A stretch of DNA of 64,000 nt. Source: Fretibacter rubidus (lineage in GTDB: Bacteria; Pseudomonadota; Alphaproteobacteria; Caulobacterales; Maricaulaceae). The stretch's first letter is position 1; each line of letters starts with the position of its first letter. The stretch spans positions 310,001-374,000 of the forward strand of contig NZ_CP163423.1 of the NCBI RefSeq assembly GCF_041429785.1. The letters run 5' to 3'. A model generated the notes under the pieces. The model made no database searches. It worked only from the letters and a program-made list of their open reading frames with translations, and was not told where the DNA came from. A program made the position numbers and the translations under genes. Of the stretch, positions 1 to 64,000 are shown one piece after another.

Positions 1-24
1 CGCGTGGTTTAAGAGAGATCCGTC

Positions 25-159
25 ATGGCCAAAGGCAGTAATTCACGCAGTAATAAAGAAGCCAAGAAACCTAAAAAGGATAAGTCCAAAGCCAAGGGTA
101 ACGCGGCCTTAGATGCTAACAAGCCTGCTGTTAAGATTGCTGGCAAAACAATGAAATAG
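25..159 (+). CDS. Small lysine-rich basic protein, 44 aa
   Basis: A 44-residue reading frame from ATG at 25 to TAG at 157. It is preceded by a purine-rich AGAGAG at 12-18, which could serve as ribosome binding site. About a quarter of the residues are lysine, with Ser, Asn and Ala making up much of the rest. There is no signal peptide or hydrophobic segment, so it should be a soluble, disordered basic peptide. I do not recognise the family. It ends 20 bases from the convergent serine hydrolase gene. The composition could suit nucleic-acid or ribosome binding, but that is only inference. Confidence 0.5.
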   Translation: MAKGSNSRSNKEAKKPKKDKSKAKGNAALDANKPAVKIAGKTMK

Positions 160-179
160 TGGCCCTAAATATGCTGTTT

Positions 180-1316
180 TTACAAACAGTCATACACCGC
201 ATCAATCAGGCCGACAGGGCGGGCATCGCCAAGCAGTGTACCGTCTTGGCGGGTCATGGCATAGGCGCCAGACAATCCCGTAACAGGGTCGGCGAAAACA
301 CACGACCCACCCCATCCGCTATGACCGACTGTGCCCGCGTTCGGACCAAAGAAAAAATTGGGTTCATTGAGCATAACGCCTGCTGCAAAGGTCAGATCAA
401 AGGGCAGGACAAGGTCTTGTCCTGATATACGCGGGCTTCGCATTCGGGGCACAATATCGGGCGCGACGACAACATGGTCACCGACTTTTCCTGCATTGAA
501 AGCTTGCATTAATGTGGCAAGGCCGTGTGCGCTAGCGTGGCAATTTGATCCCGCCAGTTCTACCTTGCGCCATTTCGTGATATCTGTGCCGCCTGCGGAT
601 GAATGCTTTTGAAAAAAGGCGGCCTGCACGGCAGGGTTCATATCGCCAAATTTAGCCATACGCTTAGGTTTTATCATATCAGCAACGCGGTGATGCTCGG
701 TTTCGGGCAAGCCTATCCAGACATCAGCGCCCAAGGGTGCGGCGAGCTCGTCGCGCAGGATTTGCCCTAATGTGCGGTTATCCTTATCGGCAAGCCGCGC
801 AATTTCGCCCGCTAAAAACCCGTAAGTCACAGGATGATAGCCGCTGGCGCTACCCGGCGGGAACAGCGGGTCTTGCGCGGCGAGTGCGGCGCAGACTTTG
901 TCCCAATTAAACCAATCGTCACGTGTAAAGTCGGGATCGGTGATGCCTGATAATCCCGATTGATGGGACAACACTTGCGCGATTGTCAATTCGCCTTTGC
1001 CCTTTTGCGCGAAATCTGGCCAAAGCGTCGCTGCAATTTGGTCATAGCCCAAACGGTCTTCATCCGCGAGCCATGCAATGACCAGCGCCGCGACGGCTTT
1101 GCCAGATGAATAGACAGGGATGAGCGTATTATGGCTGACCGCTTTGGTCTGCGCGTCATCTGCCCAGCCGCCGCACATATTTATTACGGGTTTTCCGTCT
1201 TTCAGGACAACAAATTGCGCGCCGCGCTCTAGCCCGTCCGCGAAGTTCTGGCGAAATTGATCAGCCACCGCGTCAAATCCGGGGGCATTATCAATGGTAA
1301 ACGGATAATCAGTCAT
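180..1316 (-). CDS. Serine hydrolase of the beta-lactamase/EstB-like family
   Basis: A 378-residue protein of the class C beta-lactamase-related family (esterases, DD-peptidases). The catalytic SxxK motif is S70-S-G-K73 in the context VYSSGKAVA. The second motif is Tyr-based (Y160-H-P). A GHSGWGG segment near residue 330 takes the place of the KTG/HxG box, as in EstB-like esterases. No signal peptide is visible, so it is probably cytoplasmic and more likely an esterase than a cell-wall enzyme. Its ATG overlaps the stop of the upstream pyridoxal kinase gene by 8 bases, suggesting translational coupling. The substrate is unknown. Confidence 0.85.
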   Translation of the reverse strand: MTDYPFTIDNAPGFDAVADQFRQNFADGLERGAQFVVLKDGKPVINMCGGWADDAQTKAVSHNTLIPVYSSGKAVAALVIAWLADEDRLGYDQIAATLWPDFAQKGKGELTIAQVLSHQSGLSGITDPDFTRDDWFNWDKVCAALAAQDPLFPPGSASGYHPVTYGFLAGEIARLADKDNRTLGQILRDELAAPLGADVWIGLPETEHHRVADMIKPKRMAKFGDMNPAVQAAFFQKHSSAGGTDITKWRKVELAGSNCHASAHGLATLMQAFNAGKVGDHVVVAPDIVPRMRSPRISGQDLVLPFDLTFAAGVMLNEPNFFFGPNAGTVGHSGWGGSCVFADPVTGLSGAYAMTRQDGTLLGDARPVGLIDAVYDCL

Positions 1317-2133
1317 AAGGCGGCTTTCGTATCGGGAGCGGCGGGGCGGCAGTCAGCGCGTCTTGCAAACGCACCAGCGGCAACTCGCCAAGGTCTTCAT
1401 CATTGGCGGCGGTTATAATCGCAAAAATACTGGCCGTCGCGCGGGCGATAGCGTCTGTTTCCGCCACATTATTGAGGATATGGGCTAGAAATGTCCCTGC
1501 TAAACTGTCGCCGCCGCCATTGGGCACCTCGGTGAATTTTTTGTGGGATATATACAGGTTTTTAGCGCCGTGATAATATAGCGCGCCAATTTGGCTTTCT
1601 TCTTCGACCGATGTCACGATTGTGGCACAGGGCAGGGCCGCCGCTGCCGCTTCTGCGTTTTGCAGGCTTTGCGCTGATAGCCCCGTGATAAATTCCAACT
1701 CCCAACAATTGGGCGTAATCGTATCAGCCAAGGGCACTAATGTGTCTTTAATCGCGGTAGCTATGCCCTCGCTTATATAAAGACGCCCGTGGTCGCCCAT
1801 AACGGGGTCGACCAAAATATGGGCCTCTGGATTTTCCTCTTTCACATGGGCAATAATGTCTGCCGCCAAAGCGACATGATCGATATCGCCCATATAGCCC
1901 GTCATAACGGCGTCAAAACGGATGTTTTGGGCTTTGATACCGTCCCACATATCACGCAGTAAATCAGGCGGTGTTTTAACCCCGCCCGGTGCGCCCCATC
2001 CGGGGTGCCGCCCAAACAGCGTTGTCGGCAGCACAGCCGTCTCTATCCCCAAACGGCGCAAACAAAATGTGCTGGCTGTTGCGCCGACATTGGAGGCTGA
2101 TACAAAAGAGGATATAATCAGGGCTGTTTTCAT
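1309..2133 (-). CDS. pdxY: Pyridoxal kinase
   Basis: A ribokinase-fold kinase of 274 residues that phosphorylates pyridoxal in vitamin B6 salvage. Visible signatures are the N-terminal sheet MKTALIISSFVSASNVGATA, the segment DPVMGDHG (residues 109-116), TPNCWELEF (140-148) and the anion-hole/catalytic GGGDSLAG (206-213), whose Asp is the general base. I start at the ATG at 2133 because the family begins with this strand; an in-frame extension to 2211 adds sequence unlike the family and would overlap the divergent gene at 2191. The gene overlaps the start of the downstream serine hydrolase. pdxY and pdxK are hard to separate by eye; length and motifs favour PdxY. Confidence 0.85.
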   Translation of the reverse strand: MKTALIISSFVSASNVGATASTFCLRRLGIETAVLPTTLFGRHPGWGAPGGVKTPPDLLRDMWDGIKAQNIRFDAVMTGYMGDIDHVALAADIIAHVKEENPEAHILVDPVMGDHGRLYISEGIATAIKDTLVPLADTITPNCWELEFITGLSAQSLQNAEAAAAALPCATIVTSVEEESQIGALYYHGAKNLYISHKKFTEVPNGGGDSLAGTFLAHILNNVAETDAIARATASIFAIITAANDEDLGELPLVRLQDALTAAPPLPIRKPPYD

Positions 2134-2190
2134 AAACGTGTCATGGCTATAAAGTTGGATAAAATCAATAAAAGACCGATAGGATAAACC

Positions 2191-2547
2191 TTGCCCCTTA
2201 CTATTTATCACAATCCCCGCTGTTCCAAATCACGACAGACGCTCGCCCTTATAAATGAGTATGGGGTCACGCCCGATATTGTGCTTTATCTGACGGATAC
2301 GTTGTCAGAGGCCCATATCCGTATTTTGCTTTCGCAATTGGGATATACGAGCGCGCGCGAGATGATGCGCACGGGTGAGGCTATATATAAAGAGCTTGGC
2401 CTGAAGGACGTTACCGATGAGACCGCCTTGATAAGTGCAATGGCGTCCTATGCTAAGCTGATAGAGCGTCCGATTGTCAGTAATGGCAGTCGCGCCGTTA
2501 TGGGCCGTCCCCCTGAGAATGTGCTGGAATTGCTGCCCAGCGCATAA
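2191..2547 (+). CDS. ArsC-family (arsenate reductase-like) protein
   Basis: A 118-residue thioredoxin-fold protein of the glutaredoxin-linked ArsC/YfgD type. The N-terminus IYHNPRCSKSRQTL carries the single active-site Cys11. The three ArsC arginines have candidates in R60, R93 (in ERPIV) and R106. It starts with TTG at 2191, supported by AGGA at 2181-2184. No other ars gene is nearby, so a general thiol-redox or YfgD-like role is as likely as arsenate resistance. It is divergent from pdxY with only 57 bases between the two starts, so the promoters overlap. Confidence 0.85.
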   Translation: MPLTIYHNPRCSKSRQTLALINEYGVTPDIVLYLTDTLSEAHIRILLSQLGYTSAREMMRTGEAIYKELGLKDVTDETALISAMASYAKLIERPIVSNGSRAVMGRPPENVLELLPSA

Positions 2548-2655
2548 ATCCTTCAAAAAATCATCCGTATAAACGCCTTGTTAAGCAAAGCAGGGGATAC
2601 CCGTTATTAACCATAGTTCCATTTCGGGACTATTTGTCTAATGCCGGAGTGTTTT

Positions 2656-3933
2656 ATGCGGATTGCAGTGTTGGCCCTATCAACCGTTTTACTATCTGGG
2701 TGTTCATGGCTCGGGAATATGACGGGTGGGGCTTTTGGCCCGAACGCCCAAAATGCTGGTCATTACGGCGCGAAAAAAATGAACCGCTGCCAAGTGCCGC
2801 ATGCCCAAGCGCCTCTGCCGCGCGGCTGTCATCCGTCGCAAGTCACGATTGGCATGGCGCAGGGTGGCAACAATCAATTCGCGGGCGGTTTTTCGCAAAC
2901 GCCACAATTTGGTAATCCTCAGCAATTTGGCGCGCAAGACGTAACAGGTGCCTACGGCTCTCACGCGCATAATGCAGGCGCGATTAATCCCGGCGCTAAT
3001 AAGCGCAAACGTAAGCCAAAGCTTCGCGGGTCTTTGTCGCTGGGTCTGGAGAAAAGCAATGCGGGGGATTATCTTGATTTTGTGAAAGCGGGAACGTTAG
3101 ATCCGTCCAATGGTTATGACCCGTCACTCACAGGTCCATTTGTGGAACAGCGAACTGAAGGTAGCCCAACCGAAGGCGAAGTCACCACGCGATTATATTC
3201 TGCCGAAATTGAAGAGATCTTACGTCCTACTGTTTCATTTGATGACGTTCACAGCACACCTCTTAGTCTCAGAGGCGGGCTTGAATATATTGTCAATCCT
3301 AAGACAACGGTCTTTGCCAATGCAGGCTATACCTATGCAGAAGGTAATTCGGGCCCCGTGGCCCGCGTTATCGGAACGCTTCATGAAGATACAATCACGC
3401 AGTTCTACGACGAGGAAACTTTGGCCTTATTGGCGACAGGTACTAGCCGGGGCTTTATCCCTAACAATGAAGTCGCGACATTTGATTACAATTTTTCAGA
3501 TATGGAACGTATCGACCTAGAAGTTGGTGCGCGTCGTTATTTCAATCCCATTATGAAAAACTCGATGAGCCGTACAGTGACTCCATTTGTTGGCGCGAGC
3601 ATCGGTGCAAGCCACCACAACTCTCAATCTTTTGACGTGACCCAGCGTCAGGTTTTCTTTGAGCGTGCCTACCTCGCAGGGGGTACAGAATTTGTTGAGG
3701 ACCGCGCCTTTTACAGTGTTCCAGATGCCAGCCCACAGGTCGAACTCTACGACAGCCAATGGGTGCCATCAGGTCAACTTAATGCGGGCCTAGAGTGGCA
3801 AGCGACCCCGAAAACCGCCATCGCTTTTGAAACCGGATTGCGGTTTGAGGGCGCGCGCGATTACGCCAACGGCACAAAGGGCGACGATAACATCGCCATA
3901 CCTGTCACTATTCGCGGTAGCTATAATTTCTAG
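2656..3933 (+). CDS. Lipoprotein with C-terminal outer-membrane beta-barrel, paralogue 1 of 4
   Basis: A 425-residue protein with a lipoprotein signal (MRIAVLALSTVLLSGC, lipid-anchor Cys16). A low-complexity Gly/Gln/Asn-rich linker follows to about residue 120. The rest is alternating amphipathic strands ending in a terminal Phe (IRGSYNF), the BAM-recognition type of ending for outer-membrane barrels. The start at 2656 has GGAG at 2646-2649; an ATG at 2641 lacks this and would spoil the signal. It shares the start, the 'W-[VT]-P-[ST]' strand and the R-G-x-x-x-F end with the three genes that follow. Its function is not known to me; an anchored envelope barrel is inferred. Confidence 0.75.
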   Translation: MRIAVLALSTVLLSGCSWLGNMTGGAFGPNAQNAGHYGAKKMNRCQVPHAQAPLPRGCHPSQVTIGMAQGGNNQFAGGFSQTPQFGNPQQFGAQDVTGAYGSHAHNAGAINPGANKRKRKPKLRGSLSLGLEKSNAGDYLDFVKAGTLDPSNGYDPSLTGPFVEQRTEGSPTEGEVTTRLYSAEIEEILRPTVSFDDVHSTPLSLRGGLEYIVNPKTTVFANAGYTYAEGNSGPVARVIGTLHEDTITQFYDEETLALLATGTSRGFIPNNEVATFDYNFSDMERIDLEVGARRYFNPIMKNSMSRTVTPFVGASIGASHHNSQSFDVTQRQVFFERAYLAGGTEFVEDRAFYSVPDASPQVELYDSQWVPSGQLNAGLEWQATPKTAIAFETGLRFEGARDYANGTKGDDNIAIPVTIRGSYNF

Positions 3934-4045
3934 CCACCTAATTGAAAAACTTAAGGTTTTGTTACGTCTTTGGAAACCGTTTCTTAAACAAGATATGTTC
4001 TAAGTCGAGATAGCAAAAAGCTAACTAGGAAAAAGGGAGACTGAT

Positions 4046-5392
4046 ATGCGTCTTGCAGTTTGCGCATTGTCTGCGGTTTTATTGTCGGGTTGTTCATGGC
4101 TTGGCATGGGGGGGCATTCAGGCTCGTCATATGGAAATTCTGGCGTCTACGGCGCTAATTGTGGGGCTGGTTACGGCGCGCAAGGTTTTGGGCAAGGATA
4201 TGGCCAAGGGTTTGGCGCACAGGGATGCGGCGGCGCAGGCGGTTATAATGTCGCCGGCGGCGGTGTAGACGGCTTCGGTGCTGGCGCTGGCTACGGCCAA
4301 GCAGGATATGGGCAGGGCGCAGGTTTCGGCCAAGCCGGATATGGCCAAGGCGCAGGTTTCGGTCAAGCTGGCTACGGCCAAGCCGGATTTGGTCAGGCAG
4401 CTGGCGGATATGGCTACGGTCAAGGTTTCGGTGGTGATCCCCGTGTTGGCTTTAACGGCGCATATGGCACAGATATTTACGGCCAAGGCGGTGCAATGGC
4501 CGGATACGGCGCAGCAGGCGGCGTTACAACGCTCGGTGCAAACGCTCCCTTCGGTGCGGCTGTTGGCGGCGTCACAGGCGCTACACAATATGCACAATCA
4601 GGATTTGCGGGCGTCAACGGCGCTAACGTCACTACGGTTCAAGGCAATCCAATTTACGTGCAGCAACCTTACCCTAGCTATTACGGTGTTCCGCAACTTC
4701 GCGCGGTCAGCGGCGGTGGTTTTGGCGGCGCTTTACCCTTCGGTTTAGAGGCTGGCGTTGGCACTGATTTCTTCATTGATGGTGATTTTGTCACAGCCAA
4801 AGAGGCTGGTGTTGCCACAGGCGGCACACTGAACGTCTCAGCGACTGATGCAATCTCTTACAAAGACGCGTTTGATAACGGCGTCGGCTATGATTTGGCC
4901 ACGACATATGATTTGAACCAAAGCACAACTGTGTTGGGCCGTATCGGCTACAACAAAGCAGATGGTCAACGTCTCCTCACGGGTACAGTGAACGACGGTA
5001 CAGATACAGAAAACCTCTACGCAGAGTTCTCTGATCTGGAACAAGTCACACTTGAAGGTGGTATCCGCAAATATGTTGGCGGTTGGAACAACCCTGTATC
5101 GGGTCTACGTCCTTACGTCGGCGCAACAGCAGGCTTTACGCACACAGACAGCATCACAATTTCACAAGACGCAGGCTCGCTACTGCCCGCTGGCTCTAAT
5201 GTGCAGCAATATGTTGACGGCGGTTGGACACCAACAGCGTCAGGCGTTGTCGGTGCCGAATGGCAAGTCGGTGGTCGCACGGCCCTCGGTCTTGAGACAG
5301 GTATCCGCTGGTCAGATGATCTGAACACCTCGGGTAAGACGGACGATGCGTTTTCTATCCCTGTGCGTTTGCGCGGACGCGTGTCCTTCTAA
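4046..5392 (+). CDS. Lipoprotein beta-barrel with GYGQ repeats, paralogue 2 of 4
   Basis: A 448-residue paralogue of the preceding gene. The signal peptide ends in the lipobox LLSGC (Cys16). Residues 40-130 are almost only Gly, Tyr/Phe, Gln and Ala, arranged as repeated G-[YF]-G-Q units. From about residue 225 there is a strand-rich barrel region ending VRLRGRVSF. AAAAGGGAG at 4031-4039 is a good ribosome binding site for the ATG at 4046. The repeat resembles prion-like, phase-separating or amyloid-forming sequences in composition, so surface adhesion or matrix formation is possible; this is inference. A strong terminator follows at 5416. Confidence 0.75.
   Translation: MRLAVCALSAVLLSGCSWLGMGGHSGSSYGNSGVYGANCGAGYGAQGFGQGYGQGFGAQGCGGAGGYNVAGGGVDGFGAGAGYGQAGYGQGAGFGQAGYGQGAGFGQAGYGQAGFGQAAGGYGYGQGFGGDPRVGFNGAYGTDIYGQGGAMAGYGAAGGVTTLGANAPFGAAVGGVTGATQYAQSGFAGVNGANVTTVQGNPIYVQQPYPSYYGVPQLRAVSGGGFGGALPFGLEAGVGTDFFIDGDFVTAKEAGVATGGTLNVSATDAISYKDAFDNGVGYDLATTYDLNQSTTVLGRIGYNKADGQRLLTGTVNDGTDTENLYAEFSDLEQVTLEGGIRKYVGGWNNPVSGLRPYVGATAGFTHTDSITISQDAGSLLPAGSNVQQYVDGGWTPTASGVVGAEWQVGGRTALGLETGIRWSDDLNTSGKTDDAFSIPVRLRGRVSF
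4289..4426 (+). repeat. In-gene tandem repeat coding for G-[YF]-G-Q units
   Basis: Within the second lipoprotein gene, short units coding Gly-Tyr/Phe-Gly-Gln-Ala-Gly recur, with a visible longer period of about 30 bases (alternating GYGQGAGFGQA blocks). The DNA copies differ at third positions (ggc/ggt, caa/cag), so the protein pattern is held more tightly than the DNA. Unit number could vary between strains by slippage or unequal recombination. Confidence 0.8.
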
Positions 5393-5415
5393 GGCAAAGA
5401 ACATTATTAAAGAAA

Positions 5416-5442
5416 AGCCCGGCTGTTTAGCCGGGTTTTTTT
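5416..5442 (+). terminator. Rho-independent terminator
   Basis: A perfect 7-bp stem, CCCGGCT (5418-5424) with AGCCGGG (5429-5435), has a GTTT loop and is followed by seven T residues. It lies 25 bases after the stop of the GYGQ lipoprotein gene and separates it from the third paralogue. Confidence 0.9.
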
Positions 5443-5563
5443 ATGGGCGATTGTTTAAATAAATGACGCTCTCTCACGCTTTTGGCCCGTGCTTTGCAAA
5501 GCTTTCCTCAAATAACTGGAGATGTTGGCAATTGTGCCACTTCAGGACACAGAGGACAAAGAT

Positions 5564-6385
5564 ATGCGGATCGTATTATTGAGCGCAGCAGCCGTCGCCC
5601 TTTCAGGCTGTTCATGGTTAGGATTAGGCGGAAACAGTGGGTCATATGGCCACGACATTGGCACATATAAAGCTAGCTCCCATCATAATCAGGGTGGGTG
5701 TTCAGATTGCCAACTGTCACGTTGGAACATGGAAGGCGGCGTTGGCACAGAATTCGTGACTGGCCCTAATTTCTTACGCGCATCACAAGCCAACGCTATT
5801 GCGGGCACAACGGTGCGCTCCACATCTATGGAAGACGCCTTTGACAAAGGCCTACGCTATGAGCTTGGCGGATCATATGCTCGTAACCCGAACCAGAAAA
5901 TCTCTGTAACGGGGTATAATACGCAACATAATGGTAACCGCGTTAATCTCGGCACGACAGCTGGACAAGCTGTCTCTGGTGACGTGTCTGATTATGACAG
6001 CTGGGGTGTCGAGGTCGGTCTACGCCAATATGCGCTACCGATTAAAGCGCCGCTTGTAAAATCTGTCCGTCCCTATGTCGAAGGCCGCTTGGGTGCTGCC
6101 CATGTCGATGATATCGGGCTTAGCAATGTCACACGCGGGAACGCTGCCGGTGCAGATATTGCGCTTTATGACAGCACATGGGTTCCCACAGCTGCAGGTC
6201 TTATCGGTGTTGAAACACCTGTTTTCAACCGTTTCACAATGGGCGTCGAAACAGGCATTCGTTATAACGGCAAGCTAGATAGCGCCGACACAGGCCTATC
6301 TGCGGGTCAACCCTTTGCGGGTCTGAACAATGGTGGTGATAAGTGGTCAGTGCCGCTTACGCTGCGTGGCCGTTACCGGTTCTAA
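5564..6385 (+). CDS. Lipoprotein beta-barrel, paralogue 3 of 4
   Basis: A 273-residue lipoprotein. The signal is MRIVLLSAAAVALSGC with lipid-anchor Cys16, and a short polar linker contains CSDC. A strand-rich barrel domain ends with LTLRGRYRF. The ATG at 5564 follows AGAGGA (5551-5556); a longer in-frame start at 5522 would bury the signal. The barrel shares many stretches with paralogue 4, such as LRQYA and 'DSTWVPTAAGLIGVETP' versus 'NSGWVPTGAVVVGFEAP'. The long Gly-rich linker of paralogue 2 is missing, so it may be close to the core form of the family. I cannot assign a function. Confidence 0.75.
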   Translation: MRIVLLSAAAVALSGCSWLGLGGNSGSYGHDIGTYKASSHHNQGGCSDCQLSRWNMEGGVGTEFVTGPNFLRASQANAIAGTTVRSTSMEDAFDKGLRYELGGSYARNPNQKISVTGYNTQHNGNRVNLGTTAGQAVSGDVSDYDSWGVEVGLRQYALPIKAPLVKSVRPYVEGRLGAAHVDDIGLSNVTRGNAAGADIALYDSTWVPTAAGLIGVETPVFNRFTMGVETGIRYNGKLDSADTGLSAGQPFAGLNNGGDKWSVPLTLRGRYRF

Positions 6386-6489
6386 TTCCCTGTATTAGGG
6401 TTGGTAGGAACAGTGAAAGCTGGGCCTGCCTCTGAAGGGCAACCCTGATGCGCTTGTCGTGTCAGGGTTTCTTATGTGTAGGTGTAATA

Positions 6490-7308
6490 ATGATGATGAA
6501 AAAGACCCTTATTGTGTCGATAATGACCTTGCCGCTTGCCTCTTGCGGCTGGTGGGACGGGGCCTTTGCGCCGTATTACGCCTTTCCCGCTCAAACTGCC
6601 TCATACGGGACGTATGCCTATGCCCCCACGCCGCAAACTGCGCCGGGGCAGATTGATCGTCGCCGCGCCAAGGGCGTGGTCAGCCTAGAGGGTGGTATTG
6701 GCGCCGATTTCATTGCGGGTGGGCAGTTGATTGACGCCGGTAATGCCCGCATCGCGACGGGGGCCGTGCCGCAAAACCTGGCGATGAGCGACGCCTTTGG
6801 CACGGGCACGCGCTTTGACGCGACCGCCACCTACCCAGTCTCTGAAAACCGTTATTTTACAGGCACAGCCTACCGCACGACCCATGACGGCAAAGCCGTT
6901 AATCTTCGGACACAGACAGGCACGCCCTTGGTTGGGCAATTATCTGATTACCGCGCGCACGGCGTTGAATTTGGCCTGCGCCAATATGCACCCAACCCGC
7001 GCTATGTCGTCCACCCCTTTATTGAAGGCCGCGTTGGCGGGGCCTATGTTGACGGGGTCAGCCTTGATCAAGGCGTGTCCCGCACGGCGTTATTTAATAG
7101 CGGTTGGGTGCCAACAGGGGCAGTAGTTGTCGGGTTTGAAGCCCCAACATCGAACCGCTTCACCGTCGGAATGGAAACGGGTATTCGCTACCAAGGACGG
7201 CTCGGCGCAACGCCGCAACCGCTCAGCCGTGACGTCACAGGGGCCGCCCGCGCATCAGGCAGCTTGATTAGCGTACCTGTTGTGTTACGCGGACGTTACC
7301 GATTTTAG
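6490..7308 (+). CDS. Lipoprotein beta-barrel, paralogue 4 of 4
   Basis: A 272-residue protein starting MMMKKTLIVS with lipobox LPLASC. A Tyr/Ala/Pro-rich linker follows, then a barrel-like domain ending VVLRGRYRF. I start at 6490, where TAGGTG at 6478-6483 provides a ribosome binding site; the in-frame ATG at 6448 gives a poor signal peptide. The signal differs from the other three copies (LASCGWW instead of LSGCSWLG), so this is the most diverged copy by its N-terminus, although its barrel is closest to copy 3. It ends 17 bases from the convergent DUF885 gene with no clear terminator between. Confidence 0.75.
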   Translation: MMMKKTLIVSIMTLPLASCGWWDGAFAPYYAFPAQTASYGTYAYAPTPQTAPGQIDRRRAKGVVSLEGGIGADFIAGGQLIDAGNARIATGAVPQNLAMSDAFGTGTRFDATATYPVSENRYFTGTAYRTTHDGKAVNLRTQTGTPLVGQLSDYRAHGVEFGLRQYAPNPRYVVHPFIEGRVGGAYVDGVSLDQGVSRTALFNSGWVPTGAVVVGFEAPTSNRFTVGMETGIRYQGRLGATPQPLSRDVTGAARASGSLISVPVVLRGRYRF

Positions 7309-7325
7309 GGTGTCAAAGTCAGAGC

Positions 7326-9221
7326 TTAGGGTGCTTTGACCGTATTTACCGTCTCTGATTTTTCAGAGGCTATCCAGCGGTCAATTTTCTCTTCCAGGAT
7401 TGCAAGAGATACACCACCGTCAAGCAAAACAGCATCGTGGAAATCCCGGATAGAGAAATCATCCCCAAGCGCGTCTTCGGCGCGTTCACGCAACTCGACA
7501 ATCTTAAGCTCGCCAATTTTATAGGCCAGCGCTTGCCCAGGCCAACTCATATAACGGTCGACTTCGGTCTTGATATTAGCTGGCGCGAGGGCGGAGTTTT
7601 CAAAGAAACAAGCCTCGGCCTGCTCGCGCGTCCAGCCTTTGTAATGCATGCCTGTATCGACAACCAAACGGCAAGCGCGCCACATTTCATAAGTCAGGCG
7701 GCCAAAATGCTCATAGGGTGTTTTATAAAGCCCCATTTCTTCAACTAAGCGCTCAGAATAAAGCCCCCAGCCTTCGCCAAAGGCATTGGGATAGAGGCTC
7801 TGGCGGAAGCGCGGGACGTCCGTCATTTCTTGGGCGAGGCTAATCTGGTGGTGATGACCGGGCACACCTTCATGGGCGGTTAGGGCCGGCAGATTATAAA
7901 GCGGGCGCTGGGGTAGGTTAGACGTGTTGACCACATAATGCCCCGCCTTACCCGTCGTCGGATTACCGTTCCAATACCGACCCGTTGTGTAGTTTTCTGC
8001 AATCTCTTTGGGCACAGGCATGACGCCGTAAGACAGGCGCGGCAGCGTTCTGAAAAACTCTGGCATTTTGCCGTCAATTTGTTTGGCGAGCCAGGCCGCC
8101 TCTTTTAGCAGTTCTTCCTCAGAGGTGGCGTAAAATATCGGGTCATTGCGCAGATAATCGACAAATTCAGCAAAGGTGCCGTTAAAGCCGACGTCCTCAA
8201 TAATGGCGTCCATTTGCGCGCGAATGCGGGTGACCTCGGATAGGCCGATATTGTGTACCTCTTCGGGCGTAATATCTAGCGTGGTAAAATAACGGGTCAG
8301 CGCTTCGTAATAGGCGCGCCCTTCGGGGGTTGTGCCAACCCCCGCAACGGTGCGGGCCTTGGGCATATATTCATTTTCCAAAAACGCGGCCAGATCTTTA
8401 TAAGCGGGAATAACCGCCATATCGATAGCCGCTTTTCCAAGGGCTTTCAGACGCTTTTGCTCTGCTGGCTCGATGCTGTCAGGCATGGATTTAAAGGGCT
8501 CGTAAAAGGAATGACGCTCGGCAGAGCCTTTGGCATAGGTTTGGACGGTCTCTAGGATGCCCGGCATGATGTCAGCGGACGCCGTTACGCCCGTCTCAAT
8601 ACCGCGTTTCATATTAGCCCTGTGCTGGCGAAAATAGCGCGGGATATCGGACAGACGCGCGGCATAGGCCTCGAAATCATCGGATGTCTCGAAACTCGTC
8701 TGACGGCTAATATAGCTCATTTCGTTAAAAAAGCCGCTGTCATTGGTGAACGGGATGCGGGCCTCGTCAAAGTCAGCCAGCAATAAACGCTGGTCAATCA
8801 CAAAGCCGAGCAAGTCAAAATTCATTTGTTGTTTGGCGTCCATAGGCAGGTCAGCTAGCGCGCTATGGCGGCCTTTGAAACGGCGGAATTTATCAAAGCC
8901 GATTTCGATTTGCTCTGGGCTAACATCGGGCATACGGCGCAGTGCATCACGGTCGCCTTCTGATCCTGCGCTGATGGGGTTACCCATCGTCATAGCTTGT
9001 TCAAAATCTGCGATTAATTTATCCAGCGTATCAGAAATGCGGCATTCGCGTTCGCCGTCGACAATAATCACAGCACCTTCGGGACAGAACGGCATTGGCA
9101 TGGTGGTTGTTACGGGCGCTTGTTGCGCGGCTGCAAACGGCGCGCTCAGAAGCAAAGTCGCCGACAGCAAAAGATAGCGCATAGGGGATTGAAGAGACAA
9201 AGGAGAGGAAAAAAAGGTCAC
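7326..9221 (-). CDS. DUF885-family exported protein, putative metallopeptidase
   Basis: A 631-residue protein of the DUF885 family, usually periplasmic or a lipoprotein. The hallmark HEGVPGHHHQ occurs at residues 450-459 and FGEGWGLYSE at 481-490. Together they resemble a zinc site (H450, E451, H456 and a downstream Glu), so peptidase activity is plausible though inferred. Residues 14-33 (MRYLLLSATLLLSAPFAAAQ) form a cleavable signal peptide. The start is uncertain: GTG at 9221 has a weak GGA seven bases upstream, while ATG at 9182, directly at the signal peptide, has no Shine-Dalgarno. It stands alone in its orientation. Confidence 0.8.
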   Translation of the reverse strand: MTFFSSPLSLQSPMRYLLLSATLLLSAPFAAAQQAPVTTTMPMPFCPEGAVIIVDGERECRISDTLDKLIADFEQAMTMGNPISAGSEGDRDALRRMPDVSPEQIEIGFDKFRRFKGRHSALADLPMDAKQQMNFDLLGFVIDQRLLLADFDEARIPFTNDSGFFNEMSYISRQTSFETSDDFEAYAARLSDIPRYFRQHRANMKRGIETGVTASADIMPGILETVQTYAKGSAERHSFYEPFKSMPDSIEPAEQKRLKALGKAAIDMAVIPAYKDLAAFLENEYMPKARTVAGVGTTPEGRAYYEALTRYFTTLDITPEEVHNIGLSEVTRIRAQMDAIIEDVGFNGTFAEFVDYLRNDPIFYATSEEELLKEAAWLAKQIDGKMPEFFRTLPRLSYGVMPVPKEIAENYTTGRYWNGNPTTGKAGHYVVNTSNLPQRPLYNLPALTAHEGVPGHHHQISLAQEMTDVPRFRQSLYPNAFGEGWGLYSERLVEEMGLYKTPYEHFGRLTYEMWRACRLVVDTGMHYKGWTREQAEACFFENSALAPANIKTEVDRYMSWPGQALAYKIGELKIVELRERAEDALGDDFSIRDFHDAVLLDGGVSLAILEEKIDRWIASEKSETVNTVKAP

Positions 9222-9378
9222 AATATATCCAAAGGTTTATTGTTAAGGCTAAGGGCTTCTAAGACGCTTGCCTTGCGACAACAAGCCTTTCCATACACAA
9301 GGGAGGAGAGAACCACTCAAATTTTGTTCTTTTATGCGATTTGCTGTAAAATCAAAAAAAAATGTTGATTTATATTTA

Positions 9379-9393
9379 GGGGGGGGGGGGGGG
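9379..9393 (+). repeat. Homopolymeric tract of 15 G
   Basis: An uninterrupted run of 15 G lies 36 bases before the start of the small protein gene at 9430, directly after an AT-rich TATATTTA stretch. Runs of this length slip readily in replication. Its place between a possible -10-like TATATT (9371-9376) and the start codon makes it a candidate phase-variation or leader-length switch. Confidence 0.9.
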
Positions 9394-9429
9394 ATAAGTT
9401 GTAGTTATCTTGTTTGCTCGGAGTTTATT

Positions 9430-9840
9430 ATGATGGATGCGTTCGATAGTTTTTTTGGTGACATAACAGATCCCGATGAATGGCTGGACTGGGGTGGTCA
9501 ACAGTGGGAGTGGGAATGGATGCAGAATGATCAGACTGTCGCAGATAATATGCTAGAAGCGGGGCATATCACAGATGGTTTCTACGATTTGATCAGTAAC
9601 CCCACTGCAACAATGGATGTAGTCATAGCTGAGGCCTGTCTCTGCCCTGACTTCGCTGATTCAATGAGAGATTTTTTCGACATCAATGACAATGGCACTG
9701 ACCTGGATGAAGCCGCTACAGTCTTACAAATAGTATCGTTGGTTGGCCTGGCCTTGACTGCATCAAACCCTGTAGGACTAGGTATATTCGTAGCGATTGG
9801 CATCTTGGGCCTCATTGCTGAATACGTGGCCGAGAGTTAG
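9430..9840 (+). CDS. Acidic Trp-rich small protein with hydrophobic C-terminal hairpin
   Basis: A 136-residue protein starting at ATG 9430 (MMDAFDSFF), with GGAG at 9420-9423. The first 40 residues are acidic and tryptophan-rich (DEWLDWGGQQWEWEW). The last 45 form two hydrophobic stretches with glycines, able to make a membrane hairpin. I do not recognise it. The gene is AT-rich compared with its neighbours, preceded by a 15-G run and followed after 16 bases by a two-helix membrane protein. This arrangement would suit a membrane-active toxin or bacteriocin with an immunity partner, but no known motif confirms it. An in-frame extension to an ATG at 9334 would translate through the G tract. Confidence 0.6.
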   Translation: MMDAFDSFFGDITDPDEWLDWGGQQWEWEWMQNDQTVADNMLEAGHITDGFYDLISNPTATMDVVIAEACLCPDFADSMRDFFDINDNGTDLDEAATVLQIVSLVGLALTASNPVGLGIFVAIGILGLIAEYVAES

Positions 9841-9856
9841 CTAGAAAGAAGTAATA

Positions 9857-10090
9857 GTGAAAAAGGAAATAATTGTGGGACATCGCGGAAGTTTCGATAA
9901 AGTCAGCCTAACTTTATTCTTAATTTGTTTTTCTATTCTGTTGTACAATGCCATCAGACGTTATGTTGTAGGGGCTGAGGGAGTACCATTTTTTATTTTC
10001 GCTATTTTCTTTTTATTTTTTTGTCTTTACAAAATTTATCGCGTTTTTGCAGACCGCAAGAAAAATATACAAAAGTTTAATGAACGTTGA
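9857..10090 (+). CDS. Small two-helix membrane protein
   Basis: A 77-residue protein with two predicted membrane helices (about residues 17-33 and 43-62) flanked by a basic C-terminal tail (DRKKNIQKF). It starts at GTG 9857, 16 bases after the preceding stop; the purine-rich TAGAAAGAAG at 9842-9850 may serve as binding site. Base composition is clearly AT-rich, like its partner and unlike the sdh genes that follow. The size and topology fit an immunity or anchoring protein for the upstream gene; this is inference from context only. Confidence 0.55.
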   Translation: MKKEIIVGHRGSFDKVSLTLFLICFSILLYNAIRRYVVGAEGVPFFIFAIFFLFFCLYKIYRVFADRKKNIQKFNER

Positions 10091-10197
10091 ATGCATATTA
10101 GGTTTTTAAGCTAACGATATCAGTCCGGCAGTTCAAATCTTCCCTATTATTTAATGATAGACTTCCCAATAGGTGGTCTAAACTCCTTTATTTACCG

Positions 10198-10225
10198 TTG
10201 ACTCGGTCACGCGTGGGGCTAGTTT
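10198..10225 (+). promoter_or_regulatory. Possible sdh promoter
   Basis: TTGACT at 10198-10203 resembles a -35 box. TAGTTT at 10220-10225 is a weak -10 with a 16-base spacer. It lies about 40 bases before sdhC, in a 176-base gap that otherwise shows no gene. Confidence 0.35.
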
Positions 10226-10266
10226 GCGCCCAACGTCGAACCCGACAAAAATAAAGGACTTCCCCT

Positions 10267-10656
10267 ATGGCTGGACAATGGAATGATAAGCGCCCGATGG
10301 CACCTCACTTGCAAATCTGGCGTTGGCATCCCGCGATGCTTAGCTCTATTTTACACCGCGCAACGTCTATGATTTGCTATGTAGCCCTGATTATTGTGGG
10401 TCTAGCGATGCTAAGCTTGGCGCTGACAGGGTCATTACCGCTGTCTAATTTGATTTATTCGCCATTGGGCGCGATTGGACTTTTCGTTTTTTTATTCTCG
10501 TTTTTATTCATGTCTTTGGCCCAATTACGGCATTTGGTTTGGGACCAAGGCTTGATGATGGAACCAGCCAGCAATAACCGTGTGTCATATCTGATGATAC
10601 TCCTTAGCATTATCGGTGCGGCGGTGTTGACACTCGCAATTTCAGGAGGCGTATAA
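10267..10656 (+). CDS. sdhC: Succinate dehydrogenase cytochrome b556 subunit
   Basis: A 129-residue membrane anchor of complex II, which oxidises succinate and passes electrons to ubiquinone in the inner membrane. The N-terminal family signature RPMAPHLQIWRW is present, then SSILHRATS with the quinone-site Ser27 and Arg31. Three hydrophobic helices follow, and H89 in LRHLVWD is the expected haem b ligand. AAGGA before the ATG is a good binding site. The stop shares a base with the sdhD start (TAATG), so the two are translationally coupled. Confidence 0.93.
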   Translation: MAGQWNDKRPMAPHLQIWRWHPAMLSSILHRATSMICYVALIIVGLAMLSLALTGSLPLSNLIYSPLGAIGLFVFLFSFLFMSLAQLRHLVWDQGLMMEPASNNRVSYLMILLSIIGAAVLTLAISGGV

Positions 10657-10994
10657 TGGCTCACGGTAAAGGAACAAAGCATCACAAGCTGCACAGCTAT
10701 GTTGGCGCGGGTACAATTATCGGCCTCGGCCCTGTTATCATGCAAGTGTCTATGGCGGCCCCACGGCGCGAGCGCGGCTTTACAGAGTGGTTATCGACCC
10801 CTGCGGGTGCACTAGGGTTCCTCGCGTTTTTCACAGCGGCCATTTGGTATTGTAAGTTAGAATTTGACGAAGTGATTATGGATTACTTCGACGGTGGGAC
10901 GCGCGCTTTTGGCCTATTGGCGAACCGCATCGTGCCCTTTATCGTATGGGCTGTAACGGTTTACGCCGTCGTTAAAATGGCATTTTTGGGCTAA
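10656..10994 (+). CDS. sdhD: Succinate dehydrogenase membrane anchor subunit, unusual
   Basis: A 112-residue three-helix membrane protein in the sdhD position between sdhC and sdhA. The conserved DY pair that helps bind ubiquinone is visible (D76-Y77 in IMDYF). In canonical SdhD a haem-ligand His lies 11 residues before that Asp; here the position is Tyr65, followed by Cys66, and no histidine occurs in any membrane segment (His residues are only at 3, 9, 10 and 13). Haem binding may therefore differ or depend on SdhC alone. The assignment rests on gene order, size, topology and the DY motif. Confidence 0.85.
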   Translation: MAHGKGTKHHKLHSYVGAGTIIGLGPVIMQVSMAAPRRERGFTEWLSTPAGALGFLAFFTAAIWYCKLEFDEVIMDYFDGGTRAFGLLANRIVPFIVWAVTVYAVVKMAFLG

Positions 10995-11012
10995 GCGCTT
11001 AAGGGAAATAAT

Positions 11013-12797
11013 ATGACTGAATGGATTGATCATACATATGACGTTGTCGTTGTCGGTGCGGGTGGTTCTGGCCTTCGCGCCACACTGGGTGCGGCGCAAG
11101 CAGGCTTAAAGACGGCCTGTGTCACCAAAGTATTCCCAACGCGCAGCCACACAGTCGCAGCCCAAGGCGGCATCGCGGCCTCTCTTGGCAATATGGGCCC
11201 AGATGACTGGAAGTGGCATATGTATGACACGGTCAAAGGGTCAGATTGGCTTGGTGACCAAGACAGTATTGAATATCTTTGCCGTCACGCGCCTGACGCG
11301 GTCTATGAGCTAGAGCATTGGGGTATGCCGTTCTCTCGCACAGAAGAAGGCAAGATTTATCAGCGTCCCTTTGGCGGTATGATGCAAAATATGGGTCAAG
11401 GCCCCGAAGCCCAGCGTACATGCGCGGCGGCTGACCGTACGGGTCATGCTATGCTGCATACGCTTTACGGCCAAAGCCTGCGCCGCCAAGCGGAGTTCTT
11501 CATTGAATATTTCGCGCTTGATTTGATCATGGAAGACGGCGTCTGTCGGGGTATTACAGCGTGGAAATTGGATGACGGCACATTGCACCGTTTCCAAGCC
11601 CAAACGGTAATCCTCGCAACAGGCGGTTATGGCCGTGTATTTTTCTCTGCCACATCTGCCCATACTTGTACGGGTGACGGCAATGCTATGGTGCTTCGCG
11701 CAGGTCTACCCGTCCAGGATATGGAGTTCATTCAGTTCCACCCCACGGGCATTTACGGTGCGGGTTGCCTGATTACCGAAGGCTCTCGCGGGGAAGGCGG
11801 CTACCTCACCAATTCAGAGGGCGAGCGGTTCATGGAACGCTACGCCCCGTCGGCCAAAGATCTCGCCTCGCGCGATGTTGTCTCGCGCGCGATGACCATT
11901 GAAATTCGCGAAGGTCGCGGTGTCGGCCCTGACAAAGACCATATTTACTTGCATTTGGATCACCTCGATCCGCAAGTGTTGGCTGACCGTTTGCCAGGTA
12001 TCTCTGAAACGGCGCGCATTTTTGCGGGTGTTGACGTGACCAAGGAACCCATTCCCGTCTTGCCGACCTGCCACTATAATATGGGCGGTATTCAGACCAA
12101 TTATCACGGCGAAGTCTTGACCAAAAAAGGCAAAAATCCAGACGCCGTTGTGCCAGGCTTGATGGCTGTTGGCGAAGCGGCGTGTGTGTCTGTGCATGGT
12201 GCGAACCGTCTGGGCTCTAATAGCCTGATCGACTTGGTTGTTTTCGGCCGCGCAGCAGGTCTTCGCGTCGGCGAAATCCTAACCCCTAACGCGCCGCAAA
12301 AACCGCTGGCCGCCAATGCGGGTGAGGCCTCGATTGAGCGTATGGAGCGTTTCCGTAACGCCAAAGGCGCGAATAAAACCGCTGATATCCGTCTAAAGCT
12401 ACAGCGCGCGATGCAAGATCACTGCGCCGTCTTCCGCACAGAGGACAGCCTGTCTGAAGGCGTCAAGAAAGTGACGGAAATCGCGGGGCTGATTGACGAT
12501 GTCTCTGTGACGGATACTACGCTGGTCTGGAACACTGACCTGATGGAAACGCTGGAGCTTGATAACCTTGTCTCCCAAGCCATGGTTACAATCGCATCCG
12601 CCGACAACCGCAAAGAATCGCGGGGTGCCCACGCGCATGAGGATTATCCAGACCGCAATGACAAGAAATGGATGAAGCACACGCTCGCGTGGTATGATGA
12701 TAAGACCAACACTGTCAAAATTGATTACCGCCCCGTGCATGACTTCACCATGTCCGACGCGATTGATTATATTCAGCCAAAAAAGCGGGTGTATTAA
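11013..12797 (+). CDS. sdhA: Succinate dehydrogenase flavoprotein subunit
   Basis: The 594-residue catalytic subunit of complex II. The FAD-binding loop [18 protein letters not shown] is near residues 12-29, and the histidine that carries covalent FAD is H46 ([11 protein letters not shown]). Substrate and catalytic segments include [17 protein letters not shown] and [11 protein letters not shown]. The length is typical. AAGGGAAAT lies directly upstream of the ATG. A complete enzyme needs the iron-sulfur subunit SdhB, which is not encoded after this gene or elsewhere in the window. Confidence 0.97.
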
Positions 12798-12800
12798 ATC

Positions 12801-13169
12801 ATGCTCAGCGGCGCGGATTTATATCTTGCCGCTGCAACCATCGTTATAATTATTCTGGCGCTCATCCACTCTATTGTGGGTGAGCGTCTTTTATTTAAGC
12901 CCTACCGTACACATCCGCCTGGCGGTATGCCGAGACGATATTGGGGTATTATTTGGGCCAGTTGGCACGGTGTCTCACTTTTCGCATTGGCTCTAGCTGG
13001 GGTCGTATTCAGCTATATTGGCGCAACGTCCACGCCTTTTGTGCTCATGTTTTTTGCTTTTACACTGTGCGTGTTTAGCGGTTTGATTGCTTTTGGCACG
13101 CGGTTTCGTCACCCGGCATGGGCTGCGTTTTTGGGTCTTGCGGCGCTTTTACTGCTGGCGCTGCGTTAA
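12801..13169 (+). CDS. Small four-helix membrane protein downstream of sdhA
   Basis: A 122-residue, strongly hydrophobic protein with about four membrane helices and a short loop GERLLFKPYRTHPPGGMPRRYWG between the first two that carries most of the charge. It starts 3 bases after the sdhA stop, so it belongs to the same transcript and sits where sdhB would be expected. I do not recognise the family. A role in complex II assembly or in its membrane environment is possible from position alone. Confidence 0.75.
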   Translation: MLSGADLYLAAATIVIIILALIHSIVGERLLFKPYRTHPPGGMPRRYWGIIWASWHGVSLFALALAGVVFSYIGATSTPFVLMFFAFTLCVFSGLIAFGTRFRHPAWAAFLGLAALLLLALR

Positions 13170-13269
13170 TCATTCTCTCCCAATCATGACAGTATCGTCA
13201 TAATTTGTGACACAAAGTTGCCATGATATAGGCTATATCTAGGGCATCAACTTCATGGGAGATACCATT

Positions 13270-13932
13270 ATGAAACATCTTAAAACCCTTACAATGCTAA
13301 GCGCTGCTGTGCTTATAGGCTATAGCGCGCCGAGCTTTGCGCAAGACACAGACATGATCAAAGACAAAGCCATTGATATGGCCAAGGACAAGGTCAAGGA
13401 CAAAGCCACCAATATAGCGACCGAAAAAGCGGGCGATATGGCCGGGACTGCCGCTGGTAAAGGCGTCGATATGGGCGCTGATATGATGAAAGGTAAATCC
13501 GCCAAAGACGCCGCCATGGACGCTGCGATGGACAGCGGCAAAGACAAAATGAAATCAGAGACGGGTATGTCTGGTGATGTGATGGGCGCCGTTTTGGGCA
13601 CGTCATCAACCACTGATATGGCGACGGATGCTGTTGGCTCTATGTCGACAGACGAAAAAATGAAAGCGGGTAAAATCATGTTAAAAGGCGGGTCTGCCCA
13701 AGACGCCGCCAAAGCCGTCGCCAAAGACCGCGCCAAAGATAAAATGATGGATACCGCCAAAGGCATGCTGAGCAAGCAGATGAGCAGCGAGACCAGTTCT
13801 ACAATGGAAACAGCCCCCATGGTGGAGACCGCTCCTGCATCGACGACTGTCATGGTCAGTTGCCCCAGCGGCACCACGGCCCAACCCAACGGCACTTGCA
13901 TGATTACGGGTGACTATGAGGGCGGCAACTAA
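13270..13932 (+). CDS. Exported KD-rich repeat protein with C-terminal Cys module
   Basis: A 220-residue protein with a cleavable signal peptide (MKHLKTLTML to SFAQ). About 150 residues of Lys, Asp, Ala and Met follow in loose 11-residue-like repeats (AKDKVKDKA, MAGTAAGKG, MDAAMDSGKDKM), which resemble LEA-type amphipathic helices. The tail holds C-P-S-G-T-x7-C, matching the C-x11-C spacing of the modules in the OmpA proteins at 22.6 and 24.2 kb. The ATG at 13270 follows GGGAGATA; the ATG at 13255 has no such site. A periplasmic protective or structural role is possible; the function is unknown. Confidence 0.75.
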   Translation: MKHLKTLTMLSAAVLIGYSAPSFAQDTDMIKDKAIDMAKDKVKDKATNIATEKAGDMAGTAAGKGVDMGADMMKGKSAKDAAMDAAMDSGKDKMKSETGMSGDVMGAVLGTSSTTDMATDAVGSMSTDEKMKAGKIMLKGGSAQDAAKAVAKDRAKDKMMDTAKGMLSKQMSSETSSTMETAPMVETAPASTTVMVSCPSGTTAQPNGTCMITGDYEGGN

Positions 13933-13962
13933 GGCTCCCATCCTCAAAATTTAAATCTATTG

Positions 13963-13998
13963 AATGCCGTTCCTACACAGATGGGGGCGGCATTTATT
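13963..13998 (+). terminator. Possible terminator between convergent genes
   Basis: AATGCCG (13963-13969) pairs with CGGCATT (13988-13994), with a further TCC/GGG pairing inside, followed by a short T-rich TTATTG. The T run is weak, so efficiency is uncertain. It lies between the KD-rich gene and the convergent DUF3137-like gene. Confidence 0.4.
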
Positions 13999-14008
13999 GT
14001 TTGTCCAT

Positions 14009-15040
14009 TTATGAAGCGTGAAGGCGTTTGTTCTTCGCGCTCAATAATGAAAGCTGATCAACAATCGATAGTATTTGCGCAATCTCGTCTCGCAGCGACA
14101 TTAATTCGGTCTCGTCTGTCGCGGGAATGTCGATCTTGGCGGGCTCAAAATGATTGGTGCTGCTTTCAATTAAAATCAGCACGTGATCATCGTAAAATGA
14201 CGCGGTCAAGCTGTCGCCATTAAACTCGCCTTGCATGACTTTTAGGTTTTCCATAATCACAGGGTCGATCAAATAGCGTGCCTCTGTTTGGTCTGTGGTG
14301 AACACATCAAACATCCGCTCAAACTCTAGATCAACAAAGTTTGCACGCTTCAGGCCTGATATTTTTGCCTTGGCCCATGCGCCGACGGATGTTTTGTCTT
14401 TGACGATGATTGTATGCCCTGAAAAAGGTTTGGTTCCACCGCTAAGAAGAACGGCCAAACCGTTAAAGACTGTGACTGTGCGTTTGCCTGATTTTTTGGT
14501 CAGTTTAATCTCTGATAAATCAATCGACACGCCCTTATAAAGCCCGGAAAAATGATCTTCGGAATTATAGCCACTATGGCCGGGCACAATGCCCGACGGC
14601 TTCATCGCCCGCATCGGGATTTTGCCTTTGACGTCATAGGTGAAGTCGCCAAACAGCCGCGCAATCTCTGGCAAAATTTTGGTTTTATAGGCTTTGGCAT
14701 ATTGGCGTTTGGGAATGGTGACCCAAAACCATAGCGCGCCAAGCACGACCAATGTTAACCCCGCCGCTCCGTCATCGCTGCTGCGTTGTAGCATCAACAG
14801 CCAGTAATCAATGAAACCGAGCACGGGTGTCAGGATAGCCGCCGTCGGAATGGCGAGTTTTTTACGGCGTTTAAAAACCGCGAATTTTTCAACTCTAATA
14901 TCCTCTAACGCGTCCAGTTTTGGACGACACCGCGCTAAAAAGTCTGCTTCGGACAGTGTATTGGAACCCACATCTGCCTCTACGGGCGGCACTTTTGATG
15001 ACGTAGGCGGGTGGCGCCGTTTTCCAAAAGTTTTCCTCAT
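14009..15040 (-). CDS. DUF3137-like membrane protein
   Basis: A 343-residue protein with a basic N-terminus, a membrane hairpin at about residues 63-110 and a soluble C-terminal half. The segment FERMFDVFTTDQTEARYLIDP and the following MENLKVMQGEFNG match the DUF3137 (galanin-like) family as I remember it: a fixed tyrosine- and acid-rich block after a two-helix anchor. The function of that family is not established. The gene stands alone on the minus strand between convergent and divergent neighbours. Confidence 0.6.
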   Translation of the reverse strand: MRKTFGKRRHPPTSSKVPPVEADVGSNTLSEADFLARCRPKLDALEDIRVEKFAVFKRRKKLAIPTAAILTPVLGFIDYWLLMLQRSSDDGAAGLTLVVLGALWFWVTIPKRQYAKAYKTKILPEIARLFGDFTYDVKGKIPMRAMKPSGIVPGHSGYNSEDHFSGLYKGVSIDLSEIKLTKKSGKRTVTVFNGLAVLLSGGTKPFSGHTIIVKDKTSVGAWAKAKISGLKRANFVDLEFERMFDVFTTDQTEARYLIDPVIMENLKVMQGEFNGDSLTASFYDDHVLILIESSTNHFEPAKIDIPATDETELMSLRDEIAQILSIVDQLSLLSAKNKRLHAS

Positions 15041-15138
15041 AAAGACATCATAGCGGTAATATCTTAAAACGACGTTGCCTCGCCCCCATTATTCACAAAA
15101 GCCGTAGCCCCAGCAACGCCGTTTTGCTAGGAAAGGGC

Positions 15139-15675
15139 ATGACCGATTTAAACATAACCCACACCCCGCTGACCCCATGGCCCGTGCGCCCTGTCGCTGA
15201 CCCGCGCCGCGCAAAACAACCGCAATTTATGGACGGCATGTGCGAAATTTTAAAATATGAAGGCCCAATGCAGGCCCTGCACCTGTTCCAAAGCTATGCC
15301 AAGGCAGGCGGCTTGATGAAGGTGACGGCGGGCACACGCTCACTCTTTGTGCGCGCGTTAAAACAAGGCGTCAAAGACGGGCTTATCGCGCTAGACCGTG
15401 AAACAGATTCTGAAGTATCGGACGACGATGACCCCGTCGGCTGGGTCCTGCGCTTGCCCGACACGCCCTTGGTCATTGTGCGCACATTAGGTGACCGCAG
15501 CTTTGCTGAAATCCCGACAAGCGAGCTAGCCGCGTTAATCCTCGACATCCGCGCACAAGACGACATGTTGGGCCGCGAGGACATTTACCGCGCTGTGCTG
15601 GAACATTACGGATTACAGAAGTTGACGGCGCTTGTACGGCGCAGACTCGATCACGTGCTGGCAGCGTATTTTTAA
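15139..15675 (+). CDS. Small protein with two winged-helix-like segments
   Basis: A 178-residue soluble protein starting at ATG 15139, with AGGAAAGGG just upstream. Residues 35-85 (EILKYEGPMQALHLF and onward) and 125-178 (ILDIRAQDDMLGREDIYRAV and onward) share a pattern. Each holds an acidic helix, a short 'xxGRED' or 'EGPMQ' turn, then a recognition-like helix. It is reminiscent of the paired winged-helix region (DUF3320) found at the ends of some helicase-like proteins. A nucleic-acid-binding role is inferred weakly. It lies directly before the AT-rich DGQHR/HEPN island and may be its left-hand chromosomal neighbour rather than part of it. Confidence 0.6.
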   Translation: MTDLNITHTPLTPWPVRPVADPRRAKQPQFMDGMCEILKYEGPMQALHLFQSYAKAGGLMKVTAGTRSLFVRALKQGVKDGLIALDRETDSEVSDDDDPVGWVLRLPDTPLVIVRTLGDRSFAEIPTSELAALILDIRAQDDMLGREDIYRAVLEHYGLQKLTALVRRRLDHVLAAYF

Positions 15676-15758
15676 GGAGCTATAGGGCAGAGCGATAGCA
15701 TGAAGGCTCTAGGTCAGGGGAGGGGGGCTAGCATAAGTTTGGTGTTTTAAGTTAGCTG

Positions 15759-15821
15759 GGATTAAGTCACGATAATCCTCATTGCGGACATTAGCCTCAC
15801 AGCCTAGAACGCCAAGGATTA
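15759..15821 (+). promoter_or_regulatory. Inverted repeat, candidate operator of the DGQHR/HEPN pair
   Basis: GGATTA at 15759-15764 and TAATCC at 15773-15778 form a perfect 6-bp inverted repeat with an 8-base spacer. A third GGATTA copy follows at 15816-15821, making a 7-bp inverted match with TAATCCT. All lie 95-160 bases before the first gene of the cassette. They could be binding sites for autoregulation or an RNA hairpin. Confidence 0.4.
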
Positions 15822-15916
15822 GACATTTTTCTTTTCGACGAGGAGGTGAAGGGAAAACAAGTTACTTACTAAGAGTTCAATGATATGGTTAGAGGCAAAC
15901 AAGAAAAGAAGATTAG

Positions 15917-17164
15917 ATGACCGAGTTAAAAACAGTTGATGAGGAAACAACCGCCCCTCCGCCTACTATAAAATTAGCTGAGGAGTTTTTGGAATCCTAT
16001 AAGGTTATCGAAACAGAAAGTGGTGCAGATATATTGCTGCACAGGGATGCCAAAAGCAATGCTTTCTACATAACTTGTCACCTCTACGGAAACGATATAG
16101 CAGAATCGTCAGACCTAAATGCTTCTATCGACGCAGACGATGAAAATAATTACAAACTAAACAGAGACCTGCATAGAGATAAGTCAGCATTTGTTAAAAT
16201 GAAGAGTGATGCAACAGCGGGACGTAGTTTTGAAGATTTAGTTCTTGAATATGACCCTTCGTACAATGAAGGCGAGCCGTTGAAGGTATATGGCGGTCAA
16301 CATCGAGTAGAAGCTATTAAAGCTGCTTTTTTAGAAGATATATCAGTTCCTCACGGAGTTCGAGTGTACTTTAACCTAACTCAGGAACAAAAAGTAGAAA
16401 TTGCTCTAATAAATAACACTTCAATTGCAGTCTCGAATGACCTTCTTGATAGAATGAGTGAGCATTTAGCCGGACCAGAGTTAAGGGATTGGTGCCATAA
16501 ATCTGAATTATTGCCTGATGGAATGGACTTCAAAGATAAAGGCGACGCAGTTTACCCCACCGTAAGAATAGCAAGAACTCTCATATTGAATTTTGAAAAA
16601 GGCAAGCATGGTGATGCTACTGGAATTAACGAAGCACGACTAGCTAAAGCTGGAGGTACGGATGACGAATTTGATTCTATTAGAGAGAATATTGTGTGGT
16701 CCGATAAAAAGCTTCTCGAGATGGGAAAGGCTTTCGCCAAATTACATAATTCTCAAATGAATGCGGTTAAACAATCCGATGGAAAACTGGCCGCACAATA
16801 TAGTAAGAAAGCTTTATCGCTGTCTGTAGTCGCCAGCTGGGCATTTGCGGCGGGGCTCTTCCAAAGCTCTCCCAAAAACTTAAAAACTTTATATAATTTA
16901 CCAGAAAACTCACCTGTTAAACTAGATCCACTAAATGCTAAGGCGTTATCAGAGGCTAGGTTATCTGGTGTAGACCCGGATAATTATCGCGGTCTTGGTA
17001 CACGTGTAAGCTCTACAGAGATTGGGCGCATGCTCGAGGTTTTCATTTTATTATGCGACAAAGATAAAACAAAAATCTCTAAAGACTTAGCAAATGCTGC
17101 AATTTCGAATTTTGAATTCAAGAGAAATAAAAAATCAAACGAAGAACGTTTGAAGAAATTGTAA
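15917..17164 (+). CDS. DGQHR/ParB-like domain protein
   Basis: A 415-residue soluble protein. The key signature is YGGQHRVEAIKAA (residues 125-137), the DGQHR motif of the ParB/DndB-like superfamily with the first Asp changed to Gly. It is followed by the typical 'eqkveiALINNTS' helix (about 155-170), where conserved Asn residues close the pocket. Such proteins occur as regulators or effectors in DNA-modification and defence loci such as Dnd. The gene is AT-rich and starts with ATG at 15917, overlapping the stop of an 11-codon reading frame (15885-15920), which may couple translation. The HEPN-domain partner begins 6 bases after its stop. Confidence 0.75.
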   Translation: MTELKTVDEETTAPPPTIKLAEEFLESYKVIETESGADILLHRDAKSNAFYITCHLYGNDIAESSDLNASIDADDENNYKLNRDLHRDKSAFVKMKSDATAGRSFEDLVLEYDPSYNEGEPLKVYGGQHRVEAIKAAFLEDISVPHGVRVYFNLTQEQKVEIALINNTSIAVSNDLLDRMSEHLAGPELRDWCHKSELLPDGMDFKDKGDAVYPTVRIARTLILNFEKGKHGDATGINEARLAKAGGTDDEFDSIRENIVWSDKKLLEMGKAFAKLHNSQMNAVKQSDGKLAAQYSKKALSLSVVASWAFAAGLFQSSPKNLKTLYNLPENSPVKLDPLNAKALSEARLSGVDPDNYRGLGTRVSSTEIGRMLEVFILLCDKDKTKISKDLANAAISNFEFKRNKKSNEERLKKL

Positions 17165-17170
17165 TCAACT

Positions 17171-17710
17171 ATGTTTGAGGATTACCTTGCAGATGCTCGT
17201 TTCTTTATTGACAATTCACCGAGAGAATCAACTGTAGAAGAAGTTTTTTATAGATATCGACGTGCCGCAATATTTGCGACAGCAAGCGCTTTTGAGGGGT
17301 ACGTAAACCACATCGCTGAAAACCATGAAACAGCCGAAAGTTTTGATTCACTTGGTTTGGATTTCCTAAATGACAAAGTTACCAGAATTAACCCTAAAAA
17401 TTCCAAGCAGGAAAGAGTTGATCATTTCAACACTATTGAAAGCAAGATCAATTTACTAATTTTCATTTCAGGTGCTGATAAAAGTAAGATCAAAGGTAGC
17501 TTGCCGTGGGAACAATTTTCCGCTTTCAAACGATTTCGCAACGACTTAGTTCACCCCAGAATAAAGGCGAATGAATTTGACGTACAATTATATGAAACTG
17601 CTAGCAAAGATGGCTTATCTTCAACCATTTATTTAATAAACGAAATTTCTTTGTCGTTGTATGGCCGAAAAATTCGTAGGAAAATCTTCGAACTTGGTGA
17701 AGGTCTGTGA
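17171..17710 (+). CDS. HEPN-domain protein, putative RNase toxin
   Basis: A 179-residue, mostly helical protein. The HEPN catalytic motif R-x4-H is visible as RNDLVH (residues 123-128) within FKRFRNDLVHPR, the common form in HEPN RNases of the MAE_28990/MAE_18760 kind. The N-terminal YRYRRAAIFATASAFEGYVN helix is also typical of that group. HEPN proteins often cleave RNA as toxins in antiviral or toxin-antitoxin systems. It begins 6 bases after the DGQHR gene, shares its AT-rich composition, and ends before queA without a clear terminator. Activity and partner function are inferred. Confidence 0.75.
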   Translation: MFEDYLADARFFIDNSPRESTVEEVFYRYRRAAIFATASAFEGYVNHIAENHETAESFDSLGLDFLNDKVTRINPKNSKQERVDHFNTIESKINLLIFISGADKSKIKGSLPWEQFSAFKRFRNDLVHPRIKANEFDVQLYETASKDGLSSTIYLINEISLSLYGRKIRRKIFELGEGL

Positions 17711-17899
17711 GGTCAGGCTATCTCGAATATTTCTGCTAAATTACACAGGAGCTAATGTCTGCAATGCCCCCATGGCAGAAACAGCTACCTGTTATATTGC
17801 TTCCACTATCTGCCTTTGCGTTTGCTCCCACCTTCACCCACCCACCTATTCGCACCCTATCCACTTGCCCAAATCCGCCTGTGCCGCTAAAGCCCCCGC

Positions 17900-18958
17900 A
17901 TGAATGTAGACCAGTTTGATTTTGAGCTTCCGGATCGTGCGATTGCGCTTCGGCCTGCGCGTCCGCGTGATAGCGCGAAGCTGTTGCATGTGGCCCCGGA
18001 CGGTGCGCTGTCTGACCATATTGTGCGGGACTTAGCGAGCCTTCTGAGTGCAGGGGATGTGCTGGTGTTAAACGATACGCGGGTGTTGCCTGCGGCGATG
18101 ACAGCGACCCGTCCTGCGCGCGAACACGGCGGCGGGGGTGACGTCACGGTGGGCGTAAATTTGCATAAATGCGAAGCACCGGATCGCTGGCGGGCGTTTG
18201 TGCGTCCTGCAAAACGGTTAAAAAATGGCGACATCATTCACTTCTCTGACCGCCTGTCTGCGACCGTATCGGACAAGCGCGACGGCGGCGATCTGGCGCT
18301 GAGCTTTAATGCCTCTGGCGAAGCGCTGACCGCCCAAGTTGAGAGCCTGGGCCATCCACCCTTGCCGCCCTATATCGCGCGTCAACGTGATCCCGATGCC
18401 CAAGATGTGGCGGATTATCAAACGGTTTACGCCGATGAAACGGGATCCGTGGCGGCCCCGACCGCAGGGCTACATTTCACGGATGCATTACTCGCCCAGC
18501 TTGACGCAATGGGTCTGCAGATTGAACGACTGACCCTCCATGTTGGGGCCGGGACGTTTCTGCCCGTAAAGTCTGGCTCGACCAATGAACACATCATGCA
18601 TAGCGAATGGCGCACAATTTCAGAGGCGACCGCCGCGCGGATTAACGCTGCCAAAGATGAAGGTCGCCGCATCATTGCGGTCGGCACAACGGCGCTGCGC
18701 GCGCTCGAATCAGCCGCGCAAAACGGCCGCGTTGTGGCGCAAACAGGCGAGACGGATATCTTCATCACACCGGGATATGACTTTCAAATCATCGACGGCT
18801 TAATGACTAACTTTCACCTCCCGCGCAGCACGCTGTTCATGCTGGTCTCTGCCATTTGCGGGACAGAGCGGATGCAGACGGCTTATGCCCATGCGCTGGA
18901 TAGCGGTTACCGATTTTATAGCTATGGCGACTCGAGCCTTCTTTGGAGAGCAGCATGA
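17900..18958 (+). CDS. queA: S-adenosylmethionine:tRNA ribosyltransferase-isomerase
   Basis: A 352-residue enzyme that transfers the ribosyl part of SAM to preQ1 in tRNA to form epoxyqueuosine. Family segments include [14 protein letters not shown] at the N-terminus, [23 protein letters not shown] near the end and [10 protein letters not shown] in the middle. The length is normal. It overlaps tgt by the sequence ATGA, so the two queuosine genes are coupled. The 189-base gap from the HEPN gene is unremarkable apart from a C-rich stretch. Confidence 0.96.
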
Positions 18959-20079
18959 AGTTTCCCTTCGAGATTGCCGCCTTTGATGGGCAGGCGCGCA
19001 CGGGTACGCTCAAAACGCCGCGCGGGGATATCCGCACGCCGGCCTTTATGCCTGTCGGTACTGCGGGCACGGTCAAGGGTGTTTATATGGACCAAGTCCG
19101 TGCGGCAGGCGCGGATATTATCTTAGGCAATACCTATCATTTGATGCTGCGGCCTGGGGCGGAGCGAGTGAAACGCCTTGGCGGACTGCATAAATTTGGT
19201 GGATGGGACGGGCCAATTTTGACAGATAGCGGCGGCTTTCAAGTCTGGTCATTATCAAAGCTTCGTAAAATGAGCGAGCAAGGGGTGGAATTTCAATCCC
19301 ATCATGACGGGTCGAAACATATGCTGTCGCCCGAACGCAGCATTGAAATCCAAGCCGATTTGCTCGGCGCGGATATTTCGATGCAGCTTGATGAATGCAC
19401 AGAGTTCCCGTCGCCCTATGACGCGGCAGCAAAATCGATGGAGCTATCCTTACGTTGGGGCCAACGCTCGCTCGCAGCCTTTGGTGAGCGGGACTCGCAA
19501 ACGCTGTTCGCCATTGTTCAAGGATCGACCTTTCCAGAGCTTCGCAAAATGAGCGCAGAGGCCAGCGTGGCGGAGGCAACAGCGGGCGGCTACGGCGGTT
19601 TTGCGATTGGCGGTTTGGCGGTCGGCGAAGGGCACGACGCCATGTGCGAAACGATTGACGTGACTGTGCCCTATCTGCCCAAAGACCGTCCGCGCTATCT
19701 CATGGGGGTCGGCAAACCCGTTGACCTCGTCGAAGCGGTCGCGCGCGGCGTTGATATGTTTGATTGCGTCATTCCCACCCGCAGCGGCCGCCACGGCCAA
19801 GTCTGGACGGATGCAGGGCCGTATAACATCAAACGCGCCGAATTCGCCGAAGACCAAAGCCCGCTCGACGCCAGTTTTAATGTGGCCTGTTCAACCGATT
19901 ATTCCAAAGCTTACGTCCATCACCTGATCCGCAGCGGTGAACTGCTCGGTGCGATGCTCCTGTCGTGGCACAATATCGCCTATTTCGAGGACCTCATGGC
20001 CCGTATGCGCGCCGCCATTGCCGCTGGCGAGTTTGAGGCGTTTCGCAAGACCTTTCACGCGGGGATGGTGAAGTCGTAG
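18955..20079 (+). CDS. tgt: tRNA-guanine transglycosylase with degenerate zinc site
   Basis: A 374-residue enzyme that exchanges guanine 34 for preQ1 in tRNA-Asp, -Asn, -His and -Tyr. The catalytic and binding segments are present: [34 protein letters not shown] and [14 protein letters not shown]. The ATG at 18955 overlaps the queA stop. The unusual point is the zinc site. Normal bacterial enzymes have CxCxxC before the YSRAY helix; here the aligned residues are Phe, Val and Ser ([17 protein letters not shown]), with only one Cys one place off, while the distal His (WHN) is kept. Zinc binding may be lost or altered. Confidence 0.95.
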
Positions 20080-20331
20080 GATATGGTGTCGCTTTGGGCT
20101 GCTTTGGGGTAGGCAGAATTAAATATTAAGAGAGAGGCCTAAAACGCCCAAAGAAGGCCGCGGGTAATGTTTGAGGATACGGAAGTATTCGTCTAAAATA
20201 AGAAAGTGATCTAGTAACACTAATGTCTACCCTCGCTGAGGTCAGCCGTTAGGTCATGTAGGCTTGCGCAGCAAGAGGCATTTGCTACCGATTAAAGACA
20301 TAGATTTCATCGCGGGTATTTTGACAGGGAA

Positions 20332-20994
20332 TTATTCAGGCCAAAATCCAGCGTGGCGAACCTTTGTATAAAGCGTGTTGGATTGGTCATCTAGTACGCC
20401 CAAAAACAGAGCGCTCGGCCTCGGCTCGACTGGCGTGTCTTTGCATGAGGCAACCTCAAAGTCTTCTGCACGCCACGTTGACTTGTCCCTGCTGGCTTTT
20501 CCTTTTACGCGCCTGATGACATAGCAAAGGATAAGTCCTCTCTCGGCCGAGGTGCGGCCCAACTCGTCATAATATACTGGCTTCTCGCTTACATGGTTCC
20601 AGCCATCTGATTGTGGGATGGACCGAGAGATCTCTTGCCATGATTGCAACGAACTAAGGTGTGTTCGGCCAACGGGGACAGAATTTCGACTCAGGGTCAA
20701 CGGCTTCCAAAGCGACGGATCAATTGCCGCCTTGCGATAGGATGAATAACCTTCCGGTGTAAATTGAACGGTGCCCTCCACAATGATTCCAGCTGTGTAG
20801 GCGTGAGGTCGAATAATATCAATAAAGCGGGCTGTATCCGGTACACGAAAGGTCTCGCGCATGACGGTCTCTGCGGCCTTTGTCTTTCCACCGGGAATAA
20901 CGAAAATAATGACCAATAGAAAACCAGCCACAATGACAAAACCCAATGGTCCCGCTTTTCGCATGGCACTGAAAACGTCACGAGCGTGCATCAT
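20332..20994 (-). CDS. Single-pass membrane protein of unknown function
   Basis: A 220-residue protein with one N-terminal membrane helix (about residues 15-33) and a soluble, probably periplasmic, mixed domain containing two Cys (C157 region and SCKD). I do not recognise it. Its start overlaps the stop of the gene at 20991 by ATGA, so it is the last gene of a two- or three-gene set. The gap of 252 bases between it and tgt holds no gene I can support. This stretch is more AT-rich than the queuosine genes. Confidence 0.65.
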   Translation of the reverse strand: MMHARDVFSAMRKAGPLGFVIVAGFLLVIIFVIPGGKTKAAETVMRETFRVPDTARFIDIIRPHAYTAGIIVEGTVQFTPEGYSSYRKAAIDPSLWKPLTLSRNSVPVGRTHLSSLQSWQEISRSIPQSDGWNHVSEKPVYYDELGRTSAERGLILCYVIRRVKGKASRDKSTWRAEDFEVASCKDTPVEPRPSALFLGVLDDQSNTLYTKVRHAGFWPE

Positions 20995-21320
20995 GACACT
21001 AAATTTGTCATAGACAATAATTTACGCGTAAACTTAACGATGAGTGACAGTACAGGAATGGCAAGCATGGAGAAAAGAAACGCGAAGATGAAGGCAAAGC
21101 CAGCCTCTTCATTTCGACCGATCAGAGCCAAAAGCCCCAGCCCGCCATACCAAATAATGCACGCGATACCAGTGGATCGCCAATCGCCCCAAGACGTCAA
21201 AAGCCCCAAAATAATTGGAATGACTAAAATGAGCACAATGAACCCGCCCAAGTCTCCCATGGGGGGTAAGGGTAGCTTCAAGACAAAATCCCATAAGGCG
21301 TTAAAGAAATCGCTAAACAT
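20991..21320 (-). CDS. Small three-helix membrane protein
   Basis: A 109-residue protein with three predicted membrane helices (about 20-40, 50-68 and 72-95) and a basic tail. I start at ATG 21320 because GGGAG lies nine bases upstream; an extension to 21335 removes that site. It overlaps the following gene at 20994 by four bases. The family is unknown to me. Confidence 0.6.
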   Translation of the reverse strand: MFSDFFNALWDFVLKLPLPPMGDLGGFIVLILVIPIILGLLTSWGDWRSTGIACIIWYGGLGLLALIGRNEEAGFAFIFAFLFSMLAIPVLSLIVKFTRKLLSMTNLVS

Positions 21321-21324
21321 AATA

Positions 21325-21525
21325 TTAGCTCCCACGCAACTTTACACTATGAAGCCTTAATGAATAATTGTGAAATTCGAAGCGCAAATAATTGTCATCA
21401 ATATACCAAACAGTTTTCAAGTACCCTTTTACTTTAATGAAATCAAATCGCTCAATTGTAAAACTCACTCCGGCTAATAGCGAACACCCCTTGAGCACCT
21501 TAAAATCGTACAATAAATGAGACAC
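21325..21525 (-). CDS. Small protein, uncertain
   Basis: A 66-residue frame opening with GTG at 21525 and closing 4 bases before the ATG of the three-helix protein. It has no recognised motif, a mixed hydrophobic/charged sequence and a poor ribosome binding site. The close spacing is the main support; it could equally be leader sequence of the downstream gene. Confidence 0.35.
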   Translation of the reverse strand: MSHLLYDFKVLKGCSLLAGVSFTIERFDFIKVKGYLKTVWYIDDNYLRFEFHNYSLRLHSVKLRGS

Positions 21526-21614
21526 ATGCTATTGTCCACAATACCCGTCGAACTGCCGAAACTGAGCGGCTTAAAATCGCCTCAAGTAAGACACCCATGA
21601 ATACTCGTCTTTCA

Positions 21615-22181
21615 CTAACGCAACCGTCCACTCGCCTTAAACCCGGGGCAACCGTTGGCGCTGCCCACACCAATCAAGAACCCCATACGTTCGCGGCCAC
21701 GCTTGTCAGCCTCTAGCGCCTTTTTATCGCGGTAGGTCGCGCCGCTGGCAAAGCGGACGACGCCGCGAAAAGGGATAAGCGACGTGGCGACAGCTTTGGT
21801 GCCAACGTCGAGCGCATTGCCGACATTGCCGGCGCGTGTATCGCGGCGGTGGATTGTGCCGGGATTGCTACGTTGGTTTCGCTGTAGTGCTTCGTCTAGC
21901 GCGCGAACTTCCGCTAGGATGGCGGCGCAAGAGCGGTGCGTATCTGTGCCGTAGGGATTTTGCAGTGTCGCAAGTTGGTCTGGGATGCGCTTTGTCCCGA
22001 TATTTAAGTCACGCATCGGTGTGGCTGCGGCATAGGGGACGTTGCGAATAGATTGTTTATACTCACTGTCAGGCATTGTCGGTAATTTAGGAACGGAGTG
22101 GCAAGCCCCCACCGCCAAAAGGACGGGCATTAGACCTAAAACACGAGCTAAATTTCGCGTTTTTTCAGATAAATCACTCAT
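21615..22181 (-). CDS. Lipoprotein of unknown function
   Basis: A 188-residue protein with a signal peptide ending in the lipobox AVGAC (Cys27), so lipid-anchored in the cell envelope. The mature part has a charged helix (SCAAILAEVRALDEALQRN) and a small Gly/Ala-rich hydrophobic stretch (VATSLIPFRGVVRFASGA), ending in a second Cys region (GCPGF). The middle pattern is reminiscent of envelope lipoproteins that regulate or cap small membrane assemblies, but I cannot name a family. It is oriented away from the tRNA-Lys gene. Confidence 0.65.
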   Translation of the reverse strand: MSDLSEKTRNLARVLGLMPVLLAVGACHSVPKLPTMPDSEYKQSIRNVPYAAATPMRDLNIGTKRIPDQLATLQNPYGTDTHRSCAAILAEVRALDEALQRNQRSNPGTIHRRDTRAGNVGNALDVGTKAVATSLIPFRGVVRFASGATYRDKKALEADKRGRERMGFLIGVGSANGCPGFKASGRLR

Positions 22182-22260
22182 TGACTGCGTCTCTTCGTGT
22201 CTGTTTCATATTTAGGCTTGACCTGCTGTGCGCGCGCCCCTAGATACGCGCCTCAAATGG

Positions 22261-22336
22261 GAGCCTGTAGCTCAGCTGGTAGAGCAACTGACTTTTAATC
22301 AGTAGGTCCAGGGTTCGAATCCCTGCGGGCTCACCA
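22261..22336 (+). tRNA. tRNA-Lys (anticodon TTT)
   Basis: A complete cloverleaf. Acceptor GAGCCTG pairs with CGGGCTC (one T-G pair), D arm GCTC/GAGC, and anticodon stem ACTGA/TCAGT with loop CTTTTAA (anticodon TTT at 22294-22296). The T arm is CAGGG/CCCTG with loop TTCGAAT, then discriminator A and an encoded CCA end. Confidence 0.97.
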
Positions 22337-22580
22337 TTTTTACCGATTCACGACCTACCCACCAACTGTGCCAATATCGGGCCAAATTTGTGTCCAAATA
22401 ATGGCGCAAATGCGACCTTTTTTGTGCCCTTTTTCAAACAGTGATGTATTTTCGCCACGCCTTTGATAATATTGTAAATTTTAAACAAACTTTGCGAATG
22501 CGGACTAGATTGTCGGAACATATTTCTGTATGAGGCATTCAGTAACAACAAGACCTTTGTGTCTGGTTAAACAAGAACAA

Positions 22581-22594
22581 TGCGGATTTCCGCA
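22581..22594 (+). promoter_or_regulatory. Palindrome next to the ompA ribosome binding site
   Basis: TGCGGA-TT-TCCGCA is a perfect 6-bp inverted repeat that ends immediately before the AAAGGAG ribosome binding site of the OmpA gene. As a hairpin in the leader it could affect ribosome access or message stability; as DNA it could be a protein site. Confidence 0.4.
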
Positions 22595-22609
22595 AAAGGA
22601 GAATTCATC

Positions 22610-23956
22610 ATGAAGCATCGTCTTCTACTCGCGCTTTCAACAGCCGCCCTTATGACTGTCCCGTCTCTTGCGTCTGCGCAAGATGATGCGGGTTGGTATG
22701 TCCGTGGTAATGTGGGTTACGGCACACATACTGATATTGACCTAACAGGCGACCTTGTTGGTGATGTTGAATCAGAAGGTAACATCGCGGGTTCCGTTGG
22801 TGTTGGTTATGATTTTGGCAACAACTGGCGTCTTGAAGGCGATCTAGCGCAGCTTTGGACCGACCTCGGCGCGATCAGCCAGCTTCCAAACACATCTGCC
22901 AAGTTAGAAACAAAGACAGCGTTTATTAACGCGATTTATGATTTCTCTGAATTTGGCCGTTGGGAACCTTACATTGGTGCGGGTCTTGGTCTTGTGCGTG
23001 GTAACACGACATTGACAGCCCATGACTTCCCAAGTGCATCACTGGGCACAGCGGGCGTGCAAAACGTCTCTAACCCTGCCTGTGTTGGCGCGGTTGCGTG
23101 TTCGTTCAAAGACGGTGACACAGGTCTTGGCTGGCAGTTGCTAGCGGGTCTTGGTTACCAGATCAGCGATAGCCTGACATGGGATACGCATTACCGTTAC
23201 ACAAATTCAAACAATCTTGATTTTGTTGGTACGAAAGCCCCGTCACTGGGCTCGACCTCTGCGGCTGCGGCGACAATGGAAAATGTTGGCGCACACGCTG
23301 TCATGACAGGGTTCCGTTACAAGTTCGGTCAAACCGGAACAAAAATGGTAAAAGTGCCGCTGCCAGCAGCGCCGCGCTCATACACATGTTGGGATGGCTC
23401 GTCTGTTCTGAACGCGGCAAACTGCCCAGCAGAGCCGCGCCCACAAATGCAGTGTTGGGACGGAACTATGGTTGAAGATGTTGCGCAGTGTCCAACACGC
23501 GAAACCTTTACATGTCCAGACGGTACATTGGTCTATGATCAAAACGAATGTGTCGCAACGCGCTCACTTCAAACGATTGGTGATCTTTGCGGTGCAGACC
23601 GTATGGAAATCATCTATTACGAGTTCAACAAAGCACGTTCAGCTGAAACACAGAATACAATCAACCGTATCCTTGATATCGGTGAATTCTGTAACGTCGA
23701 TTCTGTTCTCGTAACAGGCCACACAGATGCCTCTGGTTCTGCAGCTTATAACTTGCGCTTGTCAGAGCGCCGCGCCAAAGACGCGCGCGATGAGTTAGTT
23801 GCCGAAGGTGTAGACGCCGCTAAGATTACATCACAAGGTATGGGTGAAACACAATTGTTCATCCCAACAGCCGATGGTGTGAAAGAGCAGCTTAACCGCC
23901 GTACAGAAGTGCTGATTCGCCTCAGCACGACTGGCGGAACAATGATGAGCAACTAA
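22610..23956 (+). CDS. OmpA-family outer-membrane protein
   Basis: A 448-residue outer-membrane protein. It has a signal peptide (to SLASAQ), an eight-strand OmpA-like barrel (about residues 24-245), and a linker with three C-x-D-G-[ST]-x8-C modules. The C-terminal OmpA peptidoglycan-binding domain (about 330-445) contains the NLRLSERRAKDARDEL helix and LNRRTEVLI. The OmpA domain tethers the outer membrane to the wall. The ATG at 22610 follows AAAGGAG; an earlier in-frame ATG at 22580 is inside the hairpin region and spoils the signal. Its barrel is almost identical in DNA to that of the next gene, and a terminator follows. Confidence 0.92.
   Translation: MKHRLLLALSTAALMTVPSLASAQDDAGWYVRGNVGYGTHTDIDLTGDLVGDVESEGNIAGSVGVGYDFGNNWRLEGDLAQLWTDLGAISQLPNTSAKLETKTAFINAIYDFSEFGRWEPYIGAGLGLVRGNTTLTAHDFPSASLGTAGVQNVSNPACVGAVACSFKDGDTGLGWQLLAGLGYQISDSLTWDTHYRYTNSNNLDFVGTKAPSLGSTSAAAATMENVGAHAVMTGFRYKFGQTGTKMVKVPLPAAPRSYTCWDGSSVLNAANCPAEPRPQMQCWDGTMVEDVAQCPTRETFTCPDGTLVYDQNECVATRSLQTIGDLCGADRMEIIYYEFNKARSAETQNTINRILDIGEFCNVDSVLVTGHTDASGSAAYNLRLSERRAKDARDELVAEGVDAAKITSQGMGETQLFIPTADGVKEQLNRRTEVLIRLSTTGGTMMSN
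22661..23328 (+). repeat. Direct repeat copy A, 668 bp, shared by two ompA-like genes
   Basis: This segment, from the end of the signal peptide to the last barrel strand, matches 24290-24957 over 668 bases at an offset of 1629. I count about eight differences, nearly all at third codon positions. The match stops sharply at both ends. This indicates recent duplication or ongoing gene conversion confined to the barrel. Confidence 0.92.
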
Positions 23957-23997
23957 ACGCTGTTTCTTTGGCCAATTAGGCCGATGTATAAAATCAA

Positions 23998-24026
23998 AAA
24001 CGGCTCGCATTAGCGGGCCGTTTTTC
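23998..24026 (+). terminator. Rho-independent terminator after ompA
   Basis: The stem ACGGCTCGC (24000-24008) with GCGGGCCGT (24013-24021) has one T-G pair and an ATTA loop, and is followed by a T-rich tail. Confidence 0.9.
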
Positions 24027-24238
24027 TTTATGGGGATGGTGTGAAATTCTAAAGTCCCACACACGCGTTGAGTACAGCGTTCAAATCCTGCCCTTTTTTT
24101 AAATGAACCTAACCTAAACTCTATTTAGGAAACTGTTAACGCAAATTAATTTTGCTTGAAATGCCTCTTTAAGTGGGTATAGATGTTCTAGAATTGTGGG
24201 TTCAAGACTGTAACCCGATGACTTTGGGGAGATTTCCA

Positions 24239-25657
24239 ATGAAAAACCGTCTTTTCGTCGCTGCCGCAACGGCAGCATTACTTGCGGCTCCGTCTCTTGC
24301 GTCTGCGCAAGATGATGCGGGTTGGTATGTCCGTGGTAATGTGGGTTACGGCACACATACTGATATTGACCTAACAGGCGACCTTGTTGGTGATGTTGAA
24401 TCAGAAGGTAACATCGCGGGTTCCGTTGGTGTTGGTTATGATTTTGGCAACAACTGGCGTCTTGAAGGCGATCTAGCGCAGCTTTGGACCGACCTCGGCG
24501 CGATTAGCCAGATTCCAAACACATCGGCTAAGCTAGAAACAAAGACAGCGTTTATTAACGCGATTTATGATTTCTCTGAATTTGGCCGTTGGGAACCTTA
24601 TATTGGTGCGGGGCTTGGTCTTGTGCGTGGTAACACGACATTGACAGCCCATGACTTCCCAAGTGCATCACTGGGCACAGCGGGCGTGCAAAACGTCTCT
24701 AACCCTGCCTGTGTTGGCGCGGTTGCGTGTTCGTTCAAAGACGGTGACACAGGTCTTGGCTGGCAGTTGCTAGCGGGTCTTGGTTACCAGATCAGCGACA
24801 GCCTGACATGGGATACGCATTACCGTTACACAAATTCAAACAATCTTGATTTTGTTGGTACGAAAGCCCCGTCACTGGGCTCGACCTCTGCGGCTGCGGC
24901 GACAATGGAAAATGTTGGCGCACACGCTGTCATGACAGGGTTCCGTTACAAGTTCGGCCAAAAAGGCACGAAAATGGTTAAAGTGCCACTGCCAGTGGCC
25001 AAAGGGTCTTATAACTGCTGGGATGGGTCTTGCACAATGAGTGCCGCTGAATGTCCACCAGAGCCGGCGCCAGAACCCGTACGCACAATGCAGTGTTGGG
25101 ACGGCTCAGTCGTTACAGACGCAGCCCAGTGTCCAGTGCAACCTGCACCACAGACATTCACATGTTGGGATGGCTCATTGGTCTATGATGTCAATCAGTG
25201 TCCTGTTCAGCAGACTGTTGTTTCACAGTATAACATCTGTGGGCCGTCACCTGTTGCCATCTTTAACGTTGACCAAACAAAGACACCTAAAAACGTTCGC
25301 CGTTTGGGCACAATGCCAGAGTTTGGTGATAGCCACGGCCTAACGCCGAACCAGTTCTTCGAGAAACTACAAGCGCGTTATGCCGCTGGTGGAACTGATC
25401 GTGCATATCTGAACTATCTGTTCAAATCTATGGGCTATACAAATGGCTTCCGTGATGCACAGAGCTACATGTTCTCAGAAGAAACGCTGCCAATGGGTAC
25501 AACAGGTATCTTGGGTCTCGGCGAGCAACATCACTACGCATATTCAGTGTTGAACACGTCTGAGCGTGACCGTGAGGCATTCCGCATCCAGTCTGCAAAT
25601 GGCTCTGTTGTTCACTTCATGAAAACATGCGGTAACTACATGTATGCTTGCCAATAG
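24239..25657 (+). CDS. OmpA-like barrel protein with a different C-terminal domain
   Basis: A 472-residue paralogue of the previous gene. The signal peptide is its own (MKNRLFVAAATAALLAAPSLASAQ), but the barrel (about residues 25-245) is nearly identical to the first. Three C-x11-C modules follow. In place of the OmpA peptidoglycan domain there is a domain of about 140 residues I do not recognise (from YNICGPSPVAIFNV to the end), with paired cysteines near its two ends. The ATG at 24239 follows GGGGAG; the frame upstream to 24173 is not signal-like. Without the OmpA domain it probably does not bind peptidoglycan in the same way. Confidence 0.85.
   Translation: MKNRLFVAAATAALLAAPSLASAQDDAGWYVRGNVGYGTHTDIDLTGDLVGDVESEGNIAGSVGVGYDFGNNWRLEGDLAQLWTDLGAISQIPNTSAKLETKTAFINAIYDFSEFGRWEPYIGAGLGLVRGNTTLTAHDFPSASLGTAGVQNVSNPACVGAVACSFKDGDTGLGWQLLAGLGYQISDSLTWDTHYRYTNSNNLDFVGTKAPSLGSTSAAAATMENVGAHAVMTGFRYKFGQKGTKMVKVPLPVAKGSYNCWDGSCTMSAAECPPEPAPEPVRTMQCWDGSVVTDAAQCPVQPAPQTFTCWDGSLVYDVNQCPVQQTVVSQYNICGPSPVAIFNVDQTKTPKNVRRLGTMPEFGDSHGLTPNQFFEKLQARYAAGGTDRAYLNYLFKSMGYTNGFRDAQSYMFSEETLPMGTTGILGLGEQHHYAYSVLNTSERDREAFRIQSANGSVVHFMKTCGNYMYACQ
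24290..24957 (+). repeat. Direct repeat copy B, 668 bp
   Basis: Second copy of the barrel-coding segment described at 22661-23328, in the same orientation. Recombination between the two copies would delete 1.6 kb and leave a single hybrid gene carrying the second C-terminal domain. Confidence 0.92.
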
Positions 25658-25680
25658 GCACATATCATAATCAATTCTAA

Positions 25681-25707
25681 AAGCGGGGTCTTCGGGCCCC
25701 GTTTTTT
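25681..25707 (+). terminator. Rho-independent terminator
   Basis: CGGGGTC (25684-25690) pairs with GGCCCCG (25695-25701) around a stable TTCG tetraloop, followed by six T. It closes the second ompA-like gene. Confidence 0.93.
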
Positions 25708-25812
25708 ATGTCTAAAGCGTCCGCTATTCGCACAAATGTGGCGGTATAGAATTTCGAGTTGATACGCATATTGGGCATATTATTTCACGCCAAGGCTTGA
25801 TAGCTTAGTGTC

Positions 25813-27117
25813 ATGAAAACAGCATCACAAACACACTCTATTTCCATCTCTGACAAAGAGGCCGCGATCCTCAAAACGATTGATGACCAGCAAGGGAGCA
25901 TGGTGAAGACTCTGCTCGCTTGGTCATCGCAAAATTCTGGCTCTCATAACAGAGACGGGCTTATCGCCATGCGCGCGCTTTTAATGGACGCCGCCAAGGT
26001 GTTGCCGGGTCGTTGCACCGAGTTGCCGCTCGCTCCGGGGGAATACGTCACAGCGGCGGGTGTCAAAGAGGTGGTTCACTATGAACCGGCGGTGCATATT
26101 TCTGTGCGCCCCGATGCGCCCATAAAACTCGTCCTCACGGGGCATTATGATACTGTTTTTCCAAGGAATTTTCATTTCCAAAACCCGACATATCTAGATG
26201 ATGACACGGTTAATGGCCCTGGAGTTGCGGATATGAAAGGCGGTATTTTGGTGATGCTGCACGCGCTGCAAGCGCTCGAACAATCGCCTCAAGCTGACAA
26301 TATTGGCTATGATATCCTGCTCAGCCCTGACGAGGAAATTGGCTCCCCCGGCTCTGCACCAGAGCTTATGCGCCTTGGCAAAGCCGCCCATGTTGGATTG
26401 ACGTTTGAACCTGCATTGGCTGACGGTTCTATGGCTGGCGCGCGTAAAGGCAGCGGTAATTTTGCCTTGATTATCAAAGGCCGCGCCGCCCATGCGGGGC
26501 GAGAACACCATTTAGGACGCAATGCGATTGCCGCCATGGCCCGGTTTATAACACGGCTTGATGATCTTAACGGCACACGCCCTGATGTGACCTTTAACAT
26601 CGCCAAAGTCGACGGCGGCGGCGCGTCAAATATTGTGCCCGAACTGGCCATTGGACGGTTTAATGTGCGCGTTAAAAATGACGGTGATGATGCATGGGTA
26701 ATAGAACAAATTACAAAATTGACCGCGCAGATTAACGCTATGGACGGCATCACGGCTGAAATGACAGGTGGCTTCACGCGTCCGCCTAAGCCTATGTCAC
26801 CCGCCAATGCGCAAGTCTTTGATTGGGTGAAACAAGCGGGGGACTTGCTGGGGCAAAACATTCGCTGGGCGCCCAGCGGCGGTGTCTGTGAAGGCAATAA
26901 CCTCTGGGCGGCGGGATGTCCCAATGTTGATACGCTGGGTGTACGCGGCGGGGAAATACACTCTGATCGTGAATTTGTAAAACTGTCTAGCTTGACAGAG
27001 CGCACAAAGCTGGCCGCGCTGATTATGATGAAGCTGGCCTCTGGTGAGTTTGACGCCCATAGCGTGAAAGCGCTCGCCACGCAAAATCTTAAAGACGCCG
27101 CGAAAGGACACGGGTAA
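25813..27117 (+). CDS. M20-family metallohydrolase of the ast cluster
   Basis: A 434-residue dizinc hydrolase of the M20 (ArgE/DapE/CPG2) family. Metal and catalytic residues are visible in LTGHYDTVFP (His, catalytic Asp), GPGVADMKGGI (bridging Asp), SPDEEIGSPGS (Glu base and ligand), GLTFEPAL (ligand Glu region) and GGEIHSDREF (last His). The dimerisation insert contains RAAHAGREHHLGRNA. It overlaps astA by one base (TAATG). No astE gene is present, so this enzyme may remove succinate from succinylglutamate, a chemistry close to that of DapE. That role is inference; other N-acyl amino acids are possible substrates. Confidence 0.85.
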   Translation: MKTASQTHSISISDKEAAILKTIDDQQGSMVKTLLAWSSQNSGSHNRDGLIAMRALLMDAAKVLPGRCTELPLAPGEYVTAAGVKEVVHYEPAVHISVRPDAPIKLVLTGHYDTVFPRNFHFQNPTYLDDDTVNGPGVADMKGGILVMLHALQALEQSPQADNIGYDILLSPDEEIGSPGSAPELMRLGKAAHVGLTFEPALADGSMAGARKGSGNFALIIKGRAAHAGREHHLGRNAIAAMARFITRLDDLNGTRPDVTFNIAKVDGGGASNIVPELAIGRFNVRVKNDGDDAWVIEQITKLTAQINAMDGITAEMTGGFTRPPKPMSPANAQVFDWVKQAGDLLGQNIRWAPSGGVCEGNNLWAAGCPNVDTLGVRGGEIHSDREFVKLSSLTERTKLAALIMMKLASGEFDAHSVKALATQNLKDAAKGHG

Positions 27118-28151
27118 TGCTCTGTGTGCGTCCGGCGAGCGCGGGTGACCTGCCTGAAATTATGCAGCTTGCGACGCTTGCGGGGCCGGGTTTTACTTCG
27201 CTCGCTGTCGGCGAAGACGCTCTGGCGGCCCGGTTAGAGAAATCCGTCAAAAGCTTTGCAGGGCCGACGGATATCACCCCTGATCACGTCTATCTTTTAA
27301 TGCTAGAAAATGCCGACGGCGAAATTGTCGGGATGAGCGCGATTAAAGCGCAGATTGGTATGCGCGATCCGTTTTTTAATTTCCGTATTTTGAAACAAGC
27401 GCAAAAATCATCTGTCACCGACCGCCGTTTTGATATGGATGTGCTGGCGCTTGTCAATGACCTGACGGGCTCGACCGAAGTCGGATCGCTATTTGTTCGC
27501 GCAGATCAACGCGGGCCCAAAGGTAAATCAAGGGGGGCTGGCCGCTTAATCTCCCAAGCCCGTTATATGTTAATGGCGGCGGATAAATCACGCTTTGCCA
27601 GTCGCGTGATTTCAGAGCTGCGCGGTCATGTCGACGATGCGGGTGTGTCACCTTTTTGGGACGCTATTGGCCGCAAGTTTTTTGATATGGACTTCAACGA
27701 GGCTGATAAAATTTCGGCGGAAAAAGACAATCAATTCATCCTCGATTTAATGCCAAAGCATCCGATTTACGCGGCTCTCTTACCAGAGTCCGCTCAGGCG
27801 GTGATAGGCAAAACTCACCCGGCAGGTATTGGCGCGCGGCGATATCTGGAACTGGAAGGTTTTCGTAATGACGGCCTGATTGATATTTTTGACGGCGGTC
27901 CGTCTATGACCGCCCCGCTTGATGATATCAGAACCATTCGTCATAGCCGGGTGAAAACCATCGCTGCCGGGCGCGTAAAACCGTCAGATAGTCCGCTGAC
28001 CGCGATGATTGCGCGCGACACAATTTCTGATTTCCGCTGCGTTCTTGCAGAGGTACAATTTGACGGTGATGATGTGATAACGGACCCCGCGACACTGACG
28101 CGACTAAACTTAAAGAGCGGTGATAAAGCCCGCATTTGGATAAAACGGTAG
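27117..28151 (+). CDS. astA: Arginine N-succinyltransferase
   Basis: A 344-residue acyltransferase that starts the arginine succinyltransferase route by joining succinyl-CoA to arginine. The N-terminus LCVRPASAGDLPEIMQLA and AGPGFTSLAVGEDAL match AstA, as do FDMDVLALVNDLTGSTEVGSLF (read in two parts) and FWDAIGRKFFDMDFNEAD. The length is normal. It is coupled to the upstream M20 gene and followed nine bases later by astD, in catabolic order. Confidence 0.95.
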   Translation: MLCVRPASAGDLPEIMQLATLAGPGFTSLAVGEDALAARLEKSVKSFAGPTDITPDHVYLLMLENADGEIVGMSAIKAQIGMRDPFFNFRILKQAQKSSVTDRRFDMDVLALVNDLTGSTEVGSLFVRADQRGPKGKSRGAGRLISQARYMLMAADKSRFASRVISELRGHVDDAGVSPFWDAIGRKFFDMDFNEADKISAEKDNQFILDLMPKHPIYAALLPESAQAVIGKTHPAGIGARRYLELEGFRNDGLIDIFDGGPSMTAPLDDIRTIRHSRVKTIAAGRVKPSDSPLTAMIARDTISDFRCVLAEVQFDGDDVITDPATLTRLNLKSGDKARIWIKR

Positions 28152-28159
28152 GACGTAAT

Positions 28160-29614
28160 ATGAGCTCTCTGTATATTGATGGTCAGTGGCAAGACGGTGC
28201 GGGCGACGCTTTTGATAGTGTTGACCCCGCTACGGGCAAGGTCATTTGGACGGGCAAAGCGGCGTCTGTCGCCGATGTTGATCGCGCGTTCGCTGCGGCC
28301 CATGCAGCCTTTGACAGTTGGGCGAGGATGCCTCTCTCTGAACGTTTAAAACCTGTCATGCGGTTTAAGGAATTGGCGCTTGCTGCAAAGGAAGACCTCG
28401 GCGCGCTCATCGCCAGTGAGACAGGCAAACAGCTTTGGGACGCCACAGGCGAAGGCGGCGCGATTGCGGGCAAGGTTGATATTTCAATAGCGTCCTATGA
28501 AGACCGTACGGGGACATCATCGCGTGATGTCGCCTTTGGACACGCGAATTTACAGCACCGCCCGCACGGCGTTATGGCTATCTTGGGGCCATATAATTAC
28601 CCAGCGCATCTACCCAATGGACAGATATTGCCGTCTCTGATTGCCGGTAATACGGTGGTCTTTAAACCATCCGAGCAGACCCCTGCGGTGGGTGAAGCGT
28701 TAATCAAATTATACGCTGAGGCGGGGTTTCCAAAAGGCGTGGTAAATATGGTGCAGGGCGCGCGCGAAACGGGCGGTGCCTTAATAAATAACCCGCATGT
28801 GGACGGCGTATTGTTTACAGGGTCGCCGCAAACGGGGGCGTATATTCATAAACATTTTGGTGGCCGTCCAGAGGTTGTCTTGGCGCTTGAAATGGGCGGC
28901 AATAATCCGCTGATTGTCTGGGATGCAAGTGACGCCGCCGCTGCCGCCAGCCAGATTGCGCAATCCGCCTATATCACATCGGGGCAGCGCTGCACCTGTG
29001 CGCGCCGCGTCATTGTGCCGACGGGCAAAAAAGGCGACGTGATTGTTGCCGCCCTCACGGCCTTTATCGACCGCATAACGGTTGGCGCTTGGACGGATGA
29101 AACCCCCGCAACAATGGGACCATTGGTTAGTACTGACATCGCCGCGCAAGTCGTTGGAAAGGCCAAAGCTCTCGTGGATGCGGGTGCAACGGTCCTGCGC
29201 GAAACACAAATTACGCCCCGTGGTGATGCGTTTGTCTCTCCGGGTCTTTATGACGTGACGGGCATTGCCGTCCCGGATGAAGAGATTTTCGGGCCAGTAC
29301 TACAGCTTATCCGCGTCGATGATTGGGACGCGGCCATTGCGGCAGCGAACAACACGCGCTTTGGTCTGGCGGCAGGATTGTTATCAGATAACGCGGCGCT
29401 TTGGGATGACTTCCGTGCGCGCATTCGCGCGGGTGTCGTGAATTTCAACCGCCCGACCACAGGCGCGGCGAGCTTTCTGCCTTTCGGCGGGCCAGGGGCG
29501 TCGGGCAATCACAATCCGGGGGCCTATTACGCGGCTGATTTCTGCGCTTGGCCCATGGCAAGCCAAGTTGCGCCCGCCTTGGAAACACTGCCTATGCAAG
29601 GCCTTAAATCATGA
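28160..29614 (+). CDS. astD: Succinylglutamate-semialdehyde dehydrogenase
   Basis: A 484-residue NAD-dependent aldehyde dehydrogenase. The catalytic cysteine lies in SGQRCTCARRVIV, the general-base Glu in LALEMGGNNPL, and the proton-relay asparagine region in GPYNYPAHLPNG. The start ATG at 28160 has AGGA at 28150-28153; an in-frame frame upstream to 28136 overlaps astA and lacks a site. It oxidises the semialdehyde to succinylglutamate in arginine breakdown. Its stop overlaps the astB start by ATGA. AstC, the transaminase that makes its substrate, is not in the window. Confidence 0.95.
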   Translation: MSSLYIDGQWQDGAGDAFDSVDPATGKVIWTGKAASVADVDRAFAAAHAAFDSWARMPLSERLKPVMRFKELALAAKEDLGALIASETGKQLWDATGEGGAIAGKVDISIASYEDRTGTSSRDVAFGHANLQHRPHGVMAILGPYNYPAHLPNGQILPSLIAGNTVVFKPSEQTPAVGEALIKLYAEAGFPKGVVNMVQGARETGGALINNPHVDGVLFTGSPQTGAYIHKHFGGRPEVVLALEMGGNNPLIVWDASDAAAAASQIAQSAYITSGQRCTCARRVIVPTGKKGDVIVAALTAFIDRITVGAWTDETPATMGPLVSTDIAAQVVGKAKALVDAGATVLRETQITPRGDAFVSPGLYDVTGIAVPDEEIFGPVLQLIRVDDWDAAIAAANNTRFGLAAGLLSDNAALWDDFRARIRAGVVNFNRPTTGAASFLPFGGPGASGNHNPGAYYAADFCAWPMASQVAPALETLPMQGLKS

Positions 29615-30954
29615 GCACAGCGCCGCATGCTATGGAAGCAAATTTTGACGGGCTGATTGGCCCAACTCATAATTATGGGGGCTTATCTGACGGGAACCTT
29701 GCCTCTAGCCGGCATAAAGGTCTGACGGCTTACCCGCGAGAGGCCGCCTTGCAGGGGTTACGTAAAATGCGGCACCTCCAAGATAGCGGGATTTGGCAAG
29801 GCGTCTTGCCGCCACAACAACGGCCATTTTTGCCAGCCATGCGCGCGGCGGGTTACAGTGGCCGTGACGCGCAAGTCTTTAACGCTGTCTGGAAATCTGA
29901 CCCGCAATTCGCGCGCAATATAATGTCCGCCAGTTCCATGTGGTCTGCCAATGCCGCCATGGTCAGTCCTAGTGCGGATAGCAAAGACGGCAAGTTGCAC
30001 CTGACCCCTGCAAATTTGTCGACGATGTTGCACAGGTCGATAGAGCACAAACAGACGGGCCGCGCGCTTAAAGCCGCATTTCCTTTTGCGTCTGTGCACC
30101 GCGCGCTGCCGCAGCAATCTGTTTTTGCCGATGAGGGGGCCGCCAATCATGTGCGGCTTTGCGCTCATCGCGGCGGGCAAGGTGTGGAAATTTTAGTCTA
30201 TGGTCGTGACGGTTATAGCGCGGGCGACACGGATTTTCCTGCCCGTCAAACGCGCCAATCATGCGAAGCGATTGCTCGTGCTCATGGCCTGAAACCCGCC
30301 CGCACAGTTATCATCCAGCAAGCCCGTGCCGCCATTAACGCAGGCGCGTTTCACAATGATGTTGTCTGTGTCGGGGCGAAAGAAACGCTGTTTTATCATG
30401 AACTTGCCTTTGAAGACACAAACGCCATGAAGCGCGCTGTGCGAAAAGCTGCCAAGGGTCTTTTTGAGCCGATTTTTGTCGAAGTTCCTAATGATGCCGT
30501 GCCGATTGGTGACGCGATTGGGTCCTATCTCTTTAATTCTATGTTGGTGCAAATGCCAGGGGATGACCGCTTGACCTTGATTGCGCCGTTAGAGACACAA
30601 GAGATGGAAAGCAGCCGCGATTATTGCGCAGCAATGACAGCGGGCAATGGTCCGATTGGGCGTGTCGATTTTGTTGATGTGCGCCAATCCATGCAAAACG
30701 GCGGCGGGCCCGCCTGTCTGCGTTTGCGTGTGACCCTGACAGAGGATGAATGGGCGCAGGTCAATCCGGGACAGAAATTCACCCCTGATTTACACGACGC
30801 TTTGGCGGCGTGGGTTGAAAAACACTACCGCGAGACCCTTGACCCTACCGATGTTGCGGATCCTAAACTCATGGAAGAAAGCTTCGCTGCGCTGGACGCG
30901 CTAACGAAAATCATGCATTTGGGGGATGACTTTTATCCCTTCCAAAGAGGCTGA
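29611..30954 (+). CDS. astB: N-succinylarginine dihydrolase
   Basis: A 447-residue enzyme of the amidinotransferase fold that converts succinylarginine to succinylornithine, CO2 and ammonia. The N-terminal signature ANFDGLIGPTHNYGGLSDGN is clear. The catalytic Cys is in NGGGPACLRLRV near the C-terminal part, with a catalytic-type His in AFHNDVVCVG. The length is standard. It is coupled to astD and followed at once by a methyltransferase gene. Confidence 0.96.
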   Translation: MSTAPHAMEANFDGLIGPTHNYGGLSDGNLASSRHKGLTAYPREAALQGLRKMRHLQDSGIWQGVLPPQQRPFLPAMRAAGYSGRDAQVFNAVWKSDPQFARNIMSASSMWSANAAMVSPSADSKDGKLHLTPANLSTMLHRSIEHKQTGRALKAAFPFASVHRALPQQSVFADEGAANHVRLCAHRGGQGVEILVYGRDGYSAGDTDFPARQTRQSCEAIARAHGLKPARTVIIQQARAAINAGAFHNDVVCVGAKETLFYHELAFEDTNAMKRAVRKAAKGLFEPIFVEVPNDAVPIGDAIGSYLFNSMLVQMPGDDRLTLIAPLETQEMESSRDYCAAMTAGNGPIGRVDFVDVRQSMQNGGGPACLRLRVTLTEDEWAQVNPGQKFTPDLHDALAAWVEKHYRETLDPTDVADPKLMEESFAALDALTKIMHLGDDFYPFQRG

Positions 30955-30955
30955 T

Positions 30956-31894
30956 GTGACTGATGATAACACGGGCTCCAATGCGCAAAATTGGGGCAAT
31001 TACTGGCAGGGCCGCGCAGCATCCGAAGCGGGCGCGGCGCTGGTCGGTGTGGGTGTTGAAAATGACGCGCAAATTGCCGCTTTTTGGGACGATGTTTTAA
31101 ACGGACTTCCCAAGGACGCTGCTGTACTGGATTTGGCCTGCGGGGCTGGGTCTGTGCTGCGCCGGGCCAAAGCGTGCGGCTTATCAAATTTGACGGGTGT
31201 GGATATTTCGCCTGATGCAATCACCACTTTAAAAGCGGCCTTTCCCGAAGTGACGGGCGTGGCGGCCCCTGCTGATGCCACAGGTTTGAGCGACGCGTCA
31301 TTTGATATGGTGGCGAGCCAATTTGGCTTTGAATATGCCGATGTATCCAAAGCTGCAACGGAGGCCGCACGGCTAATTAAACCCGGCGGGGCGTTTGTCG
31401 CTTTGGCCCATATTCAAACGGGGGCGATTGAGACTGAGGTTGCCGCCCAATTATCAGACGCGCGCGCCATTACAGATACGGCTTTTATCCCGCTGGCCAA
31501 AGCCTTGTTTAAGGTGGATATGAGCGGCGGGTCAGATGCAGATTTTGAGGCGGCCCTCGCGCGGTTTTCACCTGCCCAAGAGCAGCTTCTTACAATTGCG
31601 CGCCGTACGGGCGGGCTGGCTGAGCATTTATACCGCGGCACGCAGACGCTTTATCAGGGTCGCATTGGCTATAATCTATCTGATATTAACGGCTGGCTCG
31701 ACGGCATGGCGGCAGAGATTGCTGCATTTACAGGGCGTATGGATAGTATGCGTCAAGCGGCGCTATCAGAGAGCGAGGCGCAATCTGTTTTGGATATTTT
31801 GACACGCTCTGACATGGACGTGACACCGCTCGATATTTTAACGCTCGGCACCGACAAAGTGGCTTGGATTATTCGGGCCAAGACACCTGCTTAA
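30956..31894 (+). CDS. Class I SAM-dependent methyltransferase
   Basis: A 312-residue protein with the SAM-binding motif I AAVLDLACGAGSVLRRA, followed by GVDISPDAI (motif for the ribose-binding acidic residue) and FDMVASQFGFEY. The substrate is unknown. I prefer the GTG at 30956, right after the astB stop, because AGAGG lies five bases upstream; the in-frame ATG at 30926 overlaps astB and has only G residues touching it. The position at the end of the ast operon may be incidental or may point to arginine or ornithine metabolism. Confidence 0.85.
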   Translation: MTDDNTGSNAQNWGNYWQGRAASEAGAALVGVGVENDAQIAAFWDDVLNGLPKDAAVLDLACGAGSVLRRAKACGLSNLTGVDISPDAITTLKAAFPEVTGVAAPADATGLSDASFDMVASQFGFEYADVSKAATEAARLIKPGGAFVALAHIQTGAIETEVAAQLSDARAITDTAFIPLAKALFKVDMSGGSDADFEAALARFSPAQEQLLTIARRTGGLAEHLYRGTQTLYQGRIGYNLSDINGWLDGMAAEIAAFTGRMDSMRQAALSESEAQSVLDILTRSDMDVTPLDILTLGTDKVAWIIRAKTPA

Positions 31895-31915
31895 TGAATT
31901 AAACGGGCTTTCGTC

Positions 31916-34900
31916 TTAGTCGTCTTTTTTCTTTTTCCCGAACAGACTGCCGAGGGCATCCTCTATTGTCGGCTCTTTCTTCGCCGGGTCTTTCTTCGTC
32001 TCATCTTCTTTTGACGTATCGGTATTTTCTGATGTTGTGTCTTTGGACGCATCATCCGCCTTTTTCACGCCGAGCAATCCGCCCAGCGCATTGCCAATGG
32101 CGTCTTCGCGCGTCGTAGGTGTTGTCGGCGTGCTCTGTGTACCATCTTGTGTTGATGTTTGATTGCCGCCCAGCGCACCGCCGATGATGCCCCCAATAAC
32201 GTCGCCCGTGCTACCGCCGACTTTGTCTTTAATCGCTCCTGTTAAAGCGTCACGCGCCTTGTCTTGCGCGCGCTCTGCTACGATGCGGCCCAAAAGATCA
32301 GTATCCAACCCTGCGGAAACAGAGCCAAAGCCACCTTTTAGCTGGATGGGAATACCAAAGGCCGCGAGGCCCGTCGCGCTATCACCTGTCGCGCGGGGAC
32401 GCAGGCTAAAGTCTATCGTCTGCGCGCCGAGATCAATTTGGCCTGCGCCTTCTGCGGCAATACCGTTACCTGCGAGCGTGAAATCACCAATTTTTGCGAC
32501 GCCATTTTCAATTGTGAATAAGCCCATAAGGTCACTAAATTTCGTCGATTGTGTCGGGCCAATACCTGCGGGCAAACTGCGTTGGGTTAATGCGGTTTCA
32601 AGCCCTGTCATAAATTGGCCAACATCAATACCAGAGAGCGAACCGTTCAGCAGTTTGAAGTCGCCACTGCCCGATAGGGATTTCATAATGGCTGCCTGGC
32701 TATTGCCCGATCCGCGAATGGATATTTTTGTACCCGCCTCGCCCGTGGCTTTGGTGAAACCCGCGACCGCGCCGAGGAAACTATTAGCCGTCAATTTTGA
32801 CAAATCAGCATCAAGCGACACCATAGGAATAGCGCCGCTGGCGTCGACTGTCGCGGTCATTCCGCCCAAGCCGCCGTAAAGGTTTATCTGCGGGAGGGTC
32901 GTCGTTAGCTTACCATTTTGCAGTGTGGCCGTCATATCTGCCGTGCCCAATTCCATGCGGTCCGTGACGATGTTAGGCGTCGTGACATTTAACGTCGCGT
33001 CCACTGTGCGCAACATGGTCAAATCAATGGGATCATTGGCCCAAGGCTGTATCGCGCCCGTTGGATTTTGCGCGGCATAGGCAGCCATATAGGGCCGCAA
33101 ATCTAGCCCATTTAGGGCAAGCTTGCCTTTTAGGTGCGGTTTTGTGCCCGCCATATCGACTGTGAAATCCCCCGTCCCAGACAAGGCGTCGAGCGCGATT
33201 TTGGCTTGGTTGAAGGTGATAGCAGCGGGTGTGCCTGACACGACGCCTGAAACGTTAAACGCCTCATATATGGCCCCTGCATCCGTGCTGGCGGGCAGGG
33301 CTGTGCCTGTTGTTTGGGCCAGCGTACGCACCGACGGGATAGCCGCTGTCATTTGTCCTGTGATGTCATAATTGCCAGATGTATTGGCCGAGAGGCGACC
33401 TGTAAACTCGCCATTTAATTGGCCGCCGCTAAGGGTCGCGACAAGGTCATCCACCGCAATATCTTCGCCAGCACCACTGACACGGCCCTTAGCTTTTACC
33501 GTGCCAAGCGCAGTCGCATAAGGAATGTCTTGATTAATACGTTGCGCGATTTGGGATATCTGGGTGGCACTAGCGTCAAAGACACCTGTCAGAGCAATGG
33601 TGTCACCAATTGTGGCTGATCCGTTATAGCGACCGTTTATCATCTCGCCCGATGTGAGAATATCAAGGCCCGTTAAGGCGGTCTGCGTACCGTTGTAATC
33701 CACAATCCCCTTAGCAGATAAATCGCCTATGACTGACGCTTGCGGGATGTCCATCTTCGCAGATTGAACCAGTGTCGCGACATTGGGGCTATTGGCGTTA
33801 AACTCGCCCTTGGCAGTGACTGTGTCACCGATCATACCGATAGTGCCCACATAATTGGCAGTAATATTATCGCCTGACACATCGGCGTTGGACAGGGTCA
33901 CAGCAATCGTCTTACCGTTCACTTTGACTGTGCCTTGGGCTTTGGCCGAGTTTAGGGCTGCGGCTTGTGGGACGTCCAATTTAAGTGCGCTGACCACGCT
34001 TGCGATTGTTTTAACGTCCGCTGTGAACCCGCCGTCAAGCGACAAAGTGTCATTATAGGCGCTGCTGCCAGTAAAGTTGGCGGTGACATCCGGGCCTTGC
34101 GCACTGGCTTTGATATTAGTGGCGCGAAAGCCGTCGCCCTCACTTGCAAAATTTGCGTCCAATTTGGCGGTTCGTAACACCTCAATACCGTCAATTTGTT
34201 GATCAAGCACTTTGGCCAACGTCGCCATGTCTCTAATATCAGCGGAAACTGAGCCATTTAAAACAGGTGTGTCGCTAACTATTGCGTCCCCTTTATAGCG
34301 TGCGGTCAGGGTTTTACCGTCTACAGATATGTCTGCATTGGTCGCGGATAATGTCGTGCCGTCATAGCGGTAATCACCCGACAGGGTGACAGTGTCCGCG
34401 AGTGTCGCATAGGCGGCATTGGGCAGCGTTCCCTCAGGCAATAGCTTTATCAGTGCGGGAATGTCGCTTATCTCGCCGTCTATAGCAACCGCAGCAGCGA
34501 TGGCCTCTCCGGGTAAAAACGTGCCGTCCGCATCAAGGGTCGCAAAGGGGGCTTTGATGTTGGCTTTAATGTCGGCCGTGTCGCCGTTTAAAAATCCGCG
34601 CGGGGTCGATAGTGTCGCGTCAATCGACAGCGGATTACCATTTAAAATCAGTGACCCGTCGATGGATACGGGCTTGGATAGGCTCGGCACAGCAAAGGCC
34701 ATATTGACCTCTTGTAAGTCAATTGTCGTTTGTGTTGTGTCATCGACATAGGTGACTGTGCCGTTTTCCAAGGCAAAGCGCCCGATTTTGGGATCAATGT
34801 CGCTGTAACGCCCGTCGCGTTTAAAGGGGCCCGTGTCCGTCGTCTCATCGGCTTGCTCAGTGTCGCCAAAGGCCCAATTAACTGTGCCGTCGCTGCGTTT

Positions 34901-35248
34901 TTGTAAATTAATTTCGGGGTTTTTAAGGGTAAAGGCGCTGATTTCTACGGTCTTAGACAGCAGAGGCAATAATTTGATGCGCGCGTCCAGACCGTCCATG
35001 CTGGCGAAATTTACGCTCTTAAATCCGTCTGGGTTTCCAATATCAACGCGGCCAGCTTTGGCTTTGATGACCGGGAAAACGCTTAAACTTACGTCGCCTG
35101 ATACGGTCACCGGGCGCGCCAGTTCGCGGGTTAGTGTCGCCTCTATATTGTCTTTATAAACTGATGAGGGAATAAGAGACGGCAAAGCAATCAGCCCTGC
35201 GACAAGCAGAAGGATAACAACGGCTACACCTATGATAATTTTACGCAT
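31916..35248 (-). CDS. AsmA-family protein
   Basis: A 1110-residue protein with one N-terminal membrane helix (IIIGVAVVILLLVAGLIALP) and a very long periplasmic beta-repeat region typical of AsmA. The N-terminal AsmA domain includes TLTRELARPVTVSGDV and the C-terminal AsmA_2-like part includes GDFKLLNGSLSGIDV and IDFSLRPRATGD. The tail is charged and low-complexity (Lys, Asp, Glu, Thr). Family members are thought to form grooves for lipid transport between membranes or to control outer-membrane assembly. The gene is alone on its strand, facing the ast cluster. Confidence 0.9.
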   Translation of the reverse strand: MRKIIIGVAVVILLLVAGLIALPSLIPSSVYKDNIEATLTRELARPVTVSGDVSLSVFPVIKAKAGRVDIGNPDGFKSVNFASMDGLDARIKLLPLLSKTVEISAFTLKNPEINLQKRSDGTVNWAFGDTEQADETTDTGPFKRDGRYSDIDPKIGRFALENGTVTYVDDTTQTTIDLQEVNMAFAVPSLSKPVSIDGSLILNGNPLSIDATLSTPRGFLNGDTADIKANIKAPFATLDADGTFLPGEAIAAAVAIDGEISDIPALIKLLPEGTLPNAAYATLADTVTLSGDYRYDGTTLSATNADISVDGKTLTARYKGDAIVSDTPVLNGSVSADIRDMATLAKVLDQQIDGIEVLRTAKLDANFASEGDGFRATNIKASAQGPDVTANFTGSSAYNDTLSLDGGFTADVKTIASVVSALKLDVPQAAALNSAKAQGTVKVNGKTIAVTLSNADVSGDNITANYVGTIGMIGDTVTAKGEFNANSPNVATLVQSAKMDIPQASVIGDLSAKGIVDYNGTQTALTGLDILTSGEMINGRYNGSATIGDTIALTGVFDASATQISQIAQRINQDIPYATALGTVKAKGRVSGAGEDIAVDDLVATLSGGQLNGEFTGRLSANTSGNYDITGQMTAAIPSVRTLAQTTGTALPASTDAGAIYEAFNVSGVVSGTPAAITFNQAKIALDALSGTGDFTVDMAGTKPHLKGKLALNGLDLRPYMAAYAAQNPTGAIQPWANDPIDLTMLRTVDATLNVTTPNIVTDRMELGTADMTATLQNGKLTTTLPQINLYGGLGGMTATVDASGAIPMVSLDADLSKLTANSFLGAVAGFTKATGEAGTKISIRGSGNSQAAIMKSLSGSGDFKLLNGSLSGIDVGQFMTGLETALTQRSLPAGIGPTQSTKFSDLMGLFTIENGVAKIGDFTLAGNGIAAEGAGQIDLGAQTIDFSLRPRATGDSATGLAAFGIPIQLKGGFGSVSAGLDTDLLGRIVAERAQDKARDALTGAIKDKVGGSTGDVIGGIIGGALGGNQTSTQDGTQSTPTTPTTREDAIGNALGGLLGVKKADDASKDTTSENTDTSKEDETKKDPAKKEPTIEDALGSLFGKKKKDD

Positions 35249-35447
35249 GTCATCTCACTTCAGAAAATTTAGCCAATTTTAAAACTAACGTACTTACCTA
35301 TTATAGGTTCCGCTTCATGAACGGCAGGCAACGCACTGCAACTGATCATATCACTTATTTGCAGGGAGATACTGTCAATTATGAAAATTTAAGCTATAGT
35401 TAAGGCTACGGCCCCGCGTGTGGCAGGGCCAAGCGTTGGAGGACGAT

Positions 35448-36383
35448 ATGTGCAATCACCACCCAGTACCCGCGGCAATGGATGCCGAGACCAAAGCCAT
35501 TCACGAACGCCGTGTCGTGATCCAAGCCTTGGCCGCAGGGGCGACCTTAACAGTCAGCAGTGCAGCGTTAGGTGGTTGTGCAACCAATCCAGAGACAGGC
35601 GAAAAGCAGTTTATTGGCCTTGCCAGCGCAGGGCAACTTAATCAAATGGCTGCGGCGAGTTGGTCTGAAATGAAACAGAAAACGCCGACATCTAATGATC
35701 CGCGTTACACAAACCGCTTGAAAAATATTGGCTCGCGTATTTCGCGCGGGGCTAATCGTGCGAACCAGCAATGGGACTATGCGGTGTTTGATGATGATCA
35801 GAAAAACGCCTTTGTCCTGCCCGGTAACCGTGTTGGCTTTTATAAAGGCATGATGGATTTTGCGGGGAATGACGACCAGATCGCGGCCGTCATGGGGCAC
35901 GAAGTTGGTCATGTATCGGGCCGTCATGCGCGTGAACGTGTCAGCCAACAAATGGCAGGGCAGCTTGCCATTGGCGCGGGGACAATTATTGGCGGAAGCC
36001 AAATGAGCAAACGCTGTGATCGCTATCAAGACGCTCGCCAACGCGCACAATGTCAACAAAGCGCGTCGCGTAACACGGCACTCTTGTCCCAAGCCTTGGG
36101 TCTCGGCTTTACCTTTGGCGTTATCTTGCCCTATTCGCGCAAACATGAAAGCCAGTCTGATCTGCTCGGCGCGAAATATATGCATAAGGCGGGTTATGAC
36201 GCGCATCAATCTGTGAAACTCTGGGAAAAGATGGCCGCTAATAGCCCAAGCCGTCAGCCAGAATTTATGTCGACCCATCCCGACCCTGCGCGCCGTGCGC
36301 GGGATCTGCATAATTACATCCGCTACCAAGAGAGCCTCGGCAGCCAAGGGTGGGAATCTATCCAGATGCCAAAAAGCGGCTAA
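35448..36383 (+). CDS. M48-family metalloprotease, probable Tat lipoprotein
   Basis: A 311-residue zinc protease. The active site is HEVGH at residues 151-155 (MGHEVGHVSGRHARE), with the third ligand Glu in KHESQSDLLGAKYM. The N-terminus has a twin arginine (HERRVVIQALA, residues 19-29) and a lipobox-like LGGC (Cys44), suggesting Tat export and lipid anchoring, though Tat motif quality is modest. ATG 35448 follows GGAGG; an earlier frame at 35418 lacks a site. Related proteins (LoiP, BepA-like) act in envelope protein quality control. Confidence 0.88.
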   Translation: MCNHHPVPAAMDAETKAIHERRVVIQALAAGATLTVSSAALGGCATNPETGEKQFIGLASAGQLNQMAAASWSEMKQKTPTSNDPRYTNRLKNIGSRISRGANRANQQWDYAVFDDDQKNAFVLPGNRVGFYKGMMDFAGNDDQIAAVMGHEVGHVSGRHARERVSQQMAGQLAIGAGTIIGGSQMSKRCDRYQDARQRAQCQQSASRNTALLSQALGLGFTFGVILPYSRKHESQSDLLGAKYMHKAGYDAHQSVKLWEKMAANSPSRQPEFMSTHPDPARRARDLHNYIRYQESLGSQGWESIQMPKSG

Positions 36384-36447
36384 GGGTCAAAAACAGGCTT
36401 GATAGGGAGGGGCAGTTCGTTTAAACGTCCCGCCTACTCTAGGGTAT

Positions 36448-36524
36448 GCCGCCTTAGCTCAGTTGGTTAGAGCGCCGGTTTGTGGAACCGGAGGTCCTTG
36501 GTTCAAGACCAAGAGGCGGTACCA
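36448..36524 (+). tRNA. tRNA-His (anticodon GTG), lacking encoded G-1
   Basis: A full cloverleaf. Acceptor GCCGCCT pairs with AGGCGGT (first pair G-T), T8 is normal, the anticodon stem is CCGGT/ACCGG with loop TTGTGGA, and the T arm is CTTGG/CCAAG. The discriminator is A73 and CCA is encoded. The base before G1 is T, so the usual extra G-1 and C73 of tRNA-His are absent, which is known for much of the Alphaproteobacteria. hisS lies 0.6 kb downstream on the other strand. Confidence 0.96.
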
Positions 36525-36529
36525 TTTTT

Positions 36530-36573
36530 AAAACGCTCTGCGGGTTCATGCCTGCGGAGCGTTTTGCATTTTT
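36530..36573 (+). terminator. Rho-independent terminator after tRNA-His
   Basis: A long stem, AAAACGCTCTGCGGG with CCTGCGGAGCGTTTT (two wobble pairs) and loop TTCATG, is followed after three bases by five T. Confidence 0.85.
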
Positions 36574-36684
36574 GAGCTAATGTTCCGTTCATATAGCGTT
36601 CAGCCGCATAGGTTAAACCCTGATTAACCTTAACCATGGTGGGCATGGCTAGGGACTTTTGGTTAGGAATCGGAGGAGAGTCCT

Positions 36685-37029
36685 ATGAGTAAACGTGATG
36701 AATTAATTGAAAAATACGCAGCAGATTTGAAAGACAAATGTGGCGTGACGCCAGATATGGATTTCTTGCGCAAAGTGACAATCGGTTGTGGCCCGTCTAT
36801 CTATAACCGCGATGCATCCACTGTATCCGCGTCAGATCAATCAGAACTTGATACGGTTAAAAATAACTTCTTGATCAAGAAGCTTGGCCTATCAGACGGC
36901 CCTGCGCTTGATGACGCGATTAACGCTGTCATGGATCAATACGGCCGTTCAGAGCGTTCTAAGTTCCGCGCCGTTGTCTATTACCTCTTGGCCAAACACT
37001 TCAATAAAGAATCTGTCTACAGCAAATAG
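36685..37029 (+). CDS. DUF2853-family small protein
   Basis: A 114-residue soluble protein. The pattern CGPSIYNRDASTVSASDQSE and the C-terminal SKFRAVVYYLLAKHFNKES fit the DUF2853 family as I know it; that family has no assigned function. It has GGAGGAGAG just before the ATG, one of the strongest ribosome binding sites in the window, and its own terminator, so it is probably well expressed as a single gene. Confidence 0.85.
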   Translation: MSKRDELIEKYAADLKDKCGVTPDMDFLRKVTIGCGPSIYNRDASTVSASDQSELDTVKNNFLIKKLGLSDGPALDDAINAVMDQYGRSERSKFRAVVYYLLAKHFNKESVYSK

Positions 37030-37061
37030 ACGACTAAAAATCCCAATTGGGGGAAAACGTG

Positions 37062-37093
37062 AAAAACGCAGGCCTTTGGGTCTGCGTTTTTTA
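37062..37093 (+). terminator. Rho-independent terminator
   Basis: AAAACGCAG (37063-37071) pairs with CTGCGTTTT (37082-37090), with an inner GCC/GGT extension, followed by a T run. It may serve both the DUF2853 gene and, being A-rich on the other side, the convergent hisS. Confidence 0.85.
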
Positions 37094-37096
37094 TGT

Positions 37097-38581
37097 TTAA
37101 GCGCTAAGCATGGCTTTCACATGATTGATTAATTCCGCACGCGGCACAGTCACTTGGGCAGGGCGGCTTTCACGCCATTCTTCATTGCTTTCAATGGCTT
37201 TTGCCATTTCCGCACCGAGCGCCAAATCCTTTAGCGTTACTTCACCCGCGCTGATCTCGTCCTCGCCCATCATAACGGCAATGGGCGCGCCGCGCTTATC
37301 GGCATATTTCATTTGCTTGGTTACATTGCCCGCGCCGATAAAGACCTCGGTGCGAATACCAGCCGCGCGCAACTCATCGCTCATCATGAAATAGGCTGGC
37401 ATTAAAGCTTTATCAAAAGCGCAAATGATGACAGGCGCGTTCACATCAACTGTGCTGTGGCCCATGCGTTCAAGGGCGGATAGAAAGCGCGAAACACCAA
37501 AGCTAAAGCCCGTGCTGGGCACCTCTTGGCCCCGGAAACGAGACACCAAGCCGTCATAACGACCGCCACCGCCAATAGAGCCAATGCGCACGGGGCGCCC
37601 TTTGCGGTCTCGAATATCAGCCAGTAATTCCGCTTCAAATACGGGACCAGTGTAATATCCTAGCCCGCGCACGATAGAGGTATCAAAGGCGACTTGTTCA
37701 GGCGCGTAACCACAGGCCGTGAGAAGCGCGTCAATATCAGATAGCTCTTTCACACCTGCCATGCCGCGCTCTGATTGGCCGACTAATTGTTCTAGTGTTT
37801 TAATGGTGTTGCCGCGGTCAGGGTCTGACGCGGTGGTAAAACCGAGCACGGCTTTGATGCCGTCGGCTCCCAGCTTTGCGCCGTCAGTATAGTCTCCGCT
37901 TTCATCCTCGCGCCCTTCGCCGAGAAGCGCCTCGACACCGTCTGCGCCTAATCGGTCAAGCTTATCAATCGCGCGCAGCACTTGGATGCGTTGCGCCGCG
38001 CCAGCCTCTGTGTTCGGCACACCAGAGGCCTCAAGAATACCGTCAAGCAGCTTGCGGTTATTGACGCGGATTTGATATTCACTGTCTTTTAATCCGACGG
38101 CGCGCATGACATCGGCGGCGACCATAATCATTTCCGCGTCTGCTGCCGCGCCCGGTGCGCCGACGCTATCGGCGTCACATTGAATAAATTCACGGAACCG
38201 ACCCGGACCAGGTTTTTCATTGCGGTAAACACTGCCCGCTTGATAACGGCGGTAGGGTTTGGCCAGCGCGTCGTAATTCTCCGCAACATAGCGGGCCATG
38301 GGTGCGGTTAAATCATAGCGCATCGCCATCCACTGTTCGTCATCATCTTGCATGGCGAAGACACCTTCATTGGGGCGGTCTTCATCGGGCAGGAATTTGC
38401 CTAGCGCGTCTGCATATTCAAAGACGGGAGTCTGCAGGGGTTCAAACCCGCGCGCGTCATAGACGGCAAAAGCTTTGGCGATTAGCGCCGTTTCCGCACG
38501 TAACGTCTCGGCCGGTTTATCTTCAAATCCACGCGGGCGGCGGGCTTTTGGACGAAAAGGTTTGTTCTTCTTTTTTGACAT
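37097..38581 (-). CDS. hisS: Histidyl-tRNA synthetase, alphaproteobacterial type
   Basis: A 494-residue class II synthetase that charges tRNA-His. Motif 2 reads GSVYRNEKPGPGRFREF with QCDADSVG after it, and the histidine-binding loop is GLGYYTGPVFEAEL. Motif 3 is in STGFSFGVSRFLSAL. The QCDAD form and the insertions differ from the common bacterial enzyme, which reads the G-1 base. This is the form expected in alphaproteobacteria whose tRNA-His lacks G-1, as found at 36448. The length is longer than E. coli HisS. Confidence 0.94.
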   Translation of the reverse strand: MSKKKNKPFRPKARRPRGFEDKPAETLRAETALIAKAFAVYDARGFEPLQTPVFEYADALGKFLPDEDRPNEGVFAMQDDDEQWMAMRYDLTAPMARYVAENYDALAKPYRRYQAGSVYRNEKPGPGRFREFIQCDADSVGAPGAAADAEMIMVAADVMRAVGLKDSEYQIRVNNRKLLDGILEASGVPNTEAGAAQRIQVLRAIDKLDRLGADGVEALLGEGREDESGDYTDGAKLGADGIKAVLGFTTASDPDRGNTIKTLEQLVGQSERGMAGVKELSDIDALLTACGYAPEQVAFDTSIVRGLGYYTGPVFEAELLADIRDRKGRPVRIGSIGGGGRYDGLVSRFRGQEVPSTGFSFGVSRFLSALERMGHSTVDVNAPVIICAFDKALMPAYFMMSDELRAAGIRTEVFIGAGNVTKQMKYADKRGAPIAVMMGEDEISAGEVTLKDLALGAEMAKAIESNEEWRESRPAQVTVPRAELINHVKAMLSA

Positions 38582-38683
38582 GAACGCGGTGTAGCGGGGA
38601 ATGCGGATGGGGGGAAGGGGGAAATTCGTCGTGTTCTTTATTGGCGACGTTGACAGTCATCCTTCGCTCGTTAAAGTCATCCT

Positions 38684-39172
38684 ATGACTGTTATAAAAAT
38701 GACTGCAACCTTATTGGCTTTCGCTTTTATTGTCGTTGTATGCGTTGCTGATACGGCACACGCCAAAGACGGGAAGCGCGCCCATGCCATGGCTATAAAA
38801 GGCATTGTGCCAGATGGTCTTGCGCTTAAAAAACGGACCCGCCCGTATATCCCGATTAAAGCCCGCGAAAGCGCCATGTGCTGCGCGAAATTTGCGGTGA
38901 ATAAAAAAGGCCGTCCAACGGATATTGATATGCGTTGCACGGACCGATTGTTTAAAGATGTGGCTAGCAAAGCGCTGCGGCGGTGGGAATTTCGGGCGAC
39001 AGATAGAGCAGCGCCGATGATTAAGCGGGACGGTGCCACGGCCGCCTTTGCATATGGGATTTACAATCGAGGTAATAAACGCAAAATCGACGACAATAAA
39101 TTCCAGCTTATCATAGACGGGCAATATGATCTGAACCCCGACCGTGTCTGCCCTATGCTATTTGAAGATTAG
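38684..39172 (+). CDS. Exported protein with TonB C-terminal-like domain
   Basis: A 162-residue protein with a signal peptide (to TAHA) and a domain resembling the TonB C-terminus: CCAKFAVNKKGRPTDID followed by FKDVASKALRRWEFRAT, the usual 'V-G-x-P-x-x-[VI]' strand and 'A-L-R-x-W-x-[FY]' helix. It lacks the Pro-rich spacer and membrane anchor of true TonB, so it is a stand-alone periplasmic form. Adjacent cysteines (MCCAKF) and others could form disulfides. It overlaps the end of the convergent doxX-like gene by 20 bases. Confidence 0.7.
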   Translation: MTVIKMTATLLAFAFIVVVCVADTAHAKDGKRAHAMAIKGIVPDGLALKKRTRPYIPIKARESAMCCAKFAVNKKGRPTDIDMRCTDRLFKDVASKALRRWEFRATDRAAPMIKRDGATAAFAYGIYNRGNKRKIDDNKFQLIIDGQYDLNPDRVCPMLFED

Positions 39173-39566
39173 CTTTGTTGGACGCAATCACGCCCGGTAC
39201 GATTTTCGAGGCGTAGAGCGTTGATAGGGCAAGCATAGCGACGGCGACGATAAATAAGGCGTGGCCGATGCCTGGGACATTTATGCCAAGCCAAGGCGAG
39301 AGGTGAAACCCAATCGCACCGAGCAGAACCGCAATCGCACCAAGCGCGCCTAAGGCTTTGATCTTAATATTGGGCACAAGGAGGAGGGCTGCGACGGTAA
39401 GTTCTGCTACGCCTGTCAGGCGGCGGATAAGCGGTTCAAATAAATCAATACCAGAGCGGTCAGCGATAATTTCAAAGACGGGATTGGTTGCACCGAATTT
39501 CTGAACACCGAAAAAGACGAAGCCAGCGGCGAGGACATAGGGAAGGGTTTTAATAAATTTTGACAT
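39153..39566 (-). CDS. DoxX-like membrane protein
   Basis: A 137-residue protein with four membrane helices. The N-terminus LPYVLAAGFVFFGVQKFG and the helix LIRRLTGVAELTVAALLLVP match the DoxX/DoxD-like family, whose members are often linked to thiol or quinone redox functions. ATG 39566 has GAGAGA upstream; a longer open frame to 39752 overlaps the DM13 gene. It is the last gene of a three-gene set with two DM13 proteins. Confidence 0.8.
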   Translation of the reverse strand: MSKFIKTLPYVLAAGFVFFGVQKFGATNPVFEIIADRSGIDLFEPLIRRLTGVAELTVAALLLVPNIKIKALGALGAIAVLLGAIGFHLSPWLGINVPGIGHALFIVAVAMLALSTLYASKIVPGVIASNKANLQIA

Positions 39567-39657
39567 GAGGGTCTCTCTTTTTAATTTTGAATAAACATAC
39601 AAAACAGGCGCAACAGATGTGGGGATGTTGCGCCTGTTCTCTGTAAGGGAAGGGACG

Positions 39658-40104
39658 CTATAGCGCGCCGCCGCCCCACAGGATTGAGTAGGCTTCGCAG
39701 TGAATAAGCACAGAGCTGAAACTTGCGAGGCTAACACCAGCGGGCAGAACATAGTCTTGAGCCCCCTTATTAGATTTCAGCACACCCAAGAGGACTGCGC
39801 CGTCTACGGCTGTTTTACCCGTAACGCTGCCGATAGATTGTGGTGACAGGAAAATCTTAAGGTCAGGCCCGTTTTTGGTTTTAAAATCATCAGAGAAGCG
39901 AATGATGGTTTGGCTGTTTTCCTGCACAACGGTCCAATCACCCTTGATGGATTTCTTTTTCTTGACGAAGTCACCAGACGGCAGGGCTTGGGCGCTGGCG
40001 GTTATGACTGTTGCAGGGGCGGCGTAAGCAATGCTCGGCACAGCGGCGACAGCCGGAGCAGCAAGAGCAAGCGCGATAAGGGATGTTTTGATAAAGTTTT
40101 TCAT
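39658..40104 (-). CDS. DM13-domain periplasmic protein, copy 1
   Basis: A 148-residue exported protein (signal peptide to SIAYA) made of one DM13 domain. Visible pieces are SGDFVKKKKSIKGDWTVVQ, the strand IIRFSDDFKTKNGPDLKIF with its 'GPD' turn, and the final LIHCEAYSILWGG with the conserved single Cys. DM13 has been proposed to bind haem or take part in electron transfer; experimental support is limited. It lies between a DM13 paralogue and a DoxX-like gene, all on the minus strand. Confidence 0.82.
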   Translation of the reverse strand: MKNFIKTSLIALALAAPAVAAVPSIAYAAPATVITASAQALPSGDFVKKKKSIKGDWTVVQENSQTIIRFSDDFKTKNGPDLKIFLSPQSIGSVTGKTAVDGAVLLGVLKSNKGAQDYVLPAGVSLASFSSVLIHCEAYSILWGGGAL

Positions 40105-40160
40105 GGTTTTCTTTCTTTGAAATAATGGGTTTGAAAAATAGTATGGGTTAGGGGTTGGAT

Positions 40161-40697
40161 TTAATTCAGCGTCGCGACGCCTAGGGGGACAGAAAACTTC
40201 TCGCACCAAACAAAGACTTGCGAATGGGCGCCGGGCGTAAAGCCTGCGGGTAGTTCATAGGTCTGTGTGCCGCGCTTTTTCTTAAGCTCTGTGAATTGTG
40301 TTGAGGCGTCATATTCGCCGTTGCTGCCAAATCCGATAACGGGGTCGGGCGCACCGTCGAGGTAGAAGTCACCGCCCAAAACAAGCTCATAACCATCAGC
40401 TGTTTGGATGATTTTGGCTGTTCCTGTTGTGATGTGATCAGAGCGGCCCTCAAATTGACCTGTTTGAATGACATGATTCGTCGTCGCGAGTTCCGCCGTC
40501 AAGACACGGGCTTCAAAGGGTTTCGCTTTGATAATTGTCGCGGGTAATGTGACGCTTACGCTTGGGTTCGTTGAAAATAACGATGTGGACGGTGTCGTGG
40601 CTTGCGCCATTGTGTGAGCGCCAATCACGCTCGCCGCCACGGCGGTATAGATGGCTGTGCTGGCGATAGCTGTTTTGATGTGATGTGATAGTTTCAT
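40161..40697 (-). CDS. DM13-domain periplasmic protein, copy 2
   Basis: A 178-residue exported protein with a signal peptide (to AQA) and a DM13 domain. Pieces are GQFEGRSDHITTGTAKIIQ, ELVLGGDFYLDGAPDPVIG and the Cys-containing VFVWCEKFSVPLGVATLN. It is the first gene of the set and is divergent from a TetR regulator. The intergenic region holds two copies of a GGTCAAT-containing element, so TetR control is likely. Compared with copy 1, an extra N-terminal stretch of about 25 residues precedes the domain. Confidence 0.82.
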   Translation of the reverse strand: MKLSHHIKTAIASTAIYTAVAASVIGAHTMAQATTPSTSLFSTNPSVSVTLPATIIKAKPFEARVLTAELATTNHVIQTGQFEGRSDHITTGTAKIIQTADGYELVLGGDFYLDGAPDPVIGFGSNGEYDASTQFTELKKKRGTQTYELPAGFTPGAHSQVFVWCEKFSVPLGVATLN

Positions 40698-40719
40698 TTT
40701 TAATCTCTCTATTTATATT

Positions 40720-40737
40720 ATTAACCAAATGGTCAAT
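40720..40737. promoter_or_regulatory. Candidate TetR operator 1
   Basis: ATTAACC-AAAT-GGTCAAT is an inverted repeat with one mismatch, 23 bases before the DM13 gene start. GGTCAAT-T-ACTGT (40731-40743) recurs as GGTCAAT-A-ACTGT at 40844-40856 near the regulator gene. Confidence 0.5.
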
Positions 40738-40833
40738 TACTGTTTAAATTTTTGAGCGGTCCGTCTTGAGTGTTTCAATCTCTCTTGAAAGCTTTTGTCT
40801 CTGGGCGTCTCGCTTGATCCTGTAATAGCATAG

Positions 40834-40856
40834 TTGACTGATAGGTCAATAACTGT
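40834..40856. promoter_or_regulatory. Candidate TetR operator 2
   Basis: TTGAC (40834-40838) and GTCAA (40845-40849) form an inverted repeat with a 6-base spacer, overlapping the second copy of GGTCAATWACTGT. It lies about 80 bases before the tetR start, so the pair of sites would let the regulator control both directions. Confidence 0.5.
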
Positions 40857-40930
40857 ATTATCACATAAATGAGAGCGTTGCGTGAGAATGACCTCAAAGC
40901 CCGCAATGACATTATAGTTGGAAGACGCCC

Positions 40931-41482
40931 ATGGCCCGCCCCAGAGAATTTGATAATGATTATGTCCTAGATGCGCTACGTGATGTCTTTTGGCAGCACG
41001 GATATGAAGGCACGTCTTATGCTGATATTATGGCGGCGACAGGCCTTAAGAAAGGCTCGCTCTATGCTGCCTTTGGTGACAAACGCGCCCTCTATGATCT
41101 GGCGATTGCGCGTTATGACGACGGATATGTTAGCGACGGCGTCGCCATGTTGCGCAATGAGGCGGTGTCAGGCGCTGACCGCATTGCGGCGCTATTTGAC
41201 AGCTTGATTGACGCCGCAGAGACAAAACGCGGGCGTTGGGGATGTTTGTTATGTAATGCTGCCATTGACCAAGCGCCCTTTGAAAAAGACGTTGAAAAAT
41301 CTGTGGCGGCTTCCATGGATAGAATTAAACAAGCGATAGCGGCAGCATTAGCCGACACGGCCGCCCATGATAAAGTCGACCTTGTCTGGACGACATATTT
41401 CGGTGCGCGAGTGGTGATTAAATCAGGTGGTAGCAAAGCGGTGCTCGCCGCGCTGCGCAATCAAGTGATGGCTTTACTTTAA
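40931..41482 (+). CDS. TetR-family transcriptional regulator
   Basis: A 183-residue repressor-type regulator. The N-terminal helix-turn-helix is clear: MARPREFDNDYVLDAL, then GTSYADIMAATGLKKGSLYAAFGDK. The ligand domain starts around residue 50 and holds GRWGCLLCNAAID with two close cysteines, which may be redox-sensitive or only structural. It is divergent from the DM13-DM13-DoxX set and shares the operator-like sites between them. Its stop overlaps the convergent pgi stop by 9 bases. Confidence 0.92.
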   Translation: MARPREFDNDYVLDALRDVFWQHGYEGTSYADIMAATGLKKGSLYAAFGDKRALYDLAIARYDDGYVSDGVAMLRNEAVSGADRIAALFDSLIDAAETKRGRWGCLLCNAAIDQAPFEKDVEKSVAASMDRIKQAIAAALADTAAHDKVDLVWTTYFGARVVIKSGGSKAVLAALRNQVMALL

Positions 41483-43060
41483 CAACGCCATTAATGCCGC
41501 CGTGCTGGCGTCATGGTCGCCCGCATCGCCGTTTTCTATCTCGGATAAGATGGTCGTCGCGAGGACTTTGCCAAGCTCCACGCCCCATTGGTCAAAACTA
41601 TTGACGTTCCAAATCACGCCTTGGACAAAGACTTTATGCTCATAAAGCGCAATAAGGTGACCCAGCGCGAAGGGGGATAGTTCGTCCAAGGTAATGGTGG
41701 TTGACGGGCGGTTACCTGGGAATGTTTTCTGCGGCGCGAGTGTGTCTACATCGTCGCGCTCGCCCAAATCTTCGCGCACTTTCCACTCTGGTTTGCCGAG
41801 CATCAGCGCTTCTGATTGCGCAAAGCAATTAGCAAGCAGCGCGCGGTGATGATCGGCGCGGTCTTCGTGGTCTTTTAATACGGCGACGAAATCAACAGGC
41901 GCGCCCGGCGTGCCTTGGTGCAGCCATTGGAAAAAAGCGTGTTGGCCATTTGTGCCTTCGTCGCCCCAAATGATAGGGCAAGTCAGCCCAGCCTCTTTAC
42001 CGTCACGCGTTATGCGCTTGCCGTTACTTTCCATTTCCAGCTGTTGCAAAAAGGCAGAAAACTTCCGCAAGCGCCTCGCATAGGGAATGACGGCTTGGGA
42101 CGTAAAACCAAGTGCATTGCGGTTCCAAACCCCGACCATGGCGAGCATGACGGGCAGATTTTCAGCCAGCGGTTGATCGCGAAAATGCTCGTCCATGCGC
42201 TTGGCCCCTTTTAAGAACTCAGCAAAGACTTTGGGCCCGTAAGCGATTTGAAGCGACAGGCCTACCGCGCTCCAGACGGAATAACGGCCACCGACCCAAT
42301 CCCAAAAATCAAAAATTTGCGACGCTGGGATGCCGAACTCTTGCGCCCCGTCGCGATTTGCGGTCACGGCCAGCATGTGATCGCCCGCTTTATCGCCCAA
42401 CGCCTCGGTCAACCATGCCCGCACGGCGTTACCGTTCATTTTGGTTTCTTGCGTGCCAAACGACTTGGATACGACAATGGCCAAAGTTTCTTTTGGGTCT
42501 AATCCTTTGACGGCATCATTCACAGACGCGCCGTCTACATTTTCCGCAAAGCGCAGCGTTAAGGCTTGTTCCGCACTTGCCTCAAACGCATCAGCGACAA
42601 GGCGCGGGCCAAGGTCTGACCCGCCGATACCGATGTGGACAATATTTTTAAACACGCCGTCTTTGCGTATTCTATTGGCAAATTTCACGATTTTTTTGCG
42701 CATCGCCTCGACGTCTTTTTGGATGTCGTGTGTGCCGCCAACCCCGCGAAGCGCCATATGCAGTACAGCGCGGTCTTCTGATGTATTGACCGTCTCGCCC
42801 GCAAATAATTTCGCGCGCCATTCATCCAATTGGCATCCCGCCGCCATAGACAAGAGCGCGTCACGCGCAGCCGCTGATATTTGCTGCTTGGAAAAATCGG
42901 CCCGCAAAGGCCCCTCACGCATGACGAAATTGTCTATGCGGTTGGGCTCGGTCTTAAATAATGTTTCAATAGAAACAGCTACGCCTGCCAATTCTTCAAG
43001 CTTGGCAAAATGTGCGTCACGGTCAACATAGGGTGTCTGATTATGCGGTGTTTGGGACAT
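41474..43060 (-). CDS. pgi: Glucose-6-phosphate isomerase
   Basis: A 528-residue cytoplasmic enzyme that interconverts glucose-6-phosphate and fructose-6-phosphate. The family signatures are IGIGGSDLGPRLVADAF, VVSKSFGTQETKMN, the active-site Glu region WDWVGGRYSVWSAVGL, and GVIWNVNSFDQWGVELGK near the C-terminus. It has the full length for the family. It follows a small MazG-like gene by 14 bases and supplies hexose phosphates to the phosphomannomutase and sugar genes nearby. Confidence 0.96.
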   Translation of the reverse strand: MSQTPHNQTPYVDRDAHFAKLEELAGVAVSIETLFKTEPNRIDNFVMREGPLRADFSKQQISAAARDALLSMAAGCQLDEWRAKLFAGETVNTSEDRAVLHMALRGVGGTHDIQKDVEAMRKKIVKFANRIRKDGVFKNIVHIGIGGSDLGPRLVADAFEASAEQALTLRFAENVDGASVNDAVKGLDPKETLAIVVSKSFGTQETKMNGNAVRAWLTEALGDKAGDHMLAVTANRDGAQEFGIPASQIFDFWDWVGGRYSVWSAVGLSLQIAYGPKVFAEFLKGAKRMDEHFRDQPLAENLPVMLAMVGVWNRNALGFTSQAVIPYARRLRKFSAFLQQLEMESNGKRITRDGKEAGLTCPIIWGDEGTNGQHAFFQWLHQGTPGAPVDFVAVLKDHEDRADHHRALLANCFAQSEALMLGKPEWKVREDLGERDDVDTLAPQKTFPGNRPSTTITLDELSPFALGHLIALYEHKVFVQGVIWNVNSFDQWGVELGKVLATTILSEIENGDAGDHDASTAALMALLK

Positions 43061-43074
43061 AATGGTCTCGTTAT

Positions 43075-43368
43075 CTATTTATGCTGGCCTGTGCCGTCGC
43101 CAGACGGTTGCCAATCTCGTTTGCGGTTTATCGTCATCTTCTCATCGACAACTGCGGCCAAGTCAAACCCCAAAGTGCCGACAAGTCGGTGGAGGAGTAT
43201 CATAACATCGGCCGCCTCTAGCGCGATGTCTTTATCGGCGTCTCGGTTGGTCACGGCATCGCGAAGCTCATCCATTTCAGCTTGCGCTCGGTTCAGTAGC
43301 GCATCAGACGTCGCGCGCCCAAAGGTTACCTCTCCCCAATGAGTGATGGTTGCGCTGGATTCGGTCAT
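43075..43368 (-). CDS. MazG-like nucleotide pyrophosphohydrolase
   Basis: A 97-residue all-helical protein. The metal-binding pattern of the MazG/dUTPase-like fold is present: EMDELRDAV (ExxE-like) and, after a short loop, EAADVMILLHRLVG (ExxD). Such small single-domain members hydrolyse (d)NTPs and help to clear damaged nucleotides. It ends 14 bases before pgi and so may be co-transcribed; a functional link to sugar metabolism is not obvious. Confidence 0.75.
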   Translation of the reverse strand: MTESSATITHWGEVTFGRATSDALLNRAQAEMDELRDAVTNRDADKDIALEAADVMILLHRLVGTLGFDLAAVVDEKMTINRKRDWQPSGDGTGQHK

Positions 43369-43450
43369 GTTATCCTTTAGCCTTCATTTTCACTTGTTAG
43401 CCTGGCAGCTCATGCGAGGTCGGTCTTACCAACTTATATTGCATGTAGAT

Positions 43451-43481
43451 GAAAAATGAACCCTCGCGTCAAGCGCGAGGG
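43451..43481 (-). terminator. Terminator-like palindrome after phosphomannomutase gene
   Basis: CCCTCGCG (43461-43468) and CGCGAGGG (43474-43481) form a perfect 8-bp stem with loop TCAAG. On the minus strand it is followed by TTCATTTTTC, as expected of a terminator for the gene ending at 43496. Similar GC-rich palindromes occur as dispersed repeats in alphaproteobacteria, so it could be a repeat copy as well. Confidence 0.65.
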
Positions 43482-43495
43482 TGACAGACAGTCGA

Positions 43496-45019
43496 TTATA
43501 TCTTCTGATCAAATTCGCCGACTTCATCATAGGCGGAGAGGCGGCGTTCAATCTCTCGGAACATGCCAATCATGTTTTCCTCAGATGCGGGACTTTCGAC
43601 GACCACCACCAAATTAGGGGTGTTGGAACTGGCGCGCATCAGCCCCCATGTGCCGTCCTCTAATGTCATACGCACGCCGTTGACCGTGTTCACATCAACG
43701 ATTTTTTGGCCGAGAATTGTCTCGCCTGCCGCTGCATCGTCTTGCACGTCTTTGATGATGCGGTCCACAACGCCGTATTTTTCTTCATCGGCGCAGAAGG
43801 GCGACATTGTCGGGCTGCCCCATGTTTTGGGTAGCGCGCGGCGCAAATCGGCCATGGATTTATCAGGGTTACGGTCAAGCATTTGCAAAATGGCAATGGC
43901 AGACGTTAACCCGCAGTCATAGCCGCGACCAATGGGGGCGTTAAAGAAATAATGTCCTGATTTTTCAAAACCGACCAATGCGTTTAGCTCTTTCGAGCGG
44001 CGTTTAATATAACTGTGACCCGTTTTGTAATAATCCGTCTTCGCGCCGTTTTTAATCAGCACCGGATCAGTATTAAACAGGCCCGTTGATTTCACATCGA
44101 CAACGAATTGTGCGTTGGGGTTTAGCGCCGAGAGATCGCGCGCCAGCATCACACCGACCTTATCAGCAAAGATTTCTTCGCCTTCATTATCAACAACGCC
44201 GCAGCGGTCACCGTCACCATCAAAGCCTAGCGCGACATCCGCGCCGTGCTTTAAGCAGCTATCACGCATCGCATGGAGCATCTTCATATCTTCGGGATTG
44301 GGATTGTAATTGGGGAAGGTGTAATCAAGCTCGCACTCGACCGCGACGACCTCTGCGCCGATACCGCGCAATACGTCCTCAGCGAACGCCCCAGCTGTGC
44401 CGTTACCACAGGCGGCAACGACTTTAATCGGGTTTTTGAGTTTTACGTCTTTGACTAAATCGGCGATAAAGGCTTCGCGCACGCCGTCGACATAACGGTA
44501 CGCGCCGCCTGCGCGCGGCTGGCTTTCGCCGTTTAGCACAATGTCTTTTAGGCGCGACATTTCATCAGGGCCAAAGGTCAGCGGCGGTTCAATGCCCATT
44601 TTCACCCCTGTCCAACCGTTTGAGTTATGGCTGGCCGTGACCATGGCTACACCTGGGCAGTCCAAATGAAACTGCGCGAAATAAGCCATAGGCGATAGCG
44701 CCAGACCAATGTCGAGCACTTCAATACCTGCGTTCATAAGGCCCACGGTCAGCGCCTGTTTGATCGATAATGAGTAATGACGGAAATCATGACCGACGGC
44801 GATTTTTGGGCCAACACCGCGTTCATGCATTAATGTGCCGAGGCCTTCGCCGAGCGCTTGCACGCCGTACAGGTTCAAATCCGGGTCTTTTTCATGGCCA
44901 GGAATGCCAAACCACCAGCGCGCATCATATTCGCGAAAGCCTGTTGGCTTCACAAGGGCTTGCGTCTCGAAAGCCAGAGTATTGGGCTTAATCGCGGGGA
45001 GGGGTTTGCGTGTGCTCAT
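43496..45019 (-). CDS. Phosphomannomutase/phosphoglucomutase
   Basis: A 507-residue alpha-D-phosphohexomutase. The phosphoserine loop is VTASHNSNGWTGVKMG, the magnesium site GFDGDGDRCGVVD, the sugar-binding loop GFEKSGHYFFN, and the C-terminal phosphate site RASSNTPNLVVVVE. It moves phosphate between C6 and C1 of mannose or glucose for envelope polysaccharides. The FREYDARWWFGIPG start matches the longer alphaproteobacterial form. It lies 71 bases after the KpsF/GutQ-type gene on the same strand. Confidence 0.93.
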   Translation of the reverse strand: MSTRKPLPAIKPNTLAFETQALVKPTGFREYDARWWFGIPGHEKDPDLNLYGVQALGEGLGTLMHERGVGPKIAVGHDFRHYSLSIKQALTVGLMNAGIEVLDIGLALSPMAYFAQFHLDCPGVAMVTASHNSNGWTGVKMGIEPPLTFGPDEMSRLKDIVLNGESQPRAGGAYRYVDGVREAFIADLVKDVKLKNPIKVVAACGNGTAGAFAEDVLRGIGAEVVAVECELDYTFPNYNPNPEDMKMLHAMRDSCLKHGADVALGFDGDGDRCGVVDNEGEEIFADKVGVMLARDLSALNPNAQFVVDVKSTGLFNTDPVLIKNGAKTDYYKTGHSYIKRRSKELNALVGFEKSGHYFFNAPIGRGYDCGLTSAIAILQMLDRNPDKSMADLRRALPKTWGSPTMSPFCADEEKYGVVDRIIKDVQDDAAAGETILGQKIVDVNTVNGVRMTLEDGTWGLMRASSNTPNLVVVVESPASEENMIGMFREIERRLSAYDEVGEFDQKI

Positions 45020-45090
45020 GATGTTATCCTATGTCGCATAGCGAAGTTTATTGTGTGGTATCGTGATATATTTAAAGTTTTATGACGGGG

Positions 45091-46047
45091 TTATATTAAT
45101 CCTGCACGCAGAAAGTCGTGCAAATGCACAAGCCCGATGGGCGCGCCGTCTTGTAATACGAAAAGCTGCATAATCTTGTTCGGCCCTGCTGTCATATCGC
45201 GCAGCGCATCAGCAGCTAGGCGCTCGCCCGTTGTTGTCTTTGGGTCGCGGGTCATAATCGCGTCAATCGGCTGGTCTGCAATATCATCAGAGAGATGCCG
45301 CCGAATATCGCCGTCTGTCACCATGCCAATTAATGTCCCGTCTTTGACTACACCGACACAGCCAAAGCCCTTGTCGCTCATGACCTTTAGGGCTGTGGCC
45401 ATATCTGTGCCTGATGGGGTCAGTGGCAAGGCGTCGCCTGTGTGCATCAGTTCTGCCACGGTCGCGAGTGTCGCGCCGAGCTTTCCGCCTGGGTGATAAG
45501 TTTTAAAATCTTTCGCGGTAAAGCCTTTGGCTTCTAGCAGCGCCACAGAGAGCGCATCGCCAAGCGCTATTTGGAGTGTCGTTGATGTGGTTGGCGCGCG
45601 GGTTTCGCGGCACGCTTCCTCCGCATCAGGCAGAAGTAAAAGATAATCAGACGCTCGACCAAGGGCGCTGTCTTTTGCGGCGGTCATCCCGATGAGCGGG
45701 ATAGAGAACCGCCGGCAATAAGCAATTAGGTCGGCAAGCTCTGTCGTCTCCCCAGAGCGGGACAAAGCGATAACGGCGTCTGCGCTGGTGATCATCCCCA
45801 TGTCGCCGTGGCTGGCCTCCGTTGGATGTATATAAAGAGACGGGCTGCCGGTTGAGGCCAGTGTCGCGGCTATTTTACGCGCGACATGGCCGGATTTCCC
45901 AACGCCCGCTAAAATGATGCGGCCCTCTAGAGCGCTAAGTTTATCGACGACAGTATTAAACGGCCCGCCTAACTCGGCGTGAAGCCTCTCTAAGGCTGCG
46001 ATTTCAGTCGCGAGGACGCGTTGTCCAATTGTGGCGTGATCCATCAT
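45091..46047 (-). CDS. kdsD: KpsF/GutQ-family arabinose-5-phosphate isomerase
   Basis: A 318-residue protein with an N-terminal SIS sugar-isomerase domain (GRIILAGVGKSGHVARKIAA, SPSLYIHPTEASHGDMG, ALSRSGETTEL) and two C-terminal CBS domains (from about residue 205, including GMVTDGDIRRHL). It converts ribulose-5-phosphate to arabinose-5-phosphate, the first step to the lipopolysaccharide sugar Kdo. The length is that of KdsD. Two start ATGs are adjacent (46047, 46044). It follows the glycosyltransferase gene by 21 bases, so envelope-sugar genes are grouped here. Confidence 0.92.
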   Translation of the reverse strand: MMDHATIGQRVLATEIAALERLHAELGGPFNTVVDKLSALEGRIILAGVGKSGHVARKIAATLASTGSPSLYIHPTEASHGDMGMITSADAVIALSRSGETTELADLIAYCRRFSIPLIGMTAAKDSALGRASDYLLLLPDAEEACRETRAPTTSTTLQIALGDALSVALLEAKGFTAKDFKTYHPGGKLGATLATVAELMHTGDALPLTPSGTDMATALKVMSDKGFGCVGVVKDGTLIGMVTDGDIRRHLSDDIADQPIDAIMTRDPKTTTGERLAADALRDMTAGPNKIMQLFVLQDGAPIGLVHLHDFLRAGLI

Positions 46048-46068
46048 AGGGCGTCTCTCTACCAGAGG

Positions 46069-47088
46069 CTATTCATCAGGGGAAGTCGGATGATAGGGCG
46101 GAACGGCGCGCTTTCGTACAGGGCCAACGCGCCAACACATCATCCGCGCGACATCAGATAGGGATATTGTTCGCTTGCTTTTACGTGCTGACGGCAGGAT
46201 TCCGTATTGGCTAAGACCGCCTATGCCGTCCTTTATCCCGCGCCATGTGGGTGCAAAGCGGCCCGAGCGTAATCCAGCCCAAAACAGGATGAACAGGTTC
46301 ATGGCGATATGGAGGGGCAGCAGGATGATTAACAAAGCGAAGGGGGTATTTTTAAAAAATGTCCAAATCCGGTTCCGTGTGCCGTGGTAAACGGCAAAAT
46401 CTGATGCGCGACCCGATATGCCGCTGCTGATATGGTCTATAATGGCACCTGCGGATTGAATACACCGCCCGCCAATCAGTCGCATACGGTAGCCCATGTC
46501 GACATCTTCAAAGTAACAAAAGAACCGTTCGTCAAAGCCGCCGAGCGAGAGGAAGGTCTCGCGGTGATAAAGCGCGCCCGCTCCGCAGGGCGCGAAAGCC
46601 TCAGACGCCTCTGTTGGTGCGCTACTCATGGGATGACCAAAGCCTGCACGCCATGCCAGACCGCTAGCGTGATAAAAATCCCCCGCACCGTCGAGTGTTT
46701 CAGGCTCTAGCGCCATATATTGCAGCGACCCCACCATAGTGACGTCTTTATGCCGTGTTTCAGACAGGAGTTTTTCAAGCCAATCAGGGCGTGCAAAAGC
46801 GTCGGGGTTGAGCAGCGCCAGCCAATCCGCTTTGGCCTTGTGCGCCGCCAGATTATTGGCCGCGGCAAAGCCGAGGTTTTCGCCCGCCTTTATGATTGTG
46901 AACCGAGCGTCTAAACCTGGTAAGCGTTCTAGTGAGCCGTCGGTAGAGCCGTTGTCGACGATAAAAGCTTCAAACCGTGCCTCTGTTTGGTTGAGCAGGG
47001 AGGCCACGCAGCGAGCCAGATACGCACCACCGTTATAGTTGACAATGATGACGCTGGCGCGGGGTAAAGATGTCGGGGTGGTGGCCAT
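46069..47088 (-). CDS. Family 2 glycosyltransferase
   Basis: A 339-residue glycosyltransferase with the GT2 fold: ASVIIVNYNGGAYLARCVAS at the N-terminus, IVDNGSTDGS for nucleotide-sugar binding, and LLNPDAFARPDW holding the metal-binding DxD-like Asp. A C-terminal hydrophobic helix (ALLIILLPLHIAMNLFILFW) could bind the membrane. It resembles rhamnosyltransferase-type enzymes that build O-antigen or surface polysaccharide. It is the first gene of a three-gene minus-strand set with kdsD and the phosphohexomutase. Confidence 0.88.
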   Translation of the reverse strand: MATTPTSLPRASVIIVNYNGGAYLARCVASLLNQTEARFEAFIVDNGSTDGSLERLPGLDARFTIIKAGENLGFAAANNLAAHKAKADWLALLNPDAFARPDWLEKLLSETRHKDVTMVGSLQYMALEPETLDGAGDFYHASGLAWRAGFGHPMSSAPTEASEAFAPCGAGALYHRETFLSLGGFDERFFCYFEDVDMGYRMRLIGGRCIQSAGAIIDHISSGISGRASDFAVYHGTRNRIWTFFKNTPFALLIILLPLHIAMNLFILFWAGLRSGRFAPTWRGIKDGIGGLSQYGILPSARKSKRTISLSDVARMMCWRVGPVRKRAVPPYHPTSPDE

Positions 47089-47241
47089 AGTGTTGTCTAG
47101 GCGAAATCGCCCTGCGCGGCTACGACGAAGTCACCAAAAATATCAGATATAATAATTTCTTTATATGTTTGTTGACGATATTTTGTTATGGCCTTACACA
47201 AAGCAGGATAACGGCCAGATGGCCCAACAACAGGATTTCCC

Positions 47242-48651
47242 ATGAGCGCACATGACTACATTGTAAAAGACATTTCTCTGGCTGAATTTGGCCGTAAAGA
47301 ACTGGATATTGCCGAAACTGAAATGCCGGGCCTGATGGCGCTGCGCGAAGAATTTGGTGACAGCAAACCACTGACAGGTTCGCGGATCGTCGGCTCTCTG
47401 CATATGACTATTCAAACCGCTGTGCTGATTGAAACGCTGACGGCATTGGGTGCGGATGTGCGCTGGGCGTCTTGTAATATTTATTCTACCCAAGACCATG
47501 CGGCGGCAGCAATTGCGGAAGCGGGCGTGCCTGTTTTTGCGATTAAAGGCCAAAGCCTGACAGAGCATTGGGATTATCTGGATAAGTCATTCCTATTCCC
47601 CGAAGGTCCAAACATCATCTTGGATGACGGCGGTGACGCCACGCTTTATATTCTTTTGGGTGCGCGCGTTGAAAACGGCGAGCCAGAATTGATTGAAGGC
47701 GAGCCCGGATCAGAGGAAGAACAAGCCATCTTCGCACAGATAAAAAAGCGTATGGAAGCATCCCCGGGTTGGTTCACGAAAATGCGTGACCAAATTGTTG
47801 GCGTATCAGAAGAAACCACGACAGGTGTTCACCGTCTTTATGAGCTGGTTGAAAAAGGCCAGCTGCCGTTCCCCGCAATTAATGTGAACGATAGTGTCAC
47901 AAAGTCAAAATTTGATAATAAATACGGCTGTAAAGAAAGCCTCGTGGACGGTATTCGCCGCGCGACGGATACGATGATGGCCGGTAAGACTGCTGTTGTT
48001 CTCGGCTACGGTGATGTTGGTAAAGGCTCTGCCGCCTCACTACGCGGTGCCGGGGCGCGTGTTAAAGTCACAGAGATTGACCCCATTTGCGCCCTTCAAG
48101 CGGCGATGGATGGTTATGAAGTCACGACACTGGAAGACACGCTGGAAACTGCTGATATTTTTGTCACCACAACGGGCAATAAAGACGTCATCCGCCTAGA
48201 GCATATGCGCGAGATGAAGGACATGGCGATTGTTGGCAATATCGGTCACTTTGATAATGAAATCCAAGTTGCGGCGCTGCAAAATATGAAGTGGACGAAC
48301 ATCAAAGACCAAGTGGATATGATAACATTTCCCAAAGGCAACCGCATGATCCTATTGTCTCAAGGGCGTCTTTTGAACCTTGGTAACGCCACAGGTCACC
48401 CCTCATTCGTGATGAGTGCGTCGTTTACCAATCAAGTCCTCGCGCAGATGGAACTATGGGAAGATGCTCACGCGAAAACCCGTAAATATGAGAATAAAGT
48501 TTATATGCTGCCCAAGCATTTGGACGAAAAAGTCGCGCGGCTACATTTGGAGAAAATCGGCGTGAAGCTGACTGAAATGTCCAAAGAACAAGCGGATTAC
48601 ATCGGCGTTCAAAAAGAAGGCCCTTATAAGCCAGAGCATTACCGCTACTAG
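47242..48651 (+). CDS. ahcY: Adenosylhomocysteinase
   Basis: A 469-residue NAD-dependent enzyme that splits S-adenosylhomocysteine to adenosine and homocysteine. Signatures are [39 protein letters not shown], the NAD site [20 protein letters not shown] and [13 protein letters not shown]. The C-terminus ends KPEHYRY, the usual K-x-x-x-YRY. It is followed by metK on the same strand, so the methyl cycle is grouped here. Its 153-base upstream region shows no riboswitch I can identify. Confidence 0.97.
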
Positions 48652-48774
48652 GGTCTGCGCCCGTATTTTACGGCATCGCGTTTTCGCGCCGCCAGTCTAT
48701 ATTCATTTAAATAATAAAAAGCCCAAGCCCGCATAACATCGGGTGAAAGAGCCTTAAAACGATAGGAGCGCGCC

Positions 48775-49977
48775 ATGAGCCGTCAAACATATGAATTTAC
48801 ATCGGAATCTGTGTCCGAGGGTCACCCCGATAAAGTGTCAGACCGCATTTCGGATGAAATCGTTGATCTTTATTTTCGCGAATCTATCAAAGACGGGATG
48901 AGCCCGTGGGACATTCGTGTTGCGGCAGAAACGCTGACCACGACAAATAAAGTTGTGATTGCGGGCGAGACGCGCGGCTCTGATAAAATTACAAAAGATA
49001 TGATTATAGAGCTCGCGCGCGAGGCCATCAAAGACATTGGCTATGAGCAAGAGGGTTTCCATTGGAAGCACGCCGATATTGATGTGCTGCTCCATGCGCA
49101 ATCCGTGGACATTGCCCAAGGCGTTGACCAAGGCAACGGCCTTCACAAAGAAGAAGGCGCGGGCGACCAAGGCATAATGTTTGGCTATGCCAGTTCTGAC
49201 GTGCCTGATTTCCTCATGCCTGCGCCTGTTCATTACAGCCACAGAATTTTAGAACGCCTCGCCAAAGCACGCAAGCATGAGGGTGTTTCAGTGCTGGGCC
49301 CTGACGCGAAGTCTCAAGTGACTGTGCGCTATCATAATGGCCGCCCGGTGGAGGCTACCGCGATTGTGCTCTCCACACAGCATCTTGATCCCAATATGGA
49401 CAGCAAAGATGTCGCCGATTTGGTCAAACCTTATATCCATGAGGTTATGCCAAAGGGCTGGATTACCGAGAAAACAATTTGGCATATTAATCCAACGGGG
49501 AAATTTGTCATTGGCGGTCCTGACGGGGATGCTGGCCTGACAGGGCGTAAGATTATCGTCGATACTTATGGCGGTATGGCCCCCCACGGCGGCGGTGCGT
49601 TCTCTGGTAAAGATCCGACGAAAGTTGACCGCTCTGCCGCTTACGCCACGCGTTATTTGGCAAAAAACCTTGTCGCAGCGGGTGTTGCGCCTTGGGTCGA
49701 AATTCAAGTGTCCTATGCGATTGGTGTTGCAACACCGACGTCAATCTACGTCAATGTTGATGATAATAACCCGATTAAAGGCGGGCAGATTGAAGCGGTC
49801 ATTCGTAAGGTAATGGATTTGACACCGCGCGGGATTCGCAACCATTTGGACCTTAATAAACCTATCTACGCGCCGTCTGCGGCTTATGGTCATTTTGGCC
49901 GTCATCCTGGACCTAACGGCGAGTTTTCGTGGGAAAAGGTTGATTTGGTTGACGAGATTAAAGCGGCTCTTAAATAA
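48775..49977 (+). CDS. metK: S-adenosylmethionine synthetase
   Basis: A 400-residue enzyme that makes SAM from methionine and ATP. The signatures are [32 protein letters not shown], the P-loop-like [19 protein letters not shown] and [17 protein letters not shown]. It has the full length. AGGAG sits just before the ATG. It overlaps the rimM start by one base (TAATG) and lies downstream of ahcY, separated by a 123-base leader with a short CCCG/CGGG hairpin. Confidence 0.97.
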
Positions 49978-50531
49978 TGCTCATTCAGATTGGTGTGATT
50001 GCGGGCGCTTTTGGCGTCAAAGGCGAAGTGAAAGTGAAATCCTTTGCCACCACGCCAAGCGACATCTTTAATTACGGCGCGTTGCTGGATCAGAGTGGCG
50101 CGCCAATTTTTTCGCCGCAAGAACACCGTCCCGTGAAAGACGGTTTTGCCGTCATCGCGCCTGAGGTAAAAACGCGAGAGCAAGCCGAAGCGCTAAAAAA
50201 TACCAAGCTTTACATCACGCGCGAGAGCTTGCCAGAACCTGAAGAGGATGAGTTTTATTACTCTGATCTTGAGGGGCTGTCGGTCAAAACAGTGGACGGC
50301 AAAAATGCAGGCACAGTGGTGGCCATTCATGAATTTGGCGCGGGCGATATGTTGGAAATTAAGCCGCCCAAGAAAGACGGCAAACAAGCGCAAAGCTTTT
50401 TCCATCCTTTCACCAAGCTGGCGTCACCCAAAGTCGATATTAAATCGGGGCGCATTATTATTGACTTGAAAGCTGTAGAAGCCGAGCCTGAGCATGAGCG
50501 TAATGCGCCGGATAGGCCGCAAGACGACTAG
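49977..50531 (+). CDS. rimM: Ribosome maturation factor RimM
   Basis: A 184-residue protein needed for maturation of the 30S head. The N-terminal RimM barrel shows IGVIAGAFGVKGEVKVKSF and REQAEALKNTKLYITRESLP; the PRC-barrel part has EFYYSDLEGLSVKTVDG and EFGAGDMLEIKPP. It is usually found with rpsP, trmD and rplS; here it is coupled to metK instead, so the ribosomal genes must be elsewhere. Its stop overlaps that of the convergent nagB by three bases. Confidence 0.93.
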   Translation: MLIQIGVIAGAFGVKGEVKVKSFATTPSDIFNYGALLDQSGAPIFSPQEHRPVKDGFAVIAPEVKTREQAEALKNTKLYITRESLPEPEEDEFYYSDLEGLSVKTVDGKNAGTVVAIHEFGAGDMLEIKPPKKDGKQAQSFFHPFTKLASPKVDIKSGRIIIDLKAVEAEPEHERNAPDRPQDD

Positions 50532-51250
50532 GCCTCGCCGCGCGCGTCTGAATCTGTGATCAGGGTGAAATCGCTGTGGCTTGATAAATAGCTACACGGC
50601 CAAGCGGGATTGTTTTGACCCTTTAAAATCTGCGCGACCGCCTCCGTTTTTGACGCGCCTGTGGCCAGTAATATGACAGAGCGTGCTGAGACTATAGTGG
50701 CTAGACCCATGCTAATGGCGCGTTCGGGAATACCGTCTCCTGTGATGGCTCCGAAATTATCTCGCCGTGTTTGCTCTGATAGCTTTACGACGCGCGTGCG
50801 GCTGTCACGCGGGCTGCCGGGTTCATTAAAGCCAATATGGCCATTGGTCCCAACGCCGAGAAGTTGTAAATCTATTCCGCCTGCGGCTGCAATGGCGGCC
50901 TCATAGTCCTGCGCTGTTCGTGTTGGATCTTCGGTATGACCACAGGGGATATGAAACCGGTTTTTGTCCATATCAATATGGCGCATTAAATTATCCATCA
51001 TATAGCGCGCAAACAGGGCAGGGTGGTCAGCGGGCAGTCCCAAATATTCATCCAGATTAAAGCTTGTGACATTTTTAAAGGACACAGCGCGCTGCTGGGC
51101 CGTGTCAATAAGCGCGCGGTAAACGGGGCGCATTGTATTGCCTGTCGCAAGGCCGAGCACAGCCTGTGGATTTATTGCAATGCTATCCGTGACTATGCGC
51201 GCTGTCTCTAAGGCGGCGGTTTGGGAATCAGGCGCTGATATATGCTTCAT
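50528..51250 (-). CDS. nagB: Glucosamine-6-phosphate deaminase
   Basis: A 240-residue aldose-ketose isomerase/deaminase that turns glucosamine-6-phosphate into fructose-6-phosphate and ammonia. The signatures are VLGLATGNTMRPVYRAL, SFNLDEYLGLP, LLGVGTNGHIGFNEPGSP and RAISMGLATI. I start at ATG 51250; a longer TTG-start frame at 51286 overlaps hemF. No strong ribosome binding site is visible, and coupling to hemF translation is possible. No nagA or transporter lies nearby. Confidence 0.93.
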   Translation of the reverse strand: MKHISAPDSQTAALETARIVTDSIAINPQAVLGLATGNTMRPVYRALIDTAQQRAVSFKNVTSFNLDEYLGLPADHPALFARYMMDNLMRHIDMDKNRFHIPCGHTEDPTRTAQDYEAAIAAAGGIDLQLLGVGTNGHIGFNEPGSPRDSRTRVVKLSEQTRRDNFGAITGDGIPERAISMGLATIVSARSVILLATGASKTEAVAQILKGQNNPAWPCSYLSSHSDFTLITDSDARGEA

Positions 51251-51269
51251 AATGCAAAAGGATAATGAT

Positions 51270-52154
51270 TTACGGCCAGCGCACAACGGGGGGCATGGAG
51301 GATAAAATCGTTTTTACATTGCCGCCCGTTTTAAGACCAAAGGTCGTGCCGCGGTCATAGAGCAGATTAAATTCAACATAGCGCCCGCGCTGGATAAGTT
51401 GTTCTTCGCGGTCAGCATCCGTCCACGGCTGGTGCATGCGCTGCCGTGCGATGGGGGGATAAGCGGATAGAAAGGCGCGACCAACATCTTGGGTGAAGGC
51501 AAAATCTGCCTCCCAATCGCCTGTGTTGACGCGGTCATAAAATATACCGCCAATACCGCGCGGCTCGTCGCGGTGGTGCAGGTGGAAATACTCATCGCAC
51601 CATTTTTTATAGGCCTCGTAATCACGCCCGTGAGCTTCGCAGGCGTCTTTATAAACGCTGTGGAAATGCTGTGCATCAGGGCTGTTTGGGTCACGGTCTT
51701 TGGCTTGGGTCGGGGTCAAGTCGCCGCCGCCGCCAAACCAGTCTTGTGTCGTCACGATATAGCGCGTGTTCATATGCACGCAGGGCATATGCGGGTTTTT
51801 CATATGCCCGATAAGCGATATGCCAGCCGCCCAAAAGCGCGGGTCTTTGTCGGCCCCGGGTTGACGGGCTTGCATCTCGGGCGTGAACTCGCCTTTAACA
51901 ACAGATATATGGACGCCGCATTTTTCAAACACGCGCCCGCGTAACATTCCGCCTGTGCCCCCGCCTAAGTCCAACGCGTTGCCATCCTCTTGCTTGCGCT
52001 TCCAATCTTCAAACACAAATTTGCCGGGCTCTCCTGGATAAAGCGCGTCTGGCGCGTCGCGTTCTACCGCTTCAAATTCTGCGCAAATGTCGTCACGAAG
52101 TGTTTTGAACCAAGTGCTCGCACGGGTTTTTTTATCAGCATAAGGGTCTGTCAT
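51270..52154 (-). CDS. hemF: Oxygen-dependent coproporphyrinogen III oxidase
   Basis: A 294-residue haem-pathway enzyme that decarboxylates coproporphyrinogen III to protoporphyrinogen IX with oxygen. Signatures are HMNTRYIVTTQDWFGGGGDL, FHLHHRDEPRGIGGIFYD and GRYVEFNLLYDRGTTFGL near the C-terminus. The length is normal. It follows the YciB-like membrane gene by nine bases and precedes nagB closely, so the three form a minus-strand set of unrelated functions. Confidence 0.96.
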   Translation of the reverse strand: MTDPYADKKTRASTWFKTLRDDICAEFEAVERDAPDALYPGEPGKFVFEDWKRKQEDGNALDLGGGTGGMLRGRVFEKCGVHISVVKGEFTPEMQARQPGADKDPRFWAAGISLIGHMKNPHMPCVHMNTRYIVTTQDWFGGGGDLTPTQAKDRDPNSPDAQHFHSVYKDACEAHGRDYEAYKKWCDEYFHLHHRDEPRGIGGIFYDRVNTGDWEADFAFTQDVGRAFLSAYPPIARQRMHQPWTDADREEQLIQRGRYVEFNLLYDRGTTFGLKTGGNVKTILSSMPPVVRWP

Positions 52155-52163
52155 AGCGTTGGC

Positions 52164-53126
52164 TTAGACGTTTGATTTATCGCGGGCAAGATACATGACA
52201 CCGAAAAAGATCGGCATGGCGATAAAGCCGTCGAGGAAGCTGTTATACCAAATCCACTGATCGGTCGTGAGCATAAAGGCCAGCGGCGTATCAACCATAA
52301 TGATAAGCGCAGAGGACACCGCCATCGCCAAAGACGCAGCCCGTTGCTTAATCGCAAAAAGGCCTTCCATATAGCGCGCCATGCGTTTGCCAAGGTAATC
52401 GCCCTTTAAAATATACGCATCCGCCAGAGCAAAACAAACGCCGATGCAGCCCATGATACTGCCGCGTAATTTGATAAATAAATCGTCTTGGAAAAAATAG
52501 GCAAGGCTCGCGGATATTAACGCCATGACCACACCAAAAGCCGCAAAGCCGCCTAGCAAGTCGGGCTTCACAAAGCGGTCAATGACAGTCAGTGCAATGG
52601 TCACGCCTGCGCCCGCCAAGGCTGCTGTTATCAGGCCAAACTCTCTGGCGACAAAAAAGAATAAGATGGCCATGGCGATATCCACGCCAATGGCGGGATA
52701 AAGCGCTTTGGACCGCTCTAATTTTTCTCGGGCTTCGGCATCTTGTTCGGGTGTGGACTCTATGACGTCGTCAATCTTGGCAAAAAGGGCGCTCGTTTTA
52801 CCGCCGTCATAGAAAGGCTTATTGGATGACCGCGCGACAACTTCGCCGTTTTCATAGACGACCGCCCCCATTTTCATAAGGCTGAGTGCGCCGACCTCAA
52901 AATCCAATCTGCGGCCTTCATGGTTAAGACTGGCTTTCACCACGGCAAATGCGTCTTTCAGATCAATCGGCATGTCCACTGTATGCATCAATGTGCCGTT
53001 TTTGAAAAATTCATGCCGCGTCACATCGGTCTTCATTATGGCTGTAATCACAATACGCCATTTATCCACTGGCCCCGACACTCTTGGAATAGACAATTTC
53101 ACAGTCGTTTTTAGCGGATTAAACAT
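52164..53126 (-). CDS. YciB/IspZ-like membrane protein with extra N-terminal domain
   Basis: A 320-residue protein in two parts. Residues 1-135 are soluble, with strand-rich segments. Residues 145-315 hold about six membrane helices that resemble the inner-membrane septation protein family (IspZ/YciB). Similar pieces are YPAIGVDIAMAILFFFVA, VIDRFVKPDLLGG and the final WIWYNSFLDGFIAMPIFFG. The classical family protein is about 180 residues and lacks the first domain. A role in division or envelope synthesis is inferred from resemblance only. Confidence 0.65.
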   Translation of the reverse strand: MFNPLKTTVKLSIPRVSGPVDKWRIVITAIMKTDVTRHEFFKNGTLMHTVDMPIDLKDAFAVVKASLNHEGRRLDFEVGALSLMKMGAVVYENGEVVARSSNKPFYDGGKTSALFAKIDDVIESTPEQDAEAREKLERSKALYPAIGVDIAMAILFFFVAREFGLITAALAGAGVTIALTVIDRFVKPDLLGGFAAFGVVMALISASLAYFFQDDLFIKLRGSIMGCIGVCFALADAYILKGDYLGKRMARYMEGLFAIKQRAASLAMAVSSALIIMVDTPLAFMLTTDQWIWYNSFLDGFIAMPIFFGVMYLARDKSNV

Positions 53127-53191
53127 GAGCCGTATTTGGGTGATGTGATTGATTTTCGCAAGTTTGTCCCTTGCGAGCTATATATAGCGTC

Positions 53192-53659
53192 CTAAGCTGG
53201 CAAGGCCCCCGTTTGCCGTAAGGCTTCAAACAGGGCAATGGCGACACTATTGGAGAGGTTAAAGCTTCGTGCGCCTGCGGCTATGGGGATAACCACGCGG
53301 GCATCGGCGGCGGTATGGACATGATCGGGAACGCCTGCGCTTTCTCGGCCAAATAATAATGTGTCATTGGCTTGAAATTTGAAGTCGGGCAGGGGTGTAG
53401 CGCCTTTGGTGGTGAATAGGACCGTGCGTCCCCTGTTTTTTCCCGCCGATTCGCCTCTATTTTGAAACGCCTCCCAGTTTTGGTGCCGTGTTAGGGCGTC
53501 TGGCGCGCCGTAGTCCATGGCGGCTTTGCGTATGCCTCTGGCGGTCAAAGGAAAGCCGCAAGGCTCTATGACGGACAAAGCCACGTCAAAACAGGCGCAA
53601 CTGCGCATAATCGCCCCTAAGTTTTGGGCTATGTCGGGCTGATAAAGGGTTACGTCCAC
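53192..53659 (-). CDS. trmL: tRNA 2'-O-methyltransferase of the wobble base
   Basis: A 155-residue SPOUT methyltransferase that methylates the ribose of wobble C34/U34 in tRNA-Leu. The family start 'VDVTLYQPDIAQNLGAIMRS', TLLFGRESAGVPDHVH and IPIAAGARSFNLSNSVAIAL (the knot) are all present. I start at GTG 53659, which has AAGGA nine bases upstream and gives the normal length. A longer open frame to 53776 adds a basic region with no family match. It is divergent from the bc1 operon. Confidence 0.9.
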   Translation of the reverse strand: MDVTLYQPDIAQNLGAIMRSCACFDVALSVIEPCGFPLTARGIRKAAMDYGAPDALTRHQNWEAFQNRGESAGKNRGRTVLFTTKGATPLPDFKFQANDTLLFGRESAGVPDHVHTAADARVVIPIAAGARSFNLSNSVAIALFEALRQTGALPA

Positions 53660-53854
53660 AATATTATGTCCTTTCTTGACAAGGTGCAGCTTTTTTTGCG
53701 CTTGCCTCTGGCATTTTTTTGTCAGCGCGCTATACCGCGCGGCAAAGAAAACCGTCCTATTGCGGCGTTGTGCCACTACAAAAGACTGGCATAAAGGGTT
53801 ATGTTTGCGCTACACCCACGCTGAGTAGGTATATAGACTAGGAAGGGGCAGACA

Positions 53855-54415
53855 ATGTCCGAAGCCTTAAATAAAGAGACAGCGGCTGACGCTGTTGACG
53901 GCGAAAAACGTGATTTCATCTTCATTGCGACGGGCGCAGTTGCGGCCGCAGGTGCAGCATCGCTTGTTTGGCCTTTTGTGGCGCAAATGGGCAAGGCAGC
54001 AGACACACTAGCGGCAGGCTCTATTGAGATTGATTTGACCAAGGTCGAAGAAGGCGCGCAGCTTAAGACTTTGTGGCGTGGTAAGCCGATTTTTGTGCGT
54101 CACCGCACGGCGGCAGAAATTGCCGAGGCTGAGTCGGTTGATGTTGCAAAGCTCCCTGATCCGGAAACTGATACAGACCGTTTGGTCGCAGGCCCTAGCG
54201 GCAATGTTGATCCAAAATATCTGGTCATGGTCGGCGTTTGCACCCATTTCGGCTGTGTGCCTGTGGGTGAGGCCGGTGATTACGACGGTTGGTACTGCCC
54301 ATGTCACGGCTCGCATTACGATACATCTGGACGCATCCGTAAAGGTCCTGCGCCAAAGAATATGGTCATCCCACCCTATTCATACATAACTGACACAACA
54401 ATTAAGGTAGGTTAA
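53855..54415 (+). CDS. petA: Ubiquinol-cytochrome c reductase iron-sulfur (Rieske) subunit
   Basis: A 186-residue Rieske protein of complex III. The 2Fe-2S ligands are in CTHFGCVP and CPCHGSHYD. The membrane anchor ([20 protein letters not shown]) follows a Tat-like signal that reads EKRDFIF, with Lys-Arg instead of Arg-Arg. GGAAGGGG before the ATG is a strong binding site. It passes electrons from quinol to cytochrome c1. Next come petB and petC with short gaps. Confidence 0.96.
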
Positions 54416-54416
54416 T

Positions 54417-55718
54417 ATGAGCGGACATCCCTCAACTTACGAACCCCAATATGCCGCGACAAAGTGGATAGATCAGCGTTTGCCGATCATTCGCATGGGT
54501 GCGGATTTTATGACGTTCCCGTCTCCGCGTAATCTGAATTACTGGTATACATTTGGCGGTATTTTGACGCTTTGCCTCGTGTCGCAAATCATTACCGGTA
54601 TTATTCTGGCCATGCACTATGTCCCGCATGTCGATTATGCCTTTGACAGTGTGCAGCGTATCCGCCGCGATGTGCCCTATGGCTGGTTGCTACAGCCTAT
54701 GCACGCGGTTGGGTCCCATATGTTCTTCTTGGCCGTGTACATGCACATGTTCCGCGGCCTGTATTACGGGTCATATAAAGCCCCGCGTGAGCTGCTTTGG
54801 ATAATTGGCTGTGTGATTTATCTTGTGATGATGGCAACGGCCTTCTTGGGCTACACATTGCCTTGGGGGCAGATGTCCTTCTGGGGTGCGACTGTGATTA
54901 CAGGCTTCTTTGGCGCGGTTCCCGTTGTCGGTGAGGCTCTGCAACAGTGGCTACTGGGCGGTTATGCTGTTGATAATGCAACACTTAACCGTTTCTTTGC
55001 GCTGCATTACCTGCTGCCATTTGTAATCTCGGCTCTTGTTGGTTTGCACGTCTGGGCATTGCACCACACAGGCCAGAACAACCCGATTGGTATCACGCCT
55101 AAAACAAAGAAAGATACGCTATCTTTCCACCCATTTTACACGGTGAAAGATGCCTTTGCTGTCGGCGTATTCTTGCTCATCTTTGCATTCTTTATCTTCT
55201 ATCAACCCAATGTTTTGGGTCACGCGGATAATTTCATACAAGCTGATCCCATGAAAACACCTGCGCATATTGTGCCCGAATGGTACTTCCTACCGTTCTA
55301 CGCTATCTTGCGGGCTGTGCCTGACAAGCTTGCGGGTATCTTGCTGATGATTGGTGCGATTGCCGTGTTATTTGTGCTGCCTTGGCTTGATACATCCAAA
55401 GTGCGCTCCATGCGGTTCCGCCCCGTTGCGCGTAAGTTTTTCTTTATCTTCTTGGTCTTCTGCTTCTTGCTTGGCTGGTGTGGTAAAGAATCGCCTGATA
55501 ATCTTGTCATCGCTTTTGGCACGAATGACGCGGGCGAAGCGTTTGGTTTGACATTCTATCGTCTGTCTCAAATTTCAACGCTCTATTACTTTGCATATTT
55601 CTTGATAATTCTGCCAGTGCTTGGTCTGATTGAAAAACCAGACAACAGACCTGAATCGATTACAAAGGCTATCTTGGGTGACGGACCACGCGGTACGGCA
55701 CTTGGTGCAGCTGAATAG
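54417..55718 (+). CDS. petB: Cytochrome b subunit of complex III
   Basis: A 433-residue membrane protein with eight predicted helices. It binds two b haems through paired His residues: [16 protein letters not shown] on one helix region and [20 protein letters not shown] on the other. The quinol site motif PEWYFLPFY is present. It begins two bases after the petA stop. It is slightly longer than the usual form of around 410-430 residues, still normal for alphaproteobacteria. Confidence 0.97.
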
Positions 55719-55767
55719 TCGTTAGGCACTCATCTCGGCCTCGGCCAATAATAAAGGAGCGTAGACA

Positions 55768-56592
55768 ATGGCGCTTAAATCAATGAAAATGACCCTTATG
55801 GTGGGCGCAACGCTTGCCGCTTTAGGGGCAGGTGTCACGGCTTTTGCGGCTGGTGGCTATGACTTTGACTATAAAATGGAGCATCGTCATTGGGGCTTTA
55901 ACGGCATGCGTGGGGCATTTGACAAGGCAGCGATGCAGCGCGGTTACCAAGTTTACCGTGAAAAATGCTCGTCATGTCACACGCTAGAGCATCTAGCCTT
56001 TCGTCACTTGGGTGACAAAGACGGCCCTTATTATGATGAAGCTTTTAAAAACCCGAATGACAACCCTTTTGTCAAAACCTTCGCGGCTGACTGGTTGATT
56101 GCTGATATTGATGCTGAAACGGGTGATCCGATTGAACGTCCTGGTATTCCTGCAGATTACTTCCCGCCGATTTACCCCAATGATGCTGCCGCCCGTGGGT
56201 CCAACGGTGGGGCTTTGCCGCCAGATTTATCCGTGATGGTTGCTGCGCGGGGCGGCGGCGCTGATTACGTCTACAACCTTTTGATTGCTTATGGTCTGGA
56301 AAAGCCAGAGGGCATGAAACTGTCCCCTGGTGTTCATTATAACCCTGTTATGGAAGGCGGCAAAATTGCAATGGCCGCGCCCCTGACAGAGGGTCTGATT
56401 GATTATGCAGACGGCACAGAGGCCACGGTAGAGCAAATGGCCGCTGACGTCACGGAGTTCCTGGCATGGTCCGCCGACCCGAAACTTGAGCAGCGTAAAC
56501 GGGCAGGGTTCGCAACGATGGTTTATCTACTCATCTTAACCGTTCTGCTCTGGTTCTCTTATAAGCGCGTTTGGAGAAACGTCGAGCACTAA
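55768..56592 (+). CDS. petC: Cytochrome c1
   Basis: A 274-residue exported subunit with a signal peptide (to AFAAG). The c-type haem site is CSSCH (in REKCSSCHTLEHL), the axial Met is probably in GGKIAMAAPL, and a C-terminal membrane anchor (FATMVYLLILTVLLWFSY) is followed by a basic tail. It takes electrons from the Rieske protein and reduces cytochrome c. AAAGGAG precedes the ATG. A strong terminator closes the operon. Confidence 0.97.
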   Translation: MALKSMKMTLMVGATLAALGAGVTAFAAGGYDFDYKMEHRHWGFNGMRGAFDKAAMQRGYQVYREKCSSCHTLEHLAFRHLGDKDGPYYDEAFKNPNDNPFVKTFAADWLIADIDAETGDPIERPGIPADYFPPIYPNDAAARGSNGGALPPDLSVMVAARGGGADYVYNLLIAYGLEKPEGMKLSPGVHYNPVMEGGKIAMAAPLTEGLIDYADGTEATVEQMAADVTEFLAWSADPKLEQRKRAGFATMVYLLILTVLLWFSYKRVWRNVEH

Positions 56593-56610
56593 GCGGCGTT
56601 ACTGTTAATT

Positions 56611-56643
56611 TCAAAACCCGCCTTGATTCAGGCGGGTTTTTTA
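56611..56643 (+). terminator. Rho-independent terminator after petABC
   Basis: AAAACCCGCCT pairs with AGGCGGGTTTT around loop TGATTC, followed by a further T run. Confidence 0.93.
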
Positions 56644-56674
56644 TTGTCTAAGCATATTAAAACAAAGGCACCTC

Positions 56675-57568
56675 ATGACAGATAATAATTGGACACTCGG
56701 TATTCTTGGCGGCTCTGGGCTTTACGACTTGGACGGGCTTGAAAACCCTGAATGGATAGAGATTGACACGCCGTGGGGTAAGCCGTCGGACGCCATTCTT
56801 TTTGCAGAACTTGAAGGTGTGAAGCTGCGGTTTTTACCGCGCCATGGTCGCGGTCATAAACTCAGCCCAACTTCGGTGAATTACCGCGCCAATATTGACG
56901 CGCTTAAACGGGCCGGCTGCACAGATATACTGTCATTATCCGCTGTTGGCTCGCTACAAGAACCCTATGCGCCAGGTGATTTTGTGATTGTCGATCAATT
57001 TATTGACCGTACATTTGCGCGTGAAAAATCATTCTTTGGTCCGGGTATGGTCGCGCACGTCTCTGTTGCGGACCCTGTTTGTGACCGGCTAGCGCGACTG
57101 GCAGGTAATGCGGCCATTGCGGCCGGCGCCCATGTCCACCGGGGCGGCACCTATTTGGCAATGGAAGGCCCGCAATTCTCAACCCGCGCAGAGAGTGAGC
57201 TTTATCGGGGTTGGCGCTGCGATGTTATCGGCATGACAAATATGCCAGAGGCGAAGCTCGCCCGCGAAGCTGAACTGCCTTATGCAACAGTTGCTATGGT
57301 GACCGACTTTGATTGCTGGCACCCCGGTCACGAAAATGTCGATGTCTTTGCGGTCATTGCGACACTGACAAAAAATGCCGAAATTGCCAAAGGCACGGTC
57401 AGAGAAATCATCAAAATCATTGCGCAAACCCCACGCACGCCTAGTCCAGCGGGGATTGAAACCAATTTAGATGCCGCACTGATTACCGCGCCTGACGCGC
57501 GCGACCCAAAGGTCCTGGCCAAGCTTGACGCCATATTGGCGCGGGTTTTAGGAGCTGACAAAGCCTAG
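56675..57568 (+). CDS. mtnP: S-methyl-5'-thioadenosine phosphorylase
   Basis: A 297-residue enzyme that splits methylthioadenosine, a by-product of polyamine synthesis, into adenine and methylthioribose-1-phosphate. Signatures are LGILGGSGLYDLDGLE, FLPRHGRGHKLSPTSVNYRAN, YLAMEGPQFSTRAESELYR and IGMTNMPEAKLAREAELPYA. The length fits. It is followed 37 bases later by the two-gene GrpE-like/Hsp70-like set on the same strand. Confidence 0.95.
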   Translation: MTDNNWTLGILGGSGLYDLDGLENPEWIEIDTPWGKPSDAILFAELEGVKLRFLPRHGRGHKLSPTSVNYRANIDALKRAGCTDILSLSAVGSLQEPYAPGDFVIVDQFIDRTFAREKSFFGPGMVAHVSVADPVCDRLARLAGNAAIAAGAHVHRGGTYLAMEGPQFSTRAESELYRGWRCDVIGMTNMPEAKLAREAELPYATVAMVTDFDCWHPGHENVDVFAVIATLTKNAEIAKGTVREIIKIIAQTPRTPSPAGIETNLDAALITAPDARDPKVLAKLDAILARVLGADKA

Positions 57569-57605
57569 CCTTGCCATTGGCGCGCTTTGCCCCCACATCA
57601 AAGCT

Positions 57606-58499
57606 ATGACCCAGACCCTTCCCGCGACTGTGCCGTCCCTTGCGCGTGCTTTTGAGCCAGAGCGCGACAGGCTGCGTAACGCGCTTAGCACAGAGAGCAA
57701 CACTGCGGATATCGTGGTGATAGAGGCCCGCCGTGCGCTGGATAAAGCGGGCGCGAGTTTTGCGAACACGACAGATGACCCGACACTTCAAAAAGCAGGA
57801 TTATGGCTGATTGAAATGGTCAAATCTGGCGCAGCTGTCCTTGACCACGGCACAGAGGCGCGGGTGCAATGGACAGAGGTTGCGGGCCCGAAAACCTCTA
57901 TTTGGACAGGTCGGGGCCTATTTTACGGCGCGGCCGCTGTGTTTGGTGCTGCGGGTTTTGTGCAGGGCTCTGCCCTTGTGATGTTTGCGGCCGCGACGCT
58001 GGCGGGGCTTCGCGCCTTTGACCCTGCCAAGTGGAAGCAGATGTTGCCGCGCTTGCCCTTTGTGAAAAAATCAACGCCCTTGCTAGAGGATGCAGCCGGC
58101 CGCGCGATGCGAGTGAACGCCACGGTCGAAGTGGACGCCGACGGATTTATCAATGCACTCACTGATGCCTTGCATACCGCTGATCATATTCTGCTGCGCT
58201 TGGCTGAACCTGTGGCCGAGACCCATTGGCGCGATGATCGGCAGTTGATGGGGATGGTGCAAAACCTGCTCGAAGCGCAAGGCGCGGGTGATGGGGATTT
58301 CGCGCTAAAAATTATAGATCAAGAGCTTGGCTCTGTTCTGGACGGGCAAGGCGTGACCCGTGTGGATTATTCGCGCAAGACCGCGCATCTATTTGATAGC
58401 CTGCCAGCGCTGGGCGAGAGCGAGACGCGTCAAGCGGCCCCTGCGCTTATGGTGGGTGATACGGTCATTCGGCGCGGCACAATATGGGCCAAGGTTTAG
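57606..58499 (+). CDS. Membrane protein with GrpE-like C-terminal region
   Basis: A 297-residue protein. Residues 1-95 are helical and soluble, and a membrane hairpin spans about 102-138. From about 170 a long helix is followed by a small beta-type end, QELGSVLDGQGVTRVDY and onward to TVIRRGTIWAKV. This ending has the order seen in GrpE: 'L-x-x-v-L-x-x-x-GV', a 'FDxLPAL' strand and a final 'v-[IL]-R-R-G-x-[IV]-W-x-K-V'. The next gene codes for an Hsp70-like ATPase nine bases away, so a role as its membrane-bound exchange factor is an attractive inference, not proven. Confidence 0.65.
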   Translation: MTQTLPATVPSLARAFEPERDRLRNALSTESNTADIVVIEARRALDKAGASFANTTDDPTLQKAGLWLIEMVKSGAAVLDHGTEARVQWTEVAGPKTSIWTGRGLFYGAAAVFGAAGFVQGSALVMFAAATLAGLRAFDPAKWKQMLPRLPFVKKSTPLLEDAAGRAMRVNATVEVDADGFINALTDALHTADHILLRLAEPVAETHWRDDRQLMGMVQNLLEAQGAGDGDFALKIIDQELGSVLDGQGVTRVDYSRKTAHLFDSLPALGESETRQAAPALMVGDTVIRRGTIWAKV

Positions 58500-58508
58500 G
58501 GGGCGGTC

Positions 58509-60425
58509 ATGAGCGAGAGACGCGACGCTGTTGAATTTGTTGGCCTCGATTTAGGTCACGGCGAAACCGCTTTGGGCCGTGCCTACGGGCGGTCTATGCG
58601 CGAACCTGAAATTTTAGAATATCGCGGTGAACGCAGTTTTGTGACCGCCGTGGCCCAAACGGATAAGGGCCTGAAGATCGGGGCCGATGCCGTTAATTTG
58701 GCCGCGCTTGGCGGTGGGCAAGCGCAAGTCTGGGTTAAATTTAAAGACCGCGATTTAAGCGCAGGCGACGTTGAAAAACCGACCCGTCTTTTCACGCAAG
58801 AGCTTATTAAAGGCCTATCAAAAGACGGTAAAATTCGTGGTGCCAAACAAAGCAAATTTGTTATCGGCTGCCCCTCTGGTTGGGACAAGGATACACGGGC
58901 GCGTTACCAAGCCCTGTTTGAAGATGCGGGGTTAAAGTCAGTGCGCATCGTGCCCGAATCGCGCGCGGCTTTGATGACTGCGCTAGAGCAAGGCTATCTT
59001 ACGCTCGACGCCGCGCGGGCATCAGTTCTTATCGTTGATATCGGGTCGAGCACGACGGATTTTACCTATTGCCGAGATTTAGACGCCGAAGACGTGGGGC
59101 ATAATTTTCTCGGCTCTGGCTTGCTCGATACAGAGATTTTTGATTTGAACCTGGCGCGTCAATCTGAACGGGCCAAGATTGAAAAACTTATCAAACGTTT
59201 TCCACATTACCGCCCCATCATGGAATATTGGTGCCGCCAAGTGAAAGAGCAGTTCTTTAACGGCGAAGGTGCAGCGGTCGAAATGATTAAACGACTACCG
59301 ATTGACGGCGGCGTTTTGTTTGACATTCGTTTTGATCAAGACGACGCGGATGAGGTGCTCTCACGCCCGCTGGAGGCGCTGAACGGGTTTACATGGCCCG
59401 CCGCCTTTTCTTTTGCCCTGAAAGAAACGATCGATAATTTGGGCGGGCGCGCGCCTGAAACCGTGCTGTTAACGGGGGGCGCATCACGCTTACCGCTTGT
59501 GTTGCCAGCCTGTGAAAAGGCGTTTCCAAAAGCGCGGATTGTGCGCGGCGCAGAACCAGAATTTGCGATTGCGCGGGGGCTGGCTTGGCTAGGACGGTTT
59601 GAACATTTACATGCTAGTTTTAAATTATCAGTGGCTGAATTGATGGGTGTCGATGGCCCCGTTCATAACAAAGCTGCCGCTGCGAGCGCCGCTTTGGGCC
59701 AGAGCCTCGCCCCTGTTCTTGTGGACGCCTTGACCGAGCATTGCATTGTGCCCGCTTTTCGCGATTGGCGTCGCGGCAAAATCGACAGCCTGGATCAGGT
59801 TGAGGCCGCTTTGGCAGACCGTGTTAAATCATGGCTTTCCAGCGTGGAGGCGCAAGCAACGTTGCGGCCCATTATCAAAGGCTGGTTCGCGGGGTTACAG
59901 CGCAAAATTGAACAAGACACAGATCCCTTGTGCCGCGATCACGGATTACCCGCCATGGTTCTATCGCTTGATGACAGCCAGCATGTCAGCCGTCATTTGG
60001 AGGGGTTGACCGTGGCCGCGCCGCGTGTCGCCAGCCTAGAGTCAGACACGGCGCTACTGGGCACATCACTGACGGCCATTATCATTGGCGCGTTGCTCGC
60101 CCATGCCAATTTACTCGCGCCGCTGTTGACCAATCCTATTGGCCTTGTGGTGAGTGGGGCTGTGGGTGGGGCAGGATTTCTGTTTGGGCGCAAAGCGCTT
60201 GAAGGCAAGTTCCGTAGCGCCAATGTGCCCGTTATCGCGCGTCAGGTTATGACCGATACGCGCATTCGCAAAGCGGCGCATAAGCAACGCGGCGCTTTGA
60301 TAGAGGCCGTGACAGAGGCTTGGGATAGTGCCGCGTCAGAACGCTTTACCGAAGAGCTAACCCAAACGTTATCAACCGCCCTATCTGAGCGCGCTGATGA
60401 CAGAGCGATTCTATTTCTAATTTAA
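58509..60425 (+). CDS. Divergent Hsp70-like ATPase with C-terminal membrane hairpin
   Basis: A 638-residue protein. Its N-terminal 400 residues show the actin/Hsp70 fold: phosphate-1 FVGLDLGHGETALG (10-23), a connect-like VIGCPSGWDK (118-127), phosphate-2 VDIGSSTTDF (176-185) and adenosine loop LTGGASRLP (321-329). There is no recognisable substrate-binding domain. The C-terminal part is helical with a hydrophobic, Gly-rich hairpin (about 518-565) that can enter a membrane, then basic helices. It is not DnaK, whose length and C-terminal domain differ. It follows the GrpE-like membrane gene by nine bases. Function unknown; an ATP-driven membrane process is inferred. Confidence 0.8.
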   Translation: MSERRDAVEFVGLDLGHGETALGRAYGRSMREPEILEYRGERSFVTAVAQTDKGLKIGADAVNLAALGGGQAQVWVKFKDRDLSAGDVEKPTRLFTQELIKGLSKDGKIRGAKQSKFVIGCPSGWDKDTRARYQALFEDAGLKSVRIVPESRAALMTALEQGYLTLDAARASVLIVDIGSSTTDFTYCRDLDAEDVGHNFLGSGLLDTEIFDLNLARQSERAKIEKLIKRFPHYRPIMEYWCRQVKEQFFNGEGAAVEMIKRLPIDGGVLFDIRFDQDDADEVLSRPLEALNGFTWPAAFSFALKETIDNLGGRAPETVLLTGGASRLPLVLPACEKAFPKARIVRGAEPEFAIARGLAWLGRFEHLHASFKLSVAELMGVDGPVHNKAAAASAALGQSLAPVLVDALTEHCIVPAFRDWRRGKIDSLDQVEAALADRVKSWLSSVEAQATLRPIIKGWFAGLQRKIEQDTDPLCRDHGLPAMVLSLDDSQHVSRHLEGLTVAAPRVASLESDTALLGTSLTAIIIGALLAHANLLAPLLTNPIGLVVSGAVGGAGFLFGRKALEGKFRSANVPVIARQVMTDTRIRKAAHKQRGALIEAVTEAWDSAASERFTEELTQTLSTALSERADDRAILFLI

Positions 60426-60441
60426 AGGCTCATCACGGCAG

Positions 60442-61071
60442 TTAAAATTCGCCGTCTTTTCTGCGTGATTCTGGCTTGTGGGTCTTGGGAACGACATCAA
60501 ATTCGACATCATTATCGGCGTCAGTCTCGATGATAATGCGTGTTTTCTTGCGCCCATTTTCAATGATGGTTTCTTTTTCGATCCGCGTGTTTTTGCCCAT
60601 ACTCTCAATAGCTAACACGTCTTCGCCGTCCGTTTCAAAAGACCCCAGTTTCTTTCCATCAAATGACAGGCTCATTCCGTCGCCCGTATCGACAATTTCA
60701 ATGTCTTCGGCCATGCCAATGACCATATCGGCCAAGCTCTCAAGCAGACCTGATTCGGCGAGCATGTTTTGAATATCTTTGGCGGCCTCACGGAGCGCTT
60801 CTGGGTCTTCGATAATCTCAATCCGTCGCGATGTCGTGCGCTCTGATGGGGCAGATTTCTGGCTACCGCGCTGCATCAAGCGACTTTCTGTCTTGGCGCC
60901 CTCTATGGCTTCGCGTAATTCCTTGGCATGTTTCTCGAAATAGGCTTCGAGGTCTAAATCTGTCTCGGTTGTTGATTGTTTAGTTTTGTCATCATGCGGA
61001 TGCGGGTCTGCAAAAGCGGGCGCTGAAAAAATTGCAGTAGCAAGTAGGGACATAGCGAGCGTGCGAAACAT
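60442..61071 (-). CDS. Exported acidic protein of unknown function
   Basis: A 209-residue protein with a signal peptide (MFRTLAMSLL to PAFA), then His/Asp-rich (DPHPHDD), a charged helical middle and a strand-rich end (RIEKETIIENGRKKTRIII). I see no known domain. It is convergent with the Hsp70-like gene, only 17 bases away, and has no terminator there. A periplasmic location is likely. Confidence 0.7.
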   Translation of the reverse strand: MFRTLAMSLLATAIFSAPAFADPHPHDDKTKQSTTETDLDLEAYFEKHAKELREAIEGAKTESRLMQRGSQKSAPSERTTSRRIEIIEDPEALREAAKDIQNMLAESGLLESLADMVIGMAEDIEIVDTGDGMSLSFDGKKLGSFETDGEDVLAIESMGKNTRIEKETIIENGRKKTRIIIETDADNDVEFDVVPKTHKPESRRKDGEF

Positions 61072-61169
61072 AAAAGATCTCCAGTCATTAAACTTACATT
61101 AACCATAATCCTTGGCCTTGCCCGCGTAAACGGCTTTCCACAGTGCTCAAAGCCGCCTATTGTTGCCTT

Positions 61170-61763
61170 ATGAAAGACCGTTTCTTTTATCCGATCGCCG
61201 CGCTGATTATTGGCGCTATGATTTATTTTGCGCTGTCATTGTCAGTCGTCTCGGCCCCTGTTGATGAAAATATATATGAGCTATCGGGGGAAACTCTTTC
61301 GCAATTATTTCCGTCACCGGGTACGACGGTGCAGCTTGCCAATGATCCCGGTGGGGCTGTGGCTTACGCCGTCATGGGCGCACATGCAGACCGCGCGGGT
61401 GTAGAGCCCTCAGCTGGTGTTTTTGGTACGTTGGGCTCTGTGCACGAAGCCAGCTTTGCGGGGCATCCCATTCGTATCACCATTCGCGCGCGCGCAGGGC
61501 AATTTGATCCAGCAGGGGCCATGGAAGCTGGATATTTCACGGCGGGCAGTGGTGACAGCCCGTGGACGTCATTCACGCTGACCTCTGATTTTTCTGATCA
61601 TAGTTTTATTTTTACCCCTGGCGAGATTACACAAAAGGGCGGCACAGATTTTGTTGGTATTTGGCCTGATAAATCCGGCAAGGGCGGGACAATTGACGTC
61701 ATGTCTATTCGCGTTGAGAAAATTATTGAGCCTGTTTTGCGCGGCGTCTCAAGGGCCGAGTGA
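61170..61763 (+). CDS. Single-pass membrane protein with beta-sandwich-like domain
   Basis: A 197-residue protein with an N-terminal membrane helix (FYPIAALIIGAMIYFALSLS) and a domain of about 150 residues rich in Gly, Thr and Phe strands (HPIRITIRARAG, SFTLTSDFSDHSFIF, DFVGIWPDKSGKGGTIDV). The strand pattern is reminiscent of carbohydrate-binding modules, but I cannot name one. ATG 61170 is chosen for the basic start KDRFF; an in-frame ATG at 61143 is possible. It overlaps the convergent AGE-epimerase gene by 15 bases. Confidence 0.65.
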   Translation: MKDRFFYPIAALIIGAMIYFALSLSVVSAPVDENIYELSGETLSQLFPSPGTTVQLANDPGGAVAYAVMGAHADRAGVEPSAGVFGTLGSVHEASFAGHPIRITIRARAGQFDPAGAMEAGYFTAGSGDSPWTSFTLTSDFSDHSFIFTPGEITQKGGTDFVGIWPDKSGKGGTIDVMSIRVEKIIEPVLRGVSRAE

Positions 61764-62900
61764 TTTAATGCGCACAGCTTCCGTTATCATGCCGTAGATA
61801 TGATAAAATGTGCTGGTTGGAATGGTTGTCGCTATCATGCCACCCGCGCCGTCAAATTGATCATTCCATGTGCCGTTTGGGTTCAGATAGCTTTCGCGAA
61901 AGGCTGCCATAGCTGCGACGGCTTTGTCCTGAGCGTCTTTATTGCCATATTCCATCTGCGCCAGATGGGCGCGAATCACCTCGGTCTGTACCCAAAGGCG
62001 TTTTGTATCGCGGCGCACGGCATCGTTCACGTCTTCTTCGTCGTTCAGGAACACCCCACCGTTTTCAAAAGCTCTTGCGTAAAGCGCGTCAGCATAGCAA
62101 CGCGTATCAACTCCGCTACGCGCTTCATATTGGCCCAATAGCCATACCCATTCACAGGCATGACCGGGTTCTGCCGTCTGGCCCAATGCACCGTCCGCAT
62201 AAGTCCAGTCATTGTCAAAAAACTCGCGAATGATGTGATTGTCTGCGTCAAAAAAGTGGTCCGTGAAAAGGCGGTAGATACGCGCCGCACGGTCCATGAA
62301 CCGCGACTCGCCGGTAACGTCATAAAGCGCCATGGACGTTTCAAATAAATGCATATGCGGGTTTTGACGCCGCGGCAACACAGCCGGCACGCCCTCTGTC
62401 CAGCCTGTGCAAGCCCCCATCTCGACATCAATAAAATCCAGCAGCGTATCGGTCAAAGCGGCCGCCTCGTCATGCTTGGTCGCACCATCACACCCCATCA
62501 GGCTCGCGCAGGCCAATAGATAAAAAGCGTGATCATATAAATCGCGCTTAGCATCTGTGACGGTGTAATCAGGCCCAATTCGGTGGACAAAGCCAGCTGC
62601 GCCGTCAGGGCGGTAGCCATATGTCATTAGAAAATCATAGAGCCTGTCGAGGATCGCTGTGCTGTCATACCAGCCCGCTTTATGTGCATTGGCATAGACG
62701 AAAATTTGCCGTGCTTGAACGCGGACGCGGCGCACGGCATCTGTATTGGGCGTGCCGTCCAAAGCCAGGTCTTCAAAAAAACCGCCTTTACTATCAATGG
62801 CCATCTCAGCCCAAAAGGGCAGGGCGGCATCCCGCAACCATGACAGCAGCGCATCCGTTTCTGCCGCAAACTCAGCAGATATTATCGGCACGGCTGTCAC
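61749..62900 (-). CDS. AGE-family sugar epimerase/isomerase
   Basis: A 383-residue (alpha/alpha)6-barrel protein of the N-acylglucosamine 2-epimerase family, which includes mannose and mannose-6-phosphate isomerases. Typical segments are KGGFFEDLALDGTPN, RVRVQARQIFVYANAH, the HMHLFETSMALYDVTGE catalytic-His region, and EPGHACEWVWLLGQYE with its His and Glu. Its substrate cannot be told from sequence. It ends close to galU on the same strand (3-base gap), supporting a role in envelope sugar nucleotide supply. Confidence 0.9.
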   Translation of the reverse strand: MTAVPIISAEFAAETDALLSWLRDAALPFWAEMAIDSKGGFFEDLALDGTPNTDAVRRVRVQARQIFVYANAHKAGWYDSTAILDRLYDFLMTYGYRPDGAAGFVHRIGPDYTVTDAKRDLYDHAFYLLACASLMGCDGATKHDEAAALTDTLLDFIDVEMGACTGWTEGVPAVLPRRQNPHMHLFETSMALYDVTGESRFMDRAARIYRLFTDHFFDADNHIIREFFDNDWTYADGALGQTAEPGHACEWVWLLGQYEARSGVDTRCYADALYARAFENGGVFLNDEEDVNDAVRRDTKRLWVQTEVIRAHLAQMEYGNKDAQDKAVAAMAAFRESYLNPNGTWNDQFDGAGGMIATTIPTSTFYHIYGMITEAVRIKSLGP

Positions 62901-62903
62901 GGA

Positions 62904-63791
62904 TTAAAAAGATTGTGCGCGGGATTTTATAAGGGCCCGCGCTTGCTCGCCAATTTCGACGTGGTCTTGCGCATAGGCCATGACGGCTTCAAAATAGCCG
63001 TATTTAGAGCCGCAATCATAATCTTGGCCAACGTATTCAAAGGCGTGGAAATCTTGCTCGCCCATCATGCGCGCCATAGCGTCTGTGAGCTGAATTTCGC
63101 CGCCCGCGCCCGCTTCTTGATCGGATAATAATCCCATGATTTCGGGCTGTAAAATATAACGTCCTGTGATTTTTAGGTTTGACGGCGCGTCTTTGACGGC
63201 GGGTTTTTCGACCATGCCTGTCATTTTAATTAATCCGTCATCACGGCGCACCGACTTTGTGTCAGGCGCAATCACGCCGTAGCTCGACACGCGCTCTTGC
63301 GGCACGGCGTCCACAGCAATGATGTTGCCGCCCACAGTGTTATAGGCATCCACCATCTGCGCGAGGCAGCTGCGGTCTGATTTGACTAAAACATCGGGCA
63401 GCAAAATCGCAAAAGGATCATCGCCAATCACGTCGCGCGCGCACCAAATCGCGTGGCCAAGGCCCAGCGCGCTTTGCTGGCGGACGAAGCTCATGGTGCC
63501 AGCTTTAGGCGTATTGGCGTCTAATTGCTCATAGATGGCTGTCTTGCCTTTTTCGCGCAGCGAATACTCAAGTTCATAAGCGCGGTCAAAATAATCCTCA
63601 ATCGCGCCCTTGTTGCGTCCCGTGACGAAAACGAAATGCTCTATCCCCGCCTCAATGGCTTCATCAACGACATATTGCAGGGCAGGGCGGTCAACGACGG
63701 GCAGCATTTCTTTGGGAATAGTTTTTGTTGCCGGCAGCACCCGCGTGCCAAAGCCAGCGACGGGCAACACGGCTTTTCTAATTTTTTTCAT
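62904..63791 (-). CDS. galU: UTP-glucose-1-phosphate uridylyltransferase
   Basis: A 295-residue enzyme that makes UDP-glucose. The nucleotide site is KAVLPVAGFGTRVLPATKTI with PKEMLPVVDRPALQYVVDEA after it. ILLPDVLV and GKYGYFEAVMAYA region residues bind sugar and metal. I take ATG 63791, eight bases after GGGGA; ATG 63797 lies too close to that site. It is followed by the AGE-epimerase gene and preceded by glmS, so amino-sugar and glucose activation are grouped. Confidence 0.95.
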   Translation of the reverse strand: MKKIRKAVLPVAGFGTRVLPATKTIPKEMLPVVDRPALQYVVDEAIEAGIEHFVFVTGRNKGAIEDYFDRAYELEYSLREKGKTAIYEQLDANTPKAGTMSFVRQQSALGLGHAIWCARDVIGDDPFAILLPDVLVKSDRSCLAQMVDAYNTVGGNIIAVDAVPQERVSSYGVIAPDTKSVRRDDGLIKMTGMVEKPAVKDAPSNLKITGRYILQPEIMGLLSDQEAGAGGEIQLTDAMARMMGEQDFHAFEYVGQDYDCGSKYGYFEAVMAYAQDHVEIGEQARALIKSRAQSF

Positions 63792-63821
63792 GATCATTCC
63801 CCACAGATATAATGATAAAGC

Positions 63822-64000
63822 TTACTCGACAGTCACGGATTTGGCCAGGTTGCGCGGTTGGTCCACATCGGTGCCGCGTGCCACCGCTGTATGATAGGCG
63901 AGAAGCTGTATAGCGATTGACATCACGATAGGCGCGACGAAACTATCGCTATTGGGCAGGACGATAATTTCATCTGCCATATCTTTCGCACTCGCCGCCC
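63822..64000 (-). CDS. glmS: Glutamine-fructose-6-phosphate aminotransferase, 3' end
   Basis: The frame from the window edge to the stop at 63822 codes about 59 residues ending [18 protein letters not shown] and then NLAKSVTVE, the C-terminus of GlmS with its catalytic Lys four residues before the end. The rest of the gene lies beyond 64000. It makes glucosamine-6-phosphate for peptidoglycan and lipopolysaccharide. Confidence 0.93.

Follow-up and report, generated by a model that had tools for sequence, protein, structure and literature searches.

The second half of the Hsp70 topology is a substrate-binding domain, and HscA and HscC, which are additional Hsp70-type ATPases found alongside DnaK, also have such domains. 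Ssz1 of the ribosome-associated complex, which is eukaryotic and ribosome-associated and is not a membrane-hairpin protein, has an Hsp70 fold that serves outside the classical cycle. The Hsp70s characterized to date are described as having one common topology in which the nucleotide-binding domain comes first (part of PMC12987570), and part of PMC4753570 describes GrpE as the sole Hsp70 exchange factor encoded by bacterial genomes, and HscA and HscC as GrpE-independent.

We analyzed a 64,000-nucleotide stretch of DNA from Fretibacter rubidus (the window), which contains two adjoining genes, ORF1 and ORF2. In our judgement, the pair likely forms a dedicated switch at the membrane, in which an anchored Hsp70-type ATPase works with no peptide-binding domain and has a GrpE-like exchange factor of its own. 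If this is true, the pair breaks both of these patterns, GrpE as the sole exchange factor and the common Hsp70 topology. The pair has been kept in bacteria that are evolutionarily far apart, and its ORF1 is matched by no Pfam or NCBIfam model at that model's cut-off. It would provide a natural system for probing the Hsp70 ATP cycle without bound peptide, and it lets one ask whether GrpE-type exchange has been recruited beyond protein folding. We found no description of such a pair among the titles and abstract openings of the best literature matches, which come largely from outside the subscription journals.

Like DnaK and GrpE, the pair combines an Hsp70-type nucleotide-binding domain with a partner that carries a C-terminal GrpE-like beta-domain. 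Unlike them, ORF2 is modeled without a substrate-binding domain, both proteins have hydrophobic hairpins, ORF1 lacks the Pfam GrpE signature and is modeled without a long stalk, and the two genes are tightly paired. The DnaK-type gene and the GrpE gene of the same genome both lie elsewhere, away from the pair. ORF2 shares with HscA and HscC the status of an additional Hsp70-type ATPase, but differs from them in lacking a substrate-binding domain and in having ORF1 as a GrpE-like partner.

Layout of the locus and the two hairpins

The features of the locus are as follows (positions in the window).

57606..58499, + strand: ORF1, 297 aa, protein with a hairpin and, at its C-terminal end, a GrpE-like domain (open frame)
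57606..57899, + strand: ORF1 residues 1-98, N-terminal helical domain of three helices and one strand (DSSP on AF2 model)
57906..58016, + strand: ORF1 residues 101-137, hydrophobic hairpin whose two helices are joined by a very short turn (AF2 model, hydropathy)
58224..58496, + strand: ORF1 residues 207-297, GrpE-like short helices and beta-domain (Foldseek, VIA-align, hhalign)
58509..60425, + strand: ORF2, 638 aa, hairpin-bearing Hsp70-type ATPase with no substrate-binding domain (Pfam HSP70; PDB profile matches)
58527..59609, + strand: ORF2 residues 7-367, Hsp70-type nucleotide-binding domain with an IIB-like subdomain (VIA-align, Foldseek)
59610..60053, + strand: ORF2 residues 368-515, helical region where the substrate-binding domain would be (DSSP, helices only)
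60069..60182, + strand: ORF2 residues 521-558, hydrophobic hairpin (hydropathy segments 521-539 and 540-558)
60288..60419, + strand: ORF2 residues 594-637, long C-terminal helix (DSSP on AF2 model)

The stop codon of ORF1 and the ATG of ORF2 are 9 bp apart, as an earlier note on this DNA had it, and both genes are on the + strand; the earlier note's reading of the ORF1 C terminus as VIRRGTIWAKV is likewise correct. AF2 models of the two proteins have mean pLDDT values of 88 (ORF1) and 82 (ORF2).

The hairpin that had been claimed for ORF1 is borne out. The model contains a two-helix hairpin at residues 101-137 (helices 101-120 and 123-137), and the window's own ORF1 has one segment, 109-127, that reaches a Kyte-Doolittle hydropathy of ≥ 1.2. 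Of 65 ORF1 sequences, 62 have one or more segments at this level and 33 have two. The hydrophobic hairpin claimed for the C terminus of ORF2 is present at about residues 521-558, but because some 80 residues come after it, it lies near the C terminus rather than at it. Hydrophobic segments, counted anywhere in the protein, number at least one in all 52 members of ORF2 set A5 and two in 49 of them. The hairpin region has low pLDDT in the ORF2 model. Insertion of both proteins into the membrane would be consistent with these hairpins.

ORF2 and the Hsp70-type ATPases

Residues 7-367 of ORF2 are an Hsp70-type nucleotide-binding domain. ORF2 matches Pfam HSP70 with 26.3 bits, above the cut-off of 20.6 (E 2.8e-6), and solved DnaK matches the ORF2-family profile with an E-value of 2.7e-14 over profile positions 6-361, the IIB segment being aligned without a large gap. 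A Foldseek search with the ORF2 model gave E 2.9e-16, and all 50 of the best rows were Hsp70-type; by VIA-align, the best 50 entries had Z scores of 29.6-31.7 and titles that nearly all named Hsp70, Hsp110, BiP, or Ssz1/RAC. Entries for Ssz1 (5mb9, 6sr6, and 4gni) took ranks 2-4 at Z 31.0-31.6, scores that are tied with the rest of the list. ORF2 alone gave no phmmer match at E 0.001.

All three of the nucleotide loops that the earlier note had seen are present: DLGHGETA at residues 14-21, DIGSSTTDF at 177-185, and LLTGGASRLP at 320-329. They are conserved across phyla. The phosphate-1 loop reads DLGHG where DnaK has DLGTT, and because HG replaces the threonines of DnaK, catalysis by ORF2 may differ. 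A comparable arrangement is a pair of Hsp70-like and J-domain-like genes (L049, G161), in which an atypical ATPase also has its own cochaperone-like neighbor gene. There, however, the neighbor is J-domain-like (by eye only) rather than GrpE-like, and the ATPase has an ordinary DLGTTN.

A different assignment for the pair would be a membrane-bound actin-like cytoskeletal system of the MreB/FtsA/ParM type with a membrane adaptor and no Hsp70 module. MreB_Mbl is the second-best Pfam match of ORF2 (E 1.1e-4, under the cut-off), the NCBIfam models PRTRC_D and MreB match ORF2 under their cut-offs, and a Nostoc relative is best matched in Pfam by MreB_Mbl and ParM (under cut-off), with HSP70 not among its matches. 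The Hsp70-type character of all 50 best Foldseek rows and of nearly all 50 best VIA-align rows and the alignment of the IIB segment to DnaK without a large gap argue against this assignment, as does the resemblance of ORF1 to an Hsp70 exchange factor rather than to a filament adaptor, and we regard it as highly improbable.

The best match between the ORF2-family profile and DnaK stops at position 361, and residues 350-638 of the AF2 model contain helices and zero beta-strands (model confidence is low at 502-521 and 538-562). There is therefore no beta-sandwich substrate-binding domain in the model, in agreement with the earlier proposal. The Hsp70 family has a conserved hydrophobic interdomain linker of the VLLLDV type. 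A pattern search of ORF2 for this linker returned only LIVDI, which lies inside phosphate-2, and residues 347-400 contain nothing that resembles it. The VIA-align alignments of several entries run as far as ORF2 residues 634-638. LeoBC, one of a set of defense-system models, matched the C-terminal part of ORF2 at E 0.0094, and we did not count this as evidence; the same models gave zero matches to seven other proteins.

The C-terminal domain of ORF1 and GrpE

The last ~90 residues of ORF1 resemble the GrpE beta-domain in fold and in profile. A structural match to GrpE was looked for, and GrpE 3a6m came first in both Foldseek and VIA-align, although the match is weak in absolute terms. In Foldseek, 3a6m took ranks 1 and 2 among 350,542 chains with probabilities of 0.98 and 0.97 and weak E-values of 0.095 and 0.19; both rows are from this one PDB entry, and other GrpE entries are absent from the best 50. 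VIA-align placed 3a6m at rank 1 with Z 7.9 (rmsd 3.5 over 85 residues, ORF1 207-297), a score that is tied with an unrelated row at Z 7.8 and lies in the range under 8 that is common in models without a clear match.

Profile comparison by hhalign raises the GrpE-like beta order, which had been noticed at the end of ORF1, above chance: the last 80-90 residues score 35-36 against GrpE, and the maximum among 150 column shuffles is 19.5. GrpE topped 19 non-self families (35.0; runner-up 20.7). A separately made alignment scored 31.7 (maximum 19.1 among 18 control families and 21.4 among 100 shuffles), and members outside the window's clade scored 26.3 (maxima 18.6 and 17.6, respectively, for the same numbers of controls). 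The hhalign probability of the GrpE match varied with the alignment: it was 40-73 percent for whole-family and window-clade alignments and 14 percent when only non-clade members were used; a different full-length family alignment gave 5.7 percent, the cyanobacterial, clostridial, and proteobacterial subsets 2-5 percent, and the two sequences of family f5 0.8 percent. Pfam GrpE (PF01025) had no match at E ≤ 1 in ORF1 or five relatives. A search of genome G634 at E ≤ 10 gave no GrpE match near its pair (ORF2 at C1:7490404-7492323).

The low probabilities in some subsets, the weak Foldseek E-values, the middling VIA-align Z, and the absent Pfam match are what would be expected if ORF1 were an unrelated membrane partner whose small helical and beta domain had converged on that of GrpE. 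Yet separate sequence and structure comparisons both rank GrpE first over the same ORF1 residues, the shuffles and 18 other families fall far below the GrpE score, and the gene adjoining ORF1 encodes an Hsp70-type ATPase. Such convergence is, in our view, very unlikely.

For ORF1 residues 1-207, VIA-align listed dynamin stalks, BAR domains, and other entries at Z scores of at most 7.8, a level typical of helical bundles, and we set these rows aside. When the ORF1 profile was searched against PDB sequences, the sole match (E 0.59) was taken as chance. Weak BLAST matches of residues 207-273 in six f2 genomes (frames of 497-524 aa) were also taken as chance, because the one locus examined (L036) resembles histidyl-tRNA synthetase by eye. 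Genomes G014 and G135 also gave weak BLAST matches of ORF1, the one in G135 lying in an 852-aa frame that contains a stop.

Inheritance of the pair and its possible action

The two genes are an old unit that has been co-inherited over widely separated bacterial groups. ORF1 homologs at E < 1e-40 were found in 47 of 199 genomes, the window's own included. Every one of the 47 related genomes that match either gene strongly carries both, adjoining on one contig and one strand, with 4-404 bases (median 20) between the matched stretches. Among 80 fetched loci from several phyla, a full partner frame is upstream in 76; in three of the others the partner is truncated or frameshifted, and one locus ends 133 bases upstream. 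All five cyanobacterial genomes have the full partner frame upstream at the main place. The genes overlap by 4 bases in 22 of the 76 pairs. The ORF1 and ORF2 trees have 32 of 48 splits in common, compared with a maximum of 3 in 200 label shuffles. Genes commonly found apart would have spoken against the earlier note's reading; in these genomes and loci the outcome favors it, as does that of the structural comparison with GrpE.

ORF1 evolves faster than ORF2 (median patristic ratio ~1.5), and the helices that follow its hairpin in the single-chain model (178-200, 212-226, and 230-247) include no long GrpE-type stalk. Both observations would fit a domain that is homologous to GrpE and has lost exchange, with ORF1 acting as a membrane receptor or clamp that fixes the state of ORF2 in a scaffold or sensor complex. 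Against this, the conservation of the ORF2 nucleotide loops across phyla fits a cycling ATPase, and many conserved ORF1 positions (F263, D264, P279, A280, and G291) are in the beta-domain, which makes most of the contacts to DnaK in GrpE according to part of PMC4753570. We consider the loss of exchange unlikely.

As a membrane-anchored ATPase switch with its own exchange factor, the pair might work as follows. The peptide-binding half of Hsp70 would be replaced in ORF2 by a helical region that enters the membrane through its hydrophobic hairpin, and ORF1 would use its own hairpin to present its GrpE-like beta-domain at the same membrane. ORF2 would bind and then hydrolyze ATP, and the movements of its lobes would be passed to the helical membrane-inserted part or would alter the packing of the two hairpins. 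ORF1 would then open lobe IIB through a putative interface with ORF2 and release ADP, as GrpE does on DnaK. Tethered side by side, the two proteins could have as their target either a membrane client or the membrane itself, and they may serve in membrane remodeling or protein assembly, as the earlier note suggested. Evenly balanced, in our estimate, is the broader idea that the pair is a second membrane-embedded Hsp70/GrpE-type machine, apart from DnaK: a two-gene unit across phyla that has discarded peptide binding and couples an Hsp70 ATP cycle, reset by a membrane-tethered GrpE-like protein, to an intramembrane hairpin, for membrane remodeling, lipid handling, or membrane-protein assembly.

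We also examined the surroundings of the pair. A general operon with the adjoining mtnP-like gene was rejected, since the arrangement occurs in 0 of 45 related loci (up to ~5 kb upstream covered, less near contig ends). A scan of viral contigs gave 50 pattern matches, of which zero were relatives. A natural ORF1-ORF2 fusion, suggested by a 958-aa open frame (G114, also L093), was rejected because in L093 ORF1 is read in a different frame, with a 4-base overlap between the two genes. No third gene common to the lineages was found among 35 distant loci; the Nostoc loci have neighbor genes in common among themselves.

The ATPase and its genomic setting

The earlier note proposed that two adjacent genes encode a membrane-located ATPase and its own exchange factor. 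Both are open frames on the + strand, separated by the 9 bp originally reported:

57606-58499, + strand: ORF1, 297 aa, hairpin protein with a GrpE-like C-terminal domain
58509-60425, + strand: ORF2, 638 aa, hairpin-bearing Hsp70-type ATPase

The pair was placed outside the DnaK system, and this agrees with the content of the genome, a single contig of 3.45 Mb in which the window occupies 310001-374000: one GrpE (at 3303085) and a full-length DnaK-type Hsp70 (at 3432147, E 2.8e-270) are encoded elsewhere, both far from the pair. ORF2 shares 62-77 percent identity with proteins of Hellea, Robiginitomaculum, Algimonas, Litorimonas and uncultured Caulobacterales or Hyphomonadaceae.

The description of ORF2 as an Hsp70-fold ATPase with all three nucleotide loops is supported by sequence and structure comparisons. 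Pfam HSP70 matches ORF2 above its cut-off (E 2.8e-6), and a ten-sequence profile matched 115 different PDB sequences with E values of 0.01 or less; among the 60 listed, 58 carry names of Hsp70, DnaK, BiP or Ssb type and two (5tky and 1qqo) appear without a name. With a 52-sequence profile the PDB match reached E 2.7e-14 over positions 6-361. The AF2 model of ORF2 (mean pLDDT 82) matched Hsp70 nucleotide-binding domains in Foldseek (E 2.9e-16) and VIA-align (Z 29.6-31.7), so that ORF2 resembles the Hsp70 family in its predicted fold. The retained loops are DLGHGETA, PESRAAL, DIGSSTTDF, RQVKE and LLTGGASRLP, with phosphate-1 (DLGHG...) departing from the DLGTT of DnaK. No large deletion was found in the IIB segment, the lobe contacted by GrpE, when the ORF2 profile was aligned to DnaK.

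From residue 350 onward the model contains helices alone, which bears out the claim that ORF2 has no substrate-binding domain, the feature by which it departs from Hsp70 family membership; an interdomain linker of VLLLDV type is also absent. The hydrophobic hairpin lies at 521-558, and residues 502-566 of each listed relative contain one hydrophobic segment or two.

The GrpE-like domain of ORF1

At E up to 1, no Pfam model matched ORF1, and its single NCBIfam match was at chance level, far below the cut-off; ORF1 does not carry the GrpE sequence signature. We modeled it with AF2 on the basis of 65 sequences (the window's own and 64 drawn from 76 available; mean pLDDT 88). Three N-terminal helices and a strand precede a hairpin of two helices (101-120 and 123-137), in keeping with the membrane hairpin originally described. 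A helix (140-149) and a strand follow, and the C-terminal part consists of helices 178-200, 212-226 and 230-247, followed by six short strands spanning 250-295.

A structural match to GrpE, one of the checks suggested earlier, was found, with weak absolute scores. Chains B and A of Thermus thermophilus GrpE (3a6m) ranked first and second of 350,542 chains in Foldseek (probability 0.98 and 0.97; E 0.095 and 0.19), all others among the matches listed having a probability of at most 0.33; the 50 listed included no other GrpE entry. In VIA-align, ORF1 207-297 superposed on residues 69-168 of 3a6m_A (85 residues, rmsd 3.5) with a Z of 7.9; models lacking a clear match often give Z values under 8. 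The runner-up effectively tied (Z 7.8), and it and the other listed matches fell within ORF1 residues 1-207. ORF1 thus resembles GrpE in modeled fold.

We compared the ORF1 C-terminal alignment with 55 GrpE proteins and obtained a score of 35.3 (probability 65 percent), or 36.2 (73 percent) with trimmed columns. Reversed GrpE scored 16.5, and 150 column shuffles averaged 11.9 with a maximum of 19.5. Against all 20 families with at least eight members that the genes of the fetched loci yielded (one being ORF1 itself), GrpE was the top non-self family at 35.0, followed by one at 20.7. When the last 125 residues were aligned separately, the score was 31.7 (45 percent), while 18 control families reached at most 19.1 and 100 shuffles at most 21.4; members outside the window's clade alone scored 26.3 (14 percent; at most 18.6 and 17.6, respectively). 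GrpE is thus the best family and exceeds all shuffles. Against the match, probabilities are low in subsets, at 2-5 percent for cyanobacterial, clostridial or proteobacterial sequences alone and 0.8 percent for the two sequences of family f5. Another full-length family alignment gave 5.7 percent. In our judgement the C-terminal domain of ORF1 is probably homologous to GrpE.

Conservation of the pair

Among 199 related genomes (F. rubidus included), 47 have a strong ORF1 match (E < 1e-40), and the identical 47 have a strong ORF2 match. Every pair lies on one contig and one strand, with 4-404 bases (median 20) between the matched stretches. This count leaves out eight genomes with weak ORF1 matches (E above 1e-5) and five with just weaker ORF2 matches (G033, G071, G130, G161 and G186); in G130 and G186, a protein of about 260 aa and similar layout, missed by the ORF1 search, is encoded directly upstream of ORF2.

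A scan of species genomes found at least 521 ORF2 relatives, of which the best 80 were fetched. Of these 80, 76 have an open frame of 200 aa or more immediately upstream on the same strand, and in 22 of the 76 the two genes overlap by 4 bases. Among the other four, ORF1 is truncated or frameshifted in L070, L077 and L073, and the sequence of L105 stops 133 bases upstream of the ATPase. Within the window's clade, ORF1 was found in 45 of 45 loci. In these sets the two genes are not commonly found apart; frequent separation was the outcome that the earlier note had set against its proposal.

In the 21 upstream frames whose alignment was inspected, a C-terminal F(D/E)xxP...PAL...(R/K)G turns up repeatedly in the loci of Cyanobacteria and clostridia and also in L102; the partner in L104 has AG in place of (R/K)G, and the two f5 partners keep PALV and not RG. 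Because the ATPase occurs in just 5 of 146 cyanobacterial genomes (centre genome counted), the pair is patchy in Cyanobacteria; the partner is at its main place in each of the five. A second match in G705 looked like an ordinary Hsp70 and was dropped uncounted.

Gene trees of ORF1 and ORF2 from 51 shared loci have 32 of 48 splits in common (at most 3 in 200 label shuffles). The pair is jointly inherited, and it may also be jointly transferred. A predicted conjugative plasmid of Calothrix carries a copy of the ATPase, annotated as a hypothetical protein, with 82 percent identity to that of Nostoc.

Possible mechanism and neighbouring genes

Most likely, ORF2 would act as an ATP-driven switch in the membrane, hydrolysing ATP there, and ORF1 as its exchange factor, the hairpins putting both into the same membrane, where they would meet through an interface. 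The pair may act on the membrane itself or on membrane proteins. A passage of one review gives GrpE as the sole bacterial exchange factor for Hsp70 (PMC4753570), and a passage of another gives one topology for all characterised Hsp70s (PMC12987570). Among the papers listed in our search of titles and abstract openings, mainly of openly available work, none appears to describe a membrane Hsp70/GrpE-like pair. Compared with Hsp70 and GrpE, modeled ORF2 lacks the substrate-binding domain and ORF1 the sequence signature, whereas each resembles its family in predicted fold.

Genes near the pair in the window's clade (named by eye; some loci are short) include one of 206 aa (34/45), galU (18/45) and an epimerase-like gene (16/45), which hint at the cell envelope; none of the three was seen as a common neighbour in distant lineages. 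In the window, apparently exported proteins of 209 and 206 aa (by eye) are encoded after the pair at 60442-61763, the former present in 19 of 45 related loci. An mtnP-type phosphorylase-like gene (by eye; 56675-57568) lies 37 bp upstream of ORF1 and was found in 0 of 45 related loci.

L102 (1-8996), a contig assigned to a Klebsiella pneumoniae metagenome assembly, and L103 (5000-11200), from Deltaproteobacteria, have identical gene order and near-equal gene sizes, so the Klebsiella label is probably wrong. Downstream of the pair, both contigs carry genes encoding 428 and about 310 aa, which in L103 match CDP-alcohol phosphatidyltransferase and, below its cut-off, LiaF-TM.

Nine of 60 genomes of the phylum (G580, G592, G595, G598, G601, G606, G617, G621 and G625) encode an extra divergent GrpE above the Pfam cut-off (E 8.8e-14 to 8.4e-20). 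In L049 (5678-9069), a different Hsp70-like ATPase of 579 aa is followed directly by a J-domain-like gene (by eye); here too, an atypical Hsp70 is paired with a cochaperone-like gene of its own.
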